Origin: Mariniplasma anaerobium
Lineage (GTDB): Bacteria > Bacillota_I > Bacilli_A > Acholeplasmatales > Acholeplasmataceae
Assembly: GCF_016865445.1 (NCBI RefSeq)
Contig: NZ_AP024412.1
Coordinates: 1,240,001-1,304,000 of the forward strand
Direction of reading: 5' to 3'
Length of the DNA: 64,000 nt
Made by a program: the position numbers and the translations under genes. The notes under the pieces were generated by a model. It did no database searches, was not told where the DNA came from, and saw only the letters and a list, made by a program, of their open reading frames with translations. Positions 1-64,000 of the stretch are shown piece after piece (within the stretch, counting starts at the first letter, position 1; every line of letters starts with the position of its first letter).

Positions 1-3
1 TTA

Positions 4-1053
4 TCACTCCTTACTTTCCGGTATTAAAACTATTTTCCCACTATTTCCAGAAATCATAATCTCCATACCTTTTTCAACTTCCTTTAATGGAAGTCTGTGT
101 GTAATTATTAAATCTAAATCTAATTGATGATTCTTTATTAAAGATGTGACTTGATTCCATGTTTCAAATAAAAGTCTACCAATCACACCATACATTGTAA
201 TACCCTTGAAAATAAAATCGTTTGATAAATCAAATTCTACTAAATCTGGAGTAATGCCAAGCATTGACATCTTGCCACCAGCTTTGATATATTTAAATGA
301 ACTTTCGATAGCAGATTTATTTCCAGAGAATTCACAAACGACATCAACACCTTTGCCATTTGTTTCTTCTAAAACACGTTCGACTACATTTTCTTCTAAT
401 GGATTGATAACTACATGAGCTCCAAGTTTCTTAGCTAGTTCAATACGATACGGGTTAATTTCAATTGCTATAATTTTTTTAGATTTCATAGCTTTAGCAA
501 TATTTACACCCATTAATCCAATTGGACCACATCCAACGATAGCAACAGTTTTATCGATAATATCAAAATGAAGCATCGTATGAACTGCATTACCAAGCGG
601 TTCTTGTATAGATAAATATGCTGGATCGATATCCATGTTATTTACAATCAAATTAAATTCTGGCATTTTAATGTATTCTGCAAAACATCCATCTGTGTCA
701 ACCCCAATGATTTGAGTGTTTTCACATATATGGTATTCCCCTCGCTTACAAAACTCACATGTACCACAAACTAGATGTGTTTCTGATGAAACAATATCCC
801 CTAGTTTAACTTTAGTAACTTCATTTCCTACCTTAATCACTTGTCCAGAAAATTCGTGTCCCATAATGTTAGGTGGATTCACTCTTTTTGAACTCCATTT
901 ATCCCACTTGTATATGTGGACATCAGTTCCACAAATCGAAGTTGCAAGTACTTTAATCAAAACCTCATTGGGTTTTAGTTGCTCAGGAACAATCGCTGTT
1001 GTTACCTTACAACCCTTATCTCTTTTTTCTTTAATAATTGCAGTCATTTGCAT
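4..1053 (-). CDS. tdh: L-threonine 3-dehydrogenase
   Basis: Zinc-dependent medium-chain dehydrogenase that would oxidise L-threonine to 2-amino-3-ketobutyrate with NAD+ in the cytoplasm. The 349 residues fit the family. Catalytic-zinc ligands are visible as C41 (in CGTDVH), H66 and E67 (GHEF). Four structural-zinc cysteines stand at 96, 99, 102 and 110, and the NAD-binding GCGPIG is at 174-179. The CGTDVHIYKWD and GRLLFETW stretches are typical of Tdh rather than of general alcohol dehydrogenases. The first ATG is chosen because AAGGAG lies 10 bases upstream; the second ATG would be 16 away. A cre-like site lies in its leader. The usual partner, 2-amino-3-ketobutyrate CoA ligase, is not in the window and could lie just beyond the left edge. 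Confidence 0.9.
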   Translation of the reverse strand: MQMTAIIKEKRDKGCKVTTAIVPEQLKPNEVLIKVLATSICGTDVHIYKWDKWSSKRVNPPNIMGHEFSGQVIKVGNEVTKVKLGDIVSSETHLVCGTCEFCKRGEYHICENTQIIGVDTDGCFAEYIKMPEFNLIVNNMDIDPAYLSIQEPLGNAVHTMLHFDIIDKTVAIVGCGPIGLMGVNIAKAMKSKKIIAIEINPYRIELAKKLGAHVVINPLEENVVERVLEETNGKGVDVVCEFSGNKSAIESSFKYIKAGGKMSMLGITPDLVEFDLSNDFIFKGITMYGVIGRLLFETWNQVTSLIKNHQLDLDLIITHRLPLKEVEKGMEIMISGNSGKIVLIPESKE

Positions 1054-1082
1054 GAGTACATATCTCCTTATGTAGTTTTTAA

Positions 1083-1096
1083 TAAAAACGCTTTCA
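1083..1096 (-). promoter_or_regulatory. Candidate cre (CcpA) site upstream of tdh
   Basis: The minus strand reads TGAAAGCGTTTTTA, which agrees at most positions with the catabolite-responsive consensus TGWNANCGNTNWCA. It sits just downstream of a TATAAT hexamer (1116-1121 on the plus strand side) and upstream of the tdh ribosome site, a position where CcpA would repress. No ccpA gene is in the window, so this is a sequence match only. Confidence 0.4.
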
Positions 1097-1141
1097 TAAT
1101 TTTATTATACGCTAAAATAAGACAAATATAAACCCCCTAAT

Positions 1142-1173
1142 AAAAAAAATAAATAGTGTTTAACTATCTATTT
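1142..1173 (-). terminator. Intrinsic terminator after the Nudix gene
   Basis: On the minus strand an 11-bp stem (one G-U pair) with a 5-base loop is followed by eight T residues. It starts directly at the stop codon of the Nudix hydrolase gene and ends the M28 peptidase-Nudix transcript. Confidence 0.75.
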
Positions 1174-1704
1174 TTAAGTGTATATCCAATTTGTTAATGC
1201 AATTAATGTTTTACCATCCTTTATTTGATTATTTATCAATAAATTTTTGGCTTCTTGTTTGCTAAAAAGATATACTTCAATAAATTCATCAACATCCTTA
1301 TCAATAGGTTTTTCTACCTTATAAGCATCTTTAGCAAGAAAGATTTCAATCTTTTCATCACTGTATCCAACACATGGATATACTTGATAAAGAAATGAAA
1401 CATCTTTTGAATAATATCCAGTTTCTTCTTCAAGTTCTCTTATTGCACAATCTCTAAATGACTCATTTTTGACATCCATTTTTCCAGCTGGTATCTCAAA
1501 TATGATTTCATCTAAAGGATATCTATATTGTTTAATTAAAATAACCTTATCCTTTTTAGTAATTGCAAGCATCGCTGCACCACCAGGGTGTTTAATATAG
1601 TTACGTTTAGCAACTCTTTGATCTGGCAATCTTACATCATCTTCATAAACATCCATAAATGAGCAAGTGTATACTTTTTTTGAATTTATTTTGATTTCTT
1701 TCAT
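1174..1704 (-). CDS. Nudix hydrolase, ADP-ribose pyrophosphatase type
   Basis: Predicted cytoplasmic Nudix enzyme of 176 residues that would split ADP-ribose or a similar nucleoside diphosphate sugar. The Nudix box reads G-K-M-D-V-K-N-E then seven residues and RELEEETG. There is one residue more than the standard five between the leading Gly and the first Glu, while the catalytic RELEEETG part is intact. The preceding EIPAG is typical of the ADP-ribose pyrophosphatase (NudF) branch. Its ATG overlaps the TGA of the upstream M28 peptidase (ATGA), so the two are translationally coupled. Substrate is inferred from the family branch only. Confidence 0.85.
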   Translation of the reverse strand: MKEIKINSKKVYTCSFMDVYEDDVRLPDQRVAKRNYIKHPGGAAMLAITKKDKVILIKQYRYPLDEIIFEIPAGKMDVKNESFRDCAIRELEEETGYYSKDVSFLYQVYPCVGYSDEKIEIFLAKDAYKVEKPIDKDVDEFIEVYLFSKQEAKNLLINNQIKDGKTLIALTNWIYT

Positions 1705-2909
1705 TTTTTTATACCGACTTCTTTATCCTTATATTTAATATATGAAATAAAGATGTCTAAAGCATATACTACAACATTAAAATTAACATGTTCTAATGTA
1801 TCATCAGGAGTGTGATATGAGTTCATTCTATTATCGTTTGTCCATGGCATCCCGATTAACGTGGTTGCTTTAATTCCTTCTTTAGCAAATTCTGCTGCAT
1901 CAGTACCACCTGTTAAAAATGAAATAGGTTGTTTAAATACAAATCTACCCGCAACTTCAGATACTTCTAATAACTCATCTATAAAATCTTCATCGTACTT
2001 AACAAAATCATTTAAATCACTAGTTAAAAAGAATAACTCTTTTTCATCATATAGACAATCAGAATTCAAAAGATAAGTAGGTATTTCTTTTAATTGTTCT
2101 TTATGCTTTTTAACATAAGCTCTAGCACCTCTTAAACCCTCTTCTTCGGCATCAAAGCTTAACATGATAACTCTTGTATGGTTTAGATGTTCAACTTCCT
2201 TAAAATGCTTTCCTACCATCATCGCAACCATTGATGCAACTAAGTTATCTCCAGCACCTGGTGTACCTTTTTTAGAAGCAAAAAACCACATTTGACCAAC
2301 TAAAAGAAAAGTGAACGTAAAAAATATACTCAAATATAGATTAAATGCTTCTAATTGAGAAAATATCAAAATTAATAAGTTTACTACTACCATGATGATA
2401 ATCAAAGCAATCGATCCTGTCACACGAAAACTATAGAGTTTAGGTTGATGTGTTAAAAAATTGAAGATTCTTGCACTATCATGATGTCCACTAACGATAA
2501 TTTGTTGTTTGACTTCTTTTTTAGGTTCAATGATACCTATAACATTACTTGCTTTTCTTTTTGGATAAAACATATCTAATAATGGTTTATATAAGAAAAA
2601 CTGTAATACTAAAATAACTAAACTTAAAACTAATAATATCACCGATATAAAAGCTAGATTTAGCCACATAAATATAATTGCTAGTGCATAATTAAAAACT
2701 AAAATTTTAATCCAACCTAAAAAAGCCCCTTGATGTATATAAAAATCTTCTTTTTCTGATTGATCACTTATCTTTTTAAAAGAATCCAATATGTGATCTG
2801 CTGTATCCAATGATGCTTGATCTCCAGCAAGTCTTGGACCAAATTTGTCAATAATTTTTTGTGTCTCTTCATATACTTGTTCAGTATAGTCTTTTAAATA
2901 TTTTTTCAT
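1701..2909 (-). CDS. M28-family zinc metallopeptidase with membrane segments
   Basis: Putative membrane-bound aminopeptidase of 402 residues. Metal-site motifs of family M28 are in order: SGHHDSA (H143, D144), GAGDN (D221), DAEEEG with the catalytic Glu and a metal Glu at 255-256, NSD near 284, and YHTPDD (H366). The N-terminal part is interrupted by hydrophobic blocks at about 63-85, 86-110, 165-190 and 191-215. This makes a membrane-inserted variant in which the second pair of helices splits the catalytic domain after the HHD motif. It forms a two-gene operon with the Nudix gene (4-base overlap). There is no signal peptide; the side of the membrane that carries the active site cannot be told from sequence. 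Confidence 0.85.
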   Translation of the reverse strand: MKKYLKDYTEQVYEETQKIIDKFGPRLAGDQASLDTADHILDSFKKISDQSEKEDFYIHQGAFLGWIKILVFNYALAIIFMWLNLAFISVILLVLSLVILVLQFFLYKPLLDMFYPKRKASNVIGIIEPKKEVKQQIIVSGHHDSARIFNFLTHQPKLYSFRVTGSIALIIIMVVVNLLILIFSQLEAFNLYLSIFFTFTFLLVGQMWFFASKKGTPGAGDNLVASMVAMMVGKHFKEVEHLNHTRVIMLSFDAEEEGLRGARAYVKKHKEQLKEIPTYLLNSDCLYDEKELFFLTSDLNDFVKYDEDFIDELLEVSEVAGRFVFKQPISFLTGGTDAAEFAKEGIKATTLIGMPWTNDNRMNSYHTPDDTLEHVNFNVVVYALDIFISYIKYKDKEVGIKK

Positions 2910-3031
2910 TTGCTCACCACTTTTTATTGTTTTATTATATTATAACATGTAATTTATGATTAAAAAGTGCTGAAATAAGATAATATTAATAAATACTTAA
3001 TTATTTTCATCTATGATTGATGATTAAAATA

Positions 3032-3040
3032 TGTTAGAAT
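3032..3040 (+). promoter_or_regulatory. Extended -10 promoter of the GGDEF gene
   Basis: TGTTAGAAT is an extended -10 (TG-n-TAGAAT) 18 bases before the ATG, with no good -35. AAGGTG at 3047-3052 serves as ribosome site, so the leader would be very short. Confidence 0.4.
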
Positions 3041-3057
3041 ACTCCTAAGGTGAATTT

Positions 3058-3975
3058 ATGAATAAAAAGATTGTAGCCGAGCTAAAACACAAATATAATA
3101 TTGATTTCTTTAACGATATGCTTTTGCAAAAAAGAGAGCATATTAGTTTTTACTTTGCCTTAGACATAAGTCCTATGAAGTTTAATATATTATATGGAGA
3201 TGTGACTAAAATAGGTTTTAAAGATCAACCTGCATTATATTCTCACGATATTATACCTAATATTTATTTAAATAATGCTTTAGCAGAAGTTGAAGGCAAA
3301 CAAACGTTTTTACATGATCTTGTTTCTAAAGTTAAATCCATTCAAGATGAATTATATTTTTATATACCACTTAAACACGATAATAATGTCATATGGTTAT
3401 ATATCGGTCTTCATAGAGTTAAAAACTCTACTGACAAACTAGTTTTTGGTCAAGTTTTGCGTATATATCATGATACACCAGATGAAATCACTTACTATAA
3501 AAAAACATATCAAGACCCTTTGACCAGACTTTTTACTAGAGAAACTCTTAAAAAACATCTTGATATGCTCAATAATCAATCAAACTCATATGGTGTTTAT
3601 TTTGATATAGATGGTTTTAAAGAAATCAATGATAGATTAGGGCATCAAGAAGGTGACCAGTTTTTAAAAGATCTAGCAGACTATTTCATATCAAACTGGG
3701 AACAAAATGTAATATACTACCGATTAGGTGGTGATGAATTTTTTATATATGTTTATAATCATACAAGAGATGAAATCATTAAGCGTGCTGAAAAACTTAT
3801 TTATGATATCGAAAACCTAAATGATAAGACAAAAAAAATTGGTGTAAGTGCTTCTGTAGGTATTGTTAAAGTTACAGGAGATAATAGAAATTATCACAGT
3901 TTATTAGATCAAGGTGATCAATTCATGTATCAATCAAAAAGAAAAGGCAAAGGCCACATTACAATAAGTGATTAA
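3058..3975 (+). CDS. GGDEF-domain diguanylate cyclase
   Basis: Predicted cytoplasmic diguanylate cyclase of 305 residues that would make cyclic di-GMP from two GTP. The C-terminal half (about 150-305) is a GGDEF domain with the exact GGDEF signature at 224-228, the upstream metal-binding DIDGFKEIND stretch and the closing VSASVGIV. No RxxD inhibitory site precedes the signature, so product feedback by the classic I-site is not expected. The first 150 residues have no recognisable domain and no membrane helices and may be a sensor (PAS-like fold possible, not shown). It stands alone between a divergent promoter region and a bidirectional terminator. No EAL, HD-GYP or PilZ gene is in the window. 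Confidence 0.88.
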   Translation: MNKKIVAELKHKYNIDFFNDMLLQKREHISFYFALDISPMKFNILYGDVTKIGFKDQPALYSHDIIPNIYLNNALAEVEGKQTFLHDLVSKVKSIQDELYFYIPLKHDNNVIWLYIGLHRVKNSTDKLVFGQVLRIYHDTPDEITYYKKTYQDPLTRLFTRETLKKHLDMLNNQSNSYGVYFDIDGFKEINDRLGHQEGDQFLKDLADYFISNWEQNVIYYRLGGDEFFIYVYNHTRDEIIKRAEKLIYDIENLNDKTKKIGVSASVGIVKVTGDNRNYHSLLDQGDQFMYQSKRKGKGHITISD

Positions 3976-3977
3976 AA

Positions 3978-4010
3978 AAAAAAGGAATTCCGCAGAATTC
4001 CTTTTTTTTT
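3978..4010. terminator. Bidirectional terminator between GGDEF and P5C dehydrogenase genes
   Basis: Thirteen-base perfect stem around a four-base CGCA loop (A6-GGAATTC / GAATTCC-T6) followed by T-rich sequence on both strands. It closes the plus-strand GGDEF gene and the convergent minus-strand proline operon. Confidence 0.85.
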
Positions 4011-4025
4011 GCTTTATTTAAATGG

Positions 4026-5582
4026 TTATAAAGTTTCAGAGATTGTTTTACCTTGCATATGTAAACTCAAATAATCTGGCCCACCTGCTTTAGAATCAGT
4101 TCCACTTAAATTAAATCCTCCAAATGGTTGATATCCTACGATTGCTCCAGTACATTTTCTATTTAGATATAGATTACCTACATGAAATTCTTGTCTAGCT
4201 TGTTCTAGATGCATACGATTGTTTGATATAACTGCACCAGTTAATCCATATTCTGTATTATTTGCTATCTTTAATGCATCTTCAAAGTCTTTAGCCTTGC
4301 ATATAGCTAGAACTGGTCCAAAGATTTCTTCTTGCATTAGTCTTGAATCTGGTTTTAAATCTGCAAATATAGTTGGTTGGATGAAATAACCTTTTTCATC
4401 ATTTGCTTCAGCACCAATTAAAAGTCTTCCTTCTTTTTGACCTATTTCAAAATAACTGGTAATCTTCTTAAATGCTAAATGATCATTTACTGGACCCATA
4501 AAGTGTTCTTGTTTCTCTGGATTACCTACTTTTATTTGTCTAGTTAATCTAACGACTTTATCAAGTACTTGATCATAAACATCATCTACAATGATTGCTC
4601 TTGAACATGCACTACATTTTTGACCACTAAATCCAAATGCTGATTTAACGATAGATTCAGCTGCTAAATCTAGGTTTGCATCACTATCTACAACAATAGC
4701 ATCTTTACCACCCATTTCCGCAATCACACGTTTTAACCAAATTTGACCTTCTTGTAATTTTGCTGCTTTTTCGTAAATACCAACACCTACATCTTTACTA
4801 CCTGTAAATGAAATAAATCTTGTTTTTGGATGTTTGACTAAATACTCACCAATTTCACTACCTTTACCAGGAAGGAAATTAACAACACCATTAGGAAGCC
4901 CTGCTTCTTCTAATACTTCAATAAACTTATAACCAATAACTTGTGTAGTACTTGCTGGTTTTAAGATTACAGTATTACCTGATACCACTGCAGCACTTGT
5001 CATACCCACTAATATCGCTAATGGGAAATTCCATGGGGGTATAACGACACCTACACCAAGAGGGATATATTTATACTCATTTCTTTCTAAATTTCTTCTA
5101 CTTAAAATCTTATCATCTATTTTTAACATATCAAGCATTTGTCTACCATAATACTCTAAAAAATCGATAGCTTCTGCAACGTCTGCGTCAGCTTCAGGCC
5201 ATGGTTTACCAGCTTCTTTTGTCATTAAAGCAGAAAATTCAAATTTTCTCTTTCTCAAGATTGCTGCTGACTTAAATAAAACATCTGCTCTAAGTTTAGG
5301 GTCAACTTTCTTCCATGTTTCAAAAGCTTCTAAAGCAGCTTTCATTGCTAAATCTGCTTCTTTAATAGATGCTTGAGAGATTGTTCCTACTATTTCTTGA
5401 TGATTAGAAGGATTAATAGAGTTTAAAGTTTTATCTGTTTTAACTCTTTTACCATCAATAACTAAATCGTAAGATTCACCAAGATAAGTATAGACTGTTC
5501 TAATCCCATCTTCATATTTTTTTACATTAGCATCTGAAGTGAAATCTGTTAGTGGTTCTGTTTTGTAACTGTACATTGACAT
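4026..5582 (-). CDS. rocA: 1-pyrroline-5-carboxylate dehydrogenase
   Basis: NAD(P)-dependent aldehyde dehydrogenase of 518 residues, close to the usual length of Bacillus RocA. It oxidises glutamate-semialdehyde/P5C to glutamate, the second step of proline breakdown. The fold signatures are present: PPWNFP near the cofactor pocket, [15 protein letters not shown] with the general-base Glu, and [10 protein letters not shown] with the catalytic Cys. The [10 protein letters not shown] context is typical of P5C dehydrogenase. It is the last gene of the eight-gene operon, 17 bases after the FAD dehydrogenase. This placement is the strongest reason to read the upstream enzyme as a proline or hydroxyproline dehydrogenase. 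Confidence 0.92.
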
Positions 5583-5599
5583 AATATTTTCTCCTTTTT

Positions 5600-6745
5600 T
5601 TATACAACTGATTTTTCTATATTTATTTTTTTATCATTTAAAAATCTTTTGATTGATAAAGTTTCGATATTTAATACTGGCTTTTGGCCTAAAACTAATT
5701 CTGATATTAAAAGTCCAGTCATTGGGGCAAGCATAAATCCATGTCCAGAAAATCCACAAGCCATATAAAAATTATCTAATTCTATTGACTTAGATATAAT
5801 AGGTTGATGATCTTTTGACATATTATAAGATCCTCCCCATTGTCTAACTATATTCAGTTTACCAATTTTAGGCATGATATCACAAACTGTTTGACTCATT
5901 TCATCTAAAAATTCCCAAGAACTTGACATATCATGACTAGGTAAAGCATTAAAATTAGATCGTCCAATCAAAAATGCACCATGAGGAACTTGCTGACAAT
6001 AAATATTTTTAGAAAAACTCATCACCATAGGACCTTGCATAGGCTCTACTGGTTCAGTGGCTAGAATTTCATGATTTTCTGAAAATACTGGAATATCTAT
6101 ATCCGCCATTTTTCCTATTTCAGATGCATACCCACCAGCTGCATTAATGCATACCGATACATCATAAATTTCTTTATCTGTAATAACTTTATTAACTTTA
6201 TGATCATTAACTTCTAAATCTTTAACTTCTTCAAAAAAATGAAATTCAACACCTAATCTCAAACATGCTTTATAAAACGCTTCAGTCATTTTAAATGGAT
6301 TTAAATGACCATCTGTCTTGCAAAATGTAGCACTTAAAAATGAATCCGGATTTAAATGAGGCACGATTTCTAATGCTTCTTTTCTATTTACTACTTTTGA
6401 TGGAATACCCAATCTGTTTTGAAGAATAACATTTTTTTTAAATTGATTTTCTTCTTCAATGGTTGTAGCAAGAATTAAATACCCTTCTTGTTTAAGCTCA
6501 ACGTCATCATCATAGTCTAAAATTTCATTTGCCTTTTCAAAAAATTCCATACTCATTTTTGCTAAAAGACAATTCATTTTGGTCTGCCATTGTTGTCTAA
6601 CACCTGCACCACATCGACCTGTTGCACCATTTGTAAAATATCCTTTATCAATGACTAATATATCTTTAACTCCTTGAATCGCTAAATGATATGCAATACT
6701 CATACCACTTATACCAGCTCCAATGATACATATATTCTTTTTCAT
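5600..6745 (-). CDS. FAD-dependent amino-acid dehydrogenase, catalytic (beta) subunit, proline dehydrogenase-like
   Basis: DAO-superfamily flavoprotein of 381 residues, the length of the PDH-beta subunit of archaeal dye-linked L-proline dehydrogenase. The N-terminal [13 protein letters not shown] is the dinucleotide-binding loop for FAD. The [11 protein letters not shown] stretch near 43-53 resembles the RCGTGIRQQF-type motif of PDH-beta, and the [11 protein letters not shown] motif closes the FAD site. It would oxidise a secondary amino acid and pass electrons to the neighbouring iron-sulfur and FAD subunits. The start overlaps the BFD-like gene by 4 bases (ATGA). Sarcosine or D-hydroxyproline are alternative substrates; adjacency to P5C dehydrogenase favours proline. 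Confidence 0.8.
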
Positions 6746-7017
6746 TTCTTTATCTCCTTATTAATCTTTTCTAAAGAGATACCTTGAATCATTGGTCTCG
6801 AGTGATGTGTTTTTACATTTTCAATTTTTTTATCTAAATATTTAGCTAATTCTTTTTGAATAAGTATACCACAAGTATTGGCTTGACAAGGCCCCATCCC
6901 AATTCTAAGGAGTCTTTTTAAATCTTCAAATGTTTCATAACCTTCATCAATTTTTTTATGTAAATCCTCTAAAGTAACATCTTCACATCTGCACATGATA
7001 ATATCTTTTTTTTCCAT
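6742..7017 (-). CDS. BFD-like [2Fe-2S] subunit
   Basis: Small 91-residue electron-transfer protein. The four cluster ligands of the BFD-like (Fer2_BFD) fold are C9, C11, C44 and C49, in the arrangement C-x-C...C-x4-C (CRCEDVT and GMGPCQANTCG). In larger homologues (sarcosine oxidase alpha, HcnB, proline dehydrogenase alpha) this domain is fused to the FAD subunit; here it is free-standing. It lies between the 4Fe-4S and catalytic subunit genes, 2 bases and 4 bases of overlap away respectively, so a fixed stoichiometry within one complex is likely. Confidence 0.82.
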   Translation of the reverse strand: MEKKDIIMCRCEDVTLEDLHKKIDEGYETFEDLKRLLRIGMGPCQANTCGILIQKELAKYLDKKIENVKTHHSRPMIQGISLEKINKEIKK

Positions 7018-7019
7018 AT

Positions 7020-7493
7020 TTATATCCTCACTGTGATGAATTCATGTAAAAATTCTACAGGTACACTGACTTCAATTAAGGCTGTTTGATCTTGGTTTTT
7101 ATTCATTTTAACTTTTAAAACTTCACATTTACAAATCTCTTCTCCTGATCTATTCATACCTTTAAGAATATCTCCGACTTTTGGTTTAGGATTGAGTTCA
7201 TAGGCTATTTTAAAAATCGCTTTATTATTTTTTATCTGTGCAACCATAATTGCAAGGCCTGGACAACTTGTCACACATATCCCACAACCAGTACATAAAT
7301 CTACATCTAATACAGGAACATCATTTATGTTTTGACCAATATATATTGCATCAAATGGACAACTTGTACTACAAGGATTACACGGGATTTCTTCATAACA
7401 TTCGATGATTGCTTTAGGTTTAAAGAGCGTTTTTTCATCAAAAAATTTAGATAAAATTAAATCTTTTGTGGGTACTCCAGTTTTATCTAGCAT
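7020..7493 (-). CDS. Dicluster [4Fe-4S] ferredoxin-like subunit
   Basis: A 157-residue protein with two tetranuclear cluster motifs: an unusual C-x5-C-x2-C-x3-CP near 32-43 and a standard C-x2-C-x2-C-x3-CP (CTGCGICVTSCP) around 82-92. The remaining C-terminal 65 residues have no recognised domain. It would wire electrons from the amino-acid dehydrogenase to the FAD/NAD subunit or to ferredoxin. Its start overlaps the end of the upstream FAD subunit gene by 11 bases, so the genes are tightly coupled. Confidence 0.8.
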   Translation of the reverse strand: MLDKTGVPTKDLILSKFFDEKTLFKPKAIIECYEEIPCNPCSTSCPFDAIYIGQNINDVPVLDVDLCTGCGICVTSCPGLAIMVAQIKNNKAIFKIAYELNPKPKVGDILKGMNRSGEEICKCEVLKVKMNKNQDQTALIEVSVPVEFLHEFITVRI

Positions 7494-8577
7494 CTGTCAT
7501 CAGCTCCTTCATTTTATCTAAACCTTTGCGTGTTTTTACACCAAAAGGTCCACCTCTTAATATAGTTAGCTCATTTTCATAGCCTTCAACTTTTTGTTCA
7601 TATGATGGATGTTTTTGATCCAAATAGCTAGAAACATATAGTCCTGTTAAATAACCTTCCATCATTGCTGAAGAAGCTTCTTCTATACCTATATTGTCTC
7701 CACATGAAAAAATACCATCAACACTTGTCATATGTTTTTCATTTACTAAAGGAATCATTCCACCTAATTCAGCAATATAAGCAGTTTTTGCCCCAACCAT
7801 ATCTAATATTTGATAACCAGGTGCGAGACCTATAGAGATGCATATAGCATCAGTTTTTATAATTTCTGAAGTATCTATGATTTCTTGAAATTTTTCGTCT
7901 AATGAAATAATTTCACATCCTTGGACTGATCCATTACCAATTGCTCTTTTTATCGTCTTATTTGTATATATTGGAACACCTAATCTTCTTAATTTAGAGG
8001 CATGAACTTTATAACCACCAATTTTAGATGATGCTTCAATAACAGCTTTAACTTTTACACCCGCTTGGATAAGTTGATAACTTACAATAAGTCCAATATT
8101 ACCTGAACCAATCATTACAACTTCTTTTGCTGGTAATACCCCAAATTGATTCATTAATGTTTGGACAGCTCCAGCTCCATAAATACCAGGAAGATCATTA
8201 TTTTCAAAAGCTAAGAACTTTTCACTTGCACCAGTTGCAACGATTACTGCTTTACTTTTGATTTTTATATAAGTATCATTATGTAAAATGGTCGCAACTT
8301 TATCTTGATATAAACCTAATAAAGACGCTTGATTATAAACTATTAGATTAGGATGATTGATAACTTTATCTATTAAGATTTTTGCAATATCAAAACCTCT
8401 AGTTTTCGCATATTGCTGTTTTGATCCAAAAAACTTATGTGTTTGTTTAACGAGTTGTCCACCTAACGATAACCCTCTATCAACGATAACCACTTTTAAA
8501 TTGCTCTCAAGCAGCATATTTGCAGCACAAAGTCCTGAAGGTCCTCCACCAATGATTAAAACATCTGTATAAATCAT
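7483..8577 (-). CDS. FAD/NAD(P)-binding (alpha-type) subunit of the amino-acid dehydrogenase
   Basis: Two-dinucleotide-binding-domain flavoprotein of 364 residues. The GGGPSGLCAA loop (10-19) binds FAD and the GSGNIG loop near 157-162 binds NAD(P). The ending SCGDNIGIEEASSAMMEG is characteristic of the HcnB / sarcosine oxidase alpha / proline dehydrogenase alpha family. This subunit would take electrons from the beta subunit through the iron-sulfur proteins and reduce NAD(P)+ or another carrier. It overlaps the preceding 2Fe-2S gene by 4 bases (ATGA). Confidence 0.82.
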   Translation of the reverse strand: MIYTDVLIIGGGPSGLCAANMLLESNLKVVIVDRGLSLGGQLVKQTHKFFGSKQQYAKTRGFDIAKILIDKVINHPNLIVYNQASLLGLYQDKVATILHNDTYIKIKSKAVIVATGASEKFLAFENNDLPGIYGAGAVQTLMNQFGVLPAKEVVMIGSGNIGLIVSYQLIQAGVKVKAVIEASSKIGGYKVHASKLRRLGVPIYTNKTIKRAIGNGSVQGCEIISLDEKFQEIIDTSEIIKTDAICISIGLAPGYQILDMVGAKTAYIAELGGMIPLVNEKHMTSVDGIFSCGDNIGIEEASSAMMEGYLTGLYVSSYLDQKHPSYEQKVEGYENELTILRGGPFGVKTRKGLDKMKELMTDAR

Positions 8578-8879
8578 TTATAGACCCCCTTATCAGCTTG
8601 TCTTTCAATAACCATGCCAGCCTTAAGTTTTGTCATACAAGTTTTTACATTAGGTTTTCCATCAACAATCATCTTGCATGATGAACAATTCCCTATTGCA
8701 CAGTAAAAGCCTCTAGGTCTTTTTAGTTTAATGCTTAAACTAAAAACATTGATTCCTAGATTAACTAATGCAGAAGCGATGGTATCTCCCATTTTACCAA
8801 CAACTTTTTTGCCTTCAAAAATAAATTCAATGTCTTCTTGTTCCTCAAATCTTAAAATCGGATGTGAATCTATGCGCAT
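8574..8879 (-). CDS. HcnA-like [2Fe-2S] subunit
   Basis: A 101-residue protein with a plant-type [2Fe-2S] fold as in HcnA and the N-terminal domain of sarcosine oxidase alpha (Fer2_4 family). Ligands are C60, C65, C68 and C81, as C-x4-C-x2-C-x12-C (YCAIGNCSSCKM...KTC). It is the first subunit of the modular dehydrogenase after the NfnAB-like pair, which starts 14 bases upstream. It completes a set that is fused in larger enzymes but split into five polypeptides here. Confidence 0.82.
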   Translation of the reverse strand: MRIDSHPILRFEEQEDIEFIFEGKKVVGKMGDTIASALVNLGINVFSLSIKLKRPRGFYCAIGNCSSCKMIVDGKPNVKTCMTKLKAGMVIERQADKGVYK

Positions 8880-8893
8880 ATCTATGCCCTCTT

Positions 8894-10294
8894 TTAGATA
8901 ATTTGGTGTTTAATCTTCAATTTTTTGTCAATTGCGTTTGCTGCTTTTTTTCCTGCTCCCATAGCTAAAATAACTGTTGCTGAACCGGTTACTGCATCTC
9001 CTCCTGCATAAACATAATCTTTTGTTGTAAGTCCAGTACTTTCTTCTACTATTAAGCATCCCCATTTATTTACTTCTAGATTTTTAGTTGTTTGTGATAT
9101 TAAAGGATTTGGTGTTGTACCAACTGCAACAACTAAAACATCTATATTTAAATCAAAATTAGAATTCTCAACTGGAATAGGTCGTCTTCTGCCAGAAGCA
9201 TCTTTTTCTCCTAATTCCATTTTAATACAGTTAACTTTCTTAACAAATCCTTTATTATCTCCAATAACTTTTGTAGGATGTGTTAGTATATTAAAAATAA
9301 CTCCCTCTTCTATAGCATGTTCTATTTCTTCTGATCTTGCAGGAAGTTCTTCCATTGATCTTCGATAAATGATATGAACTTCTTTTGCTCCTAGTCTTAT
9401 GGCAGATCTTGCTGCATCAATTGCAACATTTCCACCACCAACGACACCGACAATTTCTCCTCTATAAATTGGAGTCGCTTGTGTTTTGTCATATGCTTTC
9501 ATCAAATTAATTCTTGTTAAAAACTCATTTGCAGAGTAAACTCCGTTTAACTCTTCACCTTCAATATTTAGAAATTTAGGTAATCCTGCCCCTGTACCTA
9601 AAAAAACTGCTTCATAACCGTCTTCAAACAAATCACTAATATATAGGGTTTTACCAATAATCATACTTGTCTGAATACAAGCGCCTTGTTTAATTAATTG
9701 ATCAATTTCTTTTTTAACGATTTCTTTAGGTAATCTAAATTCTGGAATACCATATACTAATACACCACCTGGTGTATGTAAACTTTCAAAAATAGTAACA
9801 TCATATCCTAGCTGTAAAAGTTGGCTTGCACAAGATAGTCCTGCTGGCCCACTGCCTGCAATTGCAACTTTTATATTATTTTTTTCTCTTTTAATATTCT
9901 TTAATTCTATATTTTCTTGATAATGATGGTCAGCTACAAATCTTTCTAATCTTCCAATACCTACTGCTTCACCTTTGATACCTCTAACACAAGCACTTTC
10001 ACATTGTACTTCCTGTGGACACACTCTGCCACAAACAGCAGGTAATACACTATCATTTAATATGATTTGATATGCATCTTCAAAATTAGATTGTTTGATT
10101 TGTCTAATAAATCCTGGAATATCAATCCCCACAGGACAAGCTGCAACACAAGGCTTATGTTTACATTCTAAACATCTTTCTGCTTCAAAAATCGCATCAT
10201 TAGAATCATAACCTAGCGATACTTCTTCAAAATTTTTTATTCTAATGGATGGATCTATGGTTGGCATTTTTGTTTTATGCTTCTCTAGATTCAT
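8894..10294 (-). CDS. NfnB/GltA-like NADPH oxidoreductase, large subunit
   Basis: A 466-residue flavoprotein matching the length of the large subunit of NADH-dependent ferredoxin:NADP oxidoreductase (NfnB) and of GltA-like proteins. The N-terminal part has cysteine-rich cluster-binding stretches (AERCLECKHKPCVAACP at about 39-55 and VCGRVCPQEVQCESAC at about 88-103). It is followed by an FAD loop (GSGPAGLSCA) and an NADPH loop (GGGNVAIDAARSA). The overlap with the small-subunit gene (ATGA) supports an NfnAB-type heterodimer. Within this operon it probably links proline-derived electrons to NADPH and ferredoxin; true flavin-based bifurcation is an inference. A stand-alone glutamate synthase beta subunit is less likely because no gltB large subunit is present. 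Confidence 0.85.
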   Translation of the reverse strand: MNLEKHKTKMPTIDPSIRIKNFEEVSLGYDSNDAIFEAERCLECKHKPCVAACPVGIDIPGFIRQIKQSNFEDAYQIILNDSVLPAVCGRVCPQEVQCESACVRGIKGEAVGIGRLERFVADHHYQENIELKNIKREKNNIKVAIAGSGPAGLSCASQLLQLGYDVTIFESLHTPGGVLVYGIPEFRLPKEIVKKEIDQLIKQGACIQTSMIIGKTLYISDLFEDGYEAVFLGTGAGLPKFLNIEGEELNGVYSANEFLTRINLMKAYDKTQATPIYRGEIVGVVGGGNVAIDAARSAIRLGAKEVHIIYRRSMEELPARSEEIEHAIEEGVIFNILTHPTKVIGDNKGFVKKVNCIKMELGEKDASGRRRPIPVENSNFDLNIDVLVVAVGTTPNPLISQTTKNLEVNKWGCLIVEESTGLTTKDYVYAGGDAVTGSATVILAMGAGKKAANAIDKKLKIKHQII

Positions 10295-11127
10295 GAATGT
10301 CCACCTTTTTCAGCTAAGCACTTATAATTTTTAGTTTCTGTTTCTTTATACATGTTGTTTCTAGATTGTAATAAATCAAAGTCAACCAAATGACCATCAA
10401 AATCTGGTCCATCAACACATGCAAATTTTATGTCTTTTCCAACTTTTACTCTGCATCCTCCGCACATGCCAGTTCCATCAACCATAATTGGATTGAGACT
10501 AACTGTAGTTCCTATGTTATATTTAGCTGTCAACTGACTAACCATTTTCATCATAATGATTGGACCTATCGCAAAAACATGGTCATATGTTTGCCCGTTT
10601 TTTAATAGATCAGATAATATATCAGTCACAAATCCTTTTGTCTGATAACTGCCATCATCAGTAGAAACAAAAACATGATTTGCTATTTTTTCAAATTTTT
10701 GATGTAGGATCATATCATTTTTTGATTTAAATCCTATGATTACATCTACTTCTACATTTTTTAAAGATAAAGCTTTTGCAACTGGATAAGCGATTGCGCA
10801 ACCCACACCACCACCTATGACACAAACTTTTTTAAATCCCTCAATATGTGTTGGTTTTCCAAGTGGACCTACAAGATCTAGGATATCATCTCCAACATTA
10901 AGTTCATTTAATTCATAGGTTGTAGAACCTATGACTTGAAATATAATTGTTAATAAACCATTTTCATGATCCATATCTGAGATTGTTAAAGGAATTCTTT
11001 CTGATTTTTCATTAATTCTAAGCATAACAAATTGGCCTGCTTGCGCATGCTTTAAAATTTGAGGTGCATATATCTTCATTTCTGTTACTGATTTACTAAG
11101 CACTTTTTTAGATATAATTTTATTCAT
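10291..11127 (-). CDS. NfnA-like ferredoxin-NADP reductase subunit
   Basis: A 278-residue protein of the ferredoxin-NADP reductase family (PyrK/NfnA type). The FAD motif RIPLTISD lies near 44-51 and the NAD-binding GGGVGCAIAYP near 109-119. A C-terminal [2Fe-2S] loop D-x4-C-x2-C-x11-C (DGTGMCGGCR...FAC) is followed by GPDFDGH. The leading Asp plus three Cys is the ligand set described for NfnA. It is the first gene of the operon, with AAGAAGG ten bases before the ATG and an extended -10 promoter further up. Confusion with the dihydroorotate dehydrogenase subunit PyrK is unlikely given the NfnB partner directly after it. Confidence 0.85.
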   Translation of the reverse strand: MNKIISKKVLSKSVTEMKIYAPQILKHAQAGQFVMLRINEKSERIPLTISDMDHENGLLTIIFQVIGSTTYELNELNVGDDILDLVGPLGKPTHIEGFKKVCVIGGGVGCAIAYPVAKALSLKNVEVDVIIGFKSKNDMILHQKFEKIANHVFVSTDDGSYQTKGFVTDILSDLLKNGQTYDHVFAIGPIIMMKMVSQLTAKYNIGTTVSLNPIMVDGTGMCGGCRVKVGKDIKFACVDGPDFDGHLVDFDLLQSRNNMYKETETKNYKCLAEKGGHS

Positions 11128-11155
11128 AAATAAAAAACCTTCTTCGTTTTATTTT

Positions 11156-11164
11156 ATTATATCA
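11156..11164 (-). promoter_or_regulatory. Extended -10 promoter of the nfn-proline operon
   Basis: The minus strand reads TGATATAAT, a perfect TG-n-TATAAT extended -10, about 30 bases before the first ATG; the -35 region is only T-rich. This single promoter would drive all eight genes down to 4026. Confidence 0.6.
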
Positions 11165-11186
11165 TCAAAAATATACAAAAAGAAGT

Positions 11187-11221
11187 ATCAAAAAGAAAAG
11201 CCCTTAAGATTTATCTTAAGG
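11187..11221 (-). terminator. Intrinsic terminator of the first MATE gene
   Basis: Minus-strand hairpin with a nine-base stem CCTTAAGAT / ATCTTAAGG and a very short loop, followed by a T-rich run. It lies eight bases after the MATE stop codon and separates it from the proline operon promoter. Confidence 0.75.
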
Positions 11222-11229
11222 ACTCTATT

Positions 11230-12639
11230 TTATACGCTAGATTTTAGTAGTCTTTGTTCTCTTCTGTCTATATCAATTTTCGGCATAAAATCAATTCGAT
11301 TATAAAAGAATATACCTACAAAAATTATTAAAACATTGCTAATTAGCATTGCATACCATATACCACTACTTCCGATCTGTGTTGTATATTTAAATATTAA
11401 TATAGCTGGTATACGTAGTATCCATAATCTTGCAATTGAAAATGCAAACGTGAATTTCGTATTACCGGTTCCATTAAATGTACCCATAAATGTCTGAAAT
11501 ATACCCATTAGAGGAAGTCCAATCAATAAATAAAACATATACTCAACTCCAAGATTTAAAGCTGTTGGATCATCTTTAATGAAGATGCCTATTAAAGGTG
11601 CTCTAAACCAAATAACTATAAAACTACCGATGCCCATTAAAAGAACTGACAAGATCATTGCTTTTCTAAATGCTTCTCTTGCTCGATCAGGATTTTGATT
11701 GCCTATATTTTGTCCTAAATAAGCAGCCAATACACCACCAATAGCCATCACTGGATGCAAAATAATACTTGTAATTCTATTGCCAACACTAAATGCTGCC
11801 ACCGTTTGCGCACCATAAGTTAAAATGATTGTGTTCATTATGATAAATCCTATTGCTGTAATCGATTGTCCAAGTGAAGCAGGGACAGCATATTTTGCAA
11901 TCTTTCTTACAATATCAAAGTCGACATGCAATATACTTTTATCAAGTGTTACTCCCTGTTTAGCATTAAATAATTGATAAATAATAAATGGAACAACACT
12001 GATATTAGCGATTAGTGTTGCAATTGCTGCTCCACTAACTCCAAATCCAAATGTTGATATTAATAATGGTGATAATATGATATTAATAATAATCGTAATG
12101 ACACCATAAATAACTGGAGTGACCGTATCTCCACTAGATTGTCTAATTGCAGTAAAAGCAAAAAATATAAAAACAAAAGGTAATTCAAATGCTCTTATTT
12201 GTAAATATTTTACGCTGTTTTCTAAAGTGTAACCTTCAGTTCCCATGAGTTCCATAACAGGTTTTGCTAAGAAAAAAGCTCCAATATTTAAGAAAACACC
12301 TAAGGCTATTGCAATCATAACTAAATTAGCTGCAAACTTCTTGGCTTTTTCCATTTGTTTGGAACCTAAATGTTGAGAAATTAATGCTGTACCTGCAGCA
12401 CTTAGTCCAATGCCTAATGATATGTAGGCAAAGAAAACGGGAAACGTCAACGATATAGAATTAATTGCTTCGGTTGAATACCCTGGTATCTCAGAAACAA
12501 AAAACATATCAATGACATCATGAAATGTCTTGATAAGATTATTTAGCATTAAAGGAATAGATAAAATAAGTAATCCTTTAAATATATTTTTATCATGTAA
12601 TATAAGATGTTGCTTTTTCTCATCTTTTGACAAATTCAT
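11230..12639 (-). CDS. MATE-family efflux transporter
   Basis: Membrane exporter of 469 residues with the twelve hydrophobic segments and opening SIPLMLNNLIKTFHDVIDMFFVS typical of MATE proteins (cation-coupled export of drugs or metabolites). A longer frame begins at a TTG at 12687, but that start lies inside the preceding terminator. The ATG at 12639 is preceded by GGACGGTG and by an extended -10 ending at 12656, so the shorter start is chosen. Substrate cannot be read from sequence. A second, divergent MATE paralogue follows upstream on the same strand. Confidence 0.88.
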   Translation of the reverse strand: MNLSKDEKKQHLILHDKNIFKGLLILSIPLMLNNLIKTFHDVIDMFFVSEIPGYSTEAINSISLTFPVFFAYISLGIGLSAAGTALISQHLGSKQMEKAKKFAANLVMIAIALGVFLNIGAFFLAKPVMELMGTEGYTLENSVKYLQIRAFELPFVFIFFAFTAIRQSSGDTVTPVIYGVITIIINIILSPLLISTFGFGVSGAAIATLIANISVVPFIIYQLFNAKQGVTLDKSILHVDFDIVRKIAKYAVPASLGQSITAIGFIIMNTIILTYGAQTVAAFSVGNRITSIILHPVMAIGGVLAAYLGQNIGNQNPDRAREAFRKAMILSVLLMGIGSFIVIWFRAPLIGIFIKDDPTALNLGVEYMFYLLIGLPLMGIFQTFMGTFNGTGNTKFTFAFSIARLWILRIPAILIFKYTTQIGSSGIWYAMLISNVLIIFVGIFFYNRIDFMPKIDIDRREQRLLKSSV

Positions 12640-12655
12640 CACCGTCCAGCATTCA

Positions 12656-12664
12656 ATTATATCA
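12656..12664 (-). promoter_or_regulatory. Extended -10 promoter of the first MATE gene
   Basis: TGATATAAT on the minus strand, about 20 bases before the ATG at 12639. A TTGTTA hexamer lies 20 bases further up, which is too far for a good -35. It follows directly on the terminator at 12686-12716. Confidence 0.5.
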
Positions 12665-12685
12665 TACTTTTTAATGTTTTTTAAC

Positions 12686-12716
12686 AAAAAAAGTATCTTA
12701 AATAGATACTTTTTTT
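12686..12716 (-). terminator. Terminator of the second MATE gene
   Basis: Thirteen-base A/T-flanked stem (AGTATCT / AGATACT core) with a five-base loop and T7 on the minus strand; symmetric, so it may also work in the other direction. Confidence 0.75.
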
Positions 12717-12738
12717 CTATATTATTTTTAAATTTATA

Positions 12739-14121
12739 TTACATAGTTGGTGTAAAAGACATATTATTAATTGCTCTCATTTCAACAACTAATAAAACCA
12801 AGCTTACAATTCCAGATAAGATATCAGCTGCTGCAAAAGCGAACCATATCCCTTTCATATCATTTAATACGTAAGTTAGTAAATATACTAATGGAATAAA
12901 AAACAATACTTGTCTTGATAATGTAATGATCATTGCACGAATTGGATATCCTAGAGCTTGAAAAACTGCACTTACAATAACTTGGAAACCAACCAATAAG
13001 AAACCATACGATACAATTCTAAATGCATAAGTTCCATATTCGATAAATAATGGATCGTTTTCTTGGCTAAATAATGTAAATATAGTAGGCGCTAGAAATT
13101 GAATAAATATAAATCCAAATACAAAATAAATTAAAATGATTTTTGTTGCATATAAGATAGTGTCTTTCATACGCTTAATATTCCTTGCTCCAAAGTTAAA
13201 CCCAACAATTGGAACCATGCCTTGTACGATACCAAAACTAGGTAGGAACACAAAATTTATAACTCTATTAATGACGCCATATATTGCTATATAAATACCT
13301 GGCTCATTTACAGCATATTTATTAATAAGTTTATAAATAACAATTGCTAAAAATGCACCTAATGAATTTCTAAGAAATGTAGGGAATCCTACAACAACAA
13401 TTTCTCTAATAGTTTGTATATCTATATGGAACCATTTATCAAGTTTGATTTTTAAATTTGAATTTTTATCTAAAGATTTATAAACGATAAAGCCTAATCC
13501 AATAAATTGTGCAATCACAGTAGCTATAGCTGCACCTTTAACACCTAAACCAAAACCAAAGATAAATATTGGGTCTAAAATAATATTTGCTCCAGCAGAA
13601 ATAATTAATGAATACATTGCTACTTTTGATCTACTTTCTGCTCTTGTAAGGTTGTTTAAAACCATAGATAACGATTGTGGAACAAGCCCAATTAAGATGA
13701 TACTTAAATAATCATAAGCAAACCCTATGTTTTCTGATGTTGCTCCAAAGAAAACCAATAGATCATCAATAAATATAAATGCTAAAAAGGTAAATATCGT
13801 TGCTAAAACGATATCAATTCTAAGTGCCGTATTAACAGCATCCTCCATTTTTTTATAGTCTCTTCTACCAAATGCTCTACTAAATACAGATGCTGCACCT
13901 ATTCCAATCATTAAACCAATCGCAAAAACTATCATTTGTATTGGAAAAGCAAATGCGAGTCCTCCAATTGCAAGTTCTCCTGCAGATTTTGCAACAAATA
14001 AAGCATCTACTAAATTATAGAGTGCATTAATAGCCATACCCGCAATAGCAGGTATGGATAATTTTATAAGTAGTTTTTTTACATCATATTCTCTTAATAA
14101 TTTCTCATTTTCTTTATTCAT
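12739..14121 (-). CDS. MATE-family efflux transporter (second copy)
   Basis: A 460-residue integral membrane protein of the MATE family, with opening SIPAIAGMAINALYNLVDALFVAK and internal repeat of six plus six helices. It differs clearly from its neighbour, so this is not a recent duplication. The gene begins 31 bases downstream of tRNA-Val on the same strand, with a T-rich stretch between, and may be read from the tRNA promoter in part. GGGA five bases before the ATG is the only ribosome-site candidate. The exported compound is unknown. Confidence 0.88.
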   Translation of the reverse strand: MNKENEKLLREYDVKKLLIKLSIPAIAGMAINALYNLVDALFVAKSAGELAIGGLAFAFPIQMIVFAIGLMIGIGAASVFSRAFGRRDYKKMEDAVNTALRIDIVLATIFTFLAFIFIDDLLVFFGATSENIGFAYDYLSIILIGLVPQSLSMVLNNLTRAESRSKVAMYSLIISAGANIILDPIFIFGFGLGVKGAAIATVIAQFIGLGFIVYKSLDKNSNLKIKLDKWFHIDIQTIREIVVVGFPTFLRNSLGAFLAIVIYKLINKYAVNEPGIYIAIYGVINRVINFVFLPSFGIVQGMVPIVGFNFGARNIKRMKDTILYATKIILIYFVFGFIFIQFLAPTIFTLFSQENDPLFIEYGTYAFRIVSYGFLLVGFQVIVSAVFQALGYPIRAMIITLSRQVLFFIPLVYLLTYVLNDMKGIWFAFAAADILSGIVSLVLLVVEMRAINNMSFTPTM

Positions 14122-14152
14122 ATGTGTCCCATCTTTTTAAAATAAAAAAATA

Positions 14153-14227
14153 TGGTGAAGTTACCGAGGATCGAACTCGGGACCCCTTGCACGTCAAGCA
14201 AGTGCTCTCCCGCTGAGCTATAACTCC
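14153..14227 (-). tRNA. tRNA-Val (anticodon GAC)
   Basis: Full cloverleaf on the minus strand, 75 bases with an encoded CCA. Acceptor GGAGTTA / TAACTTC (one G-U pair), anticodon stem CTTGC / GCAAG with loop TTGACGT giving GAC (plus-strand positions 14193-14195), and T arm with GTTCGATC. It reads GUC/GUU valine codons. Confidence 0.95.
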
Positions 14228-14270
14228 AACCATATATATTATACATATATTTATTTTTTTTACAAATAAT

Positions 14271-14834
14271 TTATTTCGCTAGTTTTCTCCATGGACTTAC
14301 ATATCCACCTGACAAAATAGAAACCTCATTTGCAACAACTAAAGCTTTTTCATCTGCATCTTTGATTAGACTTATGATAGTTTCTTTATTCTTTCGATTC
14401 GCAAAAATCATTAAAACAGTTCTATCACTATCTTTACCTTTTGCATCCAGGCTTGTTACACCATGACCGTTTGCGCGAAGAATTCTTACAATCATATCTG
14501 CACCAACTCTATCTGATATCACTTGAAGTAAAATCTTACCTACAGCAACTCTATTTTCAATAAACGAACCTACATAAACGCCTAATGCAAAACCTATAGA
14601 ATATACAATACCTTTTATAGGTGTTTCACTAACACCTTGTATAACTGAACTTGCAATAAAAACCCATAATAATATCTCAACAACTGCTAAAGCAGTCCCT
14701 TGTTTTCTATATCCTTTACTAATTAATATAATACGCATCGTACCAATAGTAACTTCTATTATTTTTGCCACAAATATTAATAATAATTCCCAAAATGGTA
14801 CGGCTGTAAAAAAATGACCGATTGCTTCCCACAT
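14271..14834 (-). CDS. UPF0316 (DUF2179/DUF5698) membrane protein
   Basis: A 187-residue protein with three hydrophobic segments at about 15-37, 44-65 and 70-92 and a soluble C-terminal DUF2179 domain, the layout of Bacillus YebE-type UPF0316 proteins. The GTMRIILISKG stretch and the VVANEVSILSGGY ending are characteristic. The function of the family is not established. It lies 21 bases downstream of the CotH-like lipoprotein gene on the same strand and could be co-transcribed with it. Confidence 0.82.
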   Translation of the reverse strand: MWEAIGHFFTAVPFWELLLIFVAKIIEVTIGTMRIILISKGYRKQGTALAVVEILLWVFIASSVIQGVSETPIKGIVYSIGFALGVYVGSFIENRVAVGKILLQVISDRVGADMIVRILRANGHGVTSLDAKGKDSDRTVLMIFANRKNKETIISLIKDADEKALVVANEVSILSGGYVSPWRKLAK

Positions 14835-14855
14835 ATTAACACCTCTTTCTATTTT

Positions 14856-16283
14856 CTAATCTAGTTGATTGCTTACTTGTTCTATTTTTTGAGTGTAATA
14901 AGACTCAATATCTCTTAAATCAAATTCAATTTGATCAAATAAAGTATCTGAATTAACATCTTGTTCATATAATGATTTAGCTTGTAAATATGCTGCTAGG
15001 TATCTTTCATATCTAAATAGACCATTTTGGGGATCTATGAGTTCTCTTAAGTAATCCTTATATTGGTTCATATAAGTATCATAAGACAATATCCTATCTG
15101 ATAAAGGATGTTCATATGACTCAACACCAAGAAGTTCTGCATTTAAATTAAACCATTGTTCAATATCTTGATTAATTGTGAAATCTTCTGTTGGATTCCA
15201 TCCAACTCCAAAGCTATGATCATAATCATATGGGATCATATGCCACAGTAAAGATGTTTCTTCTTGATATAAATAATAATTATTTGCCATTGCTCTATAG
15301 TCATCAGGGTTACCTATTAATACACCTAAAGCAAGCAATCTTAAGAAATTATCAACATCAAATATGCTTTCTATTTGATTTTCAAATTCTAGATCTGTCC
15401 ATGTATTGATATCATCAATAAATTGAATTAACGCTTCATGATTTGAAGTCTTTTTGTTGTTTTTTAAATCATATGTTGGTCTATAATTAATACTTTCATC
15501 TTTAATGCCCATCTCTTGTTCGCTATAATTATTTTGAAGAGATGCTGGCTTAAATCCTTGCCAAAGAGATTTATATAAATCACCATCTCTGTTATCTTCA
15601 TCAAATCGTTTTTCTAAAAAAAGCTTGTCAACAGGTTCAAAAACAGTATAAAGTCCATAATAATATGTTTCATCACCTATTTTTATGTATAAATTCGATA
15701 ATGTTGCTTGAGGTGCCACAACACCAAAATCATTAAATAGATCAAATGAAAACTTTTCGTTAATATATGTAGAATCTTGATTTCTATTATATTTTAATTC
15801 AAGTTCTTCAACATCAAAGACTGTTCGATCATCGTAGATATCAAATTGATCTTGATCAAAATCCTCATGAAATGAGATTTTAAAATGAGATTTATTCAAA
15901 TTACCTTCATCATCTTCTAAAATAACTCTTGATGTGTTTCCTTTAGATCTAATACCTATATTTTCTATGACAATTTGGCTATCAGTTTGATCACTACTAT
16001 AATACATTTTAGCTTTAGCATAAGCATCTGTTCTATAATTTCCAAATTGCTCATAATAATCATTCATTTCTTGATTAAGCCCATCCCATTGATCTTGACT
16101 AATTTCAATAATGATATCTTTTTTTATCTCATCATTAAAAAAATCTGAAAATGATAATGTTTCTTCGATTTGATCTGGAATTATAATTACATCTTGTTGT
16201 TCTTCTTCTATAGCATCACTACAAGCATATAAGACTACTTCAAGTAAAATAAATAACATCAATAAAAATGTTTTTTTGATCAT
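14856..16283 (-). CDS. CotH-kinase-family lipoprotein
   Basis: Secreted, lipid-anchored protein of 475 residues. From the chosen ATG the N terminus is a lipoprotein signal (KK, hydrophobic core, lipobox LYAC with Cys21). The longer upstream frame is rejected because GGAGG sits six bases before this ATG. The body matches the CotH kinase fold: LELKYNRNQDSTYINEKFS, GLYTVFEPVDK, and the catalytic/metal region WHMIPYDYDHSFG after GNPDDY...NNYYLY. In Bacillus, CotH phosphorylates spore-coat proteins. Here no sporulation gene is seen, so the target is probably a surface or secreted protein. A -10 box (TATAAT at 16315-16320) lies upstream. Confidence 0.82.
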   Translation of the reverse strand: MIKKTFLLMLFILLEVVLYACSDAIEEEQQDVIIIPDQIEETLSFSDFFNDEIKKDIIIEISQDQWDGLNQEMNDYYEQFGNYRTDAYAKAKMYYSSDQTDSQIVIENIGIRSKGNTSRVILEDDEGNLNKSHFKISFHEDFDQDQFDIYDDRTVFDVEELELKYNRNQDSTYINEKFSFDLFNDFGVVAPQATLSNLYIKIGDETYYYGLYTVFEPVDKLFLEKRFDEDNRDGDLYKSLWQGFKPASLQNNYSEQEMGIKDESINYRPTYDLKNNKKTSNHEALIQFIDDINTWTDLEFENQIESIFDVDNFLRLLALGVLIGNPDDYRAMANNYYLYQEETSLLWHMIPYDYDHSFGVGWNPTEDFTINQDIEQWFNLNAELLGVESYEHPLSDRILSYDTYMNQYKDYLRELIDPQNGLFRYERYLAAYLQAKSLYEQDVNSDTLFDQIEFDLRDIESYYTQKIEQVSNQLD

Positions 16284-16330
16284 TTGATTCCTCCAATAAC
16301 AGTCATTCATTTCTATTATAACAAACAAAA

Positions 16331-16362
16331 AGAAAAAGGCTAAACTTTCTTAGCCTTTTTTA
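16331..16362 (-). terminator. Terminator after the beta-propeller gene
   Basis: Minus-strand stem AAGGCTAA / TTAGCCTT extended by A-T pairs, six-base loop, then T5-C-T5. It ends the LytTR-beta-propeller operon before the CotH promoter. Confidence 0.8.
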
Positions 16363-16382
16363 ATTAAATCATTTATTTATTA

Positions 16383-18395
16383 TCAATCTGATTCCGGTGT
16401 TTCATTTGGATATACTAAATCATTTAAAGCTATTTTTTGAGTAATCATCTCAGATTCTATGTGATAAACGGTAATTTCTAAATAAGAAAATGTGTAGATG
16501 TATCGATCAGTGACTTGATTATTGACAGTATTTTCGATATAAATAGCTCTTTCAATGGACATAAAGTATTCGCTTTGATTATGTTTAATCATTATTGGAT
16601 CTGATATGATATCTTGACTATCAAAGTCAATAAAGAATATAACAAATATACTTTCATAATAATAATCATTTTGATCATAATGATACGTATTCATCGGAAA
16701 TCCTACGATACCTTTAGATGCATCAATCATTAATGCTTTTGGATTATAAATGGCTTCAGAGAAACTATATGTATATCCATCATCAGGATCACTTGCAAAA
16801 CTATACGTTTCTAAAGGTTCTGTTTGATTTGTATCATACGCACTTAGTTTTAAACCTGTTATACTACCATCAGCATTCGCATCAAATCCAAATCCTATCA
16901 AATAATTATCTTCATTCCACACATGCATATATGTAGAATATCCTTCTTCTATAATTGGATCATCTTTAATAAACGGGCTATATGGATCTGATAAATCAAT
17001 GGTATATAATGGGTCAGTTTGTAAGAATGTAACAACTTGTGCATACGTCTTATTAAATCTTACTGATTTTACAGTTTCACCTTCTAGACCTAAATTTTCA
17101 TCAATTTTAGATGCGATATTAAGTACGTCTTCATCTAAGTCCTCTTCTAAAATATATAATCTATTTTTTGCTGGCCATGAGTTTGATGTAACAACTCTTA
17201 GATATCCATCATATTCATCCATCCAATAAGCGTCTTGAACGTGACCATCTAAAATTTGTCCACCTTGATATTGAATAGTTTTATTATCTTGATCAATATC
17301 AAATTTTAAAATTTGAGTTTGAATTCTATAGTCATCTTCTAAACTATATTTATAATAGTTATATGCAGTATAAATACTAGTTTGGTTGACATACATTTGA
17401 CTCACGTATCCTAAAAAGGCTTGAGAATCATAAGTGAAATCAGATAGATCAACACTGGTTAAAACCGTCATATTAGATGCGATAACTTGATCATAATAAT
17501 AAATATTATCATAATCAACATAAGATGTTTTTATACTTGAATTTTTTCTTTCTATAAATTGAGGTCTTAATTCTTCTTGATCATTATAGATATATTTACT
17601 AGATACTAAATACAATTGATCTTCAATCATTCTATGGTCATAAAAGAATGAATCAGTTTCCATTTCATAAACGATCTTATAGGTTTGTCGATCAATAACT
17701 AAAATCGTTCCACTTGGTTGACGATACCAAGAAAGTACAAGATCGCCTTCATAAAAACTATAAGGTGTTTGTTCATAAGTATATCCAATAACAACAAGAT
17801 AATCATCTGTTAAATACATGTTATCAGTATATACATTGCCAAGATCTATATCAGCTAAAACAATTGCTTCATAGTTTTGATCAACATAGACTACATTGAT
17901 TTTTTGAAAGTATCTAGATGCATAATAAATATAGTTTCCGTCTGTTTTTATGATATCTGCTTCACTAACTCCATTGACTTGAGTGTTTGTGTCAATAAAG
18001 TCTCTTGATTGATCACCCTCGGCAGCATCATCTAACATAGCTTCTGGAAATGCATCCACTTGATTATAATAATGATCTTGATCTTCAAGTAACGATAATA
18101 ACTTAGCTTTTGATCCTACTTGATTTGCTTGAGTTAGTATTTTATTATTATCTAATCTTATATCAGAAGAAAATACACCCGATACACCAACAACTACAAC
18201 TAGCACAGTTGCAAGCACAATTTGATATGCCTTTTTTAAGATAACCATTTGGGATATCTTAACACCTACCATATTGTTTTTTACCTTAAACTTATTTAAT
18301 TTTCTGTTCATAACGAATTCATTTATAAGATTATAAATTAAATATCCTACAAAACTTGATAATATTGATATGACTATCCATCCAAAAATTGTCAT
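16383..18395 (-). CDS. Secreted beta-propeller domain protein (PF09826-like)
   Basis: A 670-residue protein with an N-terminal hydrophobic segment (about 1-25), a charged linker, a second helix (about 57-77), then a large extracellular region. The NTQVNGVSEADIIKTDGNYIYY stretch is the hallmark of the Beta_propel family (PF09826), whose function is unknown; related proteins are extracellular. Tyr- and Asp-rich blades follow to the C terminus. AGGAGGT overlaps the stop codon of the upstream LytTR gene and lies seven bases before the ATG, so translation is coupled to the regulator. A role in the cell envelope under LytTR control is inferred from this layout. Confidence 0.82.
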   Translation of the reverse strand: MTIFGWIVISILSSFVGYLIYNLINEFVMNRKLNKFKVKNNMVGVKISQMVILKKAYQIVLATVLVVVVGVSGVFSSDIRLDNNKILTQANQVGSKAKLLSLLEDQDHYYNQVDAFPEAMLDDAAEGDQSRDFIDTNTQVNGVSEADIIKTDGNYIYYASRYFQKINVVYVDQNYEAIVLADIDLGNVYTDNMYLTDDYLVVIGYTYEQTPYSFYEGDLVLSWYRQPSGTILVIDRQTYKIVYEMETDSFFYDHRMIEDQLYLVSSKYIYNDQEELRPQFIERKNSSIKTSYVDYDNIYYYDQVIASNMTVLTSVDLSDFTYDSQAFLGYVSQMYVNQTSIYTAYNYYKYSLEDDYRIQTQILKFDIDQDNKTIQYQGGQILDGHVQDAYWMDEYDGYLRVVTSNSWPAKNRLYILEEDLDEDVLNIASKIDENLGLEGETVKSVRFNKTYAQVVTFLQTDPLYTIDLSDPYSPFIKDDPIIEEGYSTYMHVWNEDNYLIGFGFDANADGSITGLKLSAYDTNQTEPLETYSFASDPDDGYTYSFSEAIYNPKALMIDASKGIVGFPMNTYHYDQNDYYYESIFVIFFIDFDSQDIISDPIMIKHNQSEYFMSIERAIYIENTVNNQVTDRYIYTFSYLEITVYHIESEMITQKIALNDLVYPNETPESD

Positions 18396-18407
18396 ACTAC
18401 TTACCTC

Positions 18408-18920
18408 CTATAGATCTAATTGTTTCTTAAATTTCTTAACGAAGGATCTCGTGACTTCTAGTTGACTTTGATTATTTAGGGTAAGATGAAGTTTAGCATT
18501 TAGTCCGACTTTTATATATTTGATTTGTCTTAAATTAACAATAAAAGATTTTGAAATGCGAACAAAATGATAAGGCTCTAGAATCATTTCTAATTGATAT
18601 AAAAGTTTTTTGATGTGTTGTTGTTCAAGATTTCTCATGTGACACACTATATCTTCACCAAATGCTTCAATATAATAGATATTAGAAATGTAGAGTTGTA
18701 CAAATCCATCAAGTGTTGGAAAGAACATTTGCATCTTTTCATATTCAATCATTTCAATAACCTTTTTTAGATCATCTACTTTTTCATCATCAATCTCAAT
18801 ACCAACCACATGATCAGGAAGATTATCTAAATGGTTGATAAGTACATAGTTGACATGATTATTATGAAGTTGTTCTTCTAACGTTGATAGTTCATCTTTG
18901 CTCCAAATGATTTTAATCAT
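18408..18920 (-). CDS. LytTR-type transcriptional regulator
   Basis: A 170-residue DNA-binding protein without a receiver domain. The C-terminal half (about 72-170) is a LytTR domain, seen in DIVCHMR, the conserved FVRISKSFIVNLRQIKYI and the closing SFVKKFKKQL. The short N-terminal half is of the kind found in stand-alone LytTR regulators that sit next to membrane proteins. It is the first gene of a two-gene operon with the beta-propeller protein. Two direct repeats upstream of its promoter fit autoregulation. Confidence 0.88.
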   Translation of the reverse strand: MIKIIWSKDELSTLEEQLHNNHVNYVLINHLDNLPDHVVGIEIDDEKVDDLKKVIEMIEYEKMQMFFPTLDGFVQLYISNIYYIEAFGEDIVCHMRNLEQQHIKKLLYQLEMILEPYHFVRISKSFIVNLRQIKYIKVGLNAKLHLTLNNQSQLEVTRSFVKKFKKQLDL

Positions 18921-18940
18921 AAAGAGTTCCTCCTATTCAT

Positions 18941-18969
18941 AGTATATGACATGAAATTAGATATTTAAA
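18941..18969 (-). promoter_or_regulatory. Promoter of the LytTR operon
   Basis: Minus-strand TATACT (18941-18946) as -10 and a poor TTTAAA (18964-18969) as -35 with a 17-base spacer. A weak -35 directly beside operator repeats suggests an activator-dependent promoter. Confidence 0.5.
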
Positions 18970-18978
18970 GCAATTAAG

Positions 18979-19012
18979 GATAACTTGCAATATATAAAGA
19001 TAACTTGCAATA
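18979..19012 (-). promoter_or_regulatory. Candidate LytTR operator (two direct repeats)
   Basis: GATAACTTGCAATA occurs at 18979-18992 and again, identical, at 18999-19012, a 20-base period. A partial third copy (ACTTGC) follows at 19012-19017. On the minus strand the core is CAAGTTATC, near the LytTR half-site pattern with central GTT. The pair lies just upstream of the -35 of the lytTR gene. Confidence 0.65.
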
Positions 19013-19038
19013 CTTGCTTGTTAATACCATTATATAAC

Positions 19039-19067
19039 AAAAAAACTACTTATAAAAAGTAGTTTTA
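19039..19067 (-). terminator. Terminator of the trk operon
   Basis: Nine-base stem AAAACTACT / AGTAGTTTT with a seven-base loop, overlapping the trkH stop codon and followed by a T-run on the minus strand. Confidence 0.8.
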
Positions 19068-20534
19068 AGCTTTTTTCTTTATATCAATAAATATTTTAGT
19101 TAAAGCAATAAATACAACATAGAATTCTAGTCTACCTAAAAACATACCAACAGTTGAAGTCCATAAGACAATTGGATTTGCATCATAGCCAACAATACCA
19201 ACTGATAGTCCAACAGTACCTAAAGCTGATGCGAATTCAAATAATGATTCTCTAATGGTAAACCCAAGTCCTGTAAAGATTAATGTTCCTGTAAATAATG
19301 CAAGCAAATAAATCATTAAAAATGAATAGTTTTGCACAACTTCATCTTTTGTTACAACAGTTTTATTTCCTATTTTATTGATAAAATGTGTTCGAATTGT
19401 TTTCTTATGTCCAAATTGTTCTCTAATATTCCAATAAAGACTCTTAAAAGCTAGTGCTACTCTATATTGTTTCATCCCGCCAGCAGTTGATCCCATACCA
19501 GCACCTAAGACCATCACAATAACTAATACTGCAATAAATGTTGGTGGCATAACGGTAAAGGTATCAATGGTTTGAAATCCTGTACCTGTAACAGCAGAAA
19601 TAAATTGAAATGATGCAACTCTCAATGTATGAAAGAAATTTCCATCATACATACTATATAAATTAATAACTAACATTGGAATAAAGATTAAAAGTAGGAT
19701 ACCTAATAATTTGATTTCAACATGTCTATACACATTTTTGAATTTACCTCTTAATAACATCAAATGTACAAAGAAGTTTGTTCCACCAAGTAGCATTAAA
19801 ATCATAATCGTAACTTCTACACCAACACTATTAAATGCGCCTATACTAAGACTTTCAGTTGAAAATCCACCGGTTGCTACTGCAGTAATTGAATGATTAA
19901 TTGCTTCAAATGGAGTCATTTCAAATATGATTAAAAATACAGATCCAACCAAAATATATCCTATATAAATACTTAATATCATACGTCCTGATTTAATTAA
20001 GTTAGGAACTAGTTTATCACTGTGTCCTTCTGCACTATATAGTCTCATTCCAAATTTATCACTAATTGCTGAAGTAAGAACTAAGACAAGTCCAACCCCA
20101 CCAACAAATTGTAGTAAACTTCTAAAGAATAAAAATATATGTGGTGTAACAGTTACATCAACAACCGTTAAACCAGTTGTTGAATATCCTGATGTCGATT
20201 CAAATATTGCTTGCGTAAAATTATAATTTCCTGTTAATACAAATGGTAGAGAAGATACAAAGATACCTAAAATCCAAATGGACATAACTAAAATGGCATC
20301 TTGAGATCTTTCTAAACGATCTTTTTCTCTTCCTTTATATATTAAAACAATAAGTGAACCAATAAAAATCGCTGATAAAGCTGGAATAAAGAAATATTTA
20401 GCTTCTACTATCTCTTCTGGATAAAATGGAATAACAAGTAATGGTATTAAGTTTATAACACCAATTAAGATGGCAAATATGCCTAAATAATTGATTATTA
20501 ATGGATAACCTGATATATTCTTTTTAATATTCAT
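19065..20534 (-). CDS. TrkH-family potassium uptake channel subunit
   Basis: Membrane subunit of a Trk/Ktr K+ uptake system, 489 residues from the ATG at 20534, one base after the trkA stop. Pore-loop filters of this family are visible, for example ESTSGYSTTGLTVVD, TAVATGGFS and GTGFQTI, with GAGMGSTAGGMKQYR as the last conserved block. A longer frame starting inside trkA is rejected because it would overlap the regulator by 61 bases. It would work with the two TrkA-type proteins encoded directly upstream, which bind nucleotide on the cytoplasmic face and gate the channel. Confidence 0.88.
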   Translation of the reverse strand: MNIKKNISGYPLIINYLGIFAILIGVINLIPLLVIPFYPEEIVEAKYFFIPALSAIFIGSLIVLIYKGREKDRLERSQDAILVMSIWILGIFVSSLPFVLTGNYNFTQAIFESTSGYSTTGLTVVDVTVTPHIFLFFRSLLQFVGGVGLVLVLTSAISDKFGMRLYSAEGHSDKLVPNLIKSGRMILSIYIGYILVGSVFLIIFEMTPFEAINHSITAVATGGFSTESLSIGAFNSVGVEVTIMILMLLGGTNFFVHLMLLRGKFKNVYRHVEIKLLGILLLIFIPMLVINLYSMYDGNFFHTLRVASFQFISAVTGTGFQTIDTFTVMPPTFIAVLVIVMVLGAGMGSTAGGMKQYRVALAFKSLYWNIREQFGHKKTIRTHFINKIGNKTVVTKDEVVQNYSFLMIYLLALFTGTLIFTGLGFTIRESLFEFASALGTVGLSVGIVGYDANPIVLWTSTVGMFLGRLEFYVVFIALTKIFIDIKKKA

Positions 20535-20535
20535 G

Positions 20536-21198
20536 TTATTTTCTCTTTTGTACAAATTCCACAATTTCTTCTTGATCGTTAGGCGTTGTAACAATAATTA
20601 ACTTATCATCTGCCTTAATCAATGTATCCCCTTTAGGAATAATGACATGTGGATCTCTAAAAATACAACTTATATTAATATTTGATGGGAATTTGATATC
20701 CATTAATCTTTTATTAACGATGTTATGCTCTGGTTCAACACCAATTTCAATCATTACTATTTTTTCATCCTCTATAGAAAGTGTTTTAATGATATTTTCA
20801 ACAGAAGATTCATTTAAAATGGTTTGTGCAAGTAGGTAAGTTGAACTGATGACACTATCCACACCTAAACGTTTAAATAGTTCTACATTTTTTGGGTTTT
20901 TTACTTTTGCTACTGTTCTTTTAATATTAAAAAGTTTTTTAGCAGTAATACAAGTGATATAATTATCGGTATCACTATCTGATAATGCAAGTAAAACATC
21001 CGCATTATGCGCTTCTGCATCTGATAGAACATATGCTTTTGTCGGATCTCCTGGAAATACACCGATATCATTATTTGCACTAATGTATTCAGCAAAATCT
21101 ATATCTTGATTAATAATAATCAATTGATGATGTTCTTTTTTTAGTTTGCTTACGATATAGTCAGCTTCGTGTTTTCCGCCAGTAATTACAATTTTCAT
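20536..21198 (-). CDS. TrkA-type potassium uptake regulator (N and C domains)
   Basis: A 220-residue cytoplasmic gating subunit. The TrkA-N Rossmann domain (1-120) starts IVITGGKHEADYIVSKL, a degenerate nucleotide loop with GGKHEA in place of the usual GxGxxG, and contains GDPTK. A TrkA-C domain (about 135-218) follows with DIKFPSNINISCIFRD and PKGDTLIKADDKLIIV. It overlaps the smaller TrkA-N gene by 4 bases (ATGA) and abuts trkH. The pair of one degenerate and one canonical RCK domain suggests a hetero-oligomeric gating ring. Confidence 0.85.
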   Translation of the reverse strand: MKIVITGGKHEADYIVSKLKKEHHQLIIINQDIDFAEYISANNDIGVFPGDPTKAYVLSDAEAHNADVLLALSDSDTDNYITCITAKKLFNIKRTVAKVKNPKNVELFKRLGVDSVISSTYLLAQTILNESSVENIIKTLSIEDEKIVMIEIGVEPEHNIVNKRLMDIKFPSNINISCIFRDPHVIIPKGDTLIKADDKLIIVTTPNDQEEIVEFVQKRK

Positions 21199-21614
21199 TC
21201 AGCTGCCTCCTCATCATTTAAATCCATAAATTCACTATATGATAAATTAAATGGATAGATTGCTTTAATCATTGTACCTTCTAAAAGTTTTCCTTTATCT
21301 GTATCAGATAATCTAACAAATATTTTAGGTACATTATAGACGTAAAAACAAATGTGAGCTAAATAAATATTCACATTATCACTATCAGTTGTAATAACAA
21401 CTGTTTTTGCTTGTTTAATATATGAATTTTCTAAAATAGTAAGATCTGTTGCATCTCCTACAACTTGATAGCCAGAAAATGATTCTTGTAATTTTCTAAA
21501 TGAATCATCTACTGCATCAATAATAATGACATCTTCTCCTAATTCTGACATAGAAGTTGCAATATTCGATCCTAGTCTTCCTGAACCAATGACAATGAAC
21601 TTATTTCTTTTCAT
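21195..21614 (-). CDS. TrkA-N domain protein (single RCK domain)
   Basis: A 139-residue protein made of one TrkA-N nucleotide-binding domain with the intact loop IGSGRLGSNIA and the acidic residue after strand two (IIIDA), so NAD(H) or ATP binding is likely. It has no TrkA-C domain. AAAGGAG is seven bases before the ATG at 21614; the ATG six bases upstream would touch the ribosome site and is rejected. It is the first gene of the trk operon. The combination with a longer TrkA and one TrkH is a three-gene uptake system. Confidence 0.82.
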   Translation of the reverse strand: MKRNKFIVIGSGRLGSNIATSMSELGEDVIIIDAVDDSFRKLQESFSGYQVVGDATDLTILENSYIKQAKTVVITTDSDNVNIYLAHICFYVYNVPKIFVRLSDTDKGKLLEGTMIKAIYPFNLSYSEFMDLNDEEAAE

Positions 21615-21702
21615 AATCATACTCCTTTAAATTTTATGCCTAAATACATAGTTTCATGATACCTTATACATTTTAACATTATTTCGTAAAAAGTGCATTA
21701 AA

Positions 21703-22914
21703 TTATACTATATTTACGTTTATTTTATCATGTTTTACTGGATTATCTAAGAGTTTTTGATATGTTTTATCCATCAAAATAGCACCAAATGGAGCAGTTA
21801 TACATATTGCAACCACAGAGACCATCAAGATCAATTCACCATTTGCTAACCCTAGAGAAAGTGGAATCGCACCTATTGCAGCTTGAACAGTTGCTTTTGG
21901 TGTATATGAAATAGCTGTAAACAATTTTTCTTTACCATTCAAGTTTGTTTTTAAAAGGGCTAAATATACACCAAACATTCTAAAAACCATTGCTAAAATG
22001 ATTAATACTATTGACCATAAACCAACACTTAATAATACTGATACATCTACTAAAGCTCCAACTAATACAAAGAGTATAATTTCAGCTATGACCCATATTT
22101 TCTCAAATTTTTTAACTAATCTTTCTGATAATACTGGATGATAATTTTTTAATGAAATACCAAATGACATCACGGCTAATAAACCACTTAGCGCAATAAC
22201 TTGACTCAAAGCATCTTCAAGGGAGACAGCTAAAAATCCAATTGAAAATATAATAAGAACTTTTACAGTATCTCTCATATGGAACTTCTTAAAAAAGATA
22301 GATGCTAAATATCCTGATATAACACCAATAAATATGCCTAAAGCTATTGAAAGAGGGACATTAAGTATTGTTGTAACATGGAAATTCTCACCTTGTCCTA
22401 ATTTTAAAAACGCATAAAATAAAACAATGACATAAACATCATCAATGGATGCACCTGCTAAAATCATTTGTGGTATATTTTTGTTTTTACCATGTCCACT
22501 TTCAATGAGTTTAATCATTCTAGGAACAACAACAGCAGGTGATACTGCTGCTACAATCGCACCCATGATTGCTGCTGTCGTATAAGATATATCAAATATG
22601 ACTGGTGCAAGTAAAGTAATCGCTAAAATTTCAATGGTTGCTGGAACAAATGATAACAAAATTGCAGGTCTTCCTACTTTTTTTAAATCACTGATATCAA
22701 GTGATAATCCCGCTCTTATTAAAATAACAATTAAAGCTATTTTTCTAAGTTCAGCTGATATATTTAATATATCAATATCAATTAAATCAAGTGCATAAGG
22801 ACCAATAATCATACCTGTTAAAAGCATACCTAGGATTGTTGGTAGTTTGATGAGATTAAAGATTTTAGATAATAATAGACTACTTAAAATGATGATGGAT
22901 ATACTTAATAACAT
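21703..22914 (-). CDS. CPA-family cation:proton antiporter under riboswitch control
   Basis: A 403-residue membrane protein with about 12 helices of the monovalent cation:proton antiporter (NhaP/Kef) fold. Conserved motifs include LPTILGMLLTGMIIGP, RAGLSLD, AVSPAVVVPRM and GASIDDVYVIVLFYAF, where the DD pair in a membrane helix is the likely ion-binding site, and YTPKATVQAAIGAIPL. There is no C-terminal TrkA domain. Its leader carries a sequence matching the fluoride (crcB) riboswitch, and antiporters of this type are among the genes known to be under that element. A role in fluoride tolerance, directly or by ion homeostasis, is therefore inferred. Confidence 0.85.
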   Translation of the reverse strand: MLLSISIIILSSLLLSKIFNLIKLPTILGMLLTGMIIGPYALDLIDIDILNISAELRKIALIVILIRAGLSLDISDLKKVGRPAILLSFVPATIEILAITLLAPVIFDISYTTAAIMGAIVAAVSPAVVVPRMIKLIESGHGKNKNIPQMILAGASIDDVYVIVLFYAFLKLGQGENFHVTTILNVPLSIALGIFIGVISGYLASIFFKKFHMRDTVKVLIIFSIGFLAVSLEDALSQVIALSGLLAVMSFGISLKNYHPVLSERLVKKFEKIWVIAEIILFVLVGALVDVSVLLSVGLWSIVLIILAMVFRMFGVYLALLKTNLNGKEKLFTAISYTPKATVQAAIGAIPLSLGLANGELILMVSVVAICITAPFGAILMDKTYQKLLDNPVKHDKINVNIV

Positions 22915-22928
22915 ATATTTCTCCTTTT

Positions 22929-23018
22929 TAAAAAAAATAGACTCTACAACAAAAAAGTTGTAGAAGTCATCAGCAATTGCGGTTTTAGTATAAAACTAAG
23001 GGAGACATTCATTCCCTA
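22929..23018 (-). promoter_or_regulatory. Fluoride (crcB-type) riboswitch with terminator
   Basis: Read on the minus strand, the leader begins with a hairpin GGGAAUGAAUGUCUCCC. A small extra hairpin follows (UUAGU...ACUAA), then AACCGC, a very short stem, and the conserved GCUGAUGACUUCUAC. This order and wording match the crcB/fluoride aptamer. GAAUGUC in the first loop can pair with GACUUC, the expected pseudoknot, with one bulge. The last aptamer bases also form the 5' side of a terminator stem CUACAAC / GUUGUAG (22944-22963) followed by eight U, so ligand binding would free transcription. Confidence 0.82.
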
Positions 23019-23023
23019 GACTT

Positions 23024-23051
23024 ATTATAAGTATATTTACAAATATGTCAA
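23024..23051 (-). promoter_or_regulatory. Consensus promoter of the antiporter gene
   Basis: TTGACA (23046-23051) and TATAAT (23024-23029) on the minus strand with a 16-base spacer. The -35 overlaps the stop codon of the upstream DUF1295 gene, and transcription would start near 23017, at the first base of the riboswitch. Confidence 0.85.
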
Positions 23052-23809
23052 TTATTTTCTTGATAAATGCTTTTTTTATCGTTTTTTCTTGCAAAAGGAA
23101 TAAGCATTGACACTTGTTCTTGATACTCTTTATATTCTGGTCTAGTATTTAATATTTTTGTTTCCATCATAGGAATGGAAATAAACACAACTAGTAGCGT
23201 CATTGATAATGGAGCAAGTATATAAAAGTCCAATCTTTGAACAATACTTAAATACATCACATAAAGTCCCCACCAAACAGTTACTTCTCCAAAATAATTA
23301 GGATGTCTTGATATTCTCCATAACCCTTGATCTATACACTTCTTTGTTCCTTTATTCTCTTTTCTAAATGCTCTCATTTGTTCATCTGAAACATATTGGA
23401 TGATTGAAGCAACAATAATCATCAAAAACCCTAATATAAATACTATATTTAAAGATGCACCTAGCTCAATAATTTTTAGCCCAACTAGTAATTGTGCAAA
23501 AACAATTAATGTTGGAAAAAGTTGGATAGCTGAAAAATTTGTAAGGAAATATAGTTTTGGTGCTTTATCTCTAATCATAATATAGCGCCAATCAACTTCA
23601 TTAAATCCATGCCAATTTTTTATCCAATTTATAGTTAAGCGAACTGCCCAAAAATAAATAGAAAATAAAAATAGAAAATATGATAGATTTATACCTTTAT
23701 TTAAACTTATAAATGCTAAAGTTAAAAAGACAGGTGGAATCACGCTCCAATAAGGATCATATAAAGATGCATTGTTTAAAATTAAACTTAATACATATAT
23801 AAAAAGCAT
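23048..23809 (-). CDS. DUF1295 / steroid 5-alpha-reductase-like membrane protein, start uncertain
   Basis: Multi-helix membrane protein of the DUF1295 family, a branch of the isoprenylcysteine methyltransferase / steroid reductase superfamily. LYDPYWSV near the N terminus and the C-terminal RISRHPNYFGEVTVWWGLY and RPEYKEYQEQV are diagnostic. The listed start is the first ATG (253 residues) and has no ribosome site. The same frame stays open upstream with a convincing hydrophobic N terminus (including SPALTPVIRLLLADLAA before this Met), but it contains no ATG, GTG or TTG. So the true start is either a rare codon (ATA/ATC near 23923) or lost. Substrate is unknown. Confidence 0.7.
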   Translation of the reverse strand: MLFIYVLSLILNNASLYDPYWSVIPPVFLTLAFISLNKGINLSYFLFLFSIYFWAVRLTINWIKNWHGFNEVDWRYIMIRDKAPKLYFLTNFSAIQLFPTLIVFAQLLVGLKIIELGASLNIVFILGFLMIIVASIIQYVSDEQMRAFRKENKGTKKCIDQGLWRISRHPNYFGEVTVWWGLYVMYLSIVQRLDFYILAPLSMTLLVVFISIPMMETKILNTRPEYKEYQEQVSMLIPFARKNDKKSIYQENN

Positions 23810-23919
23810 TGCTGCTAAATCAGCTAATAATAGTCTAATGACTGGTGTAAGAGCAGGTGAAAGTCTTTTTAACAGAAAGCTAAATAATAGATAACAGAGG
23901 TGTAAAAAAAGTAAAGTTA

Positions 23920-23928
23920 TGATATAAT
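23920..23928 (+). promoter_or_regulatory. Extended -10 promoter of the exopolysaccharide genes
   Basis: TGATATAAT with an overlapping second TATAAT directly after it, 60 bases before the ATG of the Wzz-like gene; no clear -35. It lies inside the open upstream frame of the divergent DUF1295 gene. Confidence 0.5.
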
Positions 23929-23989
23929 ATAATAGACTAATTATTGGAAGACAATATAATTTGAAATATTCGCGAAGGTGGGGAATAAT

Positions 23990-24688
23990 ATGGAACAGGA
24001 ATTAATTGAAGATACTGAAATTGACTTAATACATTTAATTAAACTAATATTAAAAAAGTGGATTTTAATTGGGATTGTAACTGTGGCTATTGCTACAGCG
24101 GTAGGGCTTTATGCCTATATCGCACTAGATGATGTCTATACAGCTGAATCAAGTATGATTGTTCAAGTAACTAGTTCAACCGATTCTGAATATACAGCGT
24201 TATTAACAGGACAAAGATTAGTAGATACCTATTCAGAGATTGCAGAAAGCAATCGTGTATTAGAAGCACTAAAAGTAAATTTAGGAATTGATTATACTAA
24301 TTCTCAGTTAAGAGGAATGATTAGTGTAAACAGTGTTAACGATACTTTAATTATCAATTTGTCAGTCGAAAGTACTGATCCAGTACTGGCAGGTCAAATT
24401 GCAAACGAACTTGTAAGTATAGTTAAAGACCTTTCAAATGAATTTGAAGGACTTGAAAATGTAGAAGTTTTAGATACTGCCTTAACTCCAGTTTCTCCAA
24501 GTGGACCAAATAGAATGTTATATTTAGTTGTAGGGATTTCACTTGGTGGTATGTTAGGAGTAGGAATCGTTCTCGCAATTGAGTTTTTATGTAAAGATAT
24601 TAAAACAGGAAGAGATATCGAAAAAGTCTTAGGTCTAAGACTTCTTGGACTCATTCCTGATTATTCTATGGATGAGGAGCTTAAATAA
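23990..24688 (+). CDS. Wzz/CpsC-like polysaccharide chain-length and kinase-activator protein
   Basis: A 232-residue membrane protein with the Wzz layout: an N-terminal helix (about 26-48), an extracellular region, PVSPSGPNR before a second helix (about 171-195), and a short cytoplasmic tail. In Gram-positive systems (CpsC, YwqC) the tail activates the separate tyrosine kinase encoded next, as here. The frame can be opened at a GTG at 23978, but AAGGTGGGG would then lie on the start. The ATG at 23990 has that ribosome site at good distance and is chosen. It is the first gene of a truncated exopolysaccharide operon. Confidence 0.87.
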   Translation: MEQELIEDTEIDLIHLIKLILKKWILIGIVTVAIATAVGLYAYIALDDVYTAESSMIVQVTSSTDSEYTALLTGQRLVDTYSEIAESNRVLEALKVNLGIDYTNSQLRGMISVNSVNDTLIINLSVESTDPVLAGQIANELVSIVKDLSNEFEGLENVEVLDTALTPVSPSGPNRMLYLVVGISLGGMLGVGIVLAIEFLCKDIKTGRDIEKVLGLRLLGLIPDYSMDEELK

Positions 24689-24690
24689 CT

Positions 24691-25365
24691 ATGCCAAACT
24701 ATAAAGTTATAACTAATATAGATCCTCACTGTTCTGTAAGTGAACAATATCGTAAATTAAGAACAAGTATTGATTATTCTGGTTTTGATCAAGAATTAAA
24801 AGTTTTAAATTTAACAAGTACTTTCCCAAACGAAGGAAAGACAGTTACTTGTATCAATTTAGCGACAGTTTACTCTCAAACAAAAGAAAAAGTATTACTT
24901 TTAGACTTGGACTTACGTAAACCTAAAATTCACCGTGCCTTTGGTCTTTCTAATAAAGGCGGAGTAAGCGATTATATAACAAATGAACATTCGATTGATG
25001 AAAATATCCATCACATTGATGAATATTTAGATGTTTTAGTGTCTGGGTCAAAAGTACCTTTCCCAGTTGAAGTTTTAGTTTCTAAGAAGATTAAAGAAAT
25101 GATGATTGAATTACGTGGCAAATACGACAAAATAATTATTGACTGTCCTCCGCTTACAGCAGTTGCTGATTCAACAATTATCTCGAATTTCAGCGATGGA
25201 ACTATCTTTGTTGTTGCTTCGAGAAAAACTAATTCAGATATCGCAAATGGAGTATTAAAACAGCTAAGAGAATCTGGCGCTAATCTTATTGGTGGAGTTC
25301 TTACAAAAGTTCAAAAAAGCGATTCATATTACGGTATGGACTACTATTATTACGGGGATGAATAA
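24691..25365 (+). CDS. BY-kinase (CpsD/YwqD-like tyrosine kinase)
   Basis: A 224-residue cytoplasmic bacterial tyrosine kinase that would autophosphorylate and control polysaccharide assembly. Walker A is STFPNEGKT (Asn where Gly is usual), Walker A' is LLDLDLRKP, and Walker B is IIIDCPP. The C-terminal tail holds the tyrosine cluster YYGMDYYYYGDE, the autophosphorylation region. It starts two bases after the Wzz-like gene, its expected membrane activator, and is followed by its likely phosphatase. Confidence 0.9.
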   Translation: MPNYKVITNIDPHCSVSEQYRKLRTSIDYSGFDQELKVLNLTSTFPNEGKTVTCINLATVYSQTKEKVLLLDLDLRKPKIHRAFGLSNKGGVSDYITNEHSIDENIHHIDEYLDVLVSGSKVPFPVEVLVSKKIKEMMIELRGKYDKIIIDCPPLTAVADSTIISNFSDGTIFVVASRKTNSDIANGVLKQLRESGANLIGGVLTKVQKSDSYYGMDYYYYGDE

Positions 25366-25426
25366 TTATTAGCTGTCAGCAATGGCGGCTATTGTTCTAT
25401 ACTAACAGGGAAAGGGGAAGCAAGTT

Positions 25427-26128
25427 ATGATAGATATTCATACACATCTATTATTTGATGTTGACGATGGGTGTAAAAAAATCGAAGATTCTTTAGAAAT
25501 GATTGAAAAAGCGATTGAAGTTGGAATAACTGATTTATTTGTTACTCCTCATTATTCTTTTAGAAGAAAGTTTACTGTAACATATGATGTTATTGAAGAA
25601 AGATTCTTATTACTTAAAGAAGCAGTTGCTCAAAAAGGATTAAAAGTGAACTTATATCTTGGTAGTGAAATAGATGAAACAAGTGATTTAAACAACTTTT
25701 TAGAAAATAATATGTGTCATAAACTCGATAATTCTAAATATGTATTAATTGATTTTGGGACAAGAGAAGCAGTGATTGATGATATTTGTTATGAACTTAT
25801 TGTTGAAGGATATATTCCGATTATTGCTCATCCTGAAAGATATTCATATATTAAAGATTTTAATACATTTAAACAATGGAAAGAAACGGGAGCTTTAATT
25901 CAAATTAATGCCTCTAGTTTGTTTGCTTCAAAGCAAATTAAAAAACAAGTTAAAAAATTAATTAAGAATAATTTGGTTGATTTTGTTTCGAGTGATTCTC
26001 ATCGAAACAGTTCAACCTTTGAATACTTTAAACAAGCATATCAATATATTGAAAAGAAACAGGGGATAGAGAAGGCGAAGATGATATTCATCTCTAATCC
26101 TAAAAAGATTATACTGGGGGAGGAGTAA
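25427..26128 (+). CDS. CpsB/YwqE-like PHP-type tyrosine phosphatase
   Basis: A 233-residue metal-dependent protein-tyrosine phosphatase of the PHP superfamily. Metal-site motifs are in place: MIDIHTHLLFDVDDG at the N terminus, TPHY near 44, GSEID near 80, IAHPERY near 137 and SSDSHR near 188. It would dephosphorylate the tyrosine tail of the BY-kinase encoded just upstream. Short AT-rich spacing (60 bases) separates the two. The family also occurs outside polysaccharide loci, but the order Wzz-kinase-phosphatase here is the standard one. Confidence 0.9.
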   Translation: MIDIHTHLLFDVDDGCKKIEDSLEMIEKAIEVGITDLFVTPHYSFRRKFTVTYDVIEERFLLLKEAVAQKGLKVNLYLGSEIDETSDLNNFLENNMCHKLDNSKYVLIDFGTREAVIDDICYELIVEGYIPIIAHPERYSYIKDFNTFKQWKETGALIQINASSLFASKQIKKQVKKLIKNNLVDFVSSDSHRNSSTFEYFKQAYQYIEKKQGIEKAKMIFISNPKKIILGEE

Positions 26129-26132
26129 GCAT

Positions 26133-27977
26133 ATGAAATCTTATAAAAGTTTTATTGTACTTTGTTTAGATATCTTTGTGATATTTGTTGGTTTTACTAT
26201 GGCTCTTTTCTTAAAAGATGAGTTTGTTTTTTATCCTGAAGACTTTCTTAGCTTGTTAAAAAAGTTTCCTTTTATAATTTTCACTTATCTAATCTTGTTT
26301 TATTTTTTAGGAATGTACAAAAGTGTTTGGAAATATGTCTCATTTGAATAAGCTATTCGTGGTGTAACTGCGAATTTTATAGCTATTAATTTATCATATT
26401 TAATATTGATGATGTTTAAGCTTGATTACTTTCAGTATAATTTATATGCGATTGCCTTTTTTACTGTTTCGACTCTAACACTTGGAACAAGACTAAGTTA
26501 TCGTACATATAAGTATTATTTATCACACTGGAAGACTTCATCCTCACTAGATAGAACGTTAATTATTGGCGCAGGGAACGCAGGCATTTTACTTTTTGAT
26601 GAAATATCTAAAAATCCTAAGTTCAATATGAGAGTAATTGGTTTTATTGATGACAATGACAAATTAGCAGGCAAAACAATCAGAGGAATTCCTGTGCTTG
26701 GAACAACAGATGATTTAAGTGAGGTTGTTTTTAAATATAAGGCAGTTGTAACTGTTATCGCAATTCCAAGTCTTGGTATAAAAGATACTACGGAACTAAT
26801 TAATAAAGTTGAGTTAACTGGAAGTAAAATCAAATTGATGCCACCATTTTATGAAATGGTGGGGAGTAAAGAAAGTTTAGTTAAATTAAGAGATGTTGAT
26901 ATTGTCGACTTGCTTGGTAGAAAACCGATTTACTTAGATGAAGTTGGGATTAAAGAATATATTGATTCTAAAACAATTGTTGTTACTGGTGGTGGAGGAT
27001 CTATTGGATCTGAACTATGTCGACAACTTATAAGGTTTAACCCAAAAAAAATCATAATTATTGACATTTATGAAAATGGTGTATATGATCTTCAAATGGA
27101 ATTTGAAAGAATGTATCGATTAGATTCTTGTTCATTTAAACCTGAGATAATTGTTTTAATAGCTAGTGTAAGAGATGAATTAAGAATCGATGAAATATTT
27201 AAAGAGTACAAGCCAGATGTAGTATTCCATGCAGCGGCACACAAACACGTGCCATTAATGGAAGTTAGTCCAAAGGAAGCAATTAAGAATAATATTTTAG
27301 GAACTTATAATGTTTCTAATATGGCGGATAAACATAAAGTAAAGAAATTTGTCTTTATTTCCACTGATAAAGCAGTAAATCCAACTAATGTCATGGGAGC
27401 GAAAAAAAGATTCGCAGAGCGAATCGTTATGGCTCTTAATGAAGAAAGTTATACTGATTTTGCAGCTGTACGATTTGGAAATGTTCTTGGTAGTAATGGT
27501 TCGGTAATCCCTTTATTTCAGAAGCAAATTGCTGAAGGTGGACCAGTGACAGTTACTCATCCTGAAATTATTAGATACTTTATGACAATCTCTGAAGCAT
27601 GCCAACTTGTGATACAAGCTGGAGCATACGCCAAAGGAGGAGAATTGTTTGTTTTAGATATGGGAGAACCTGTTAAAATTCTTGATTTAGCTGAAAAGTT
27701 AATTAGGCTGTCTGGATTAGAACCATATAGAGATATTGAGATTGAATTTACTGGGCTAAGACCTGGTGAAAAGATGTTTGAAGAGTTGTTAGTTGATTAT
27801 TCAAAAGCACATAAAACAGAAAATGAAAAGATATTTGTAGAACCGGTTTTGGCAGAAAAAAAATATAATGTTTTAGAAGAAATGGCGAATATTGATTCGG
27901 CATTATGTAAAAGTTCAAATGGAACTGCTGTAAAGTTGTTAAAACAATATGTTACAACATATAAAAATGGTGATTAG
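26133..27977 (+). pseudogene. CapD/FlaA1-like NDP-sugar 4,6-dehydratase, interrupted by an in-frame TAA
   Basis: The region encodes a full-length (about 614 codons) membrane-bound polysaccharide dehydratase in one frame, except for a TAA at 26349-26351 (codon 73). Before the stop are three hydrophobic segments. After it the same frame continues with AIRGVTANF, the fourth segment, a nucleotide-binding loop IIGAGNAGILL and the catalytic SDR domain: TGGGGSIGSELCRQ, the STDKAVNPTNVMGAKK active-site block (Met-x3-Lys form) and the closing LRPGEKMFEEL. A single base change from GAA or CAA would explain the TAA. The downstream part has no good ribosome site at the TTG/ATG near 26406. Either the gene is dead, or the stop is a sequencing error, or it is read through. 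Confidence 0.8.
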
Positions 27978-28015
27978 TAAAAATCTTACTTTATACTTAT
28001 CAAAAAATAATCAGA

Positions 28016-28477
28016 TTTTCATAGCCACGTTCATCAGTTTCATGAAGATGATGTATTTCGCTTACCACAGTCCATGTCAAAGGGTCTGGGGTCCAATGAT
28101 AAAATTACGATTTTTTACTGATTTTCCTTTGATTTTTCAAAACGATATTCAAGACATAAAAAGTGACTTCCACGTCTTAGTTGAGACATTTTCATAGCCA
28201 CGTACATTGGTTTCATAAGGACCGACAGTTCTAACTAAAGGGTCAGGGCAACAAGTATAATAAACTTCATACTGGCATACGTCACCAGTATGAAAATGAC
28301 GTATGTGACTCACAACAGTCTATCCCAAAGGGTTAAGGGGATTCATCTACTGTACTAGATTTATCAACAATTTTAAGAAGTTTTTGTGATAGTAAATTGA
28401 CAGAAAAATCAGATAATTCTAGTCTGTTTTCATAATAACAGACAGTTCAAAGTATTGATTTTCATAGCCACATACAG
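28016..28477. repeat. Degenerate dispersed repeats in a 500-base non-coding stretch
   Basis: Between the broken capD and birA there is no long gene on either strand. TTTTCATAGCCAC followed by RT-x-CAT recurs at 28016, 28189 and 28459. A second block, ACAGTC-like followed by CAAAGGGT and G-rich bases, recurs at 28067-28091, 28225-28248 and 28315-28340. Read on the minus strand two copies give similar peptides (DPL-x-x-TV...GYEN), but a third copy has a stop in this frame. An inverted repeat CATACTGG / CCAGTATG lies at 28268-28293. Origin unknown. Confidence 0.55.
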
Positions 28478-28588
28478 TCATTCATGGTGCCCCGAGGCAT
28501 CAAACAATTCAAATACTAAAACTCCTAGACCAAAACTAACTATATACAACACTAATACAATCCATAAATCTCTTTTTTTATGATTCAT
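28478..28588 (-). CDS. Small single-helix membrane protein (36 residues)
   Basis: Short frame of 36 codons from ATG to TGA. It starts with charged NHKKRD, then one hydrophobic segment of about 21 residues (LWIVLVLYIVSFGLGVLVFEL), and ends in DASGHHE. Support comes from its signals: GAGGGG lies six bases before the ATG, and a perfect extended -10 (TGATATAAT, 28613-28621) lies 25 bases further up. It overlaps the edge of the repeat region. No homologue is recognised and the function is unknown. Confidence 0.55.
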   Translation of the reverse strand: MNHKKRDLWIVLVLYIVSFGLGVLVFELFDASGHHE

Positions 28589-28612
28589 ATATATCCCCTC
28601 AATTCTTTTTTT

Positions 28613-28621
28613 ATTATATCA
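28613..28621 (-). promoter_or_regulatory. Extended -10 promoter of the small membrane protein
   Basis: Minus-strand TGATATAAT, placed between the end of birA (28649) and the small membrane gene; its -35 side lies in the non-coding gap. Confidence 0.55.
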
Positions 28622-28648
28622 TGAAATCCAAGATGAACATACACATTT

Positions 28649-29170
28649 TTATATTATTTGATAACGACCTAACATGGTATTCATTAGTTCATCAAATAAT
28701 GATTGGATATCAAAAGTCTTATGAAGAATTTTTTTCATAGATATTGCGTTTAAGGACTGAAAATCAACTTGATTGACATTTAATCCTATGCCAATCACGA
28801 CATAATCAAGAGATTCTTGAGTTGTTCTTGATTCAAATAAAATTCCACATATCTTTTGATTATCAATATAAATATCATTAGGATTTTTAAATTTGGGATC
28901 AAGTTGATAAGATGTTAAAAAATCAATCAGACTTGTGACAATCCATTGTTTCAAATCATTCATTTGATTTATATGTAAATCTTTTAGTAAAATACTAAAC
29001 AAAATATTTTCATCTTTATTTGATGACCATACTCTATCATATTGTCCTCTTCCATTGATTTGATAGTTTGTTTTGATGATTGTAAAATGAGAAAAAGAGC
29101 TAAAATGCTCTTTTAATAAATCGCTTGTAGATTTTATTTCATCAAATGAAAGTAGTGTATAACTAATCAT
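28649..29170 (-). CDS. birA: Biotin--protein ligase, minimal form
   Basis: Enzyme that attaches biotin to the lysine of the AccB domain. At 173 residues it is shorter than usual: the N-terminal DNA-binding domain is absent and the C-terminal SH3-like domain appears missing. The catalytic core is clear: GRGQYDRVWSS as the biotinyl-AMP loop, KNPNDIYI where KWPNDI is usual (Asn replaces Trp), KICGIL and GIGLNVN. It is the last gene of the lipid operon and overlaps fabZ by 4 bases (ATGA). Co-transcription with accB, its substrate, makes sense. Without an HTH it cannot act as the biotin repressor. Confidence 0.85.
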   Translation of the reverse strand: MISYTLLSFDEIKSTSDLLKEHFSSFSHFTIIKTNYQINGRGQYDRVWSSNKDENILFSILLKDLHINQMNDLKQWIVTSLIDFLTSYQLDPKFKNPNDIYIDNQKICGILFESRTTQESLDYVVIGIGLNVNQVDFQSLNAISMKKILHKTFDIQSLFDELMNTMLGRYQII

Positions 29171-29592
29171 TGTCCTATTGCAAAAGAGATATCAACTTCA
29201 CAAACCAAATCATTGTTTACATAAGCTTTTCCTGAACCAAAACCAAATGCACCTTTTATTCTTGTAACTTCACAATGAAGATATAGTAAATCACCTGGTA
29301 CAACACTTTTTCTAAATTTCGCATTTTTTATACCAGTAAAATATGCGATTTTTCCTTTATATTTTTCATCAGATAGCAAAATTACTGCACCAACTTGTGC
29401 AAGTGACTCAACTAAAATAACACCTGGTACTACAGGTTTTTTTGGAAAATGCCCTTTGAAATAAAACTCTTCTTCAGTAACATGTTTAATACCAGTTGCT
29501 TTTTGCGCATCTAATTCTATAATCTCATCTAAAAATAAAAACGGATCTCTATGAGGAATAATTGCTTTAATTTCTTCTAAATTCAATTTCAT
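29167..29592 (-). CDS. fabZ: 3-hydroxyacyl-ACP dehydratase FabZ
   Basis: A 141-residue hot-dog-fold enzyme that removes water from 3-hydroxyacyl-ACP in fatty acid elongation. The catalytic His lies in GHFPKKPVVPGV near residue 48 and the partner acid in LVESLAQVGA near 62. IIPHRDPFLFLDEI at the N terminus is diagnostic of FabZ. It overlaps both neighbours, fabF and birA, by ATGA. No fabA or fabM is seen in the window, so how unsaturated chains are made, if at all, is not shown here. Confidence 0.95.
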   Translation of the reverse strand: MKLNLEEIKAIIPHRDPFLFLDEIIELDAQKATGIKHVTEEEFYFKGHFPKKPVVPGVILVESLAQVGAVILLSDEKYKGKIAYFTGIKNAKFRKSVVPGDLLYLHCEVTRIKGAFGFGSGKAYVNNDLVCEVDISFAIGQ

Positions 29593-30830
29593 AATGACAC
29601 CTTCTTAAAGATAACTGCAGCATTTTGACCACCAAAACCAATATTTATATTCATCCCATAAGTTAACTCTTTTTTAACAAAATGATTTGGCGTATAATTT
29701 AAATCACATTCAGGATCAATTTCTTTTAAATGTATGGTCGGGGGTATCAAGGATGTTTGTATGGCTTTAATAACTGCGATAGACTCAATTGCTCCTGCAG
29801 CACCTAATGCATGACCTGTCATTGATTTTGTAGAACTTATTTGAACATTGTAAGCATGTTCTTTTAAAGCATTCTTAAATCCTAGAGTTTCTAATTTATC
29901 ATTTAGGATAGTTGATGTACCATGTGCATTAATATAACCTAGGTCTTCGGGTTTAAGTTTAGCATCTTCTAAAGCTATTCTAATGCATTCGGTAATACCT
30001 GTAGCTTTTTCATCTGGAGCTGTCATATGAAATGCATCAGCTGTTGTACCATAACCAACGATTTCAGATAAAATTTTAGCGCCTCGAGCAGTTGCATGTT
30101 CATAACTTTCTAAGACTAAAATACCAGCACCTTCAGCAATCACGAAACCTGCTCTAGTTTTATCAAAAGGTCTAGATGCATATTCTGGGTCATTTGAAGT
30201 ATCAAGAGCCCTTAAACTAGCAAATCCACCTATACCTAAATCATTGACTGGTGCTTCTGATCCTCCAGCAAATGCTAAATCAAGATATCCATCTCTAATA
30301 TATCTAAAAGCTTCACCAATTGAATTGGTTGCTGCAGAACATGCAGTAACCATTGGAAGATTTGGACCTTGAGCATGATATTTGATGCCAATTTTTGCAC
30401 CAACCATATTAATAATTGAGTTTGGTATAAAAAATGGAGATATTCTATCTTGTCCTCGTGTTACTGATGTTTTTGCTTCTTCAAAGATAGTTGTGAGTCC
30501 ACCAATACCACTGCCAACAAATGTTCCAAACTTAAATGGATTTACTTTGTCTAAATCAAGTTTTGATTGAGTAAATGCCTCATGTGCAGCAACTAAAGCT
30601 AGATTAGTTACTCTGTCTGCTCTTTTAATTTCTTTTTTATCTATATATTTTTCAAAATCTAAATTTTTAACTTCTCCAGCTAATTGGACTTTCCAATTGC
30701 TTGCATCATATAAGGTAATAAAATCAATACCATTCTTACCTTCAACAAGTGCTTTAAAAGATGACTCAACATCATTTCCTACTGGAGAAACTAATCCCAT
30801 CCCAGTAATAACTACTCTTCGTTTTTCCAT
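29589..30830 (-). CDS. fabF: 3-oxoacyl-ACP synthase II
   Basis: Condensing enzyme of 413 residues for chain elongation, of usual FabF length. The Cys-His-His triad is present: TACSAATNSIGEA (Cys near 165), NAHGTSTILND (His near 305) and TGHALGAAGA (His near 340). The N-terminal VVITGMGLVSPVGND is typical. It starts right at the end of fabG (adjacent bases) and overlaps fabZ by 4. Confidence 0.96.
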   Translation of the reverse strand: MEKRRVVITGMGLVSPVGNDVESSFKALVEGKNGIDFITLYDASNWKVQLAGEVKNLDFEKYIDKKEIKRADRVTNLALVAAHEAFTQSKLDLDKVNPFKFGTFVGSGIGGLTTIFEEAKTSVTRGQDRISPFFIPNSIINMVGAKIGIKYHAQGPNLPMVTACSAATNSIGEAFRYIRDGYLDLAFAGGSEAPVNDLGIGGFASLRALDTSNDPEYASRPFDKTRAGFVIAEGAGILVLESYEHATARGAKILSEIVGYGTTADAFHMTAPDEKATGITECIRIALEDAKLKPEDLGYINAHGTSTILNDKLETLGFKNALKEHAYNVQISSTKSMTGHALGAAGAIESIAVIKAIQTSLIPPTIHLKEIDPECDLNYTPNHFVKKELTYGMNINIGFGGQNAAVIFKKVSL

Positions 30831-31574
30831 CTACATCACCATCCCGCCGTCAACAACTAATGTTTGACCTGTTATATAATTTGCTAAATCACTTGCTAAA
30901 AATGAAACCATGTTACCAACGTCTTCTGGCTTACCCATGCGTTTTAACGGTATATTATCAAGATATGCTTTGACAAGATTTTCATCCAGAAATGCTGTCA
31001 TATCCGTTTCTATAAACCCTGGACAAATCGCATTAACTGTAACTGATCTACTTGCCAATTCTCTAGCAAGAGATTTTGTAAATCCTATTAATCCTGCTTT
31101 TGAAGCACTATAATTTGTTTGTCCTATATTACCTATTAAACCTGTTACACTAGATATATTTATCACTCTACCATGAGGTGATTTTAATAAATACTTAGCT
31201 GCGTGCTTACTCATATTCCAAGCACCTTTTAAATTTGTGTTTAAAACTTTATCATAGTCTTCTTCTTTCATACGTAAGATAAGTTTATCTTCAGTTACTC
31301 CTGCATTATTAACTAAAATATCTAATCTTTGAAATTCATTAATACAAGCTTCTACTAATTTTTTTGATTCATCAAAGTTTGATATATCTGCTTGGACAGC
31401 TAAAGCTTTTGAGCCTAGTTGTTCTATTTCTTTAACTAAAGATAAAGCTTTATCAACACTTCTATTATAGTTAACTACAACATATGCTCCTTTTTTAGCT
31501 AGTGCTAGTGATATAGTTCTACCTATACCTGATGCACCTCCGGTAACGATTGCGACTCTATTTTGTAAATCCAT
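30831..31574 (-). CDS. fabG: 3-oxoacyl-ACP reductase FabG
   Basis: NADPH-dependent short-chain reductase, 247 residues. It has the TGGASGIGRTIS cofactor loop, NNAGVTED, the catalytic Ser in INISSVTG, NYSASKAG with the Tyr-x3-Lys pair, and the C-terminal GQTLVVDGGMVM common in FabG. The gene overlaps the end of fabD by 17 bases and directly touches fabF. It reduces the 3-oxo group formed by FabH and FabF. Confidence 0.95.
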   Translation of the reverse strand: MDLQNRVAIVTGGASGIGRTISLALAKKGAYVVVNYNRSVDKALSLVKEIEQLGSKALAVQADISNFDESKKLVEACINEFQRLDILVNNAGVTEDKLILRMKEEDYDKVLNTNLKGAWNMSKHAAKYLLKSPHGRVINISSVTGLIGNIGQTNYSASKAGLIGFTKSLARELASRSVTVNAICPGFIETDMTAFLDENLVKAYLDNIPLKRMGKPEDVGNMVSFLASDLANYITGQTLVVDGGMVM

Positions 31575-32508
31575 GTATTTTTAACCATCCTTTCACAGTT
31601 TCATAAGATTCAATTTGATCAAAATTGATCACTTCAATTTCTGGTTCAATTTTTTTAATAAGATTTGTTAAAACCTTACCAGGTCCTATTTCTAAAATAT
31701 GAGTGATGCCATCTTTTTTCATATTAAGAATTGATTCTCTAAATTTAACTTCGTTAATCATTTGTTTTTCAATATGTTTTAATATATCCTCATCATTTAA
31801 TACTTTTGCATCCAAATTCATATAGATGGCTATATTGGATTTTGAGGGTGTTAATTTTGGATTATTATTCATTTCTAGAATAAGTTTTTTACTTGCTGAT
31901 TCCATTAAATTCGTATGAAATGCCCCACTAGTTTTTAATTCTATAACTCTTCTAGCTCCTGCTTCTTTTAAAAGCGAAATTGCTTTTAAAACCAATGCTT
32001 CTTCTCCAGAAATCACATATTGATTTGGTGAATTATCATTTGCAATATCTATTACTCCTTGATCTTGAAGAGAAAGACAAACAGATTTCACTTGATCTTT
32101 TTCTAGACCAATAACTGCTGCCATTAATCCTTTAGTTTTTTGTGCATCCTGATCCATGAATTCTGCTCTTTTTGCAATGATTACTAAAAGTTGTTCAAAA
32201 TCAAAAACTTTTGATGCATAATATGCACTATATTCTCCTAAAGAAAAACCTAATAAAGCTTGAACATTTGGATTTAATTTACTAATCATATCATAGCCGA
32301 AGATAGATTTTAGCGCAACCAATGGTTGAGTATATTTTGTTTGATTGATAAGTTTTTCATCTTTTAAAACATCACATACATTAAAACCTAATATATTTGA
32401 TGCAATGTTTGCCATGTCTTCATATGTTTTTAATGACTCAATATAATCAAGTCCCATATTTTGATACTGACTTCCTTGTCCTGAAAAACATATTGCTAAT
32501 TTATTCAT
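31558..32508 (-). CDS. fabD: Malonyl-CoA:ACP transacylase
   Basis: A 316-residue acyltransferase that loads malonyl groups on acyl carrier protein. The N-terminal CFSGQGSQYQNMG and the nucleophile elbow GFSLGEYSAYY (Ser near 92) are diagnostic. The catalytic His is in TSGAFHTNLME near 199. The start shares one base with the fabK stop. Its substrate comes from the acetyl-CoA carboxylase encoded upstream in the same operon; the carrier protein gene acpP is not in the window. Confidence 0.94.
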   Translation of the reverse strand: MNKLAICFSGQGSQYQNMGLDYIESLKTYEDMANIASNILGFNVCDVLKDEKLINQTKYTQPLVALKSIFGYDMISKLNPNVQALLGFSLGEYSAYYASKVFDFEQLLVIIAKRAEFMDQDAQKTKGLMAAVIGLEKDQVKSVCLSLQDQGVIDIANDNSPNQYVISGEEALVLKAISLLKEAGARRVIELKTSGAFHTNLMESASKKLILEMNNNPKLTPSKSNIAIYMNLDAKVLNDEDILKHIEKQMINEVKFRESILNMKKDGITHILEIGPGKVLTNLIKKIEPEIEVINFDQIESYETVKGWLKIHGFTK

Positions 32509-33440
32509 TACAACACTTCCAAACTGTCTTTATATGCGTTAACACCATCAAAAAGGCTTTCTAAAACTTCTTTAACAGTTCTAATTTCATGAATTAACCC
32601 ACTGATTTGACCAGCCATAATAGATCCTGTTTGCATGTCTCCATCAAAGACTGCTCTTCTAAGTGAACCTAGAGTCATTTTTTCTAATTCTTCTAAGTTG
32701 ATACCTTGTTGAGATAACTCATTGTATTTAACAGCCATAGGATTTTTTAAAACACGAACAGGTGCCTTAGTTTGTCTTCCTGTAACTATAGAATCTATAT
32801 CTTTTGATTTAACAATCCAATTTTTATAATTATCATGTATTGGACATTCTTTAGTTGCTAATAAGACAGTTCCTATTTGAATGCCTTTTGCACCAAGTGC
32901 AAAAGCAGCTAATACTCCTCTTTGATCTGCAATACCTCCAGCAGCAATCACTGGAATATCAATTTGATCTACAACTTGAGGAACAAGTGCCATTGTTGTT
33001 AATTCTCCAATATGTCCGCCTGCTTCGGTACCTTCACAAATAACTGCATCAGCACCCATTCTTTGCATTCTTTTAGCTAGAGCAACAGATGGTACAACTG
33101 GAATAACTATCATATCATGTGCTTTCCATTGTTCCATATAAATCCCTGGACTTCCTGCACCTGTTGTAACAATTTTTACACCTTCGTCAATAACAAGTTG
33201 TGCAAGATCTTTTGCATGAGGACTCATTAACATTATATTAACACCAAAAGGCTTATTTGTTAATGTTTTCATTTTTTGTATTTCTTGACGTACCCATTCT
33301 TTATCATATCCACCCGCTCCAATTAAACCTAAACCTCCAGCATTTGATACAGCTGAAGCTAGTTGTGCGGTTGCAATATTAGCCATTCCACCTTGAATAA
33401 CTGGATATTTTGTTTTTAATAATTCACAAATATTTTTCAT
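32508..33440 (-). CDS. fabK: FMN-dependent enoyl-ACP reductase II
   Basis: A 310-residue TIM-barrel flavoenzyme that reduces enoyl-ACP, the last step of each elongation cycle. It has the family opening IQGGMANIATAQLASAVSNAGG, the active-site CEGTEAGGHIG with its His, and the FMN phosphate loop AAGGIADQRG followed by GAKGIQIGT. Nitronate monooxygenases share the fold, but its position between fabH and fabD makes FabK the clear reading. No fabI is in the window. FabK enzymes are insensitive to triclosan. Confidence 0.93.
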   Translation of the reverse strand: MKNICELLKTKYPVIQGGMANIATAQLASAVSNAGGLGLIGAGGYDKEWVRQEIQKMKTLTNKPFGVNIMLMSPHAKDLAQLVIDEGVKIVTTGAGSPGIYMEQWKAHDMIVIPVVPSVALAKRMQRMGADAVICEGTEAGGHIGELTTMALVPQVVDQIDIPVIAAGGIADQRGVLAAFALGAKGIQIGTVLLATKECPIHDNYKNWIVKSKDIDSIVTGRQTKAPVRVLKNPMAVKYNELSQQGINLEELEKMTLGSLRRAVFDGDMQTGSIMAGQISGLIHEIRTVKEVLESLFDGVNAYKDSLEVL

Positions 33441-33448
33441 ACAATCTC

Positions 33449-34381
33449 CTATAGGCTAAACAATGCACTACCATAAGTAAAGCCACCACCAAAGCCAACT
33501 AAGATAATTTTTTTGTTTTCCTGATTTTCTTCACTCATATATTCATCTAAAGCTATTGGAATACTTGCAGCCGATGTATTTCCATATTCTTCTAAGTTTA
33601 TTTTGAATTTTTCCATTGGAATATCCATTGCTTTTGACACTGATTGAATAATTCTCATATTTGCTTGATGTGGAATAATTCTATCGATTTGATCAATCGT
33701 TAAATTTGCATCTTTTAATACCTTTTGGATGCTTTTTTGCATAATATCAACTGCAAATAAGAAAACCTTTCTACCGTCCATTTTAATATGTTTAACGACG
33801 GTTAATGCGTCGGTTTCATCGATTTTTGCAGCATTATAAAAATATGCTTGTCTGTTTTCCTCTTCACTAGGCTCAATAAGTAGTGCACCTGCACCATCAC
33901 CAAATAAAACACAAGTATTTCTATCTTCATAATTAGTGATTCGAGTTAACTTTTCAGCACCAATAACAATCGCTGCTTTAAATTTACCAGATGACAACAT
34001 CATGGATGCAACTTCAAGGCCATAAACAAAACCTGTACATGCAGCATTTATGTCAAAGCTCATGCAATCATGCTTTATGCCTAATTTCTTTTGCACAAAG
34101 TTAGCAACAGATGGTGTCATTTGATCACCTGTAATAGATGCCACAATGATTAAATCTATATCTTCTATATTATATTTAGATTTATCAAGTGCATCTTTAG
34201 CAGCAAGATAAGCCATATCACTGGTTTCTTCATCTCTTGCTTTATGTCTTCTAATAATCCCTGTTCTAGATACAATCCATTCATGATTGGTATCTACCAA
34301 TTTTTCTAAATCTTGATTTGTTATGACATCTTTTGGAATATATTTTCCACTAGATATTATCTTGATCTTCGCTTGAGTCAT
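33449..34381 (-). CDS. fabH: 3-oxoacyl-ACP synthase III
   Basis: Initiating condensing enzyme, 310 residues, joining an acyl-CoA primer to malonyl-ACP. Catalytic residues are in DINAACTGFVYGL (Cys near 112), PHQANMRI (His near 238) and GNTSAASIP (Asn near 268). The start is set at the ATG at 34381, where AAGGAG lies six bases upstream. A frame 16 codons longer would reach further into accA and has no ribosome site. The gene overlaps the end of accA by 32 bases. Confidence 0.94.
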   Translation of the reverse strand: MTQAKIKIISSGKYIPKDVITNQDLEKLVDTNHEWIVSRTGIIRRHKARDEETSDMAYLAAKDALDKSKYNIEDIDLIIVASITGDQMTPSVANFVQKKLGIKHDCMSFDINAACTGFVYGLEVASMMLSSGKFKAAIVIGAEKLTRITNYEDRNTCVLFGDGAGALLIEPSEEENRQAYFYNAAKIDETDALTVVKHIKMDGRKVFLFAVDIMQKSIQKVLKDANLTIDQIDRIIPHQANMRIIQSVSKAMDIPMEKFKINLEEYGNTSAASIPIALDEYMSEENQENKKIILVGFGGGFTYGSALFSL

Positions 34382-35195
34382 TGTTTTCTCCTTCTTCGCT
34401 ATAAATGCCGATACTTCTGAATTTTTCATATCTGTTTTTAAGCAAACTATCTTTATTTTGTTTCATTAATTTTGTAAGATTAGTACCTAAATGTTTCTTT
34501 AACTGTTCAATGCCATATAAAGGATTTTCATGAAGTCCTTCTTTTTCTAAAATAATCTGATCAATAACATTAAACGCTAATAAATCTTTAGCAGTAAGTT
34601 TCATCATTGTTGCTGCTTTTTCAGCTTGTTGACTGTCTTTGAATAAAATTGACGCAAATCCTTCTGGAGATAAAATTGAATAAATTGCATTTTCAAACAT
34701 CATGATGTAATCACCTACACCTATTGCAAGTGCTCCACCAGATCCACCTTCACTTAATATGATTACAAGAATAGGAACTCTTAATTTCATCATCTCAAAT
34801 ATATTATATGCAATAGCCCTAGCTTGTCCTCTTTCTTCAGCTTCAATGCCTGGGTAGGCACCTGGAGTATCTATAATGGTAATAATCGGTCGATTAAATT
34901 TTTCTGCCTGTTTCATCAATCTTATTGCTTTTCTATATCCTTCTGGATGAGGCATACCAAAATTATGCTTTATCTTATCTTCGGTATCTTTCCCTTTTTC
35001 TTCTGCAATAATCGTTATAGGAATTGCATTGCATTTTGCAATGCCTCCAATAATGGATTGATCATCTTTGAATAATCGATCACCTTTCATTTCAATAAAA
35101 TCAGTAAACAATAAGTCTATAAGTGTTCTTGAAGTCATGCGTTTAGGATGTCTAGCTAATTTTACAATTTCCCACGCTGTTTTTTTCTGACTCAT
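34350..35195 (-). CDS. accA: Acetyl-CoA carboxylase carboxyltransferase, alpha subunit
   Basis: A 281-residue subunit of the carboxyltransferase that moves CO2 from biotin to acetyl-CoA. Conserved blocks are LARHPKRMTSRTLIDLLF, the GMPHPEGYRKAIRLM stretch, DTPGAYPGIEAEERGQ and SEGGSGGALAIGVGD. It is somewhat shorter than the roughly 320 residues common in other bacteria, mainly at the N terminus. It overlaps accD by ATGA, and AccA-AccD form a heterotetramer. Confidence 0.94.
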   Translation of the reverse strand: MSQKKTAWEIVKLARHPKRMTSRTLIDLLFTDFIEMKGDRLFKDDQSIIGGIAKCNAIPITIIAEEKGKDTEDKIKHNFGMPHPEGYRKAIRLMKQAEKFNRPIITIIDTPGAYPGIEAEERGQARAIAYNIFEMMKLRVPILVIILSEGGSGGALAIGVGDYIMMFENAIYSILSPEGFASILFKDSQQAEKAATMMKLTAKDLLAFNVIDQIILEKEGLHENPLYGIEQLKKHLGTNLTKLMKQNKDSLLKNRYEKFRSIGIYSEEGENNDSSEDQDNI

Positions 35196-36070
35196 ATTTC
35201 ATCATCTCTTTTATGTAGTTTTAATAAATTATAGAGTGTTTTTCTCATGTCATTTCTATGTATGATCATATCAACTTGTCCATGATTAAGTTGAAAAACA
35301 TCTGTTTGAAATCCATCAGGTAAATCTTGTCTAATAGTTTGTTTTATAACTCTAGCACCAGCAAACCCGATTAATGATGACTTTTCAGCAATCATAATGT
35401 CACCCAGTGACGCAAAGCTTGCTGCTACACCACCAGTTGTTGGATTTGTAAGAATGCTAATATAAAGTAATCCCTCTTGATCATGTCTAGTAAGCGCTGC
35501 ACTTGTTTTTGCCATTTGCATCAATGATAGAATACCTTCTTGCATACGAGCACCACCTGATGCAGAAAAAATAAGGAGTGGTAGTTTTTCATGTGTCGCA
35601 TATTCAATTAATCTAGTTACTTTTTCTCCTACTGCACTGCCCATAGATCCCATCATAAAAGATGAATCAAGTGCTCCAATAGCAACTTTTATACCAACAA
35701 CAGTTGCACTGCCACAATAAAATGCTTCATTTAAATTCGATATCTTTTGACCAATTTTAACTTTTTCTTCATATCCTTCCATACCAAGTGGATTTAAAGA
35801 CTTAATATCCTTAAATAATTGGTCAAAGCTTTCTTCATCTGCAATGAGTGCAATTCTATCTTTAGCAGACATTTTAAAATGATAATCACAAAAAGGGCAA
35901 ACATAATGATCGACTTGCAAAGTCTTTTCATAAATGGCTGCGCCACATTGGTCACATTTAATAAATAAACCTTCAGGAATATCTAAAGGTTTATATGTGA
36001 TTTGTTTTTTTCTAACATTTTTTTTAAATTCTTCTAATCTTTTTTTTCTTTGTTCTAAAAAATCATTCAT
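35192..36070 (-). CDS. accD: Acetyl-CoA carboxylase carboxyltransferase, beta subunit
   Basis: A 292-residue partner of AccA. The N-terminal zinc ribbon is C-x2-C-x15-C-x2-C (CDQCGAA...VCPFC), and the carboxyltransferase domain shows FSASGGARMQEG and the NPTTGGVAASFA stretch. The ATG at 36070 is chosen because GGAGG lies nine bases upstream; the frame 19 codons longer begins inside accC without a ribosome site. It overlaps accC by 8 bases. Confidence 0.94.
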   Translation of the reverse strand: MNDFLEQRKKRLEEFKKNVRKKQITYKPLDIPEGLFIKCDQCGAAIYEKTLQVDHYVCPFCDYHFKMSAKDRIALIADEESFDQLFKDIKSLNPLGMEGYEEKVKIGQKISNLNEAFYCGSATVVGIKVAIGALDSSFMMGSMGSAVGEKVTRLIEYATHEKLPLLIFSASGGARMQEGILSLMQMAKTSAALTRHDQEGLLYISILTNPTTGGVAASFASLGDIMIAEKSSLIGFAGARVIKQTIRQDLPDGFQTDVFQLNHGQVDMIIHRNDMRKTLYNLLKLHKRDDEI

Positions 36071-37427
36071 TTTTGTTTTCCTCCACAAGACGATTAAATC
36101 TTTGGATGAATCCTGTATCATAAACACCTTTTATAAACTCTGGATTATACATAATAAGATATTGATACTCGATATTAGTTTCAATACCTTCAATAACGAA
36201 TTGTTCTAATGCTACACGCATTTTTTTAATAGCCTCTAAGCGTGTTGGAGCATAAACAACTAGCTTGGCTAACATTGAGTCATAAAATGGGGGCACATCA
36301 TAGCCTGGATAGATATGCGTATCTATTCTAATACCCATACCTCCTGGAAATATTACATTTTTGATATTCCCTGGTGTTGGTATAAAGTTTTTCATAGGAT
36401 TTTCTGCATTAATTCTACATTCTATTGCGTGTCCTTTAATCTTTACATCTCTTTGTTTAAAACTTAAAGCTTTTCCATATGCAATTCTTAATTGTTCTTT
36501 AACTATATCTACACCAGTAATCATTTCAGTTACAGGGTGCTCAACTTGAATTCTTGTGTTCATTTCAATAAAATAAAAATTTTGTTTACGATCAACTAAA
36601 AATTCAACTGTACCTGCATTTACATATTCTATTGATTTAGCTAATTTCAAGGCAGCTAAGCCCATTTTCCTTCTTAATATGTCATTTAAAACTGAACTTG
36701 GTGCTTCTTCAATCATTTTTTGATTTCTTCTTTGCATCGAACAATCACGCTCAAATAAATGAACATAATTTCCTAAGCTATCTCCAATGATTTGTATCTC
36801 TATATGTCTTGGTGATTCAATAAATTTTTCGATGTATAATGCACCATCTCCAAAATTAGAAAGTGCTTCTAGTGATGTACGAGAAAAAGCGCTCTTGAAT
36901 TCTTCATCAGAGCCTACAATACTTATACCTCTACCCCCGCCACCACTTGTGGCTTTTATCATCACTGGATATCCAATTTTTTTAGCAACTATTAATCCAT
37001 CTTCTACTGTAGGGACAAGTCCATCACTACCTTCAACAATAGGTATGTGATTTTGTTTTGCAATAGTTCTTGCAGATGACTTATCTCCAATTAATTTAAT
37101 AGATTTTGACGTTGGACCTACAAATTTGATTTGACAACTTTCAACCATCTCTACAAATTCATGCTTTTCAGATAAAAAGCCATATCCTGGATGTATTGCA
37201 TTGCATCCAGTTGATATAGCTGCTGAAAGTACTCTATTCATATTTAAATAGCTATCAGATGCTAAATTTTCTCCTATACAAACTGCTTGATCTGCTAATT
37301 TCACATGCAAACTATCTTCATCTGCTTTTGAATAAACAGCTACAGTTTCAATGCCTAATTCTTTTGCTGCTCTAATAATACGAACAGCAATTTCGCCCCT
37401 GTTTGCAATTAATAATTTATTTTTCAA
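36063..37427 (-). CDS. accC: Biotin carboxylase subunit of acetyl-CoA carboxylase
   Basis: ATP-grasp enzyme that carboxylates the biotin of AccB, about 454 residues. It begins KNKLLIANRGEIAVRI and has the glycine-rich ATP loop KATSGGGGRGI, the FIESPRHIEIQIIGD block, RDCSMQRRNQK and the catalytic EMNTRIQVEHPVTE. No ATG is available at the N terminus. The frame offers TTG at 37439, GTG at 37436 and TTG at 37427. The last is preceded by GGTGA at good distance and gives the typical N terminus, so it is listed, but the other two remain possible. It overlaps the accB end. Confidence 0.9.
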   Translation of the reverse strand: MKNKLLIANRGEIAVRIIRAAKELGIETVAVYSKADEDSLHVKLADQAVCIGENLASDSYLNMNRVLSAAISTGCNAIHPGYGFLSEKHEFVEMVESCQIKFVGPTSKSIKLIGDKSSARTIAKQNHIPIVEGSDGLVPTVEDGLIVAKKIGYPVMIKATSGGGGRGISIVGSDEEFKSAFSRTSLEALSNFGDGALYIEKFIESPRHIEIQIIGDSLGNYVHLFERDCSMQRRNQKMIEEAPSSVLNDILRRKMGLAALKLAKSIEYVNAGTVEFLVDRKQNFYFIEMNTRIQVEHPVTEMITGVDIVKEQLRIAYGKALSFKQRDVKIKGHAIECRINAENPMKNFIPTPGNIKNVIFPGGMGIRIDTHIYPGYDVPPFYDSMLAKLVVYAPTRLEAIKKMRVALEQFVIEGIETNIEYQYLIMYNPEFIKGVYDTGFIQRFNRLVEENKNE

Positions 37428-37866
37428 CGACTTCACCAATCGTCATTAAAACTTGGTCATATCCAATGACATCTTTATTATGAACTTCAATTGATTTAAC
37501 GACACCCGTATAAGGTGAAGTGATTTCATTCATAATTTTCATCGCTTCAATAATACAAACGACTTGTCCTTTTTTGACTTTTTGTCCAACTTGGACAAAA
37601 GGTTTCGCATTTGGTGTTGATTGCATATAAAAAGTTCCTACAAGCGGCGATTTGATATAGGTTTGATCTTCTTTATTCAGTTTGTTTTTATCATCAGCGT
37701 GTCCTGATGCTTTTGTATGTTGATTTTTATCTATTTTTTCTTCGATTATTTCATTTTGTTTTTGTTTGGATAATTTGATTTTTACATCTTTAGTCTCTAA
37801 TTCTAGATGCATCAATGTAGATTTCTCAAATTCTTTAATTATATTCTGTATCTCTTTTATTGTCAT
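37417..37866 (-). CDS. accB: Biotin carboxyl carrier protein
   Basis: A 149-residue carrier subunit. An N-terminal helical part and a charged linker (about 32-66) are followed by a biotinyl domain (about 72-147) with the biotinylated Lys in IEAMKIMNE, the standard E-A/V-M-K-M/I context, and GTFYMQSTPNAKPFVQVGQKV before it. It is the first gene of the eleven-gene acc-fab-birA operon. The region directly upstream holds another open frame ending in an ATGA overlap with this start. Confidence 0.94.
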   Translation of the reverse strand: MTIKEIQNIIKEFEKSTLMHLELETKDVKIKLSKQKQNEIIEEKIDKNQHTKASGHADDKNKLNKEDQTYIKSPLVGTFYMQSTPNAKPFVQVGQKVKKGQVVCIIEAMKIMNEITSPYTGVVKSIEVHNKDVIGYDQVLMTIGEVVEK

Positions 37867-37984
37867 GATGTACCATCACTTTTTTTTATTTTTGAGTTAA
37901 ACTTTGGTTTTTCATATTCGGCATAATCTGTATTACAATATTTTTTCTTATATGTACCACCTCTATTTTTTGTATCTCAAATGA

Positions 37985-37997
37985 TTTGAATTTCAAA
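37985..37997 (-). promoter_or_regulatory. FabT-box-like palindrome in the acc-fab leader
   Basis: Palindrome TTTGA-ATT-TCAAA, the same half-sites and three-base gap as the FabT operator of streptococci, centred about 11 bases after the predicted transcription start. A second, overlapping palindrome TCAAA-TGA-TTTGA lies at 37977-37989. No fabT gene is in the window. Confidence 0.5.
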
Positions 37998-38008
37998 ATA
38001 CTCTTTTA

Positions 38009-38036
38009 ATTCTATCACAATATTATATATTGTCAA
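38009..38036 (-). promoter_or_regulatory. Promoter of the acc-fab-birA operon
   Basis: TTGACA (38031-38036), 16-base spacer, TAGAAT (38009-38014) preceded by TGA, so both a consensus -35 and an extended -10. The leader to accB is about 135 bases. Confidence 0.8.
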
Positions 38037-38060
38037 TTATTATATGATTTTTTACATAAG

Positions 38061-38088
38061 AAAAAAAGTGAACACATGTTCACTTTTT
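38061..38088 (-). terminator. Terminator of the zwf-hydroxyacid dehydrogenase operon
   Basis: Perfect stem AAAAAGTGAACA / TGTTCACTTTTT with a two-base loop, overlapping the stop codon of the D-2-hydroxyacid dehydrogenase gene and followed by a T-run on the minus strand. Confidence 0.85.
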
Positions 38089-39007
38089 ATACAACTTTAT
38101 TATCTAACTCAATTTGTTCTAGATACTTTTTAAAAGTATCTATAATCTCAAAGGCAATTCTGTTGTTAACTTTAGGAGATGATGAAGCATTATGTGGCGT
38201 AATTAAACAATTGTCTAAATCCCATAACGTGTCATCTTTAGGTAGTGGTTCTGGACTTGTTACATCTAAAGCAGCACCTCTTATTTGGTTATTCATTAAT
38301 GCTTTTTTAAGTGCAATTTGATCAATGATTTCTCCTCTTGCTACATTAACAATCAATGCGTCTTTTTTCATAACTGATAATGCTCTAGCATCAATTAAAT
38401 TTTTAGTATCTTTTGTTAACGGGATTGCGATGATAATATAATCACTTTCTTTAAGAAGTTCATATAACCCATCAGATGTTGTATAAATTTTATCAAAAAA
38501 ATCTACATGTGTTAAATGTCTTTTATATCCAATAACTTTTGTTTTAAATGCTTTCATTCGCTCTGCAATATGTTGTCCAATAGATCCTGTACCTATAATC
38601 CCTATTGTAGCTCCATAAAGTTCATGGTCTGATTTTTGAAATTTCCATAAATGTTTTTCTTGATTTTTCATATGATTTTTTAATTGTCGATTAAAATACA
38701 AAATCTTAGAAAAGACATCTTCTGCTATTTGTATGCTAAAAACATCTTTTGCATAGGTTAAAAGTATTCCTCTTCGCTTTAAATATTCTAAATCAATACC
38801 ATCATAACCTGCAGTAATCAACTCAATCCATTTTAGATTTTTATATTGTTCTAAAACATCTATAGTTACATAACTTGGAACGGTAATGATAATGTGGCAA
38901 TCATAACTCTTTTCAACATCGAAAATAAATTCGTGATTTTTATATTCAAGCATGAATGCTTCATACAATTCTATTTTTACATATCTTTTATCTAAAAATA
39001 CTTTCAT
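38087..39007 (-). CDS. D-2-hydroxyacid dehydrogenase family protein
   Basis: NAD(P)-dependent reductase of 306 residues. The cofactor loop is GIIGTGSIGQHIAERM near 136-151, and the active-site residues follow: Arg in NVARGEIID, Glu in DVTSPEPLP and His in ITPHNASSSP. It would interconvert a 2-oxoacid and its D-hydroxyacid, but the substrate (phosphoglycerate, glyoxylate, others) cannot be told. No regulatory ACT domain is present, which speaks against a standard SerA. It is the last gene after zwf, cyclase and GNAT, all closely spaced. Confidence 0.87.
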   Translation of the reverse strand: MKVFLDKRYVKIELYEAFMLEYKNHEFIFDVEKSYDCHIIITVPSYVTIDVLEQYKNLKWIELITAGYDGIDLEYLKRRGILLTYAKDVFSIQIAEDVFSKILYFNRQLKNHMKNQEKHLWKFQKSDHELYGATIGIIGTGSIGQHIAERMKAFKTKVIGYKRHLTHVDFFDKIYTTSDGLYELLKESDYIIIAIPLTKDTKNLIDARALSVMKKDALIVNVARGEIIDQIALKKALMNNQIRGAALDVTSPEPLPKDDTLWDLDNCLITPHNASSSPKVNNRIAFEIIDTFKKYLEQIELDNKVV

Positions 39008-39022
39008 GTTATCCCACCTTTT

Positions 39023-39535
39023 CTATAGTAATATATCAAATGCAAGTCTTTTTGGATCTCCTGGATGATTTTTATTTAAAAATATGTATCCTTTTAACTC
39101 GTATCCCAAAGATTTAAAAAATCTAATTGCATATTTGTTATTCTCGTGTGTATCTATTCTAATATAGTCTATGTGTTTCTCTTTTGCTAGATTATGAGCA
39201 AATATCATCAGTTTTTCAGCTATATCTTGTCCTAAGAATTGCTTTGAGACTGCTAATCTATGAATAGTCAGATACGGTCTATCTGATGTCCATGCGCCAT
39301 CATATATGATGTCATAAGTTGGCTCTATGCCTGATTTAATCGCAATCATTCCGATAATTTGACGATCAAGCTCATAAACATAAAATTCATTAAGATTTAT
39401 ATCATTTGTTATTGTTTGTTGATCTGGTAAGTGATACTGCCATTGGTCAATACCTCTTTGTTTTAAAAGCTTAGTTGTTTCTAATCTTAAATCCCAGATG
39501 TGTTTAAGATCACTAATTTTAGCTAATCTAATCAT
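39023..39535 (-). CDS. GNAT-family N-acetyltransferase
   Basis: A 170-residue acetyl-CoA-dependent acyltransferase. The acetyl-CoA loop is degenerate (VSKQFLGQDIAEKLM in place of R-x2-G-x-G/A). The strand and helix order around it and the C-terminal IRIDTHENNKYAIRFFKSLGYELKG are typical of GNAT enzymes. The gene lies three bases after the cyclase gene. The substrate is unknown. Confidence 0.82.
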   Translation of the reverse strand: MIRLAKISDLKHIWDLRLETTKLLKQRGIDQWQYHLPDQQTITNDINLNEFYVYELDRQIIGMIAIKSGIEPTYDIIYDGAWTSDRPYLTIHRLAVSKQFLGQDIAEKLMIFAHNLAKEKHIDYIRIDTHENNKYAIRFFKSLGYELKGYIFLNKNHPGDPKRLAFDILL

Positions 39536-39538
39536 AAG

Positions 39539-40156
39539 TCATGCCACCAAAATAACACTTAATAATAGTGCATCTGCATGATCCATTTTAATAGGAAGAG
39601 CATACATAAAATAAGATCCTTGTTTAATTTCTTTCAATCTTAATCCTTCAATGATATAAATATCTTTTTCAAATAACAATTTGTGAGTCATATGATTTTC
39701 TTGATCTCGCTCTACACCAAGTGCATCAACTCCTACACCTCTAATTTCTTTTTGATTTAAATAAAGTGCTGCACTTTGATCAATGTAGATAAATTTAAAA
39801 TTAAATTTATCTTCATAACTATTTTGAGTTTTAAACAAAATAAAATCATTTTTACAAATATCTAAATCAACTAAATCATCTTTTGAAATTGCATCTTTAA
39901 TATGAGTCATATCAAAGACTTTAACTTCTCTAATGAGTCTATTTAGTTCCAATTTGCTTGATGTTTGACCATCTTTAATCATATGCAACGGAAAATCCAT
40001 ATGTGTTCCTGTGTGCAGATTCATCGTTACTTCAGTTTCATGAGCAGGACTTGTATCAAAATCAGATGCAACTCTAAAAACAGGTTTTTTACTATCCTTA
40101 TTTTTATATACTTGCATATCTGGTGTAATTTTCATACTTACATCATAATAAATCAT
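39539..40156 (-). CDS. Cyclase / kynurenine-formamidase-like metal hydrolase
   Basis: A 205-residue protein of the cyclase family (PF04199). The metal-binding motif H-x-G-T-H-x-D-x-P-x-H is exact (HTGTHMDFPLH near 47-57) and GVGVDALGVE near 142 is the second conserved block. Members hydrolyse N-formylkynurenine, isatin or similar amides, and many have unknown roles. No tryptophan-degradation gene is nearby, so the activity is open. Its ATG overlaps the zwf stop (ATGA). Confidence 0.82.
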   Translation of the reverse strand: MIYYDVSMKITPDMQVYKNKDSKKPVFRVASDFDTSPAHETEVTMNLHTGTHMDFPLHMIKDGQTSSKLELNRLIREVKVFDMTHIKDAISKDDLVDLDICKNDFILFKTQNSYEDKFNFKFIYIDQSAALYLNQKEIRGVGVDALGVERDQENHMTHKLLFEKDIYIIEGLRLKEIKQGSYFMYALPIKMDHADALLLSVILVA

Positions 40157-41517
40157 GGCATTTTCACATCCATTTTTTCTTTTATAAGAACCTGTAAGGC
40201 TTTGTAATCATTATAAATGATAGGATCTGTTTGTTTTTCTTTGATATGCTCAATAAGCTTCCAAGATAATTCAATCTCATCCCATCTAGTGAATAGGGTT
40301 TTGTGTGACTCTGTAGCTTCTAGTAATAGTTTTTCATAGGCTTCACTTAAATTACCTACAGCATTACATGCTGCACAGTATTCTAATTCAACTTCTTGGA
40401 CATCACCTGTTAAACCAGGCACTTTAGAATTAAATTTTAAGCCTACACCATCATCTGGTGCAATTTTAATATAGAGTTTATTTGTAGATAATGGTAGATT
40501 CCATTTTCTTTGTTCTGAAGTTTCTTCAAATTCAACAATAATCACTGATTCTTTTTGATCTAATTTCTTACCCGTCATTAAGTAAAAAGGAACACCTTTA
40601 AACCTTGGAGTATTTACAAATGCTTTTATAAAAACAAAAGTCTCAGTTTTAGAATCTTTATTTACCTTATCCTCATTTAAATATCCTTCATATTGTCCAA
40701 ATATAAATGAATTTGAATCAAATGAAACATTTTCTATCGCTTTGACTTTTTCATTTTTAACATCTTCACTATGATAACTTAGAGGTACTTCCATTGAAAC
40801 CATACTTAACATTTGTATTAAATGAGATTGCACCATATCTTTTAGCGCACCTGATTGATCATAGTATCCACCTCTATTAAAGATACCATCTGTTTCTTTA
40901 ACAATAATTTTTACATTTTTAATTGTTCTATTGTACCAAACTTCTTCAAAGATTCTATTAGCAAATCTTACCATCATAATATTTTGTATCATTTCTTTTC
41001 CTAAGTAATGATCAATTCTATAAATTTGTTTTTCATCAAAGAATTCCCATAGCATTTGATTAATTTTTTTAGCACTTTTTAAATCATGACCGAAAGGTTT
41101 TTCAAATATTATTAATTGATTTTCATTAGCTTTTTCGATCAAACCAGAGTGATTGATGTTTTGTGCAACATCAAAGAACAACTCTGGACCTATAGCAAGA
41201 TAATAAAGTTGTTTTGTTTGATTATCAGTTTCCTTTGAGATAATTTTTTTTAATTCATTGTAATCATTTTTATCTGTAATCTGAATTTTATGATATTCAA
41301 CAATTTGTTCTAAAGTTTTTAAATCTAATGGTGCACTTGATTCATCATTCATATAAGTTAGATATGATTTCGTGTTTAAATCTTTTCTACCTAAACAAAT
41401 GATTTTAGTTTCTTTAGGAATTTTATTATCTTTATATAGTTTTGATAATGCAGGAAGCAGTTTTCTTGATGTTAAATCTCCTGTAGAACCAAATATTGTA
41501 AATATTAGTTTTTTCAT
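40153..41517 (-). CDS. zwf: Glucose-6-phosphate 1-dehydrogenase
   Basis: First enzyme of the oxidative pentose phosphate pathway, producing NADPH. The 454 residues are slightly below the common 480-500. The N-terminal IFGSTGDLTSRKLLPAL binds NADP, RIDHYLGKEMIQNI contains the catalytic His region, and EKPFGHDL and the C-terminal ATESHKTLFTRWDE are conserved. AAAGGA lies before the ATG. It heads an operon with the cyclase, GNAT and hydroxyacid dehydrogenase genes. No phosphogluconolactonase or gnd gene is in the window. Confidence 0.94.
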   Translation of the reverse strand: MKKLIFTIFGSTGDLTSRKLLPALSKLYKDNKIPKETKIICLGRKDLNTKSYLTYMNDESSAPLDLKTLEQIVEYHKIQITDKNDYNELKKIISKETDNQTKQLYYLAIGPELFFDVAQNINHSGLIEKANENQLIIFEKPFGHDLKSAKKINQMLWEFFDEKQIYRIDHYLGKEMIQNIMMVRFANRIFEEVWYNRTIKNVKIIVKETDGIFNRGGYYDQSGALKDMVQSHLIQMLSMVSMEVPLSYHSEDVKNEKVKAIENVSFDSNSFIFGQYEGYLNEDKVNKDSKTETFVFIKAFVNTPRFKGVPFYLMTGKKLDQKESVIIVEFEETSEQRKWNLPLSTNKLYIKIAPDDGVGLKFNSKVPGLTGDVQEVELEYCAACNAVGNLSEAYEKLLLEATESHKTLFTRWDEIELSWKLIEHIKEKQTDPIIYNDYKALQVLIKEKMDVKMP

Positions 41518-41565
41518 TATTTATATCTGTCCTTTCAAATTGATGTCATTGATAATATATGTTTG

Positions 41566-42177
41566 TTAATCCCAAGAATGCCATAAAAAATGAGAAACAT
41601 ATGAGCGATATGGTATCCATTTTTGACTATAGGCTTCAATTTCTTTATGTGTCATTTCCGGTCTGTTTAATAATTGTTTAAGTGCGTTTCTTAATCCTAA
41701 ATCCAATGTGGAAAAAACATCTTTTCTACCCATTGAAAACATTAAAAACATTTGAGCGGTCCATATACCAATTCCTTTAACTTCTGTCAATTGATTGATG
41801 ATTTCTTCATCTGTCATAGAGTCAAATTTTTCGAACAAAATTTCTTTATCGTCTATATGTTTGGCTAAAGACTTTAAATACTTAATCTTAGGTCTAGATA
41901 ATCCAATATCTCTTAGTTGATCATCTGATGTATTTAGTATGTTAAATGGGTCGATTTGATTGTTTAAAAGCTCAAGTAGTCTATTATAGATGATATCAGC
42001 AACTCTAGTAGACAATTGTTGAGCAATAATTGTTTGAACTAAAGATTGATAGTAATCTACCGATACTTTTACTTTTATTTCACTTTTATTTTCAAATAAT
42101 GATTTTAAATTAGGATCTTTATCAATTAAAAAGACCACTTCTTTAGAGTTGTTTTTAAATGTGATTTCATAATCCAT
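41566..42177 (-). CDS. DNA-3-methyladenine glycosylase (AlkA-type HhH-GPD)
   Basis: Base-excision repair enzyme of 203 residues. The helix-hairpin-helix reads LTEVKGIGIWTAQMF and the catalytic Asp lies in FSTLDLGLRNAL, the HhH-GPD signature of AlkA and related glycosylases that remove alkylated purines. The N-terminal mixed domain of E. coli AlkA is absent, as in many short bacterial members. Endonuclease III is excluded by the lack of a C-terminal Fe-S cysteine cluster. It is transcribed divergently from the gamma-glutamyltransferase gene. Confidence 0.87.
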   Translation of the reverse strand: MDYEITFKNNSKEVVFLIDKDPNLKSLFENKSEIKVKVSVDYYQSLVQTIIAQQLSTRVADIIYNRLLELLNNQIDPFNILNTSDDQLRDIGLSRPKIKYLKSLAKHIDDKEILFEKFDSMTDEEIINQLTEVKGIGIWTAQMFLMFSMGRKDVFSTLDLGLRNALKQLLNRPEMTHKEIEAYSQKWIPYRSYVSHFLWHSWD

Positions 42178-42297
42178 AAAAAACTCCTTTTTATCTATAT
42201 GTTTTATTATAACATGACAAAAGAAAATAAAAGCCTGTATAGATTTATAAAATCAATGATAAACTATATATAGACTAAGATAAAAAGGTGTGAGATC

Positions 42298-43875
42298 ATG
42301 AATAAGTACAATTCTAATAAAACACCCGTACTTGCAAAGCATGGTGTGGTTGCTACTAGCGAACCTAATGCTGCAAATGCTGGACTAGAAATTCTAAAAA
42401 AAGGTGGAAATGCTATTGATGCAGCAATTGCAACAGCTGCTGCCTTAACTGTATGTGAACCTACAAGTAATGGTATTGGCGGAGATAATTTTGCGATTAT
42501 TTGGTATAAAGGTAAACTCATTGGTATGAACTCAAGTGGTAAATCTCCAGCTTTACTTTCTATGGATGTATTAAAGGAGAAAGGATTATCTGAACTTCCG
42601 CGATTTGGGTTTCTACCCGTCACTGTTCCTGGCGTTGTTAAGGGATGGGCGGAGTTATCAAAAAAATATGGAAAGCTCTCTTTTAAAGAAGTTTTAGCCC
42701 CTGCTATTAGGCTTGCAAAAGATGGCTATAAGATTTCTGCAACAGTTGCGAGCAATTGGAAGCGTGCAAAACAAATATATGAAAAAAACTTAAACGATGA
42801 TATGTTTAAGTACTGGTTTGAAACATTTGGAAATGTTCCAGATGTTGGTGATGATGTTGTCTTAAAAGATCATGCTAAAAGCTTGGAAGACATCGCCAAT
42901 ACATTTGGGGATAGTTTTTATAATGGAAATATCGCTGATAAAATTGAAAGCTTTTCAATTAAATATGGTGGCTTAATTAGAAAAAGCGATTTAAGTGCTC
43001 ACAAAGTTAATTGGGTACATCCTATTTCCACTTCATATAGAGGATATGACCTTTATGAACTTCCACCAAATACACAAGGTATCATTGGACTCATGGGTTT
43101 AAATATACTTGAAAACCATAAATTTAATGAAACTGATAGTGTAGACACATATCATCAATATATTGAATCAATTAAACTAGCTTTTAGTGATGGACTAAAT
43201 TATATTGCAGATCCTGAGTACATGAAAATCAGTGTTGATGATATGTTATCAAAATCATATGCAAAACAAAGATACGAAAAAATAAATGAAAATGCACAAA
43301 TTCCAAAATGTGGAGATCCAAAATCTTCAGGTACTGTTTATCTTGCGACTGCAGATAAAGATGGTAATATGGTGTCTTTCATTCAAAGTAACTATATGGG
43401 CTTTGGTTCTGGACTGGTTGTACCTCATACAGGTATAACACTTCAAAATAGAGGACATAATTTTTCTATGGATGAAAAATCAGTCAATTACATTGGTCCA
43501 AATAAAAAACCTTATCATACAATTATTCCTGGATTTATCATGAAAGATAAATTGCCAGTTGGACCATTTGGTGTTATGGGTGGCTTCATGCAACCTCAAG
43601 GGCACCTACAAGTCATATCTTCTATGCTAGATTTTAATCTTGATCCACAAGAAGCTCTTGATCGACCAAGATTCCAATGGATAAAAGAAAACACCATATA
43701 TGTCGAGCCAAACCTAGATGAATCCATCATTAAGGGTCTAAAAGAAAAAGGTCATGATGTTATTATTCAGCCTGATTTAGGTCATTTTGGTCGTGGTCAA
43801 ATCATCTTAAAAAAAGATGAAAACTATATAGCTGCAACAGAAATTAGATGTGATGGAACCATTTGTTCATATTGA
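42298..43875 (+). CDS. Gamma-glutamyltransferase family protein (YwrD-like, no signal peptide)
   Basis: An N-terminal-nucleophile hydrolase of 525 residues. The autoprocessing and catalytic Thr is T346 in SSGTVYLATADKDGN, and the substrate-binding NYMGFGSGL and GIGGDNFAIIWY stretches are present. It has no signal peptide or membrane anchor, so it is cytoplasmic like Bacillus YwrD, unlike secreted Ggt. The late PQGHLQVISSMLDF..DRPRF block is typical of the family. It may act on glutathione or other gamma-glutamyl compounds; glutathione peroxidase is also encoded in the window but 7 kb away. AAGGTG precedes the ATG. Confidence 0.9.
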   Translation: MNKYNSNKTPVLAKHGVVATSEPNAANAGLEILKKGGNAIDAAIATAAALTVCEPTSNGIGGDNFAIIWYKGKLIGMNSSGKSPALLSMDVLKEKGLSELPRFGFLPVTVPGVVKGWAELSKKYGKLSFKEVLAPAIRLAKDGYKISATVASNWKRAKQIYEKNLNDDMFKYWFETFGNVPDVGDDVVLKDHAKSLEDIANTFGDSFYNGNIADKIESFSIKYGGLIRKSDLSAHKVNWVHPISTSYRGYDLYELPPNTQGIIGLMGLNILENHKFNETDSVDTYHQYIESIKLAFSDGLNYIADPEYMKISVDDMLSKSYAKQRYEKINENAQIPKCGDPKSSGTVYLATADKDGNMVSFIQSNYMGFGSGLVVPHTGITLQNRGHNFSMDEKSVNYIGPNKKPYHTIIPGFIMKDKLPVGPFGVMGGFMQPQGHLQVISSMLDFNLDPQEALDRPRFQWIKENTIYVEPNLDESIIKGLKEKGHDVIIQPDLGHFGRGQIILKKDENYIAATEIRCDGTICSY

Positions 43876-43880
43876 TTTCT

Positions 43881-43909
43881 TTGCTTAATAAAGCAAATTA
43901 TGGTATAAT
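43881..43909 (+). promoter_or_regulatory. Promoter of the plus-strand GNAT gene
   Basis: TTGCTT, 17-base spacer, TATAAT preceded by TGG (extended -10). It starts only five bases after the gamma-glutamyltransferase stop codon, so the GNAT gene has its own promoter. Confidence 0.75.
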
Positions 43910-43936
43910 TTCTTCAAGAAAAGGAAGTATGAAGAT

Positions 43937-44458
43937 ATGTATAAATTAGTAAAACCTAATCTAGAACATAAAGCTAAATTTCTAGATTATTTGGATGACT
44001 GGGGTGATCAATCCATGACACCATTGACATCTGATATGAAGGATATGAGCTATGAAGATCTTTTAAGTTATTTTTATCAAGCTGAACATGATATTAATTT
44101 GCCTAGAGGTTATGTGCCAGATTCTAATTATTTTTTTGTAGATGAACATAATGAAATCTTTGGATTTGTAAATATAAGACATTATTTAAATGATATATTG
44201 TTAAAGATTCGTGGTCATATAGCATATGGTATTAGACCTTCAAAAAGAGGTATGGGATTATCTAAGATAATGCTTGAATTAGCTTTAATAGAAGCAAAAA
44301 AAAAAGGGATAAATCGTGTTTTAATGGTATGTGATAAATCAAATATTGCATCAGCTAAAAGTATTATCGCAAATAAGGGGATATTAGAAAATGAGGTCTA
44401 TGATGTTACAGACCATAAAATTATTCAAAGATTTTGGATTGATTTAAGTGATGAATAA
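43937..44458 (+). CDS. GNAT-family N-acetyltransferase
   Basis: A 173-residue acetyltransferase. The acetyl-CoA loop is RPSKRGMGLSKIML, the R-x2-G-x-G form, following the conserved strand GHIAYGIR, and the VMLVCDK-like strand with NIASAKSIIANKG closes the fold. AAGGAAG lies before the ATG and a separate consensus promoter lies upstream. The end of the gene forms part of a terminator hairpin. The target molecule is unknown. Confidence 0.87.
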   Translation: MYKLVKPNLEHKAKFLDYLDDWGDQSMTPLTSDMKDMSYEDLLSYFYQAEHDINLPRGYVPDSNYFFVDEHNEIFGFVNIRHYLNDILLKIRGHIAYGIRPSKRGMGLSKIMLELALIEAKKKGINRVLMVCDKSNIASAKSIIANKGILENEVYDVTDHKIIQRFWIDLSDE

Positions 44459-44473
44459 TCATCACTTTTTTTT
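44448..44473 (+). terminator. Terminator of the GNAT gene
   Basis: GTGATGA / TCATCAC stem with a four-base loop that contains the stop codon, followed by eight T. Confidence 0.85.
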
Positions 44474-44485
44474 ATGTATAAAGAA

Positions 44486-44514
44486 AAATACGCGATATGG
44501 GTCGCGTATTTTTT
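44486..44514. terminator. Bidirectional terminator
   Basis: Ten-base stem AAATACGCGA / TCGCGTATTT, six-base loop, T-run on both strands; it separates the convergent GNAT and MFS-immunity-like genes. Confidence 0.8.
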
Positions 44515-44546
44515 CTTTTGATAATCCGGAGAAAGTGGATTTATGT

Positions 44547-44978
44547 TTAAATTATATCATCAAGTTTTTTATATGTCACTTGATATGCACTTTCTAAATT
44601 CTCTACTTGATTTTCATAAACTAACTTCACATCTTTATCATATAGTTTATACAGTTTTAATATATAATTTGCTGCATGAAAAGCATGTGTCTTAACATGA
44701 ATGATTGATAATGATTGTCCGTAGATTCTATAAAGCAATTTATGTGTCAAATCTATTGATGATCTTGCTTTTTGATGCAGTTTAAAAGCTTCTCTCCTAA
44801 TTTCAGCAATGGTTACAATATTTTGCGTAGACGCATTCATAAGAGTATCTATATGTTTAAACTCACTATCTTCAAGATTAAGATCTTTGTGCATTTTTTT
44901 AATTGATTCTCTAATCCAAAGCAATAAATACTCTTTAGAGATATCTTTGTAATGATTGATTGTGTTTGCTTTAAACAC
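44547..44978 (-). CDS. Small all-helical protein, Imm5-like/putative immunity family
   Basis: A 143-residue soluble protein predicted to be all helical. The stretch ARSSIDLTHKLLYRIYGQSLSIIHVKTHAFHAANYILK, with small and His residues spaced along two helices, resembles the Imm5-like (putative immunity protein) family. The match is by eye and moderate only. No toxin of a polymorphic or secretion-linked type is adjacent. The gene overlaps the end of the MFS transporter gene by 8 bases and is its operon partner. The real function is open. Confidence 0.45.
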   Translation of the reverse strand: MFKANTINHYKDISKEYLLLWIRESIKKMHKDLNLEDSEFKHIDTLMNASTQNIVTIAEIRREAFKLHQKARSSIDLTHKLLYRIYGQSLSIIHVKTHAFHAANYILKLYKLYDKDVKLVYENQVENLESAYQVTYKKLDDII

Positions 44979-46185
44979 TTAAATTTACCTTTTGTTGATG
45001 TTTCTTTTCTAAAACATAAACAACACCTAATAATAATACACCAATTAAAAATGTAAGTGCTGATGAATCAAATAATAAAAGTGCACTTCTTTCATATAAG
45101 AATCCACCTAATAATGGTCCTATGACCATACCTATTGATAAAAATGATTGTCTAACACCCATGACTCTCCCAAATTTTCCTTCTTCCGCATGCAGTGAAA
45201 TGAAATTTTGCTCTAGTGGTTGATATACAGCTTTGAAGATAACATATATCATATATACAGTATATACAATTAATAAAAAATTAGACGCTCTAAATACAAA
45301 TAATACAATAACTGCACTTAATATTTGAATAATTGCAATCGCAAATATTTGTTTTTTAAATCTAGCAAATAAAGGAACTATAAAGATAGATGTTAATACT
45401 GAAACAATACCAGTTGTAAAAACAAATGTTCCTAATTGCAACGGTGTATAACCTAATTCATCAAAATAGACATCCATATATTTGCTTAAATTGATTGCAC
45501 CTATAGTCATGAACGTTAAAGATATTAAAAAGAATAATAAACTTGGTCTAATATGTGCAACTTCTTTTAAACTTTGCAGCATATTTGGTCTTTTTACAGT
45601 TTGTACATCAAATTTAGAATCTTTAAATGCAAAATAGATATATGCTGCATAAAAGACATTTAATATAGCTTGTATTAAAAAGATTTTAGAATATGAAGTA
45701 ATATTTAATAAATCTACCATAACTTCATTAGTTCCTATGAATCCCCCTAGATAATAACCAATCGATCCTCCTAGGGTCATTGCTGCTGCTGTATATGCTA
45801 AATGTTTGGTTCTATCTTTTTTTTCAGAAATTTCAATAATATGACTAATTAATAAGGTTGCTGCTGCAACCACACCCAATCCACTAAAGAATCTAAAAAA
45901 TACCATGATGTATTGATTGCCTGCATAGCCAAAACCAAATTGGCCAATACTATACATAAGTAATCCAATTACAATATAATTCCTCTTTTTGCCATTATCT
46001 CCTAAAACACCCCAAATTGGACCACCAATCATAAGTCCAAAACTCATAGACGCAAAAAACACCCCAAACATGAAGTCTGGTATACCTAGACTTCTAACGA
46101 ATGATGGCGTTACTGGATGACCAAGATTATGTATAATTCCTTGAACAAGGAAAAATGATATGGTTATAAGTATTGATTTTTTCAT
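44971..46185 (-). CDS. MFS transporter
   Basis: A 404-residue twelve-helix major facilitator. The loop after helix two reads GVLGDNGKKRNYIVIG, a form of the MFS A-motif, and GRVMGVRQSFLSIGMVIGPLLGG is the repeat in the second half, as in drug:proton antiporters. The ATG at 46185 is chosen because AGGAG lies five bases upstream; the frame opens six codons earlier without support. The substrate is unknown; a drug or metabolite exporter is most likely. Confidence 0.88.
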   Translation of the reverse strand: MKKSILITISFFLVQGIIHNLGHPVTPSFVRSLGIPDFMFGVFFASMSFGLMIGGPIWGVLGDNGKKRNYIVIGLLMYSIGQFGFGYAGNQYIMVFFRFFSGLGVVAAATLLISHIIEISEKKDRTKHLAYTAAAMTLGGSIGYYLGGFIGTNEVMVDLLNITSYSKIFLIQAILNVFYAAYIYFAFKDSKFDVQTVKRPNMLQSLKEVAHIRPSLLFFLISLTFMTIGAINLSKYMDVYFDELGYTPLQLGTFVFTTGIVSVLTSIFIVPLFARFKKQIFAIAIIQILSAVIVLFVFRASNFLLIVYTVYMIYVIFKAVYQPLEQNFISLHAEEGKFGRVMGVRQSFLSIGMVIGPLLGGFLYERSALLLFDSSALTFLIGVLLLGVVYVLEKKHQQKVNLSV

Positions 46186-46247
46186 GCTTTCTCCTAGTGA
46201 CACTTGATATTATATCATTTAAGTAGTTTTTTTTATTATTAATACAT

Positions 46248-46275
46248 AAAAAAAATGAGAGTTTTCTCATTTTTC
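46248..46275 (-). terminator. Terminator of the guanylate-kinase-like gene
   Basis: Stem AAAATGAGA / TCTCATTTT with a four-base loop overlapping the end of the coding region, T8 on the minus strand. Confidence 0.75.
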
Positions 46276-46818
46276 TTTTTCTTGATTTTTTATATATCTT
46301 TGATAGCTATGATTAACAAATCTTGCTAGTTCTTCTAATGTTTTAGATTCATTGGTAATTGTTAAGTCAATTCGATTTAAATTAGATTCATTAAAAATGT
46401 TTTGATCGTTTTTAATTCTTTGTTCAATAATTAATGGATCATCATTTCTTTTTGTCATTCTTTCTATTCTTAATGCTTCACTTGTTTTAACATATACAAC
46501 AAATATATCATTTGCTAATTGTTTGATTAAAGTATTTGCGCCATCTGGTTCAACAATAACAATTCCATTTTTGTGAACATCTTTTTTTTGAATGCCATAT
46601 AGATGATTGTGATATTGAGATGCTTCAAAAAAGGCATTTTCTTTTTGAAGATTTAGAAATGTTTGTTTAGAAACAAAATGATAATCAATACCATCTATTT
46701 CACCATCTCTTTTTTCTCTAGTTGTTGTTGTTACACATTTTTGATAACCATATTTTTGATATAAAGTTTTTGCTAATTGAGTTTTCCCACTAGCAGACGC
46801 ACCTACACATACAATCAT
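46267..46818 (-). CDS. Guanylate-kinase-family protein
   Basis: A 183-residue P-loop kinase. The ATP loop is GASASGKT at 7-14, where standard Gmk has SGPSGVGKGT. The GMP-binding TTTTREKRDGEIDGIDYHFV and the FFEASQYHNHLYG block are of guanylate kinase type. The P-loop differs from the housekeeping enzyme, so this may be a paralogue with another acceptor. Whether a second gmk exists elsewhere in the genome is not known from this window. It is monocistronic with its own terminator. Confidence 0.75.
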   Translation of the reverse strand: MIVCVGASASGKTQLAKTLYQKYGYQKCVTTTTREKRDGEIDGIDYHFVSKQTFLNLQKENAFFEASQYHNHLYGIQKKDVHKNGIVIVEPDGANTLIKQLANDIFVVYVKTSEALRIERMTKRNDDPLIIEQRIKNDQNIFNESNLNRIDLTITNESKTLEELARFVNHSYQRYIKNQEKEK

Positions 46819-46910
46819 TTACAATCTCCTTTTGAAATCTTTTATGCTTAATATTCATATATTATTTTAACATGAATTCAAAGGGACATGTAAAAAAATT
46901 TAAATATACT

Positions 46911-47402
46911 TTATTTTTTATTATGTCCTTTAGGATTTGTTGCTTGATTGATGATTTGTCTTTGGCAATCTATATTATATGCTTGGCCTGGACCTATAAC
47001 AAATCTGCCGTTTTCTATATTACATTTAACTATAAGAAAATCCATTTTAAATAACATAGTTGCCATATCTCCAAAGCGTTTTACAAATTCACCTTTAACC
47101 ATATCATCTTTAATATCTAATATGGTAGAAACGGCATATGAAAGCCGTTTTCTAAAAAATATATTTGGTGTTTGTGCTTCATCTTGAATAAACATAATAC
47201 TCGCATTTTGATTCAATGATAGATTGTCATAATGCTTTGCAATCATACTGATTAAAAAATAATAGTGATTGTCATAAAAGACATATGGTGCATATGATGT
47301 ATATGGTTTTTGCTCATTAGTAATAGTTGAAATTACAACCGATAAAAAATTAGATGTGAAACTATTTAATTGGTCTTGAACTTTTTCAATTGAGTTTTTC
47401 AT
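46911..47402 (-). CDS. Pyridoxamine 5'-phosphate oxidase-fold (HugZ-like) protein
   Basis: A 163-residue split-barrel flavoprotein-fold protein. The N-terminal VISTITNEQKPYTSYAPYVFYDNHYYFLIS is the FMN-binding barrel start, and the end GRFVIGPGQAYNI resembles HugZ heme oxygenases, which open heme without canonical oxygenase residues. A general flavin reductase role is the alternative. No heme import gene is adjacent. It lies 14 bases after the epimerase gene on the same strand. Confidence 0.75.
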   Translation of the reverse strand: MKNSIEKVQDQLNSFTSNFLSVVISTITNEQKPYTSYAPYVFYDNHYYFLISMIAKHYDNLSLNQNASIMFIQDEAQTPNIFFRKRLSYAVSTILDIKDDMVKGEFVKRFGDMATMLFKMDFLIVKCNIENGRFVIGPGQAYNIDCQRQIINQATNPKGHNKK

Positions 47403-47416
47403 AGTTTACTCCTTTA

Positions 47417-48415
47417 TTATTTGTAATTTTGTTTAAAGTCTTCTATTAAAGCATCATATCTTTTCGTAAAATCAACATCTATTTCTTGTAGTTTTTTATC
47501 ACTCAAATAATATGCTATAGAATTTTTCACTATATCTGGATACTCTGTTTTTGATATATAGTTTGGTGCAACTCTTTTGATCTTAGAATTATCAAATACA
47601 GCACTATCTTTTTTATCTCCATACAATTCACCTTTTAGTTCAGGAAAATGCTTTAAAATGAAATCTGTAGGGATATGAATGACATTAGGTTTAACATCAA
47701 GTGCATCATATACAGCTTGAGTTAATTGGTTCCAATCATAAACTTTATCAGATGTTAAATGGTAGTAATTTTGATAAGTTTTCTCATTACCAAGAATATC
47801 TAGAAATGCCTCTGCAAAATCATAGTTATATGTAAGTGTCCAAAGTGACTTTCCATCATCTGGAATGATCACTGGTTTATGATCAATCATTCTTTGAGGG
47901 ATAGTGAATGGATTTTTATCTGATTTTATTTGAAATATCAAACCATGATGGTCATATGTATGTGATGGTCTAATGATTGTAACATTAAAATTATCATCTT
48001 TTAAGTTTAACAAATATTCTTCACATAGCTGTTTATTTTTTGAATACTCCCAATATTGATTATCCAAAGCAACATCTTCTGTTATTGGTAGTTTAGGTAA
48101 TGGTTTTTGATATGCTGATGCACTAGAAATAAAAACATATTGCTCGGTAATATTTTTAAATAACTTATAATCTCTTTTAACTTGATCTGTACTAAAAGCA
48201 ATCCAATCAACGACACTATCAAACTTATGATGTTTAAGTGCCTTTTCAACTGCTTTTTCATCATTGATATCACATATGATTGAAGTGACACCTTTGGGTA
48301 ATTCAGTATTCTTATTCCCTCTATTTAACACATAAAGATCGATGTCTCTTTTTGCTGCAAGATTTGTAACTGCTGTTGATATTAAGCCTGTTCCACCAAT
48401 AAATAGTACTTTCAT
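47417..48415 (-). CDS. NAD-dependent epimerase/dehydratase family protein
   Basis: Extended short-chain dehydrogenase of 332 residues. The N-terminal loop is FIGGTGLISTAVTNLA (G-G-x-G-x-I form), a catalytic Ser-Tyr-Lys set is plausible in FISSASAYQ and YWEYSKNKQLCE, and IRPSHTYDHHG follows. The form with GGTGLIS and a C-terminal TSDKVYDWNQL resembles the CSP41/RNA-binding or nucleotide-sugar epimerase branch. No sugar-pathway neighbour helps to decide the substrate. Confidence 0.82.
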   Translation of the reverse strand: MKVLFIGGTGLISTAVTNLAAKRDIDLYVLNRGNKNTELPKGVTSIICDINDEKAVEKALKHHKFDSVVDWIAFSTDQVKRDYKLFKNITEQYVFISSASAYQKPLPKLPITEDVALDNQYWEYSKNKQLCEEYLLNLKDDNFNVTIIRPSHTYDHHGLIFQIKSDKNPFTIPQRMIDHKPVIIPDDGKSLWTLTYNYDFAEAFLDILGNEKTYQNYYHLTSDKVYDWNQLTQAVYDALDVKPNVIHIPTDFILKHFPELKGELYGDKKDSAVFDNSKIKRVAPNYISKTEYPDIVKNSIAYYLSDKKLQEIDVDFTKRYDALIEDFKQNYK

Positions 48416-48502
48416 AGTTTATGCTCCTTAATTGTTTATCTATATATATTTTACCACTTTTTAACGCTTGTTCAATTATAAGACTTTTTACTTTAAAATA
48501 AA

Positions 48503-48539
48503 TAAAAAAGTATGATTGTCAATTACTCATCATACTTTC
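48503..48539 (-). terminator. Terminator after the methyltransferase pseudogene
   Basis: Ten-base stem AAAGTATGAT / ATCATACTTT with a twelve-base loop and T6 on the minus strand. Confidence 0.75.
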
Positions 48540-48583
48540 TTTTATATCTTTTTATTAAAATTAAATTCTTTCGTATATTCAGA

Positions 48584-48833
48584 TTATATGCTTTTCACTA
48601 ATTCTAAAATAAGAATTCCTGTAAAACTCCTACAATATGGCACAACATTTATTGCGATTTTTCCCGTTCCCACTCCTACTTCTAAAACTGCTTTAGTCAA
48701 ATCTAATTCCATTGTGTTTAGAAAAACTTTGCCCATCCCACTTTTTCATGTACTCTTTCATTTCTTCAGAATCATAAACTGGATCATTATTTTCTTCTAT
48801 CAACATATCATAATGTTTCACTGTTTTACTCAT
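48584..48833 (-). pseudogene. Class I SAM-dependent methyltransferase remnant
   Basis: An ATG at 48831-48833 with AAGGAGG in front opens a frame MSKTVKHYDMLIEENNDP...EYMKKWDGQSF. It stops early after a frameshift inside the T-run at about 48721-48730. One frame over, the sequence continues with NTMELDLTKAVLEVGVGTGKIAI, a clear methyltransferase motif I (VGVGTG), then VPYCRSFTGI and a stop at 48584-48586. About 80 of the expected 200 or more residues remain, so it is frameshifted and lacks the C-terminal part. The intact ribosome site points to recent decay. Confidence 0.75.
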
Positions 48834-48920
48834 ATTTAATCCTCCTTGTTAAAGGTTTACATGATTTATCTAACATACTCTATAAGAAAACTGTTCAATT
48901 AAATGTAACCGATTCACATA

Positions 48921-49241
48921 TTATTTGTCTAATTTATATAACAATTCTGGTATATTTACTGTAGCAATGTCATAAATGATATTCAGTCTAATACCTTCGT
49001 ATTCATGTGATATCATATTTCTTAAACCAATAATGCTTGGCCAATGAATAGAATTATAAATTTGTTTTGTCTCATCTGAAAGTTTCTTTGCTGTTTCACC
49101 GATTTGTTCTAGATTTAATATAACTGCATCGACTTTCTCGTCATTGTTCTCAAAGTCTGTGATTGTATCGACTTCTTCCATATATCTGCCAATTTTCTTT
49201 GCATACTTAATGATACGATCAATATATATCTTATCTTTCAT
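48921..49241 (-). CDS. HepT-like ribonuclease toxin (DUF86)
   Basis: A 106-residue helical HEPN protein. The catalytic R-x4-H-x-Y motif is exact (RNMISHEY near 78-85), the signature of the HepT endoribonuclease of the HepT/MntA (type VII) toxin-antitoxin system. In that system the Tyr of the motif is AMPylated by the antitoxin. Its start overlaps the end of the antitoxin gene by 11 bases, so the toxin is made by coupled translation. Confidence 0.9.
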   Translation of the reverse strand: MKDKIYIDRIIKYAKKIGRYMEEVDTITDFENNDEKVDAVILNLEQIGETAKKLSDETKQIYNSIHWPSIIGLRNMISHEYEGIRLNIIYDIATVNIPELLYKLDK

Positions 49242-49725
49242 AAATCAGCGCTCCTGACTTTTTAATTTCTTCATCAATTTTCGAATATTCTTGAACTGTT
49301 TTATTACTTAGAACTTCCACTTTTTTCTTTAAATTTTCTCTTAGTTGTTCAACAAATTCAAAATACTCTAAACCGTATAAATCAGACTCCATATATAGAT
49401 CAACATCACTATTTTGTGTAGCTTGACCTTTGACATATGATCCAAACAAATAAACTTTTTCAATATCATAATTCTTAGCTATTTTACTTATGTTTTCTTT
49501 TATTGTTAAAAATGACAAAACACCTGAGGATTCATCGATCTTAGCATATTCTTCCATTTTTACTCTTAGTAATCTATCCATAACTAAATCAATTGTCCAC
49601 TCGCTGGGTTTCCTTACTTCTTGTTCCCAGTTTCTTAATGTTTTTACTGGTACGCCAGTTAATAATGATACTTGTTCTTGTGTTAATTCTAAGTTTTCTC
49701 TTACTATTTTAATATTATTAGACAT
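49231..49725 (-). CDS. MntA-like nucleotidyltransferase antitoxin with fused N-terminal HTH
   Basis: A 164-residue two-domain protein. Residues about 4-60 form an HTH of the XRE/Cro class (NLELTQEQVSLLTGVPVKTLRNWEQ). Residues about 65-164 are a minimal nucleotidyltransferase with GSYVKGQATQNSDVDLYME, the GS-x10-D-x-D motif intact. MntA proteins usually neutralise HepT by adding AMP groups; the fused HTH would make this antitoxin its own repressor. The ATG at 49725 is preceded by AGGTGGTGA at good distance; an in-frame GTG four codons earlier lies on that site. Two palindromic operator candidates lie at the promoter. Confidence 0.88.
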   Translation of the reverse strand: MSNNIKIVRENLELTQEQVSLLTGVPVKTLRNWEQEVRKPSEWTIDLVMDRLLRVKMEEYAKIDESSGVLSFLTIKENISKIAKNYDIEKVYLFGSYVKGQATQNSDVDLYMESDLYGLEYFEFVEQLRENLKKKVEVLSNKTVQEYSKIDEEIKKSGALIYER

Positions 49726-49747
49726 AGTATTCACCACCTACACCATT

Positions 49748-49776
49748 ATTATATACCCCATTGGGGTATTTGTCAA
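49748..49776 (-). promoter_or_regulatory. Consensus promoter of the mntA-hepT pair
   Basis: TTGACA (49771-49776), a 17-base spacer and TATAAT (49748-49753) on the minus strand. The spacer is almost entirely the palindrome at 49753-49769. Confidence 0.85.
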
Positions 49777-49800
49777 TGGATTTATGCCCCATTGAGGTAT
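49753..49800. promoter_or_regulatory. Two palindromic operators of the HTH-antitoxin
   Basis: Site 1, 49753-49769, is a perfect 17-base palindrome ATACCCCA-T-TGGGGTAT lying between -10 and -35. Site 2, 49784-49800, is the near copy ATGCCCCATTGAGGTAT upstream of -35. Centres are 31 bases apart, about three helical turns, so two repressor dimers would sit on the same face of the DNA. Confidence 0.75.
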
Positions 49801-49804
49801 AAAA

Positions 49805-49866
49805 TAAAAAAGCTCCCTCCATCAGAGTATATGGTTTAATATACCATATCTCCAACTTTTGGAAGC
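49805..49866 (-). terminator. Hairpin terminator after the tRNA pair
   Basis: On the minus strand, GCTTCC pairs with GGGAGC around an inner hairpin (ATGGTATAT-loop-ACCATAT type), followed by T7. It ends the tRNA-Arg/tRNA-Ser transcript just before the mntA operator region. Confidence 0.6.
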
Positions 49867-49881
49867 AACTTCAGTGCGTAT

Positions 49882-49970
49882 TGGCGGAGGAGAAGGGATT
49901 TGAACCCTTGCACCTTTTACAGTCTACGAGCTTTCCAAGCCCGCCTCTTCAGCCACTTGAGTACTCCTCC
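49882..49970 (-). tRNA. tRNA-Ser (anticodon GGA)
   Basis: 89 bases including encoded CCA, with a perfect acceptor GGAGGAG / CTCCTCC, a long variable arm as expected for serine, and anticodon loop TTGGAAA giving GGA (plus-strand positions 49934-49936). Confidence 0.95.
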
Positions 49971-49973
49971 ATA

Positions 49974-50051
49974 TGGTGCATCCGACATGAATTGAACATG
50001 CGACCTTAACCTTCGGAGGGTTACGCTCTAATCCAACTGAGCTACGGATGC
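49974..50051 (-). tRNA. tRNA-Arg (anticodon CCG)
   Basis: 78 bases including encoded CCA, acceptor GCATCCG / CGGATGC, anticodon stem TAACC / GGTTA with loop CTCCGAA giving CCG (plus-strand positions 50014-50016). It lies three bases before tRNA-Ser in the same transcript. An extended -10 TGGTAAAAT (50061-50069) precedes it. Confidence 0.93.
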
Positions 50052-50146
50052 TTTCATATTATTTTACCATTTTTTAAAGGTTAACTCTATAGTTTTATAT
50101 ACAAAAAGAAAATTAACATTGCATAAGACATCTCTTATATAGATAT

Positions 50147-50182
50147 TAAAAAACATGAACCTTATTATATAAAGTTCATGTT
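50147..50182 (-). terminator. Terminator of the glutathione peroxidase gene
   Basis: Stem AACATGAAC / GTTCATGTT with further A-T pairs, T-rich tail on the minus strand, 23 bases after the stop codon. Confidence 0.75.
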
Positions 50183-50205
50183 ATTAATAAATATTCATTT
50201 TAAAG

Positions 50206-50727
50206 TTATGCAACTAATTCTTTAATGTATTTTTCTATGTCTTCTGGTTTAAATCCTGGACTAAATCTTTTAACAATCTTACCATCTTTATCAACAAGAA
50301 ATTTTGTAAAATTCCATTTGATTTTGTTTCCAAAAAGCATGTTTCTTAAAAAGCCTTCTTCTTTTTCTGTTCCTTTTAATTCTTTTGGACCATTTTCTTT
50401 TAAGTATTTATATAATGGTATCGCATCTTTACCATTTACATCAATTTTTGAAAATGTCTCAAATTTAGTTCCATAAGTTAATTCACAAAATTCTTTAATT
50501 TCTTCATTTGTTCCAGGTGCTTGATTCATAAATTGATTTGATGGAAAATCAAGTAATTCAAAATCTTTTCCGCCATATGTTTCATATAGTTTTTCTAACC
50601 CTTCATATTGAGGTGCAAAACCACATTTTGGTGCTGTATTAACAATTAATAAGACTTTTCCTTTATATTTTTCTAAAGATACGTCTTCATTTTTCATATT
50701 TTTCACTTTGAAATCATAAATCATCAT
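50206..50727 (-). CDS. Glutathione peroxidase family thiol peroxidase
   Basis: A 173-residue peroxidase of the Gpx family. The peroxidatic Cys replaces selenocysteine in VNTAPKCGFAPQY near 35, the Gln and Trp partners are in LDFPSNQFMNQAPG and KWNFTKFLVDKDG. Bacterial Cys-Gpx enzymes of this type usually take electrons from thioredoxin. It removes hydrogen or lipid peroxides in the cytoplasm. GGAG lies seven bases before the first ATG. It is monocistronic with its own terminator. Confidence 0.92.
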   Translation of the reverse strand: MMIYDFKVKNMKNEDVSLEKYKGKVLLIVNTAPKCGFAPQYEGLEKLYETYGGKDFELLDFPSNQFMNQAPGTNEEIKEFCELTYGTKFETFSKIDVNGKDAIPLYKYLKENGPKELKGTEKEEGFLRNMLFGNKIKWNFTKFLVDKDGKIVKRFSPGFKPEDIEKYIKELVA

Positions 50728-50807
50728 ATTTGTTCTCCTTTTATCTTACTTTATAATTATTATACCAAATAAGAGATCATAAATCATTCATATCGCATTA
50801 CTTTATA

Positions 50808-51602
50808 TCAATTCTTCTCATTTAAAATCATATCGATTTGACCATCTTCATCATTAGGTTTAAATCCAAATTTTGAATATATATGAATCGCATTTATATT
50901 AAGTTCATCAACTAGCAAAGATGCTTGAACTGCGCCTTTTGATTTTCCGTATGCTAATCCTTGTTTAAGGAGATTTTGTGCAATCTTTTGATTTGCATAC
51001 GTCTTATCTACAACTAGCTCTCTAATCCAGCATGTCGGATTATTTTTTGTATGTACACCTACACATATCAGACCAATTAATTGATTATTCTCGTTTTTCT
51101 TAACAATAACACTTTGTACAAATAGATTGTTTTCGATTACATCTTCTAAGCTTCCATCCAACCAGCCTTCAAACCATGTTTTTGTTTGACCAAAAAAACC
51201 TCGAGACTCACCAGTAGCTTGTCTGGTTAAAATTGATGCTTGTTCTGCTTCATTTCTTTGAAGAAACAAAAAATTTTCAGTTATTTTTACATCAGAAAAA
51301 TCTGTCTTCTTATAATCTTTAAATACACTTCTTAGCTTTGCCCCTACATCTTCTAATTTTGGAATCCAGCTTTTAGGCACAAAAGGAATAAGCAACTCCT
51401 TTGGATGTTTTCTTAAAATATCTAAAAGTGCTTTTGAATCATTCACTGCAAATCTAAGTTCTTCTAATTGAAGTTGTTCATCATAGAAAGTAAATATAAA
51501 TCCATCTTTGTCATCTTTAAGCATTTTAATATCTCTTGATGGCAATAGATATAATAGTGAATGATATTTAAATTGTTCTATAATGTGATTAAAATTTTTC
51601 AT
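50808..51602 (-). CDS. GNAT-family acetyltransferase with extra N-terminal domain
   Basis: A 264-residue protein. The last 130 residues are a GNAT domain with WIRELVVDKTYANQKIAQNLLKQGLAYGK (a degenerate acetyl-CoA loop, where Q-x2-G-x-G/A would be usual) and the closing NAIHIYSKFGFKP. The first 120 residues have the look of a second, inactive GNAT-like repeat. GGAGAG lies before the ATG. It starts 22 bases downstream of tRNA-Pro on the same strand. The substrate is unknown. Confidence 0.78.
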   Translation of the reverse strand: MKNFNHIIEQFKYHSLLYLLPSRDIKMLKDDKDGFIFTFYDEQLQLEELRFAVNDSKALLDILRKHPKELLIPFVPKSWIPKLEDVGAKLRSVFKDYKKTDFSDVKITENFLFLQRNEAEQASILTRQATGESRGFFGQTKTWFEGWLDGSLEDVIENNLFVQSVIVKKNENNQLIGLICVGVHTKNNPTCWIRELVVDKTYANQKIAQNLLKQGLAYGKSKGAVQASLLVDELNINAIHIYSKFGFKPNDEDGQIDMILNEKN

Positions 51603-51624
51603 GATTCTCTCCAGTTTTATTCAA

Positions 51625-51701
51625 TGGTCGGGACGACAAGATTTGAACTTGCGACCTCTTGGACCCCATCCAAGCGCGCTACCAAGCTACGCCACGTCCC
51701 G
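51625..51701 (-). tRNA. tRNA-Pro (anticodon GGG)
   Basis: 77 bases with encoded CCA, acceptor CGGGACG / CGTCCCG, anticodon stem CTTGG / CCAAG and loop ATGGGGT giving GGG (plus-strand positions 51665-51667). Confidence 0.92.
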
Positions 51702-51731
51702 TATATTAATTATATCAAAGTGCATCACATT

Positions 51732-51773
51732 AAAAAAGACACCTAAGTGATTTTTAAATCATTTAAGTGTCTT
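51732..51773 (-). terminator. Terminator of the pepC gene
   Basis: Long stem of about 18 bp (AAGACACCTAAGTGATTT / AAATCATTTAAGTGTCTT, one mismatch-type G-T) with T6 on the minus strand, ending the Jet-pepC transcript before tRNA-Pro. Confidence 0.85.
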
Positions 51774-51781
51774 ATCATTTA

Positions 51782-53107
51782 TTATTTTGCTAGTGCTCCC
51801 ATAGGATCCCATGGTTTTAAAACGACTGGTTCTTGTTCCCAAGCTTTCAATTGTTCTTTAGATAGATACTTCTTATTGATAACTGCTTGGTAAACATATT
51901 GATCAAACCATGAGTCAGAAGCCATATAATAGCCTTTTTCTCCTGTTTTATCTCCCCAGCTGTTTTGTATCTTCCATCTCTTTGGAACTTCTTCATCAAG
52001 ATGAACAGCAGTTAGTAACATCGCATGATTCATAGCACTTTGACTGTAATATAGTTGATTTTCTTTTGACATTTCAAAAGACATGCCAAGCATTTCCTCA
52101 TAATCAAATTGTTGGTCATCCCAAACACCTTTAGTTCTATCGCCAAAACGAGCAACATCTGAACCAAACCAAACAACTTCATTATCTAACATTTGTTTAA
52201 TAACAAGTTCTTTTAAATCTTTCATTTCTAAATTTATGTATTTAATGTCTCTACCACCAATAACATTACCTAAATATGAAACTGTATAAGTTTTCATAAA
52301 TGGTTTATCAATTGTTGGTGAATTGATAATAGATACATAGTCTTTTAAGATATCTCCGATTTGTTCTTTATAAAAACTTTGAGGTGTTAACTCTTTAATA
52401 TTTTTATACGTATCTTTTGATACATATTCAAAATCAAATGTTTTTGGAGGTGTACCAAAATTAGTTACAAGCAATGTATAAAAATCATCTAAAGTCTTTT
52501 CTTTTAATGCTTTAATATCTGCTTGTTTACCACTTTGTGCTAAAGCTCTTGCTTCTGCTGCATATTTACGTAATTTAACATTAATCAATTGATTCATAAA
52601 TCTTGTGCCACTAGAAGAAGTGGTTTCAACCATTGCTTCTTGAGGTACAACACCATATTTTTCAATCAGTGATACAAACATATCCCATTGTCCACCATCT
52701 TGAATACCTGTTTTTAAGATGTGTTGCAGGGTTCTATCATCATAATGGACAGTTAAGAAATCATCCATAATTTCGATAAAATAATTGATTTTTTCAAATT
52801 TATCCCAAAAAGCTGTATAGTTTTGTGATAATTCAAAAGATTTTAAATCATATTTGTTTGCGATGACTTCTCTTAAAAGATTAAGTCCTGCAAATATCCA
52901 ACATCTACCACTTTGTTTTTGGTTTGTTACAGGTAATGTTTTAATTTCATTAGAAAACTTAAATTGATTAGATAAACTTGATTCTTGCTTTTCAAATAGA
53001 TCTGCTAAATTGTTTTTAACTAAAACTCTAGATAATGCTTTTTGAACAGGTTTTTTACTAAAACTATTATTTAGTTTGTCAATGTCATTAGGTGTGATTG
53101 CTTTCAT
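51782..53107 (-). CDS. pepC: Aminopeptidase C (C1B, bleomycin hydrolase family)
   Basis: Papain-fold cytoplasmic aminopeptidase of 441 residues, the usual length of PepC. The catalytic Cys lies in NQKQSGRCWIFAGLN near 70, His in SAMNHAMLLTAVH near 361, and Asn in KIQNSWGDKTGEKGYYMASD near 383. Its C terminus (WDPMGALAK) resembles the C-terminal tail that enters the active site in this family. It starts 19 bases after the JetC-like gene and probably shares that transcript, in the place where a JetD gene would be expected. Confidence 0.93.
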   Translation of the reverse strand: MKAITPNDIDKLNNSFSKKPVQKALSRVLVKNNLADLFEKQESSLSNQFKFSNEIKTLPVTNQKQSGRCWIFAGLNLLREVIANKYDLKSFELSQNYTAFWDKFEKINYFIEIMDDFLTVHYDDRTLQHILKTGIQDGGQWDMFVSLIEKYGVVPQEAMVETTSSSGTRFMNQLINVKLRKYAAEARALAQSGKQADIKALKEKTLDDFYTLLVTNFGTPPKTFDFEYVSKDTYKNIKELTPQSFYKEQIGDILKDYVSIINSPTIDKPFMKTYTVSYLGNVIGGRDIKYINLEMKDLKELVIKQMLDNEVVWFGSDVARFGDRTKGVWDDQQFDYEEMLGMSFEMSKENQLYYSQSAMNHAMLLTAVHLDEEVPKRWKIQNSWGDKTGEKGYYMASDSWFDQYVYQAVINKKYLSKEQLKAWEQEPVVLKPWDPMGALAK

Positions 53108-53126
53108 ATTCTTTCTCCTTTTTTTG

Positions 53127-56100
53127 CTACATTCTTATTTGACGTTCATCATTAAATGTTTCTACAATTGCATAATCATTATCTTTAACGATCACTAAGC
53201 TCGTATTTACATAGTTAATGATATTTGATACTCTTTGTGGTGGTACTGCGATAAGTAATTGTATACTAAGTGAGTTGTAAAATTTCATCATCGCATCAAT
53301 TCTTGATTCATCCATATTATTAAATGCTTCATCAAATAAGACGATACATCCTGAATCAATTCTTCTATTTTTGGTTAATAATTGTTGGAATGATGCTGCG
53401 ATAACGATATAGAATGGCACTTGTGTTTCACCACCACTCTTTTCTTTAGAAACTTTAGAGAACATAGATTTGTTACCATTAATATTGGTAACTTCAATAT
53501 CATATGACATATAGTTACGATAATCTAAGAATTTATATGTTAATGTGTCATATTCAGGGTCATTTGAAGCTATTTTTTCAAATAACTCCATTAATGCTGC
53601 TTCATTTTTCTTCGTTAAACCTTCTGTAAATAACGTATGCTTGCTAATGGCTTGATTACTCATGATGATGTCATAATACATCTTATAATCAGGATCAGTA
53701 CTTGCTTTATACGTTAACTGATATGAATCACTACCAAAACGTTTGTCTTGTAGGGCATAATTTAATTCCGCAATTTGTTGTTGCGCATTTTCAATACTTG
53801 CTCTTAGTTTACCAACAAATTCTTCTTTAAATCCTGTTTCAGAACTTCTTCTTAATTCAGTAGCTTCTTGTTCATATTTAACTAAATTATTGTTTCTAAT
53901 CTTATTGGCTTCTTGCTCATAATAGACTAATTCTTCTAATGTAGCTGCTGCACCAAAGTGATATGTTTCGTTATAGTTTTTCATAACATTAGCTAATTCA
54001 GTCTTATCTTTGATAATTTGTGAATTTAATGAGACTGAAGAGTTTGCAAGATAATTTGTAATTGAATCATGATCTTGTTTATATTTTTGTTTTAATGCAT
54101 AAAATTGTGTGTTTGCGATACTTAATTTTTCTGGATGTTTTTGTGCAAGAACTTTTTGTTCTTGGACGAATTCATCAAGTTTCATTTGAACATCATCAAT
54201 ACGATCTAGAACACGTTGACGTTCTTCTCTTTGAGTCGCAATCTTTCCAACTAATTCATCAGATTCAAATCTTAATTCTTTCCTTGCAAGTTTAGCTTTT
54301 TCAATTTGCTCTTCAATGTTTTGTAGCGTCTTACTCTTACCTAATGCTAGGATTTGATCTTCAATGGTAGTATATTCTTTTCTTGTGAGTTTAATCAAAT
54401 CAAGGTAACGAATTTGACCTTGATGAAGCAATTGTGCATTTCTAGATTGCAATAGTAATTTTAAAATATGATCATTTTTATCAGTTAAATTATATAATGC
54501 TTGCATTTGTTCTTCTAATCCAGCTAATGTGCGTTCTTCCATTTCAGTTTGAATGGCAGTTGCACTTTGACCGATAAATGGAACTTCATAATTTCTTGGA
54601 TTGATTTGTCTAGCTGTATAATTTGAATACGTCATACATGTGCTTGTGATTGCTCTTTGATAGTTTTTTAATTCTTTAACATCATCAACACACATGATAT
54701 TATTTAACATCATATTAACGTAGTATCTAGCATATTTATGCTCACTAGTTATTTTTGATGCTAGTGTATTTTCGTTTATTTGATCATAGTGTTGTATTTT
54801 TTGGGTATTTACTAGGCCAACACCGTATATTTTTTGATCAAACTTGATACGATCATATATTTCTAATGCATCATTAAAATATTTAGGATCAACAATAATA
54901 TCAAAACGTTGTCCTCCAAGATATCCTTCTAGTGCATTTCTCCATTTTTCATCATTAACTTCAATCATTTCACAAAGCGGTTGAACATTCACTTCTTTTT
55001 GGTAATAATTTGAAAGTTCATCATTTAGTGAAGTAATGAGTTTTTGAACATAATATGGATAAGTTTTGACATGTTTTTTAAGTTGATGTAAGTTAGCTTT
55101 TGACTGACTAATACTACTTGATAAATCTTGTTTATTTTTTTCTAATTTATCTTTTTCAAGTGTATATGCTTGTACTAATGATTTAACATCTTGTTCTAGA
55201 GTACTTAAATGATTGTTAAGTTCTTCTGTGTCAAGTTGATCCATGGATTGTTGATAATATTGAACAAATTGTTTAATGCTTTGATTTGGCATAAGATTAG
55301 CCAATTCTTTCATCACGTTAAATTCTCTTTGTAAGTCTTGTTTAACTTGTAAAACATTTTCTTTTTGTTTTTCATACTCTAAAGCTTTTTTATTCAAGGC
55401 ATCTTGATATGATTGTAGAGTTCTTGAGATATCATTATCATTTTTTGCACGTTCTAGATTTAAAATTGATGTGTCATTTTCATCCATTTGATCATCCAAT
55501 TGAGATTTAGCATCTCTTAAATAATCAAGTTGTTTGTTGATGTTTGTTAATCTATTTTCATTTTCTTTGATAAACTCTTCTCTTTTTTCAACCCAATTTA
55601 ATTGATCAATTAGGTTATTAATATCTTTTTGGCGTATATTTTGTTCAATATCTTCGCCTTTTTCATTGATTAATGTTAATTGTGTTAATTTATCTCTATC
55701 ATTTTTAATTTGCTGCTCAATCTTTTTAAGTTGTGCAACATTGTTTTTTAAGGATTGAATATCAATTGGATCATCATCTAATAAAAACTCAAAAACAAAT
55801 TGTTGTAAATCAATAGATCTGAACGCTAAAGCCTTTGGTAAGATTTTTGCATATTTTGTAGCATCCATGCCAAAAAATCTTGCAAGTGCTTCTCTATATT
55901 TTCTTTGAGACTCAAATGGAGAAAAATCCATATCTAATGTTTTTAAATATGCTTTCATAGATTTATAGTCTCTTGGATATTTCTTATCAAGAAAAAGACT
56001 ATCATGAATAGATATATTATCTAAAAGATAAAATCTTTCTTTTAGATTCCCTGATTTTGGAAGTTCTAAAACAACACCCATTGTTGAATATTGTTTGCTT

Positions 56101-56402
56101 TGTTCATCAAAATATTCTAATGCAAGATGTGTAATCACATCTCCATTTCTTAAGTATTCTTTATTTTCTGCACCGATTCTACCTTTAATGTATCCTTCAA
56201 GTGTACGTTTCGCATCATCAGTAGCTGCTATATTGAATTTTGCGCCACTTCTACCACCGACTAGAAGATATTGCATTGCATCTAATAAAGTCGATTTACC
56301 AGATCCATTTTCACCTGATATTAAAGCATTGTCTTTAATATCTATCGTTTGATTTGAAAATAAATGCCAATTAATTAATTTAATCTTCGTCAATTTCTTC
56401 AT
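53127..56402 (-). CDS. JetC-like SMC/MukB-type ATPase (Wadjet/MksB family)
   Basis: Large condensin-like motor of 1091 residues. It begins KKLTKIKLINWHLFSNQTIDI, with Walker A GENGSGKST near 30, then about 800 residues of long coiled coils around a central hinge-like part. The C-terminal head has the ABC signature KSGGETQVPFYIVIAA and Walker B IVLFDEAFNNMDE. This is the layout of JetC/MksB rather than of Smc. The ATG at 56402 is chosen because the N terminus then fits the family; GGAG lies 12 bases upstream, and a TTG-opened frame 11 codons longer is less likely. It overlaps the JetB-like gene by 23 bases. It would extrude DNA loops together with the JetA and JetB kleisin-type partners. Confidence 0.88.
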   Translation of the reverse strand: MKKLTKIKLINWHLFSNQTIDIKDNALISGENGSGKSTLLDAMQYLLVGGRSGAKFNIAATDDAKRTLEGYIKGRIGAENKEYLRNGDVITHLALEYFDEQSKQYSTMGVVLELPKSGNLKERFYLLDNISIHDSLFLDKKYPRDYKSMKAYLKTLDMDFSPFESQRKYREALARFFGMDATKYAKILPKALAFRSIDLQQFVFEFLLDDDPIDIQSLKNNVAQLKKIEQQIKNDRDKLTQLTLINEKGEDIEQNIRQKDINNLIDQLNWVEKREEFIKENENRLTNINKQLDYLRDAKSQLDDQMDENDTSILNLERAKNDNDISRTLQSYQDALNKKALEYEKQKENVLQVKQDLQREFNVMKELANLMPNQSIKQFVQYYQQSMDQLDTEELNNHLSTLEQDVKSLVQAYTLEKDKLEKNKQDLSSSISQSKANLHQLKKHVKTYPYYVQKLITSLNDELSNYYQKEVNVQPLCEMIEVNDEKWRNALEGYLGGQRFDIIVDPKYFNDALEIYDRIKFDQKIYGVGLVNTQKIQHYDQINENTLASKITSEHKYARYYVNMMLNNIMCVDDVKELKNYQRAITSTCMTYSNYTARQINPRNYEVPFIGQSATAIQTEMEERTLAGLEEQMQALYNLTDKNDHILKLLLQSRNAQLLHQGQIRYLDLIKLTRKEYTTIEDQILALGKSKTLQNIEEQIEKAKLARKELRFESDELVGKIATQREERQRVLDRIDDVQMKLDEFVQEQKVLAQKHPEKLSIANTQFYALKQKYKQDHDSITNYLANSSVSLNSQIIKDKTELANVMKNYNETYHFGAAATLEELVYYEQEANKIRNNNLVKYEQEATELRRSSETGFKEEFVGKLRASIENAQQQIAELNYALQDKRFGSDSYQLTYKASTDPDYKMYYDIIMSNQAISKHTLFTEGLTKKNEAALMELFEKIASNDPEYDTLTYKFLDYRNYMSYDIEVTNINGNKSMFSKVSKEKSGGETQVPFYIVIAASFQQLLTKNRRIDSGCIVLFDEAFNNMDESRIDAMMKFYNSLSIQLLIAVPPQRVSNIINYVNTSLVIVKDNDYAIVETFNDERQIRM

Positions 56403-57018
56403 AATCAGATGTATCTCCTTCCGCATATGCTTCAAATTTATCTACGACTTCTTTAATAGATTCTAGATTTGTAACATATAAGATTGTTGGATATATTTTG
56501 ATTCTTGCATCATCGTTTAATCCACGATCAATGTAATCAATCATATTGTAATTTCTTAAAAACGTTAATGCTGGTTTCAAACGATCTTTTGTAATACGCT
56601 TATGATCAAGATATCCAATTCTTGTAAGTTCACTATGTATTTCATGCAAGAAGATTTCTACATCATCATCTAATGTGACAAAATCTTTTTTTCTTTGAAA
56701 TAATATACGAAGAATTAATAACATTATTGTTTCAGTTTTTCTTAAGCGCATATGATTAAATAATTGTTCATTTGAAATATAAACAACTTCATCATCTCTA
56801 TGAATATTTAGATTGAAATCAGCTAAAGTGAAATATGCCTCAAAAACTTCTTTATACGCAAGAATAAATCTATAATCGTTTGCATCTCCAGGTTTTCTTT
56901 TGGTTAAAAAATTAACTTGAAGTAATTTATTGACGATTCTAGAAACATTATTTTTTTCGCCTTCTTTTAAGTTGAAGTATATATCATTTAATTGTTTCAT
57001 TGCATTTGTTTTATTCAT
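56380..57018 (-). CDS. JetB-like protein (DUF4194)
   Basis: A 212-residue protein of the DUF4194 family, the JetB/MksE (kite) subunit of Wadjet and Mks condensins. Winged-helix-like stretches are visible, as in NVSRIVNKLLQVNFLTKR near the N terminus and ITKDRLKPALTFLRNYNMIDYI near 145. The acidic tail (EGDTSDYEEIDED) is encoded over the JetC ribosome site. It starts two bases after JetA. It would bind the JetA kleisin and regulate the ATPase. Confidence 0.82.
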   Translation of the reverse strand: MNKTNAMKQLNDIYFNLKEGEKNNVSRIVNKLLQVNFLTKRKPGDANDYRFILAYKEVFEAYFTLADFNLNIHRDDEVVYISNEQLFNHMRLRKTETIMLLILRILFQRKKDFVTLDDDVEIFLHEIHSELTRIGYLDHKRITKDRLKPALTFLRNYNMIDYIDRGLNDDARIKIYPTILYVTNLESIKEVVDKFEAYAEGDTSDYEEIDED

Positions 57019-57020
57019 AA

Positions 57021-58397
57021 TTATATGCTCCTTATAATGAAGTTTTGGAATGTTACGAAATTATTCTTGCATTTATCTTTAGTAAGTTTAACTTCATAGT
57101 GCATACCTACTGATTTTGAATATAAGAATATCAAAATGAGTTTAACGTAATCTTCTTGTGTTTCAAGTAGAATATCTTTAGCTTCAATTTCTTTTTGTTG
57201 TCCTAAAGTAGATTTCACGTATAAATCAATTTCTTTTTTACCATAAATATTATTTTTGAGTAATGCTTTGATTTTCTCTTTTCTGTATGCATCAGAGATA
57301 AAACTATCATCAAAATTGATTTCTTCAGGTTCTGGTAGTACTCTTTGTCTTCTTTGATTATAAAGTGAATCCGTATCCAAGTTTTTCATCTGAGTGATAT
57401 GAAAGAGTTGATTGTAATCTAAATCACTGTGATTGAGTAAAATTCTAAACAATCTGTTAAATATACCTTCTATATCATCTGATTGATTGGTGAAGAATAA
57501 AATCTTAGAAGCTGCTGCTGAAATATACTGTTCATTCTTACGGTCAATCGCTAAGATTAAATACTCTAGTGCAGAAAAACTATCTGTAATAAACCTCATA
57601 CGATCTTCAACATATAAAAATGCTTCATTATAATCTTCAATACGTTTGACTTTAATGACAACTTTTGCAAGCTCATCCATTAAATCTGCATCATTTTGTA
57701 TGTTAGAAATTGATTCTAAGATGCCTCTTTTATATCTAGATAAACTATCTGTCGTTTTTAAATTATAATATGCTGAATCAAAGAAATTTTGCTTATATTC
57801 AACAAGTAGTTTTTCTAATAATTGAGGTAGGTCATTTTTAGAATGTTTTTTTGTGATGTCATAATAATAACGATAAATATTAGCTTTTAAAGCTTTTAGT
57901 TTTCTAATAATATCATTTGTTTTTAAATACGCTTGTTCTAAAACACCGATACCTTCTTCAATTGTAAAACTAGACAAAAGAGAATACACTGTGTAGATTT
58001 CTCCTGTGTATTCGTTTTGTTGATTATTTTTTATGCGACTTAATATATCTATGATTTGGATGGAATAATCAAAAAGATTTAACGAGGTTTTATAATTACC
58101 TAATTCCTCTTCACCTAACCATCCATTCTTTTTTAATACATTAATAACGTGAATCGCTTTTTGTCTTGAAGTGTTTGATTGTTCATCTTCATCCATGTCT
58201 AAAAATTCATCAGTTTGTTGATCATCAAAATAATCAACTAACTTGGAAACGATGAATTCTCGATCCCCCTGAAAAGCATCTTCAATCGTATCAATAGCAT
58301 TATAAATAATGAAAATACAATCGACATATGTATTTCTATTTGGGGAGGAAAGCACACTAAAAAAATTGTCATGCATCCTGTCAAACAAATGTGCCAT
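57021..58397 (-). CDS. JetA-like kleisin (DUF5716)
   Basis: A 458-residue protein of the Wadjet JetA / MksF type (DUF5716). It is mostly helical, with an N-terminal AHLFDRMHDNFFSVLSSPNRNTYVDCIFI and the dimerisation-type helices in the first 120 residues. The C-terminal third (about 370-458) should contact the JetC head. GGAGGAC lies four bases before the ATG. It is the first gene of the operon and directly follows the DEAD-box helicase gene. The order JetA-JetB-JetC is that of known Wadjet loci, but no JetD nuclease gene follows. Confidence 0.82.
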   Translation of the reverse strand: MAHLFDRMHDNFFSVLSSPNRNTYVDCIFIIYNAIDTIEDAFQGDREFIVSKLVDYFDDQQTDEFLDMDEDEQSNTSRQKAIHVINVLKKNGWLGEEELGNYKTSLNLFDYSIQIIDILSRIKNNQQNEYTGEIYTVYSLLSSFTIEEGIGVLEQAYLKTNDIIRKLKALKANIYRYYYDITKKHSKNDLPQLLEKLLVEYKQNFFDSAYYNLKTTDSLSRYKRGILESISNIQNDADLMDELAKVVIKVKRIEDYNEAFLYVEDRMRFITDSFSALEYLILAIDRKNEQYISAAASKILFFTNQSDDIEGIFNRLFRILLNHSDLDYNQLFHITQMKNLDTDSLYNQRRQRVLPEPEEINFDDSFISDAYRKEKIKALLKNNIYGKKEIDLYVKSTLGQQKEIEAKDILLETQEDYVKLILIFLYSKSVGMHYEVKLTKDKCKNNFVTFQNFIIRSI

Positions 58398-58421
58398 GTA
58401 AGTCCTCCTTTATTTATATAA

Positions 58422-58475
58422 ATAAAAAAATATGAATTCCATACTTATTGTATCATGAAATGTTCATATTTTCTA
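58422..58475 (-). terminator. Possible terminator/promoter region between helicase and jet genes
   Basis: A stem AATATGAA / TTCATATT with a long loop and T7 on the minus strand could end the helicase transcript. Inside the loop, TGATACAAT is an extended -10 that could start the jet operon. Confidence 0.4.
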
Positions 58476-58487
58476 TTTTTTAAGGTA

Positions 58488-60191
58488 TTATTTTTTTGTA
58501 ATTTTAAACTTTAATTTACGACCTTTAAATACTTTATCTGTAAGTTGGTCTAGCCTTTTCACAGCTTTCACGTGAATTTCAAAGTCTGTATGATCATCAC
58601 TGATATTGATATCACCAATGTTACTAGGATACATATCAGCGTTTTTCTTGAAATAGTCTAATAAATGAGGCGCTCTTAATCCATCATTTTTACCAAGATT
58701 GATAGTAGCTGTAAAGTATTGTTTTGAATTGTCATCTCTTCTATTTGATTGATCTCTAGATCCACTTCTTGATGAATCTCTTGAGCCACTTCTTGATTGA
58801 TCTCTTGAGCCACTTCTTGATCTATTTCTTGAACCACTTCTTGATTGATCTTTTGAAAAATTATTATCTTGTCTAGTTCTAGGTTTAGATATATCTTCAT
58901 AAGTTTTTATTTGAACTGATAGTTTCTTAATTAAGGCAGAAATGATATCATCTTTATCGTAACCAAGTTCTACAAACTTAGCAATTAGCATATCGTAATT
59001 GGTTTCGTTTGAATCTGTTTCATGTTTGATTTGTTCAAATAAAGTTTCTTCTTGTTTTGCTTGAATTTCTATTAGTGTAGGTATTTCTAATTCTACCATT
59101 TGTTGCTTGATAAATTTTTCAATCATGAATAATTTGCCTCTCATTGAAGGATAAACAAATGATACAGATTTACCTGATAATCCTGCACGAGCAGTTCTAC
59201 CAATTCTATGTACATATATTTCATCTTCAAATGGTAATTCATAATTAAATACCATATCAACATGTGATACATCAAGCCCACGTGCTGCAACATCTGTTGC
59301 AATTAATAATGTAAGTCTTCTTGATCTAAAGCGATTCATAACATAATCTCTTTGAGATTGTTTTAAATCTCCATGAAGTGCATCTGCTTCATATGAATAT
59401 TTTTGCAAAAACGCTGCAAGATGATCAACATCTCTTTTTGTGTTTGCAAATATAATTGCTGATGAAGGATTATAAAAATCTAGAGCTCTTAATAAAAGTT
59501 GATCGCGATCTGTTTTTTTAATCATGTAATAAAATTGATCAATTTTATCAACAGTAAGTGATTTTGTTTTAATCTTTATAATTTCTGGAGTTTTTTGATA
59601 TTTTTTTGCAACTTCTTTAATAAATGCTGGAATAGTTGCTGAAAATAATGCTGTTTGTCTTTCTTGTGGTGTGTCTTTTAAAAGTGTTTCTAAGTCTTCT
59701 TGAAAGCCCATCTTAAGCATTTCATCTGCTTCATCCATAATTAACATATCTAAACTCGATAAGTCAATAGTTCCACGATGTAAATGATCAATTGCTCTAC
59801 CAGGAGTTGCTACAACGATTTGTGGATGTTCTTTAAGTGCTTTAAATTGTTTTTGATATGATTCTCCACCATATATGGATGTAATTTTAATTTGTTTATT
59901 AAATTTAACAAGTTTTAAAAATTCTTTGTAAACTTGTAAAGTTAATTCTCTAGTTGGACAAATGACAAGTCCTTGTATGTTTTTATTGTCAAGATCGATA
60001 TGTTCAATCATAGGAATAGCAAAAGCAAATGTTTTCCCTGTTCCTGTTTGTGCTTGACCAATGAGATCTTTTTTCTCTAACATCAATGGAATTGCATGAT
60101 GTTGAATGTCTGTTGTTTCAACCAAACCTAAAGCTTCTATAGCTTGTTTTGTTTCTTCTTTAATCGGTAAATCTTTAAATAATATATTCAT
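58488..60191 (-). CDS. DEAD-box RNA helicase with RS-repeat tail and DbpA-type RNA-binding domain
   Basis: ATP-dependent RNA helicase of 567 residues, CshA/DeaD-like. The motifs are in order: Q motif, AQTGTGKT, PTRELT, TPGRAID, DEAD, SAT, RGLD and HRIGRTARAG. After the core comes a linker with four copies of an eight-residue SRSGSR-x-x repeat (about 443-474), then a C-terminal DbpA-type RNA-binding domain (about 490-567) with a LRAPHLLDYFKKN start. It would act in ribosome assembly or RNA turnover. The ATG at 60191 has GAGG six bases upstream; the four-codon-longer TTG start is rejected. Confidence 0.9.
   Translation of the reverse strand: MNILFKDLPIKEETKQAIEALGLVETTDIQHHAIPLMLEKKDLIGQAQTGTGKTFAFAIPMIEHIDLDNKNIQGLVICPTRELTLQVYKEFLKLVKFNKQIKITSIYGGESYQKQFKALKEHPQIVVATPGRAIDHLHRGTIDLSSLDMLIMDEADEMLKMGFQEDLETLLKDTPQERQTALFSATIPAFIKEVAKKYQKTPEIIKIKTKSLTVDKIDQFYYMIKKTDRDQLLLRALDFYNPSSAIIFANTKRDVDHLAAFLQKYSYEADALHGDLKQSQRDYVMNRFRSRRLTLLIATDVAARGLDVSHVDMVFNYELPFEDEIYVHRIGRTARAGLSGKSVSFVYPSMRGKLFMIEKFIKQQMVELEIPTLIEIQAKQEETLFEQIKHETDSNETNYDMLIAKFVELGYDKDDIISALIKKLSVQIKTYEDISKPRTRQDNNFSKDQSRSGSRNRSRSGSRDQSRSGSRDSSRSGSRDQSNRRDDNSKQYFTATINLGKNDGLRAPHLLDYFKKNADMYPSNIGDINISDDHTDFEIHVKAVKRLDQLTDKVFKGRKLKFKITKK
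58751..58850 (-). repeat. 24-bp tandem repeat inside the helicase gene
   Basis: About four imperfect copies of a 24-base unit coding for the Ser/Arg repeat. The repeat keeps the reading frame, so copy-number change would lengthen or shorten the tail without breaking the protein. Confidence 0.75.
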
Positions 60192-60290
60192 CTTTTTCCT
60201 CAATTCTTTTTAACCTTACTAACTATATCATATATAAACTAAAATTGCTACATTATTGATGAAATATCCCTATATTTTAGTCATATATAA

Positions 60291-60313
60291 CAAAAAAACC
60301 CTATTATGGGTTT
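60291..60313 (-). terminator. Terminator of the DsbA-family gene
   Basis: Short AAACCC / GGGTTT stem with a six-base loop, overlapping the stop codon, T7 on the minus strand. Confidence 0.7.
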
Positions 60314-60959
60314 ATTGTCTTCTTTTTCTAACACAATTTTCGCCTTCGCAAAATTCTATATCTTTAAGCTTACCAAATGATTGATTTAATGTTTTTACGA
60401 TTTGATCTACACTTTGTAATCCTTGGAGTTTAATTTTACCATTTATTCTCATAAAAGGTAGTTCATAAATCCCTTTTAGTTGTGCATTTTCTCTATTAGA
60501 AATCACTTGTGAAGAATATAAATCAGAATTAAGAATTTCCTCAGTTAAGTTTTGATCTAATTCAGCTTTTAATGCAATTTCTCTTAATAATTGATGATTT
60601 GATAAATCTTGATGTTTTTCATATATTTCTTCAAAGATTAAATGATTAAATAGTTGTGATTTTTTTTCTTTTTTAGCTAAATGTGCGAGACGATGAGCAT
60701 CATGAATTTTAAATAAATCTAAATTAAATTCATTTTCATCTAAAAATGTTTTGACTTCTTCTACAGGAAGATTTTTATGTCTTGATATAAACTTTTCATA
60801 TGGCTCATTTGTATCAAAATATTTAGCTTCAACCATTTCGTAACTTCTGCATACTAATTCAATGTCTTTCATATCATAAGTTTTGATCAACTCTTCTATG
60901 ATTTGATGTTGAAGATAACATTTTGGACATAAATAATCTAACCAAAATTCAATTTTCAT
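60312..60959 (-). CDS. DsbA-family oxidoreductase (FrnE-like)
   Basis: A 215-residue thioredoxin-fold protein with a helical insertion. The active site CPKC is in LDYLCPKCYLQHQ near residues 11-14 and the cis-Pro loop is GIYELPFMRINGK. There is no signal peptide, so it acts in the cytoplasm as a disulfide isomerase or 2-hydroxychromene isomerase-like enzyme; the FrnE branch fits best. The ATG at 60959 is preceded by GAGGTGA; the seven-codon-longer start is rejected. Two further Cys near the C terminus (FCEGENC) could form a second redox pair, as in FrnE. Confidence 0.82.
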   Translation of the reverse strand: MKIEFWLDYLCPKCYLQHQIIEELIKTYDMKDIELVCRSYEMVEAKYFDTNEPYEKFISRHKNLPVEEVKTFLDENEFNLDLFKIHDAHRLAHLAKKEKKSQLFNHLIFEEIYEKHQDLSNHQLLREIALKAELDQNLTEEILNSDLYSSQVISNRENAQLKGIYELPFMRINGKIKLQGLQSVDQIVKTLNQSFGKLKDIEFCEGENCVRKRRQ

Positions 60960-61026
60960 GCTTTCACCTCTCATCTGCAAATATTTTAACAGTTATTCAT
61001 ATAAGCTTCAAGCATGATGCTTATAA

Positions 61027-62499
61027 TCATCTTTTATAGACTATTTTTTCATTTATAATAGTCATTTCTACACTTTGATTTAATAATTGGTTTAAATTAA
61101 TTTTTAATAAGTCATCTTTAGTCACTGTGAAATCTGCAATATAACCTTTTTTTAGTAAGCCTCTATTTGTTTTATATGTTGGAATATTTGCATATGTTGT
61201 GTAAAGTTTTAGTGCTTCATATCTTGTAAGTCTTTCTGCTTCTTGAAATATTTGATTATTATTTAGTAATCTTGTGATTGCCACATGCATGCCTTTAAAA
61301 GGATTTGGATCTTCAACTGGTGCATCACTTGATCCACAAATTGTAATATTGTGATTTAAATATGTTTTAAGTGGATAAATAAATTGGGGTTGTTTTGAAA
61401 AAATATCTAGAATTTGGGGAAGATCAGAGGTTATAAATTGAGGTTGTACATCTAATATAATTGGCAGCTTTTCCATACATTTGATTGTATCTAAATCTGC
61501 TAGTGAAGCATGAATGATGCGATCATGTAATCCTTTTTTAGGTGGATATGCTTCAAGGATATCAATAAGTTCTTTGAGACCTAAATCACCTATCACATGT
61601 ATGGCAAGTGGTAAATCTTGCTTTCTTAATTTTTTAACAAGTTCTATAAGTTCATTTTGTTCAAACATACGCATGCCTTGATCATTTGTGTGAAGATATG
61701 AATGCTTGAGTAAAGCTGTTTTAGATGTAAAGGTACCATCATAAAATATTTTAACTGCACCTAGTTGTAAGTACTGATTTTGATCTAGAAAAGCTAATTT
61801 TGAATCAATGAAATCATCAATAATCATATAATGCATCAGTAAATGTGCTCTAAAAGGTAGCTTTATAAGTGTTTCATTAAAAATATCTAGTGTTTCATGA
61901 AAACCATTGAAATAGTAAAGATCATCTGAGTGGCCTCCAGTTATACCATAGCTGTGTAATTTATTTATAGAGTTAACTAACATCTTTTTTAACATATCTT
62001 TATCTTGTTTATGAAAGCTTTTAATGACTAATTTAGCATCATCTTCTGTTAAAAAACCTGTCTTACTGTCAATACCTATACGATCTAAGACATAATCGTT
62101 TACCGTGACGCTGTGATAATCAGAATGTCTTAAAACAATTGGGCCATCTGAATGGATATCATTTAATTCATATTTATCAATATCTAATGGTTTATATCCT
62201 TCAAAGAAACTCTGATGAAGAGCAACTTGTTTTTTTAGTTCATTTAAAAGAGCTTCTTTTTTATTAAATTTTTCTAAAGAAACCAAACTTAGTTTTTGTC
62301 CATAACCAATCAAGTGTAGATGACTATCTACAAAACCTGGATATATATGATGTCCTTTGAGATCAATTTCTTTCTCAAAATCTAAATCTTTTATATCATC
62401 ATCAAATCCAACAATCAAACCTTGATTGGTAGCTAGTTTATGATATGTTTTTGTTTCATCTTCAAGTGTATGAAAATATCCGTTTTTCCATAAAATCAT
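61027..62499 (-). CDS. YtcJ-like metal-dependent amidohydrolase
   Basis: A 490-residue amidohydrolase-superfamily enzyme. The metal-site DSHLHLIGYG lies near 59-68, AVKIFYDGTFTSKTALL in the middle is typical of the YtcJ branch, AIHVIGDLGL near 290 carries the next His, and SSDAPVEDPNPF near 390 the metal Asp. The N- and C-terminal beta-sandwich parts frame the barrel (YPGFVDSHLHL; GYIADFTVTKDD). Members hydrolyse N-substituted amides, but physiological substrates are mostly unknown. It stands alone between terminators. Confidence 0.85.
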   Translation of the reverse strand: MILWKNGYFHTLEDETKTYHKLATNQGLIVGFDDDIKDLDFEKEIDLKGHHIYPGFVDSHLHLIGYGQKLSLVSLEKFNKKEALLNELKKQVALHQSFFEGYKPLDIDKYELNDIHSDGPIVLRHSDYHSVTVNDYVLDRIGIDSKTGFLTEDDAKLVIKSFHKQDKDMLKKMLVNSINKLHSYGITGGHSDDLYYFNGFHETLDIFNETLIKLPFRAHLLMHYMIIDDFIDSKLAFLDQNQYLQLGAVKIFYDGTFTSKTALLKHSYLHTNDQGMRMFEQNELIELVKKLRKQDLPLAIHVIGDLGLKELIDILEAYPPKKGLHDRIIHASLADLDTIKCMEKLPIILDVQPQFITSDLPQILDIFSKQPQFIYPLKTYLNHNITICGSSDAPVEDPNPFKGMHVAITRLLNNNQIFQEAERLTRYEALKLYTTYANIPTYKTNRGLLKKGYIADFTVTKDDLLKINLNQLLNQSVEMTIINEKIVYKR

Positions 62500-62518
62500 T
62501 TAATTCACCCTTTTCTAA

Positions 62519-62556
62519 TAAAAAGTTCTACCATGATTTTATCATGATAGAACATT
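62519..62556 (-). terminator. Terminator of the recX operon
   Basis: Thirteen-base stem GTTCTACCATGAT / ATCATGATAGAAC with a three-base loop, overlapping the recX stop codon, T5 on the minus strand. Confidence 0.8.
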
Positions 62557-63318
62557 TTTTTGTATAAATATAGCTTCAATATCATTCATCTCAAAGCCTT
62601 TTTGATAAAGTTTTTGTTTTAAAAATGCTTTTAATTCATATCCCTGTTTTTTATCTTTATATTTATCATATAATTTATCAAATGTTTTTTCTAAAAGTGG
62701 TTGTTCATCTCTTGGAAATTCTTGTTTCATATGAATTAAAATAGAATCTATAATTTCTCTTTTATACCCTTTAGTTATGAGATGATTTCGAGTTGATATA
62801 AGTGCTTGTTTCTGTGTTTTTTGTTTATAAGCGGTATATTTCTTTTTAACTAAGACAGATAGAATTTCATATTCATCTATTTGGCTTAAATATTTTTTTA
62901 TAATATCTTGATCTACACCTTTTTTTAATAATTTTGATGTGATAAGTTTTGGACCTTGAAGATGCTTTTTCATCTCGATGTATAATCTTGTATATTCATC
63001 GTCATTAATATATCTTCTTTTTTCAAAACCGGATACTAATTCTTGTGCTAAATGATAATTACAACCTTTATCTACAAGATAATCAAGCAATTCTTTTTTT
63101 GTTTGCATGCGCTTAAGCTTAAGAACGCCTAATTTCGTATAATAAATTTTGTCGTTTTCTTTAAGCATTTCATAGTAAACATCTTTTTCTAAAGATATAC
63201 CTGGTTTTAAACGATACTTTATAAAGATATCAAGTTCAATATTTGATATAAATTCATCATCAAAAGTGACTTTATATCCTGATTTTAATTTCTTTATATC
63301 TGTTACTAATTTGCTCAT
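62542..63318 (-). CDS. recX: Recombination regulator RecX
   Basis: A 258-residue protein of the RecX family, which binds and inhibits RecA filaments. It has the three-helix repeat pattern of the family: LLDYLVDKGCNYHLAQELVSGFEKRRYINDDEYTRLYIE, with the R-x-I/Y-N-D-E-x-Y motif, then KLLKKGVDQDIIKKYL and ISTRNHLITKGYKREIIDSIL. It is longer than the E. coli protein and similar to Bacillus RecX in length. The start overlaps the stop of the S41 peptidase gene (ATGA). Confidence 0.87.
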   Translation of the reverse strand: MSKLVTDIKKLKSGYKVTFDDEFISNIELDIFIKYRLKPGISLEKDVYYEMLKENDKIYYTKLGVLKLKRMQTKKELLDYLVDKGCNYHLAQELVSGFEKRRYINDDEYTRLYIEMKKHLQGPKLITSKLLKKGVDQDIIKKYLSQIDEYEILSVLVKKKYTAYKQKTQKQALISTRNHLITKGYKREIIDSILIHMKQEFPRDEQPLLEKTFDKLYDKYKDKKQGYELKAFLKQKLYQKGFEMNDIEAIFIQKNVLS

Positions 63319-64000
63319 GAGCGTATAAGATCTATGACTTGCTCAACTTGATTGTCATATGTTAGATCTTGTTGATATGTTTTTAATAAGTTAAACATAT
63401 GATTTGCGGTTTGCATGTCTAATATACTTGTTTGTAAAAGAGATTGTTCTTGTTGAAATAACAAAATATAGTCTTCTGTAGTTTGATCAAAATATCCATC
63501 AGTTCTTATCATTGAAATGCCATCTAATTCAAAGTACACATTCAAAAATTCTTGAAATCTAACAAGGTATGCTGATACGTCATCTATGCTTAAATCTCCA
63601 TCAAAATAAAGATTCGATAAGCCTAGATATCCTGTTTGTTCAATTAGATTGACATCTAAAGGATATTCTGATACCTTTTTATCACCATCATAAAGCCAAT
63701 TACCTTCTGTATATGTCAAATAATATCTTATCGTATTGATCGTTTCTAGTAAAACCGTATTTTGATAAACATCTTTTCCATAAGTGTAATTTCCGTATAA
63801 TTCATATCCGCCATTTACACTAAGTGCTGCTGCTAGGACTTCTGCAGCAGATGCAGAATGTTCATTCACTAATACCTTGATATCGTATGGTTTTGCAACT
63901 GATAATCCACCAAGATAGTCTTCTTGAAGATTTATTTTATTAATCATTGAAAATAATGGTGTTTCAACATTTCTAATGAGTAATTGTTGCGTAATTCCTG
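63315..64000 (-). CDS. S41-family C-terminal processing peptidase, 5' part cut off by the window
   Basis: C-terminal part (228 codons seen) of a carboxyl-terminal protease. The catalytic Ser lies in VLVNEHSASAAEVLAAAL and the catalytic Lys in NYTYGKDVYQNT, as in CtpA. A C-terminal peptidoglycan-binding-like domain follows (DGYFDQTTEDYILLFQQEQSL). An ATG at 63947 exists, but the frame stays open to the window end with family-like sequence (QQLLIRNVETPLFS), so the gene starts beyond 64000. It shares an ATGA overlap with recX. Membrane anchoring and PDZ domain would be in the missing part. Confidence 0.85.
   Translation of the reverse strand, partial: GITQQLLIRNVETPLFSMINKINLQEDYLGGLSVAKPYDIKVLVNEHSASAAEVLAAALSVNGGYELYGNYTYGKDVYQNTVLLETINTIRYYLTYTEGNWLYDGDKKVSEYPLDVNLIEQTGYLGLSNLYFDGDLSIDDVSAYLVRFQEFLNVYFELDGISMIRTDGYFDQTTEDYILLFQQEQSLLQTSILDMQTANHMFNLLKTYQQDLTYDNQVEQVIDLIRS

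Follow-up and report, generated by a model that had tools for sequence, protein, structure and literature searches.

A hairpin-bearing fluoride riboswitch predicted to control an NHA2-type exchanger in Mariniplasma anaerobium and its relatives

What role might a fluoride riboswitch play in a bacterium in whose genome no known fluoride exporter can be recognised, and why would it be placed ahead of a cation:proton antiporter? This question is raised by a leader on the minus strand of the Mariniplasma anaerobium genome, within a window of 64,000 nucleotides (contig NZ_AP024412.1, positions 1,240,001 to 1,304,000) to whose numbering the coordinates of the locus refer. Known fluoride resistance relies on Fluc/FEX channels and CLC-F exchangers, and where antiporters are involved in fluoride tolerance, they are usually taken to maintain the pH in cells that also have an exporter. 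Neither the riboswitch class nor its control by termination is new, and its association with Na+/H+ antiporters has been published as well; a 2024 review places antiporters as the next-most common class associated with these riboswitches after the exporters (PMC11139923). Our literature search found no paper on a fluoride riboswitch together with Acholeplasma.

The sequence-only reading had claimed a fluoride (crcB) riboswitch and proposed a covariance search as the check. A scan of the 64-kb window bears the claim out, with a full-length match to RF01734 (Fluoride; model positions 1 to 64) at 23025–22954 on the minus strand that scores 37.7 bits (E 7.5e-7), above the gathering score of 34 bits; a scan of the whole 1.90-Mb genome returns it as the sole match. 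We assign this region to the RF01734 fluoride riboswitches, as a hairpin-inserted form of the aptamer predicted from its sequence. The minus-strand segment 23017–22936 folds at −21.0 kcal/mol (z −3.6), a value equalled by 0 of 200 shuffles. Read along the minus strand, the layout is promoter, P1, inserted hairpin, AAACCGC core, 2-bp stem, GCUGAUGAC, pseudoknot strand, terminator, AAGGAG and ATG, and the segment 22929–23051 reaches from the first −35 base to just beyond the U-tract. The sigma-70 promoter (23024–23051) adjoins the aptamer on its upstream side; TTGACA (23051–23046) and TATAAT (23029–23024) are separated by 16 nt and give a consensus score of 12/12, as they do in the 5 congeneric genomes examined, the own genome included. 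Transcription should begin near 23017, where P1 has its first base.

P1 (GGGA/UCCC, strands 23016–23013/23003–23000), recognisable with its loop at 23000–23016 from the sequence, the Rfam alignment and its own fold, is present together with the conserved core of the family. The loop-3' pseudoknot can be read from the sequence as 6 bp with one bulge: bases G23010, A23009, A23008, G23006, U23005 and C23004 are able to pair with the 3' strand GACUUC (22968–22963), leaving U23007 bulged. The following stem, GC-AAUU-GC at 22973–22980, is indeed as short as had been noted, folding into 2 bp (22980–22979/22974–22973). Fluoride affinity of the putative aptamer may be low, because the second stem has only 2 bp and the pseudoknot carries a bulged U. 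In comparison with the RF01734 crcB motif, the locus shares P1, the loop-3' pseudoknot, the ACCGC...GCUGAUGAC core and a terminator that uses the pseudoknot strand, whereas the hairpin between P1 and the core, the 2-bp second stem and the one-nucleotide bulge set it apart.

Relatives of the element were sought at several taxonomic depths. Among 150 related genomes of the order, RF01734 matches with E ≤ 0.001 occur in 69; three matches below 25 bits (the second ones of G003 and G067 and the sole one of G035) were rejected as sequences without the conserved layout and dropped before the counts, leaving 69 riboswitch places in 68 genomes. In the wider class sample, the gene count leaves out three matches below 24.5 bits (G529, G539, G299:C68), and the hairpin count additionally three at 25.2–25.7 bits; two of the latter (G423 and G294, 25.7 bits) look false and were kept in the gene-count denominator of 73. 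A search at the level of the phylum added little to that at the level of the class. An exact pattern demanding the hairpin matched at least 119 stretches in public genomes, and 80 loci examined among them form our public set. Apparent tandem riboswitches in one genome (G246; L163, G246:C6) were rejected: a run of N separates the two aptamers, which are identical, and this is probably an assembly or scaffolding artefact. The relatives keep both the core and P1. A rule-based count finds a 2-bp second stem at 37 of the 69 order sites, the own site included. A five-position test of the pseudoknot in 52 distinct loop/strand pairs of relatives yielded 5 pairs in 25, 4 in 16, 3 in 9 and 2 in 2, with no match at two further places, so that some members of this set fit imperfectly.

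The switching logic is suggested by an intrinsic terminator (22930–22968, minus strand), found in the fold and in an independent terminator listing, whose 11-bp stem (22968–22957/22950–22940) is followed by UA and U8 and has a fold energy of −14.0 kcal/mol (z −5.0). The pseudoknot strand doubles as the base of this stem, which is the overlapping arrangement characteristic of the transcriptional type of RF01734. Since the terminator stem claims all six nucleotides to which the P1 loop pairs in the aptamer, the two folds are mutually exclusive and the gene is expected to be ON with fluoride; the shared strand on which the sequence-only reading had based its ON switch is present, and the direction of switching is predicted from it. 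An overlapping terminator is found by a strict rule at 54/69 order sites, 58/70 class-sample sites and 62/80 public-set sites, three of these 80 being too short for the test, and several of the 15 order sites that fail the rule resemble terminators with a longer left arm. The exclusion between pseudoknot and terminator is established for the Bacillus cereus crcB riboswitch, the transcriptional model system with which the ON switch predicted here agrees (PMC11077080). Terminator logic was put forward for the motif in 2010 (PMC2864571), and a 2026 study reports covariation in its support as well as a massively parallel test in which 323 of 1901 RF01734 sequences (17%) were transcriptional switches with the E. 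coli polymerase (PMC13273304).

Directly after the terminator follow a ribosome-binding site, AAGGAG (22921–22926), and the ATG at 22914 of a gene for a protein of 403 aa (21703–22914, minus strand). This first gene behind the riboswitch matches PF00999 at 8.6e-48, in accordance with its earlier description as a cation:proton antiporter. Its best solved relatives are human and bison NHA2 (SLC9B2; PDB 7b4l, 7p1i; E 4e-41), and its AlphaFold2 model (mean pLDDT 92.6) finds NHA2 as the top Foldseek matches, so that PF00999, model and Foldseek agree on the Na_H_Exchanger fold of the SLC9B type. In NHA2, D277 and D278 form the ion site, E214 and R431 an NHA2-specific salt bridge, and K459 and T461 have been discussed as well (PMC8850199). 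The phmmer alignment sets E95, D158, D159, R312, K340 and T342 of the locus protein against bison E214, D277, D278, R431, K459 and T461, which gives it the DD motif, the Glu-Arg pair and the ion-site Lys and Thr. All six residues are invariant among 70 aligned riboswitch-linked antiporters, that is, the locus protein and 69 of 89 eligible ones that are <75% identical to each other. The protein is of the NHA2 type (SLC9B) and a predicted Na+/Li+ exchanger; despite the conserved ion site and the matching fold, it is bacterial, has 403 aa and is about 31% identical to NHA2 in the structural alignment. A paralogue in the own genome (G000:C1:1335334-1336431), 26% identical over the aligned part, has no riboswitch match.

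We consider a transcriptional fluoride riboswitch of the hairpin-inserted form, controlling an NHA2-type exchanger, to be the best explanation of the locus, with a probability of roughly 0.88. RNA polymerase would start at P1. Without fluoride, the terminator would capture the 3' strand of the pseudoknot and transcription would stop ahead of the antiporter start codon; Mg2+-bound fluoride would lock the pseudoknot and bar the terminator, and the NHA2-type Na+(Li+)/H+ exchanger would be made.

The linkage is not peculiar to this locus. An antiporter homologue comes first behind the aptamer at 66 of the 69 order sites (65 under a stricter rule, which drops G109, where the frame opens inside the aptamer); of the three other sites, one lies on a cut contig (G144), one is an orphan (G134:C75) and one is decayed (G089). 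The same holds for 62/73 class-sample and 59/80 public-set sites, many of the remaining public sites lying at the end of the available stretch. Of 19 first proteins without an antiporter match, 10 were sent to Pfam, and these comprise five CLC, two CrcB, one MutS-like, one HD and one marginal NifU_N. Over the 150 genomes, riboswitch and antiporter occur together in 66, the antiporter alone in 13, the riboswitch alone in 2 and neither in 69, one paralogue match of 27% identity (G116) being scored as neither. One riboswitch-only genome, G089, has a damaged P1 and a mere relic of the antiporter start: its riboswitch (L068, about 7073–6900, minus strand) is decayed, with P1 and hairpin broken and no more than the first codons of the antiporter left behind it, an apparent co-decay of sensor and gene. 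The orphan (L042, G134:C75:9387-9461) is a second fluoride riboswitch in a genome that has an intact riboswitch–antiporter pair at G134:C4.

Ten full-length antiporter homologues from the 13 antiporter-only genomes were searched with permissive Rfam filters, three gene fragments (G013, G098, G140) being left out, and no fluoride riboswitch was found upstream of any of them. A present yet missed riboswitch is accordingly rejected for these ten genes, and the protein is therefore not used for fluoride alone. By eye, two riboswitch-free homologues (L303 and L304, in G037 and G041) begin just behind another open frame, perhaps as members of a different operon.

What could an exchanger contribute where exporters are lacking? 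Neither Fluc/CrcB (PF02537) nor CLC (PF00654) has a match in the genome or in the controlled gene, and the earlier remark that no CrcB or EriC-F gene lies nearby can be extended to the genome as a whole. Across the 150 order genomes Fluc exceeds the cut-off in 0 and CLC in 22; CLC is present in 12 of the 68 genomes with the riboswitch, which leaves 56 with neither. Absence of exporters from the riboswitch genomes is probable, not proven, because some order genomes are incomplete and because another family of the order has four genomes with weak, sub-threshold Fluc matches, three of which carry the riboswitch.

This pattern lends some appeal to the idea that the antiporter is itself a fluoride remover unrelated to Fluc and CLC, whether it exports F− itself or admits H+ so that trapped F− leaves as HF: it is the gene behind nearly all riboswitches of the order, most of them in genomes where neither exporter is recognised, as in M. 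anaerobium. However, direct F− transport is unlikely, because the ion site marks the protein as a cation exchanger, and the weak Fluc matches leave room for divergent exporters that were perhaps missed. Antiporters elsewhere also accompany real exporters: the Clostridioides difficile CD0656-7 operon resembles our locus in joining a fluoride riboswitch to a Na+ or K+/H+ antiporter of the NhaP type, but it contains a CLC exporter in the same operon, whereas no exporter was found in the genome studied here (PMC11477304). We regard such a remover as rather unlikely.

The direction of exchange matters here. HF would enter the cell, F− and H+ would build up, Mg-F would bind the aptamer and the antiporter would be made. 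By weak-acid reasoning, the F− ratio at equilibrium tracks the pH difference. An exchanger that expels H+ would defend the pH and, because the F− ratio follows the pH difference, increase F− trapping; one that admits H+ would unload F− as HF. We infer that expulsion is reasonable in exporter-bearing cells, while admission offers the better detoxifying logic for cells without an exporter. Extended to the order, the latter would make the fluoride-induced NHA2-type exchanger its main fluoride defence, taking H+ in for Na+, lowering the pH difference that traps F− and allowing HF to leave with no fluoride-specific exporter, a proposal that we find attractive but doubtful. Most likely, the exchanger's task would be to readjust the pH and Na+ of the cytoplasm once HF has entered, when the cell faces an acid load and F− becomes trapped.

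The reach of the riboswitch could be wider than one gene. Behind the antiporter, on the same strand, lie two TrkA-type proteins (one with TrkA_N only, the other with TrkA_N and TrkA_C) and the K+-uptake gene TrkH (together 19065–21620), then a LytTR protein and a beta-propeller protein. If the riboswitch drove the whole K+/H+ cluster of antiporter, TrkA-type proteins and TrkH, fluoride would induce a K+ cycle. The shared strand, the absence of any terminator found between antiporter and RCK on the minus strand, and the antiporter–RCK order kept in 28 genomes of the family (own included), mostly with TrkH next, are consistent with such control. It is weakened by the extended −10-like motif TGNTARAAT, which occurs in 25 of the 28 antiporter–RCK gaps against 0.6 expected after shuffling, and by TrkH, which is presumably needed without fluoride because it is the only copy in the genome; moreover, the stretches examined for families f3 and f5 show none of these K+ genes in recognisable form behind the antiporter linked to the riboswitch. 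Fluoride control of the cluster appears unlikely, and the TrkA/TrkH genes are probably a neighbouring K+-uptake operon with its own putative promoter, which may receive some read-through. The split TrkA, TrkH, LytTR and beta-propeller genes (21620–16383, minus strand) form a syntenic cluster that recurs throughout the genus and in several related genera. On the other side of the locus, a divergent operon (23978–27977, plus strand) appears, judged by eye, to contain genes for surface-polysaccharide chain-length control, a tyrosine kinase, a phosphatase and a nucleotide-sugar epimerase.

The small hairpin that had been described between the first stem and the core is present at 22999–22985 as UUAGU-UUUAU-ACUAA, with 5 bp and a 5-nt loop, and is tolerated within the RF01734 score as an insertion. 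The Bacillus cereus crcB riboswitch is not known to carry it. The hairpin is nevertheless shared by relatives: an insert of at least 9 nt separates P1 and core at 69/69 order sites, and in the class sample it is present at 46 and missing at 24 of 70 parsed sites. Among 176 distinct inserts pooled from the order, the wider class sample and public contigs, 147 form an uninterrupted stem of 4 bp or more; shuffled inserts do so in 51 cases on average (maximum 65), and exchange of 3' halves among the sequences gives 61 on average (maximum 79). Each stem position shows several pair types among relatives. Compensated stems in excess of both controls, together with this diversity of pairs, establish the hairpin as a real helix, maintained by pairing and not by sequence.

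Matches of the hairpin-demanding pattern include Clostridia, Enterococcus, Erysipelotrichia and Trichococcus, as well as metagenome-assembled genomes (MAGs) labelled Spirochaetales, Eggerthellales and Elusimicrobia; because the pattern itself required the hairpin, the public set is silent on how frequently it is absent. The hairpin is a family trait, neither universal nor rare, and not peculiar to the locus. Nor is it tied to antiporters, because in the Eggerthellales MAG (L211) the hairpin-bearing form precedes a CrcB gene. In the Elusimicrobia MAG (L244) it precedes a MutS-like gene (Pfam MutS_V), and mutS is among the gene types named for the motif in 2010 (PMC2864571). A literature search that did not cover the original 2012 paper returned no published account of the inserted hairpin, and its absence from the literature is unproven. 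Maintenance by base-pair change could be taken as a sign of a further regulatory function, with the hairpin binding a protein or forming a second ligand pocket, for instance. Such a function is very improbable, as stem and loop sequences vary freely, the loops are mostly of 3–4 nt, and hairpin-less members of the class control the same antiporter; the hairpin would rather be a peripheral structural module and no second sensor.

That the RF01734 match might be a chance similarity or a functionless, decayed copy, as its score of a mere 3.7 bits above the gathering score could suggest, is scarcely credible in view of the 69 conserved places in 68 genomes, the compensatory changes, the intact promoter and terminator, and the different appearance of the truly decayed copy in G089.

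As the covarying hairpin demonstrates, a whole helix can be accommodated in the linker that joins P1 to the core of the fluoride riboswitch, which is useful for engineering and for revision of the Rfam model. The riboswitch has been kept in 68 of the 150 genomes of the order, nearly always before one cation exchanger, and in 56 of these 68 without a recognisable exporter. In such an antiporter-led, exporter-poor lineage the role of the antiporter in fluoride tolerance is therefore testable on its own, and the locus raises the question of whether an antiporter may protect cells that have no known exporter.

Follow-up and report, generated by a model that had tools for sequence, protein, structure and literature searches.

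The nuclease-free JetABC complex encoded by the wall-less bacterium Mariniplasma anaerobium is probably the resident chromosomal condensin of the order Acholeplasmatales, standing in for Smc-ScpAB much as MukBEF came to do in the enterobacteria. In most bacteria chromosome compaction and resolution are carried out by Smc-ScpAB, and in enterobacteria by MukBEF; Wadjet is best known for plasmid destruction, and loop extrusion is known for its JetABCD motor. The basis for our reading is comparative throughout: JetABC is kept exactly where Smc-ScpAB is missing, so that its most likely task is to fold and separate the chromosome of the cell itself, and its homologues in relatives, apparently those of the plant-pathogenic phytoplasmas among them, are almost always nuclease-free, which points to housekeeping. 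Neither damage to a defence system nor the splitting of one accounts for it. In the mechanism that we propose, JetA, JetB and JetC would assemble into a kleisin-KITE-SMC motor with no cutting subunit, this motor would bind DNA and extrude loops, and it would compact and resolve the replicated chromosome, a role suggested by its distribution and by selection.

The jet Operon and Its Products

The operon lies in a window of 64,000 nucleotides, the whole stretch of DNA that was analysed, and its genes, read with the standard code (TGA as a stop), bring the type I JetA, JetB and JetC families together by both Pfam and PADLOC (Table 1). The preliminary description had recognised a kleisin, a DUF4194 protein and a 1091-residue MukB-like ATPase, identities that Pfam, PADLOC and fold searches all upheld. 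JetA matched the Pfam family "Wadjet protein JetA" with E=1.5e-79, JetB matched DUF4194 with E=5.8e-25 and JetC matched SbcC_Walker_B with E=2.2e-25; the PADLOC scores were 323 bits for JetA1, 209 bits for JetB1 and 1075 bits for JetC1. The AlphaFold2 model of JetA, of moderate confidence (pLDDT 73, pTM 0.53), had MukF and E. coli JetA as its best PDB matches, and the best matches of the JetB model (pLDDT 83) were JetB of P. aeruginosa and E. coli, and MukE. The JetC profile matched the solved JetC chains 8as8/9qxt at 1e-39. In the 1091-aa form of JetC all three ATPase motifs are intact, as had been described: GENGSGKST at position 30 is Walker A, SGGE at 989 is the signature and VLFDEAF at 1021 is Walker B. 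Their key residues do not vary across a family alignment of 17 sequences. All of the subunit types of an SMC/Muk-like condensin are therefore present, namely a kleisin, a KITE protein and a coiled-coil ABC ATPase with intact motifs. JetC itself is not a MukB by the MukB model, against which it scored 34.9 bits where the curated cut-off is 699.

The three genes had been described as overlapping, a slightly loose wording, as jetB and jetC overlap by 23 bp and jetA and jetB abut with a 2-bp gap. An alternative in-frame TTG start would extend jetC to an ORF of 53127-56435 (-). The two flanking genes are as first reported. The end of pepC at 53107 leaves a gap of 19 bases to jetC, and the upstream helicase, which carries a DbpA-type RNA-binding domain by Pfam, is a DEAD-box RNA helicase with no tie to defence. 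Elsewhere in the family, pepC also adjoins the jet locus of several members, and in family f1 the helicase has been conserved next to the jet genes, occurring at 17 of the loci that were compared. Near the operon, at 48921-49737, is a toxin-antitoxin module of the HepT-MntA type, a pair made up of a HepT-like gene (PF01934) and an HTH-nucleotidyltransferase gene (PF18765).

Table 1. Features of the jet locus and its flanks (window positions) and of the g112 loci (positions within each locus).
Feature	Coordinates	Strand	Description and evidence
jetA	57021..58397	-	Kleisin-type subunit, 458 aa; PF18982, PADLOC JetA1, AlphaFold2 model
jetB	56380..57018	-	KITE-type subunit, DUF4194, 212 aa; PF13835, PADLOC JetB1, AlphaFold2 model
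jetC	53127..56402	-	MukB/SMC-like ATPase, 1091 aa from ATG; PADLOC JetC1, motifs
pepC (Peptidase_C1-like)	51782..53107	-	PF03051, E=4.5e-159; in the place expected for jetD; outside the system
DEAD-box RNA helicase	58488..60203	-	PF00270, PF00271, PF03880; upstream; outside the system
g112 helicase-nuclease + JetABC loci	L143:887-12155, L144:958-12168, L228:3522-14903, L229:3507-14850, L230:246-11573

Absence of JetD

The TOPRIM nuclease JetD that adjoins jetC in Wadjet type I is missing here. A JetD profile built in this analysis had no match within the window, and JetD_C (PF09983) had none in the whole genome (1.9 Mb, 2 contigs, 99.98% complete), in a search that was positive in Corynebacterium glutamicum and that detected JetD in other genomes of the class. 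The full-genome search had been proposed in the preliminary description, whose report of an operon lacking JetD now holds for the window and the genome alike, and it ruled out a split Wadjet with its JetD encoded elsewhere. The second contig was considered as a small plasmid and that, too, was ruled out, as it belongs to the chromosome and has topoisomerase IV genes.

Across the order, JetD was present in 7 of 150 genomes and absent in 143; in every JetD-holding locus that was fetched it lay directly behind or beside the jet genes. It had been argued at the outset that homologues always nuclease-free and essential in relatives would point to housekeeping, and the nuclease-free part of that expectation is borne out almost completely. 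A replacement nuclease downstream was ruled out as well, the neighbours there being metabolic or divisional and varying between families. The comparison of neighbours in relatives revealed stable housekeeping surroundings, and no nuclease recurred among the f1-f4 loci compared. Of the three options originally left standing, the nuclease-free condensin is thus strongly favoured, with no JetD in the genome and no recurring nuclease neighbour in this lineage to replace it; a nuclease working in trans would still be compatible with the sequences. Conservation differences between JetD-bearing and JetD-less copies were also searched for a signature of the JetD interface; they formed no concentrated patch, and this line was dropped.

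Distribution of JetABC and Smc-ScpAB

The host belongs to the Acholeplasmataceae, and the closest named relatives of its JetC are in Acholeplasmataceae MAGs, Tenericutes bacterium MO-XQ and four Acholeplasma species (A. laidlawii, A. oculi, A. granularum and A. equifetale). Profile searches found JetC in 125 and JetA in 120 of the 150 genomes of the order. In families f1-f4, by our own count, 124 of the 137 sampled genomes have JetA and/or JetC, and of the 13 with neither, ten belong to genus g10, two to g13 and one to g12. This is not the sporadic, horizontally spread distribution of Wadjet type I. None of the components that define Smc-ScpAB was found: with working controls, ScpA was detected in 0/150 genomes, ScpB in 0/100 and Smc above its curated cut-off in 0/150. 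Weaker matches to the Smc profile included JetC genes themselves (e.g., in G058 and G055) and other coiled-coil proteins.

Some relatives have neither JetABC nor Smc-ScpAB by the profiles used, namely ten phytoplasma-like genomes, three small f1 genomes (g12, g13) and 11 of the 13 f5 genomes (G005, G009, G016, G019, G022, G025 and others). Cells of the order can apparently manage without either complex, or use something undetected, and hence the essentiality of JetABC is not implied. The other two f5 genomes have JetC, with JetD. That several relatives have lost JetABC and are still without Smc-ScpAB is in keeping with an accessory condensin or DNA-bridging complex, dispensable for bulk segregation, most of which would be handled by ParAB, FtsK and topoisomerase IV. 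The host genome does retain ParA and ParB at the gidAB locus, where no clear parS site was found beside parB. We nevertheless regard an accessory role as unlikely, because no SMC-type condensin other than JetABC is detectable, and almost every non-reduced f1-f4 genome retains it.

The sampling of the whole class (296 genomes) revealed that JetA, present in 81 genomes, and ScpA, present in 135, largely exclude each other by family. Only 10 genomes had both, with JetA alone in 71, ScpA alone in 125 and neither in 90 (Fisher p=3e-13, a value that ignores kinship and is to be read together with the family pattern). The ten genomes with both belong only to families f12 and f17, in which JetD-bearing copies are frequent. 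In f12 a JetD-less copy occurs alongside ScpA in the same genome, which counts against replacement of the condensin. An f17 genome (G250), which also has ScpA, contains at locus L161 a JetD-less JetABC whose JetC is extremely divergent (end branch 4.8).

Reduced Genomes

Genus g10 of the Acholeplasmataceae, with genomes of 0.3-0.9 Mb, appears from size, family and gene content to be "Candidatus Phytoplasma". Ten g10 genomes in our sample lack both JetA and JetC. Full-length JetC and JetB persist in phytoplasma-like genomes of 0.5-0.8 Mb, and in most g10 members with the complex jetB and jetC are together and jetA is elsewhere, with all of the genes open. Their dN/dS values are 0.13-0.35. The phytoplasma-like loci in which jetA lies apart from jetB-jetC are L095, L098-L102 and L213-L222, and in L222 jetB is also apart from jetC. 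A review (PMC3322544) calls the chromosome-partitioning repertoire of phytoplasmas sparse and considers it to be probably concealed among hypothetical proteins; JetABC is a concrete candidate.

Copies with a Nuclease

Four genomes (G007, G054, G058, G062) have, besides their resident JetD-less copy, another one that is followed directly by JetD (L112, L115, L117, L119). They offer a natural contrast between what we propose to be the chromosomal and the defence versions of one complex.

A different arrangement was seen in genus g112 of family f11, where, in five of six genomes, a gene of ~1950-2010 aa is followed after 50-60 bp by a JetD-less JetABC. The two of these large genes that were scanned have DUF4011, a superfamily-1-type helicase and a REase_MTES_1575 nuclease domain, and matched PDC-S37 and Hhe in PADLOC. 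The g112 locus is a candidate for a Wadjet variant with a swapped nuclease. Such an arrangement implies that nuclease swaps may exist, and together with the defence role that the same JetABC core has elsewhere it lends something to the idea that JetABC in the order senses circular DNA and recruits a non-JetD nuclease encoded elsewhere for plasmid defence. That idea seems very unlikely to us, as the f1-f4 loci have no recurring nuclease neighbour and the retention of the complex is near-universal, vertical and strongly constrained, even in very small genomes, unlike that of Wadjet.

Inheritance, Selection and Origins

The vertical inheritance of the proposed condensin was apparent in a JetC tree of 90 rows, in which the phytoplasma-like rows were left out. 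The JetD-less rows of f1 (24/24), f3 (16/16) and f24 (11/11) formed one group each, as did the JetD-less copies of f21, f23, f7 and f2, and the JetD-bearing copies were placed elsewhere, mostly on long branches. Family f11 was split in two because genus g112 is aberrant. Neighbourhoods, with names taken from Pfam for the scanned genes and otherwise read by eye from the sequence, had a family character as well. The jet loci of f24 adjoin grpE-dnaK-dnaJ and rsmE, and those of f1 have the DEAD helicase ahead and pepC or a ptsI-like gene after. In f3 the division gene sepF directly follows jetC in 16/16 loci (PF04472 confirmed in three); among these loci are L110, L111, L125 and L127. Against the nearest relative, dN/dS was 0.05 for JetA, 0.05 for JetC and 0.09 for JetB, indicating strong purifying selection. 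The missing fourth gene might suggest the decaying remnant of a Wadjet operon after loss of jetD, a notion that is scarcely credible given dN/dS values of about 0.05, which contradict decay, the invariant ATPase motifs and the family-wide conservation.

The history of the JetD-less copies appears to be more complicated. When f1 and the f2/f3/f4/f23/f24 group were forced into a single clade, the constraint was rejected with JetC (p=5e-9, LG+G4) and with JetA+JetB (p=0.002, mixture model), in AU tests on a 33-row set with long branches and with groups defined after a first tree had been seen. These results suggest that the JetD-less state arose more than once, and with a single origin rejected by the gene trees, conversion may have happened repeatedly. 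We tentatively propose a scenario, somewhat short of an even bet, in which Wadjet motors were turned at least twice independently, without their nuclease, into a resident condensin, Smc-ScpAB was lost and phytoplasmas came to partition their chromosomes via JetABC. Change may also have run in the opposite direction, with defence copies arising from ancestral nuclease-free condensins by a gain of JetD.

If the condensin reading is true, this would be a further replacement of Smc-ScpAB, by a complex on the defence side of the family. It would show how the presence or absence of an attached nuclease can decide whether a motor acts in plasmid defence or in chromosome condensation. Any annotation tool that names these genes as Wadjet would then wrongly credit a whole order with plasmid defence. 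In the open-licence literature, the part that was searched, no report of JetABC replacing Smc-ScpAB was found.

Comparison with Known Systems

With Wadjet type I (JetABCD / MksBEFG / EptABCD) the operon shares its subunit families and the A-B-C gene order. It differs in having no JetD nuclease, in its vertical and near-universal distribution, in the lack of a defence-island context and in its occurrence where Smc-ScpAB is missing. Casting the operon as a Wadjet defence system, as was done at first, is not supported. Wadjet has been described as sporadic in distribution (PMC10586767) and as present in under 10% of genomes (PMC12287153), the opposite of the pattern of JetABC, which fits a housekeeping condensin.

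MukBEF, which replaced Smc-ScpAB in enterobacteria and their relatives (PMC10586767), is likewise a kleisin-KITE-SMC condensin, and the predicted structures of JetA and JetB resemble MukF and MukE, whereas JetC, at about 1090 aa against the 1486 positions of the MukB model, scores weakly against MukB. The MksBEF of Pseudomonas aeruginosa is an Mks-type condensin with a chromosomal role (PMC7485682), the role proposed here, and the initial likening of the operon to it was right in kind. MksBEF works beside Smc-ScpAB in that organism, whereas JetABC, in an order without Smc-ScpAB, appears to be the sole SMC-type condensin of the organisms sampled and not an accessory one. Smc-ScpAB belongs to other protein families and has no detected member in the order, and it is its biological role that JetABC is proposed to share.
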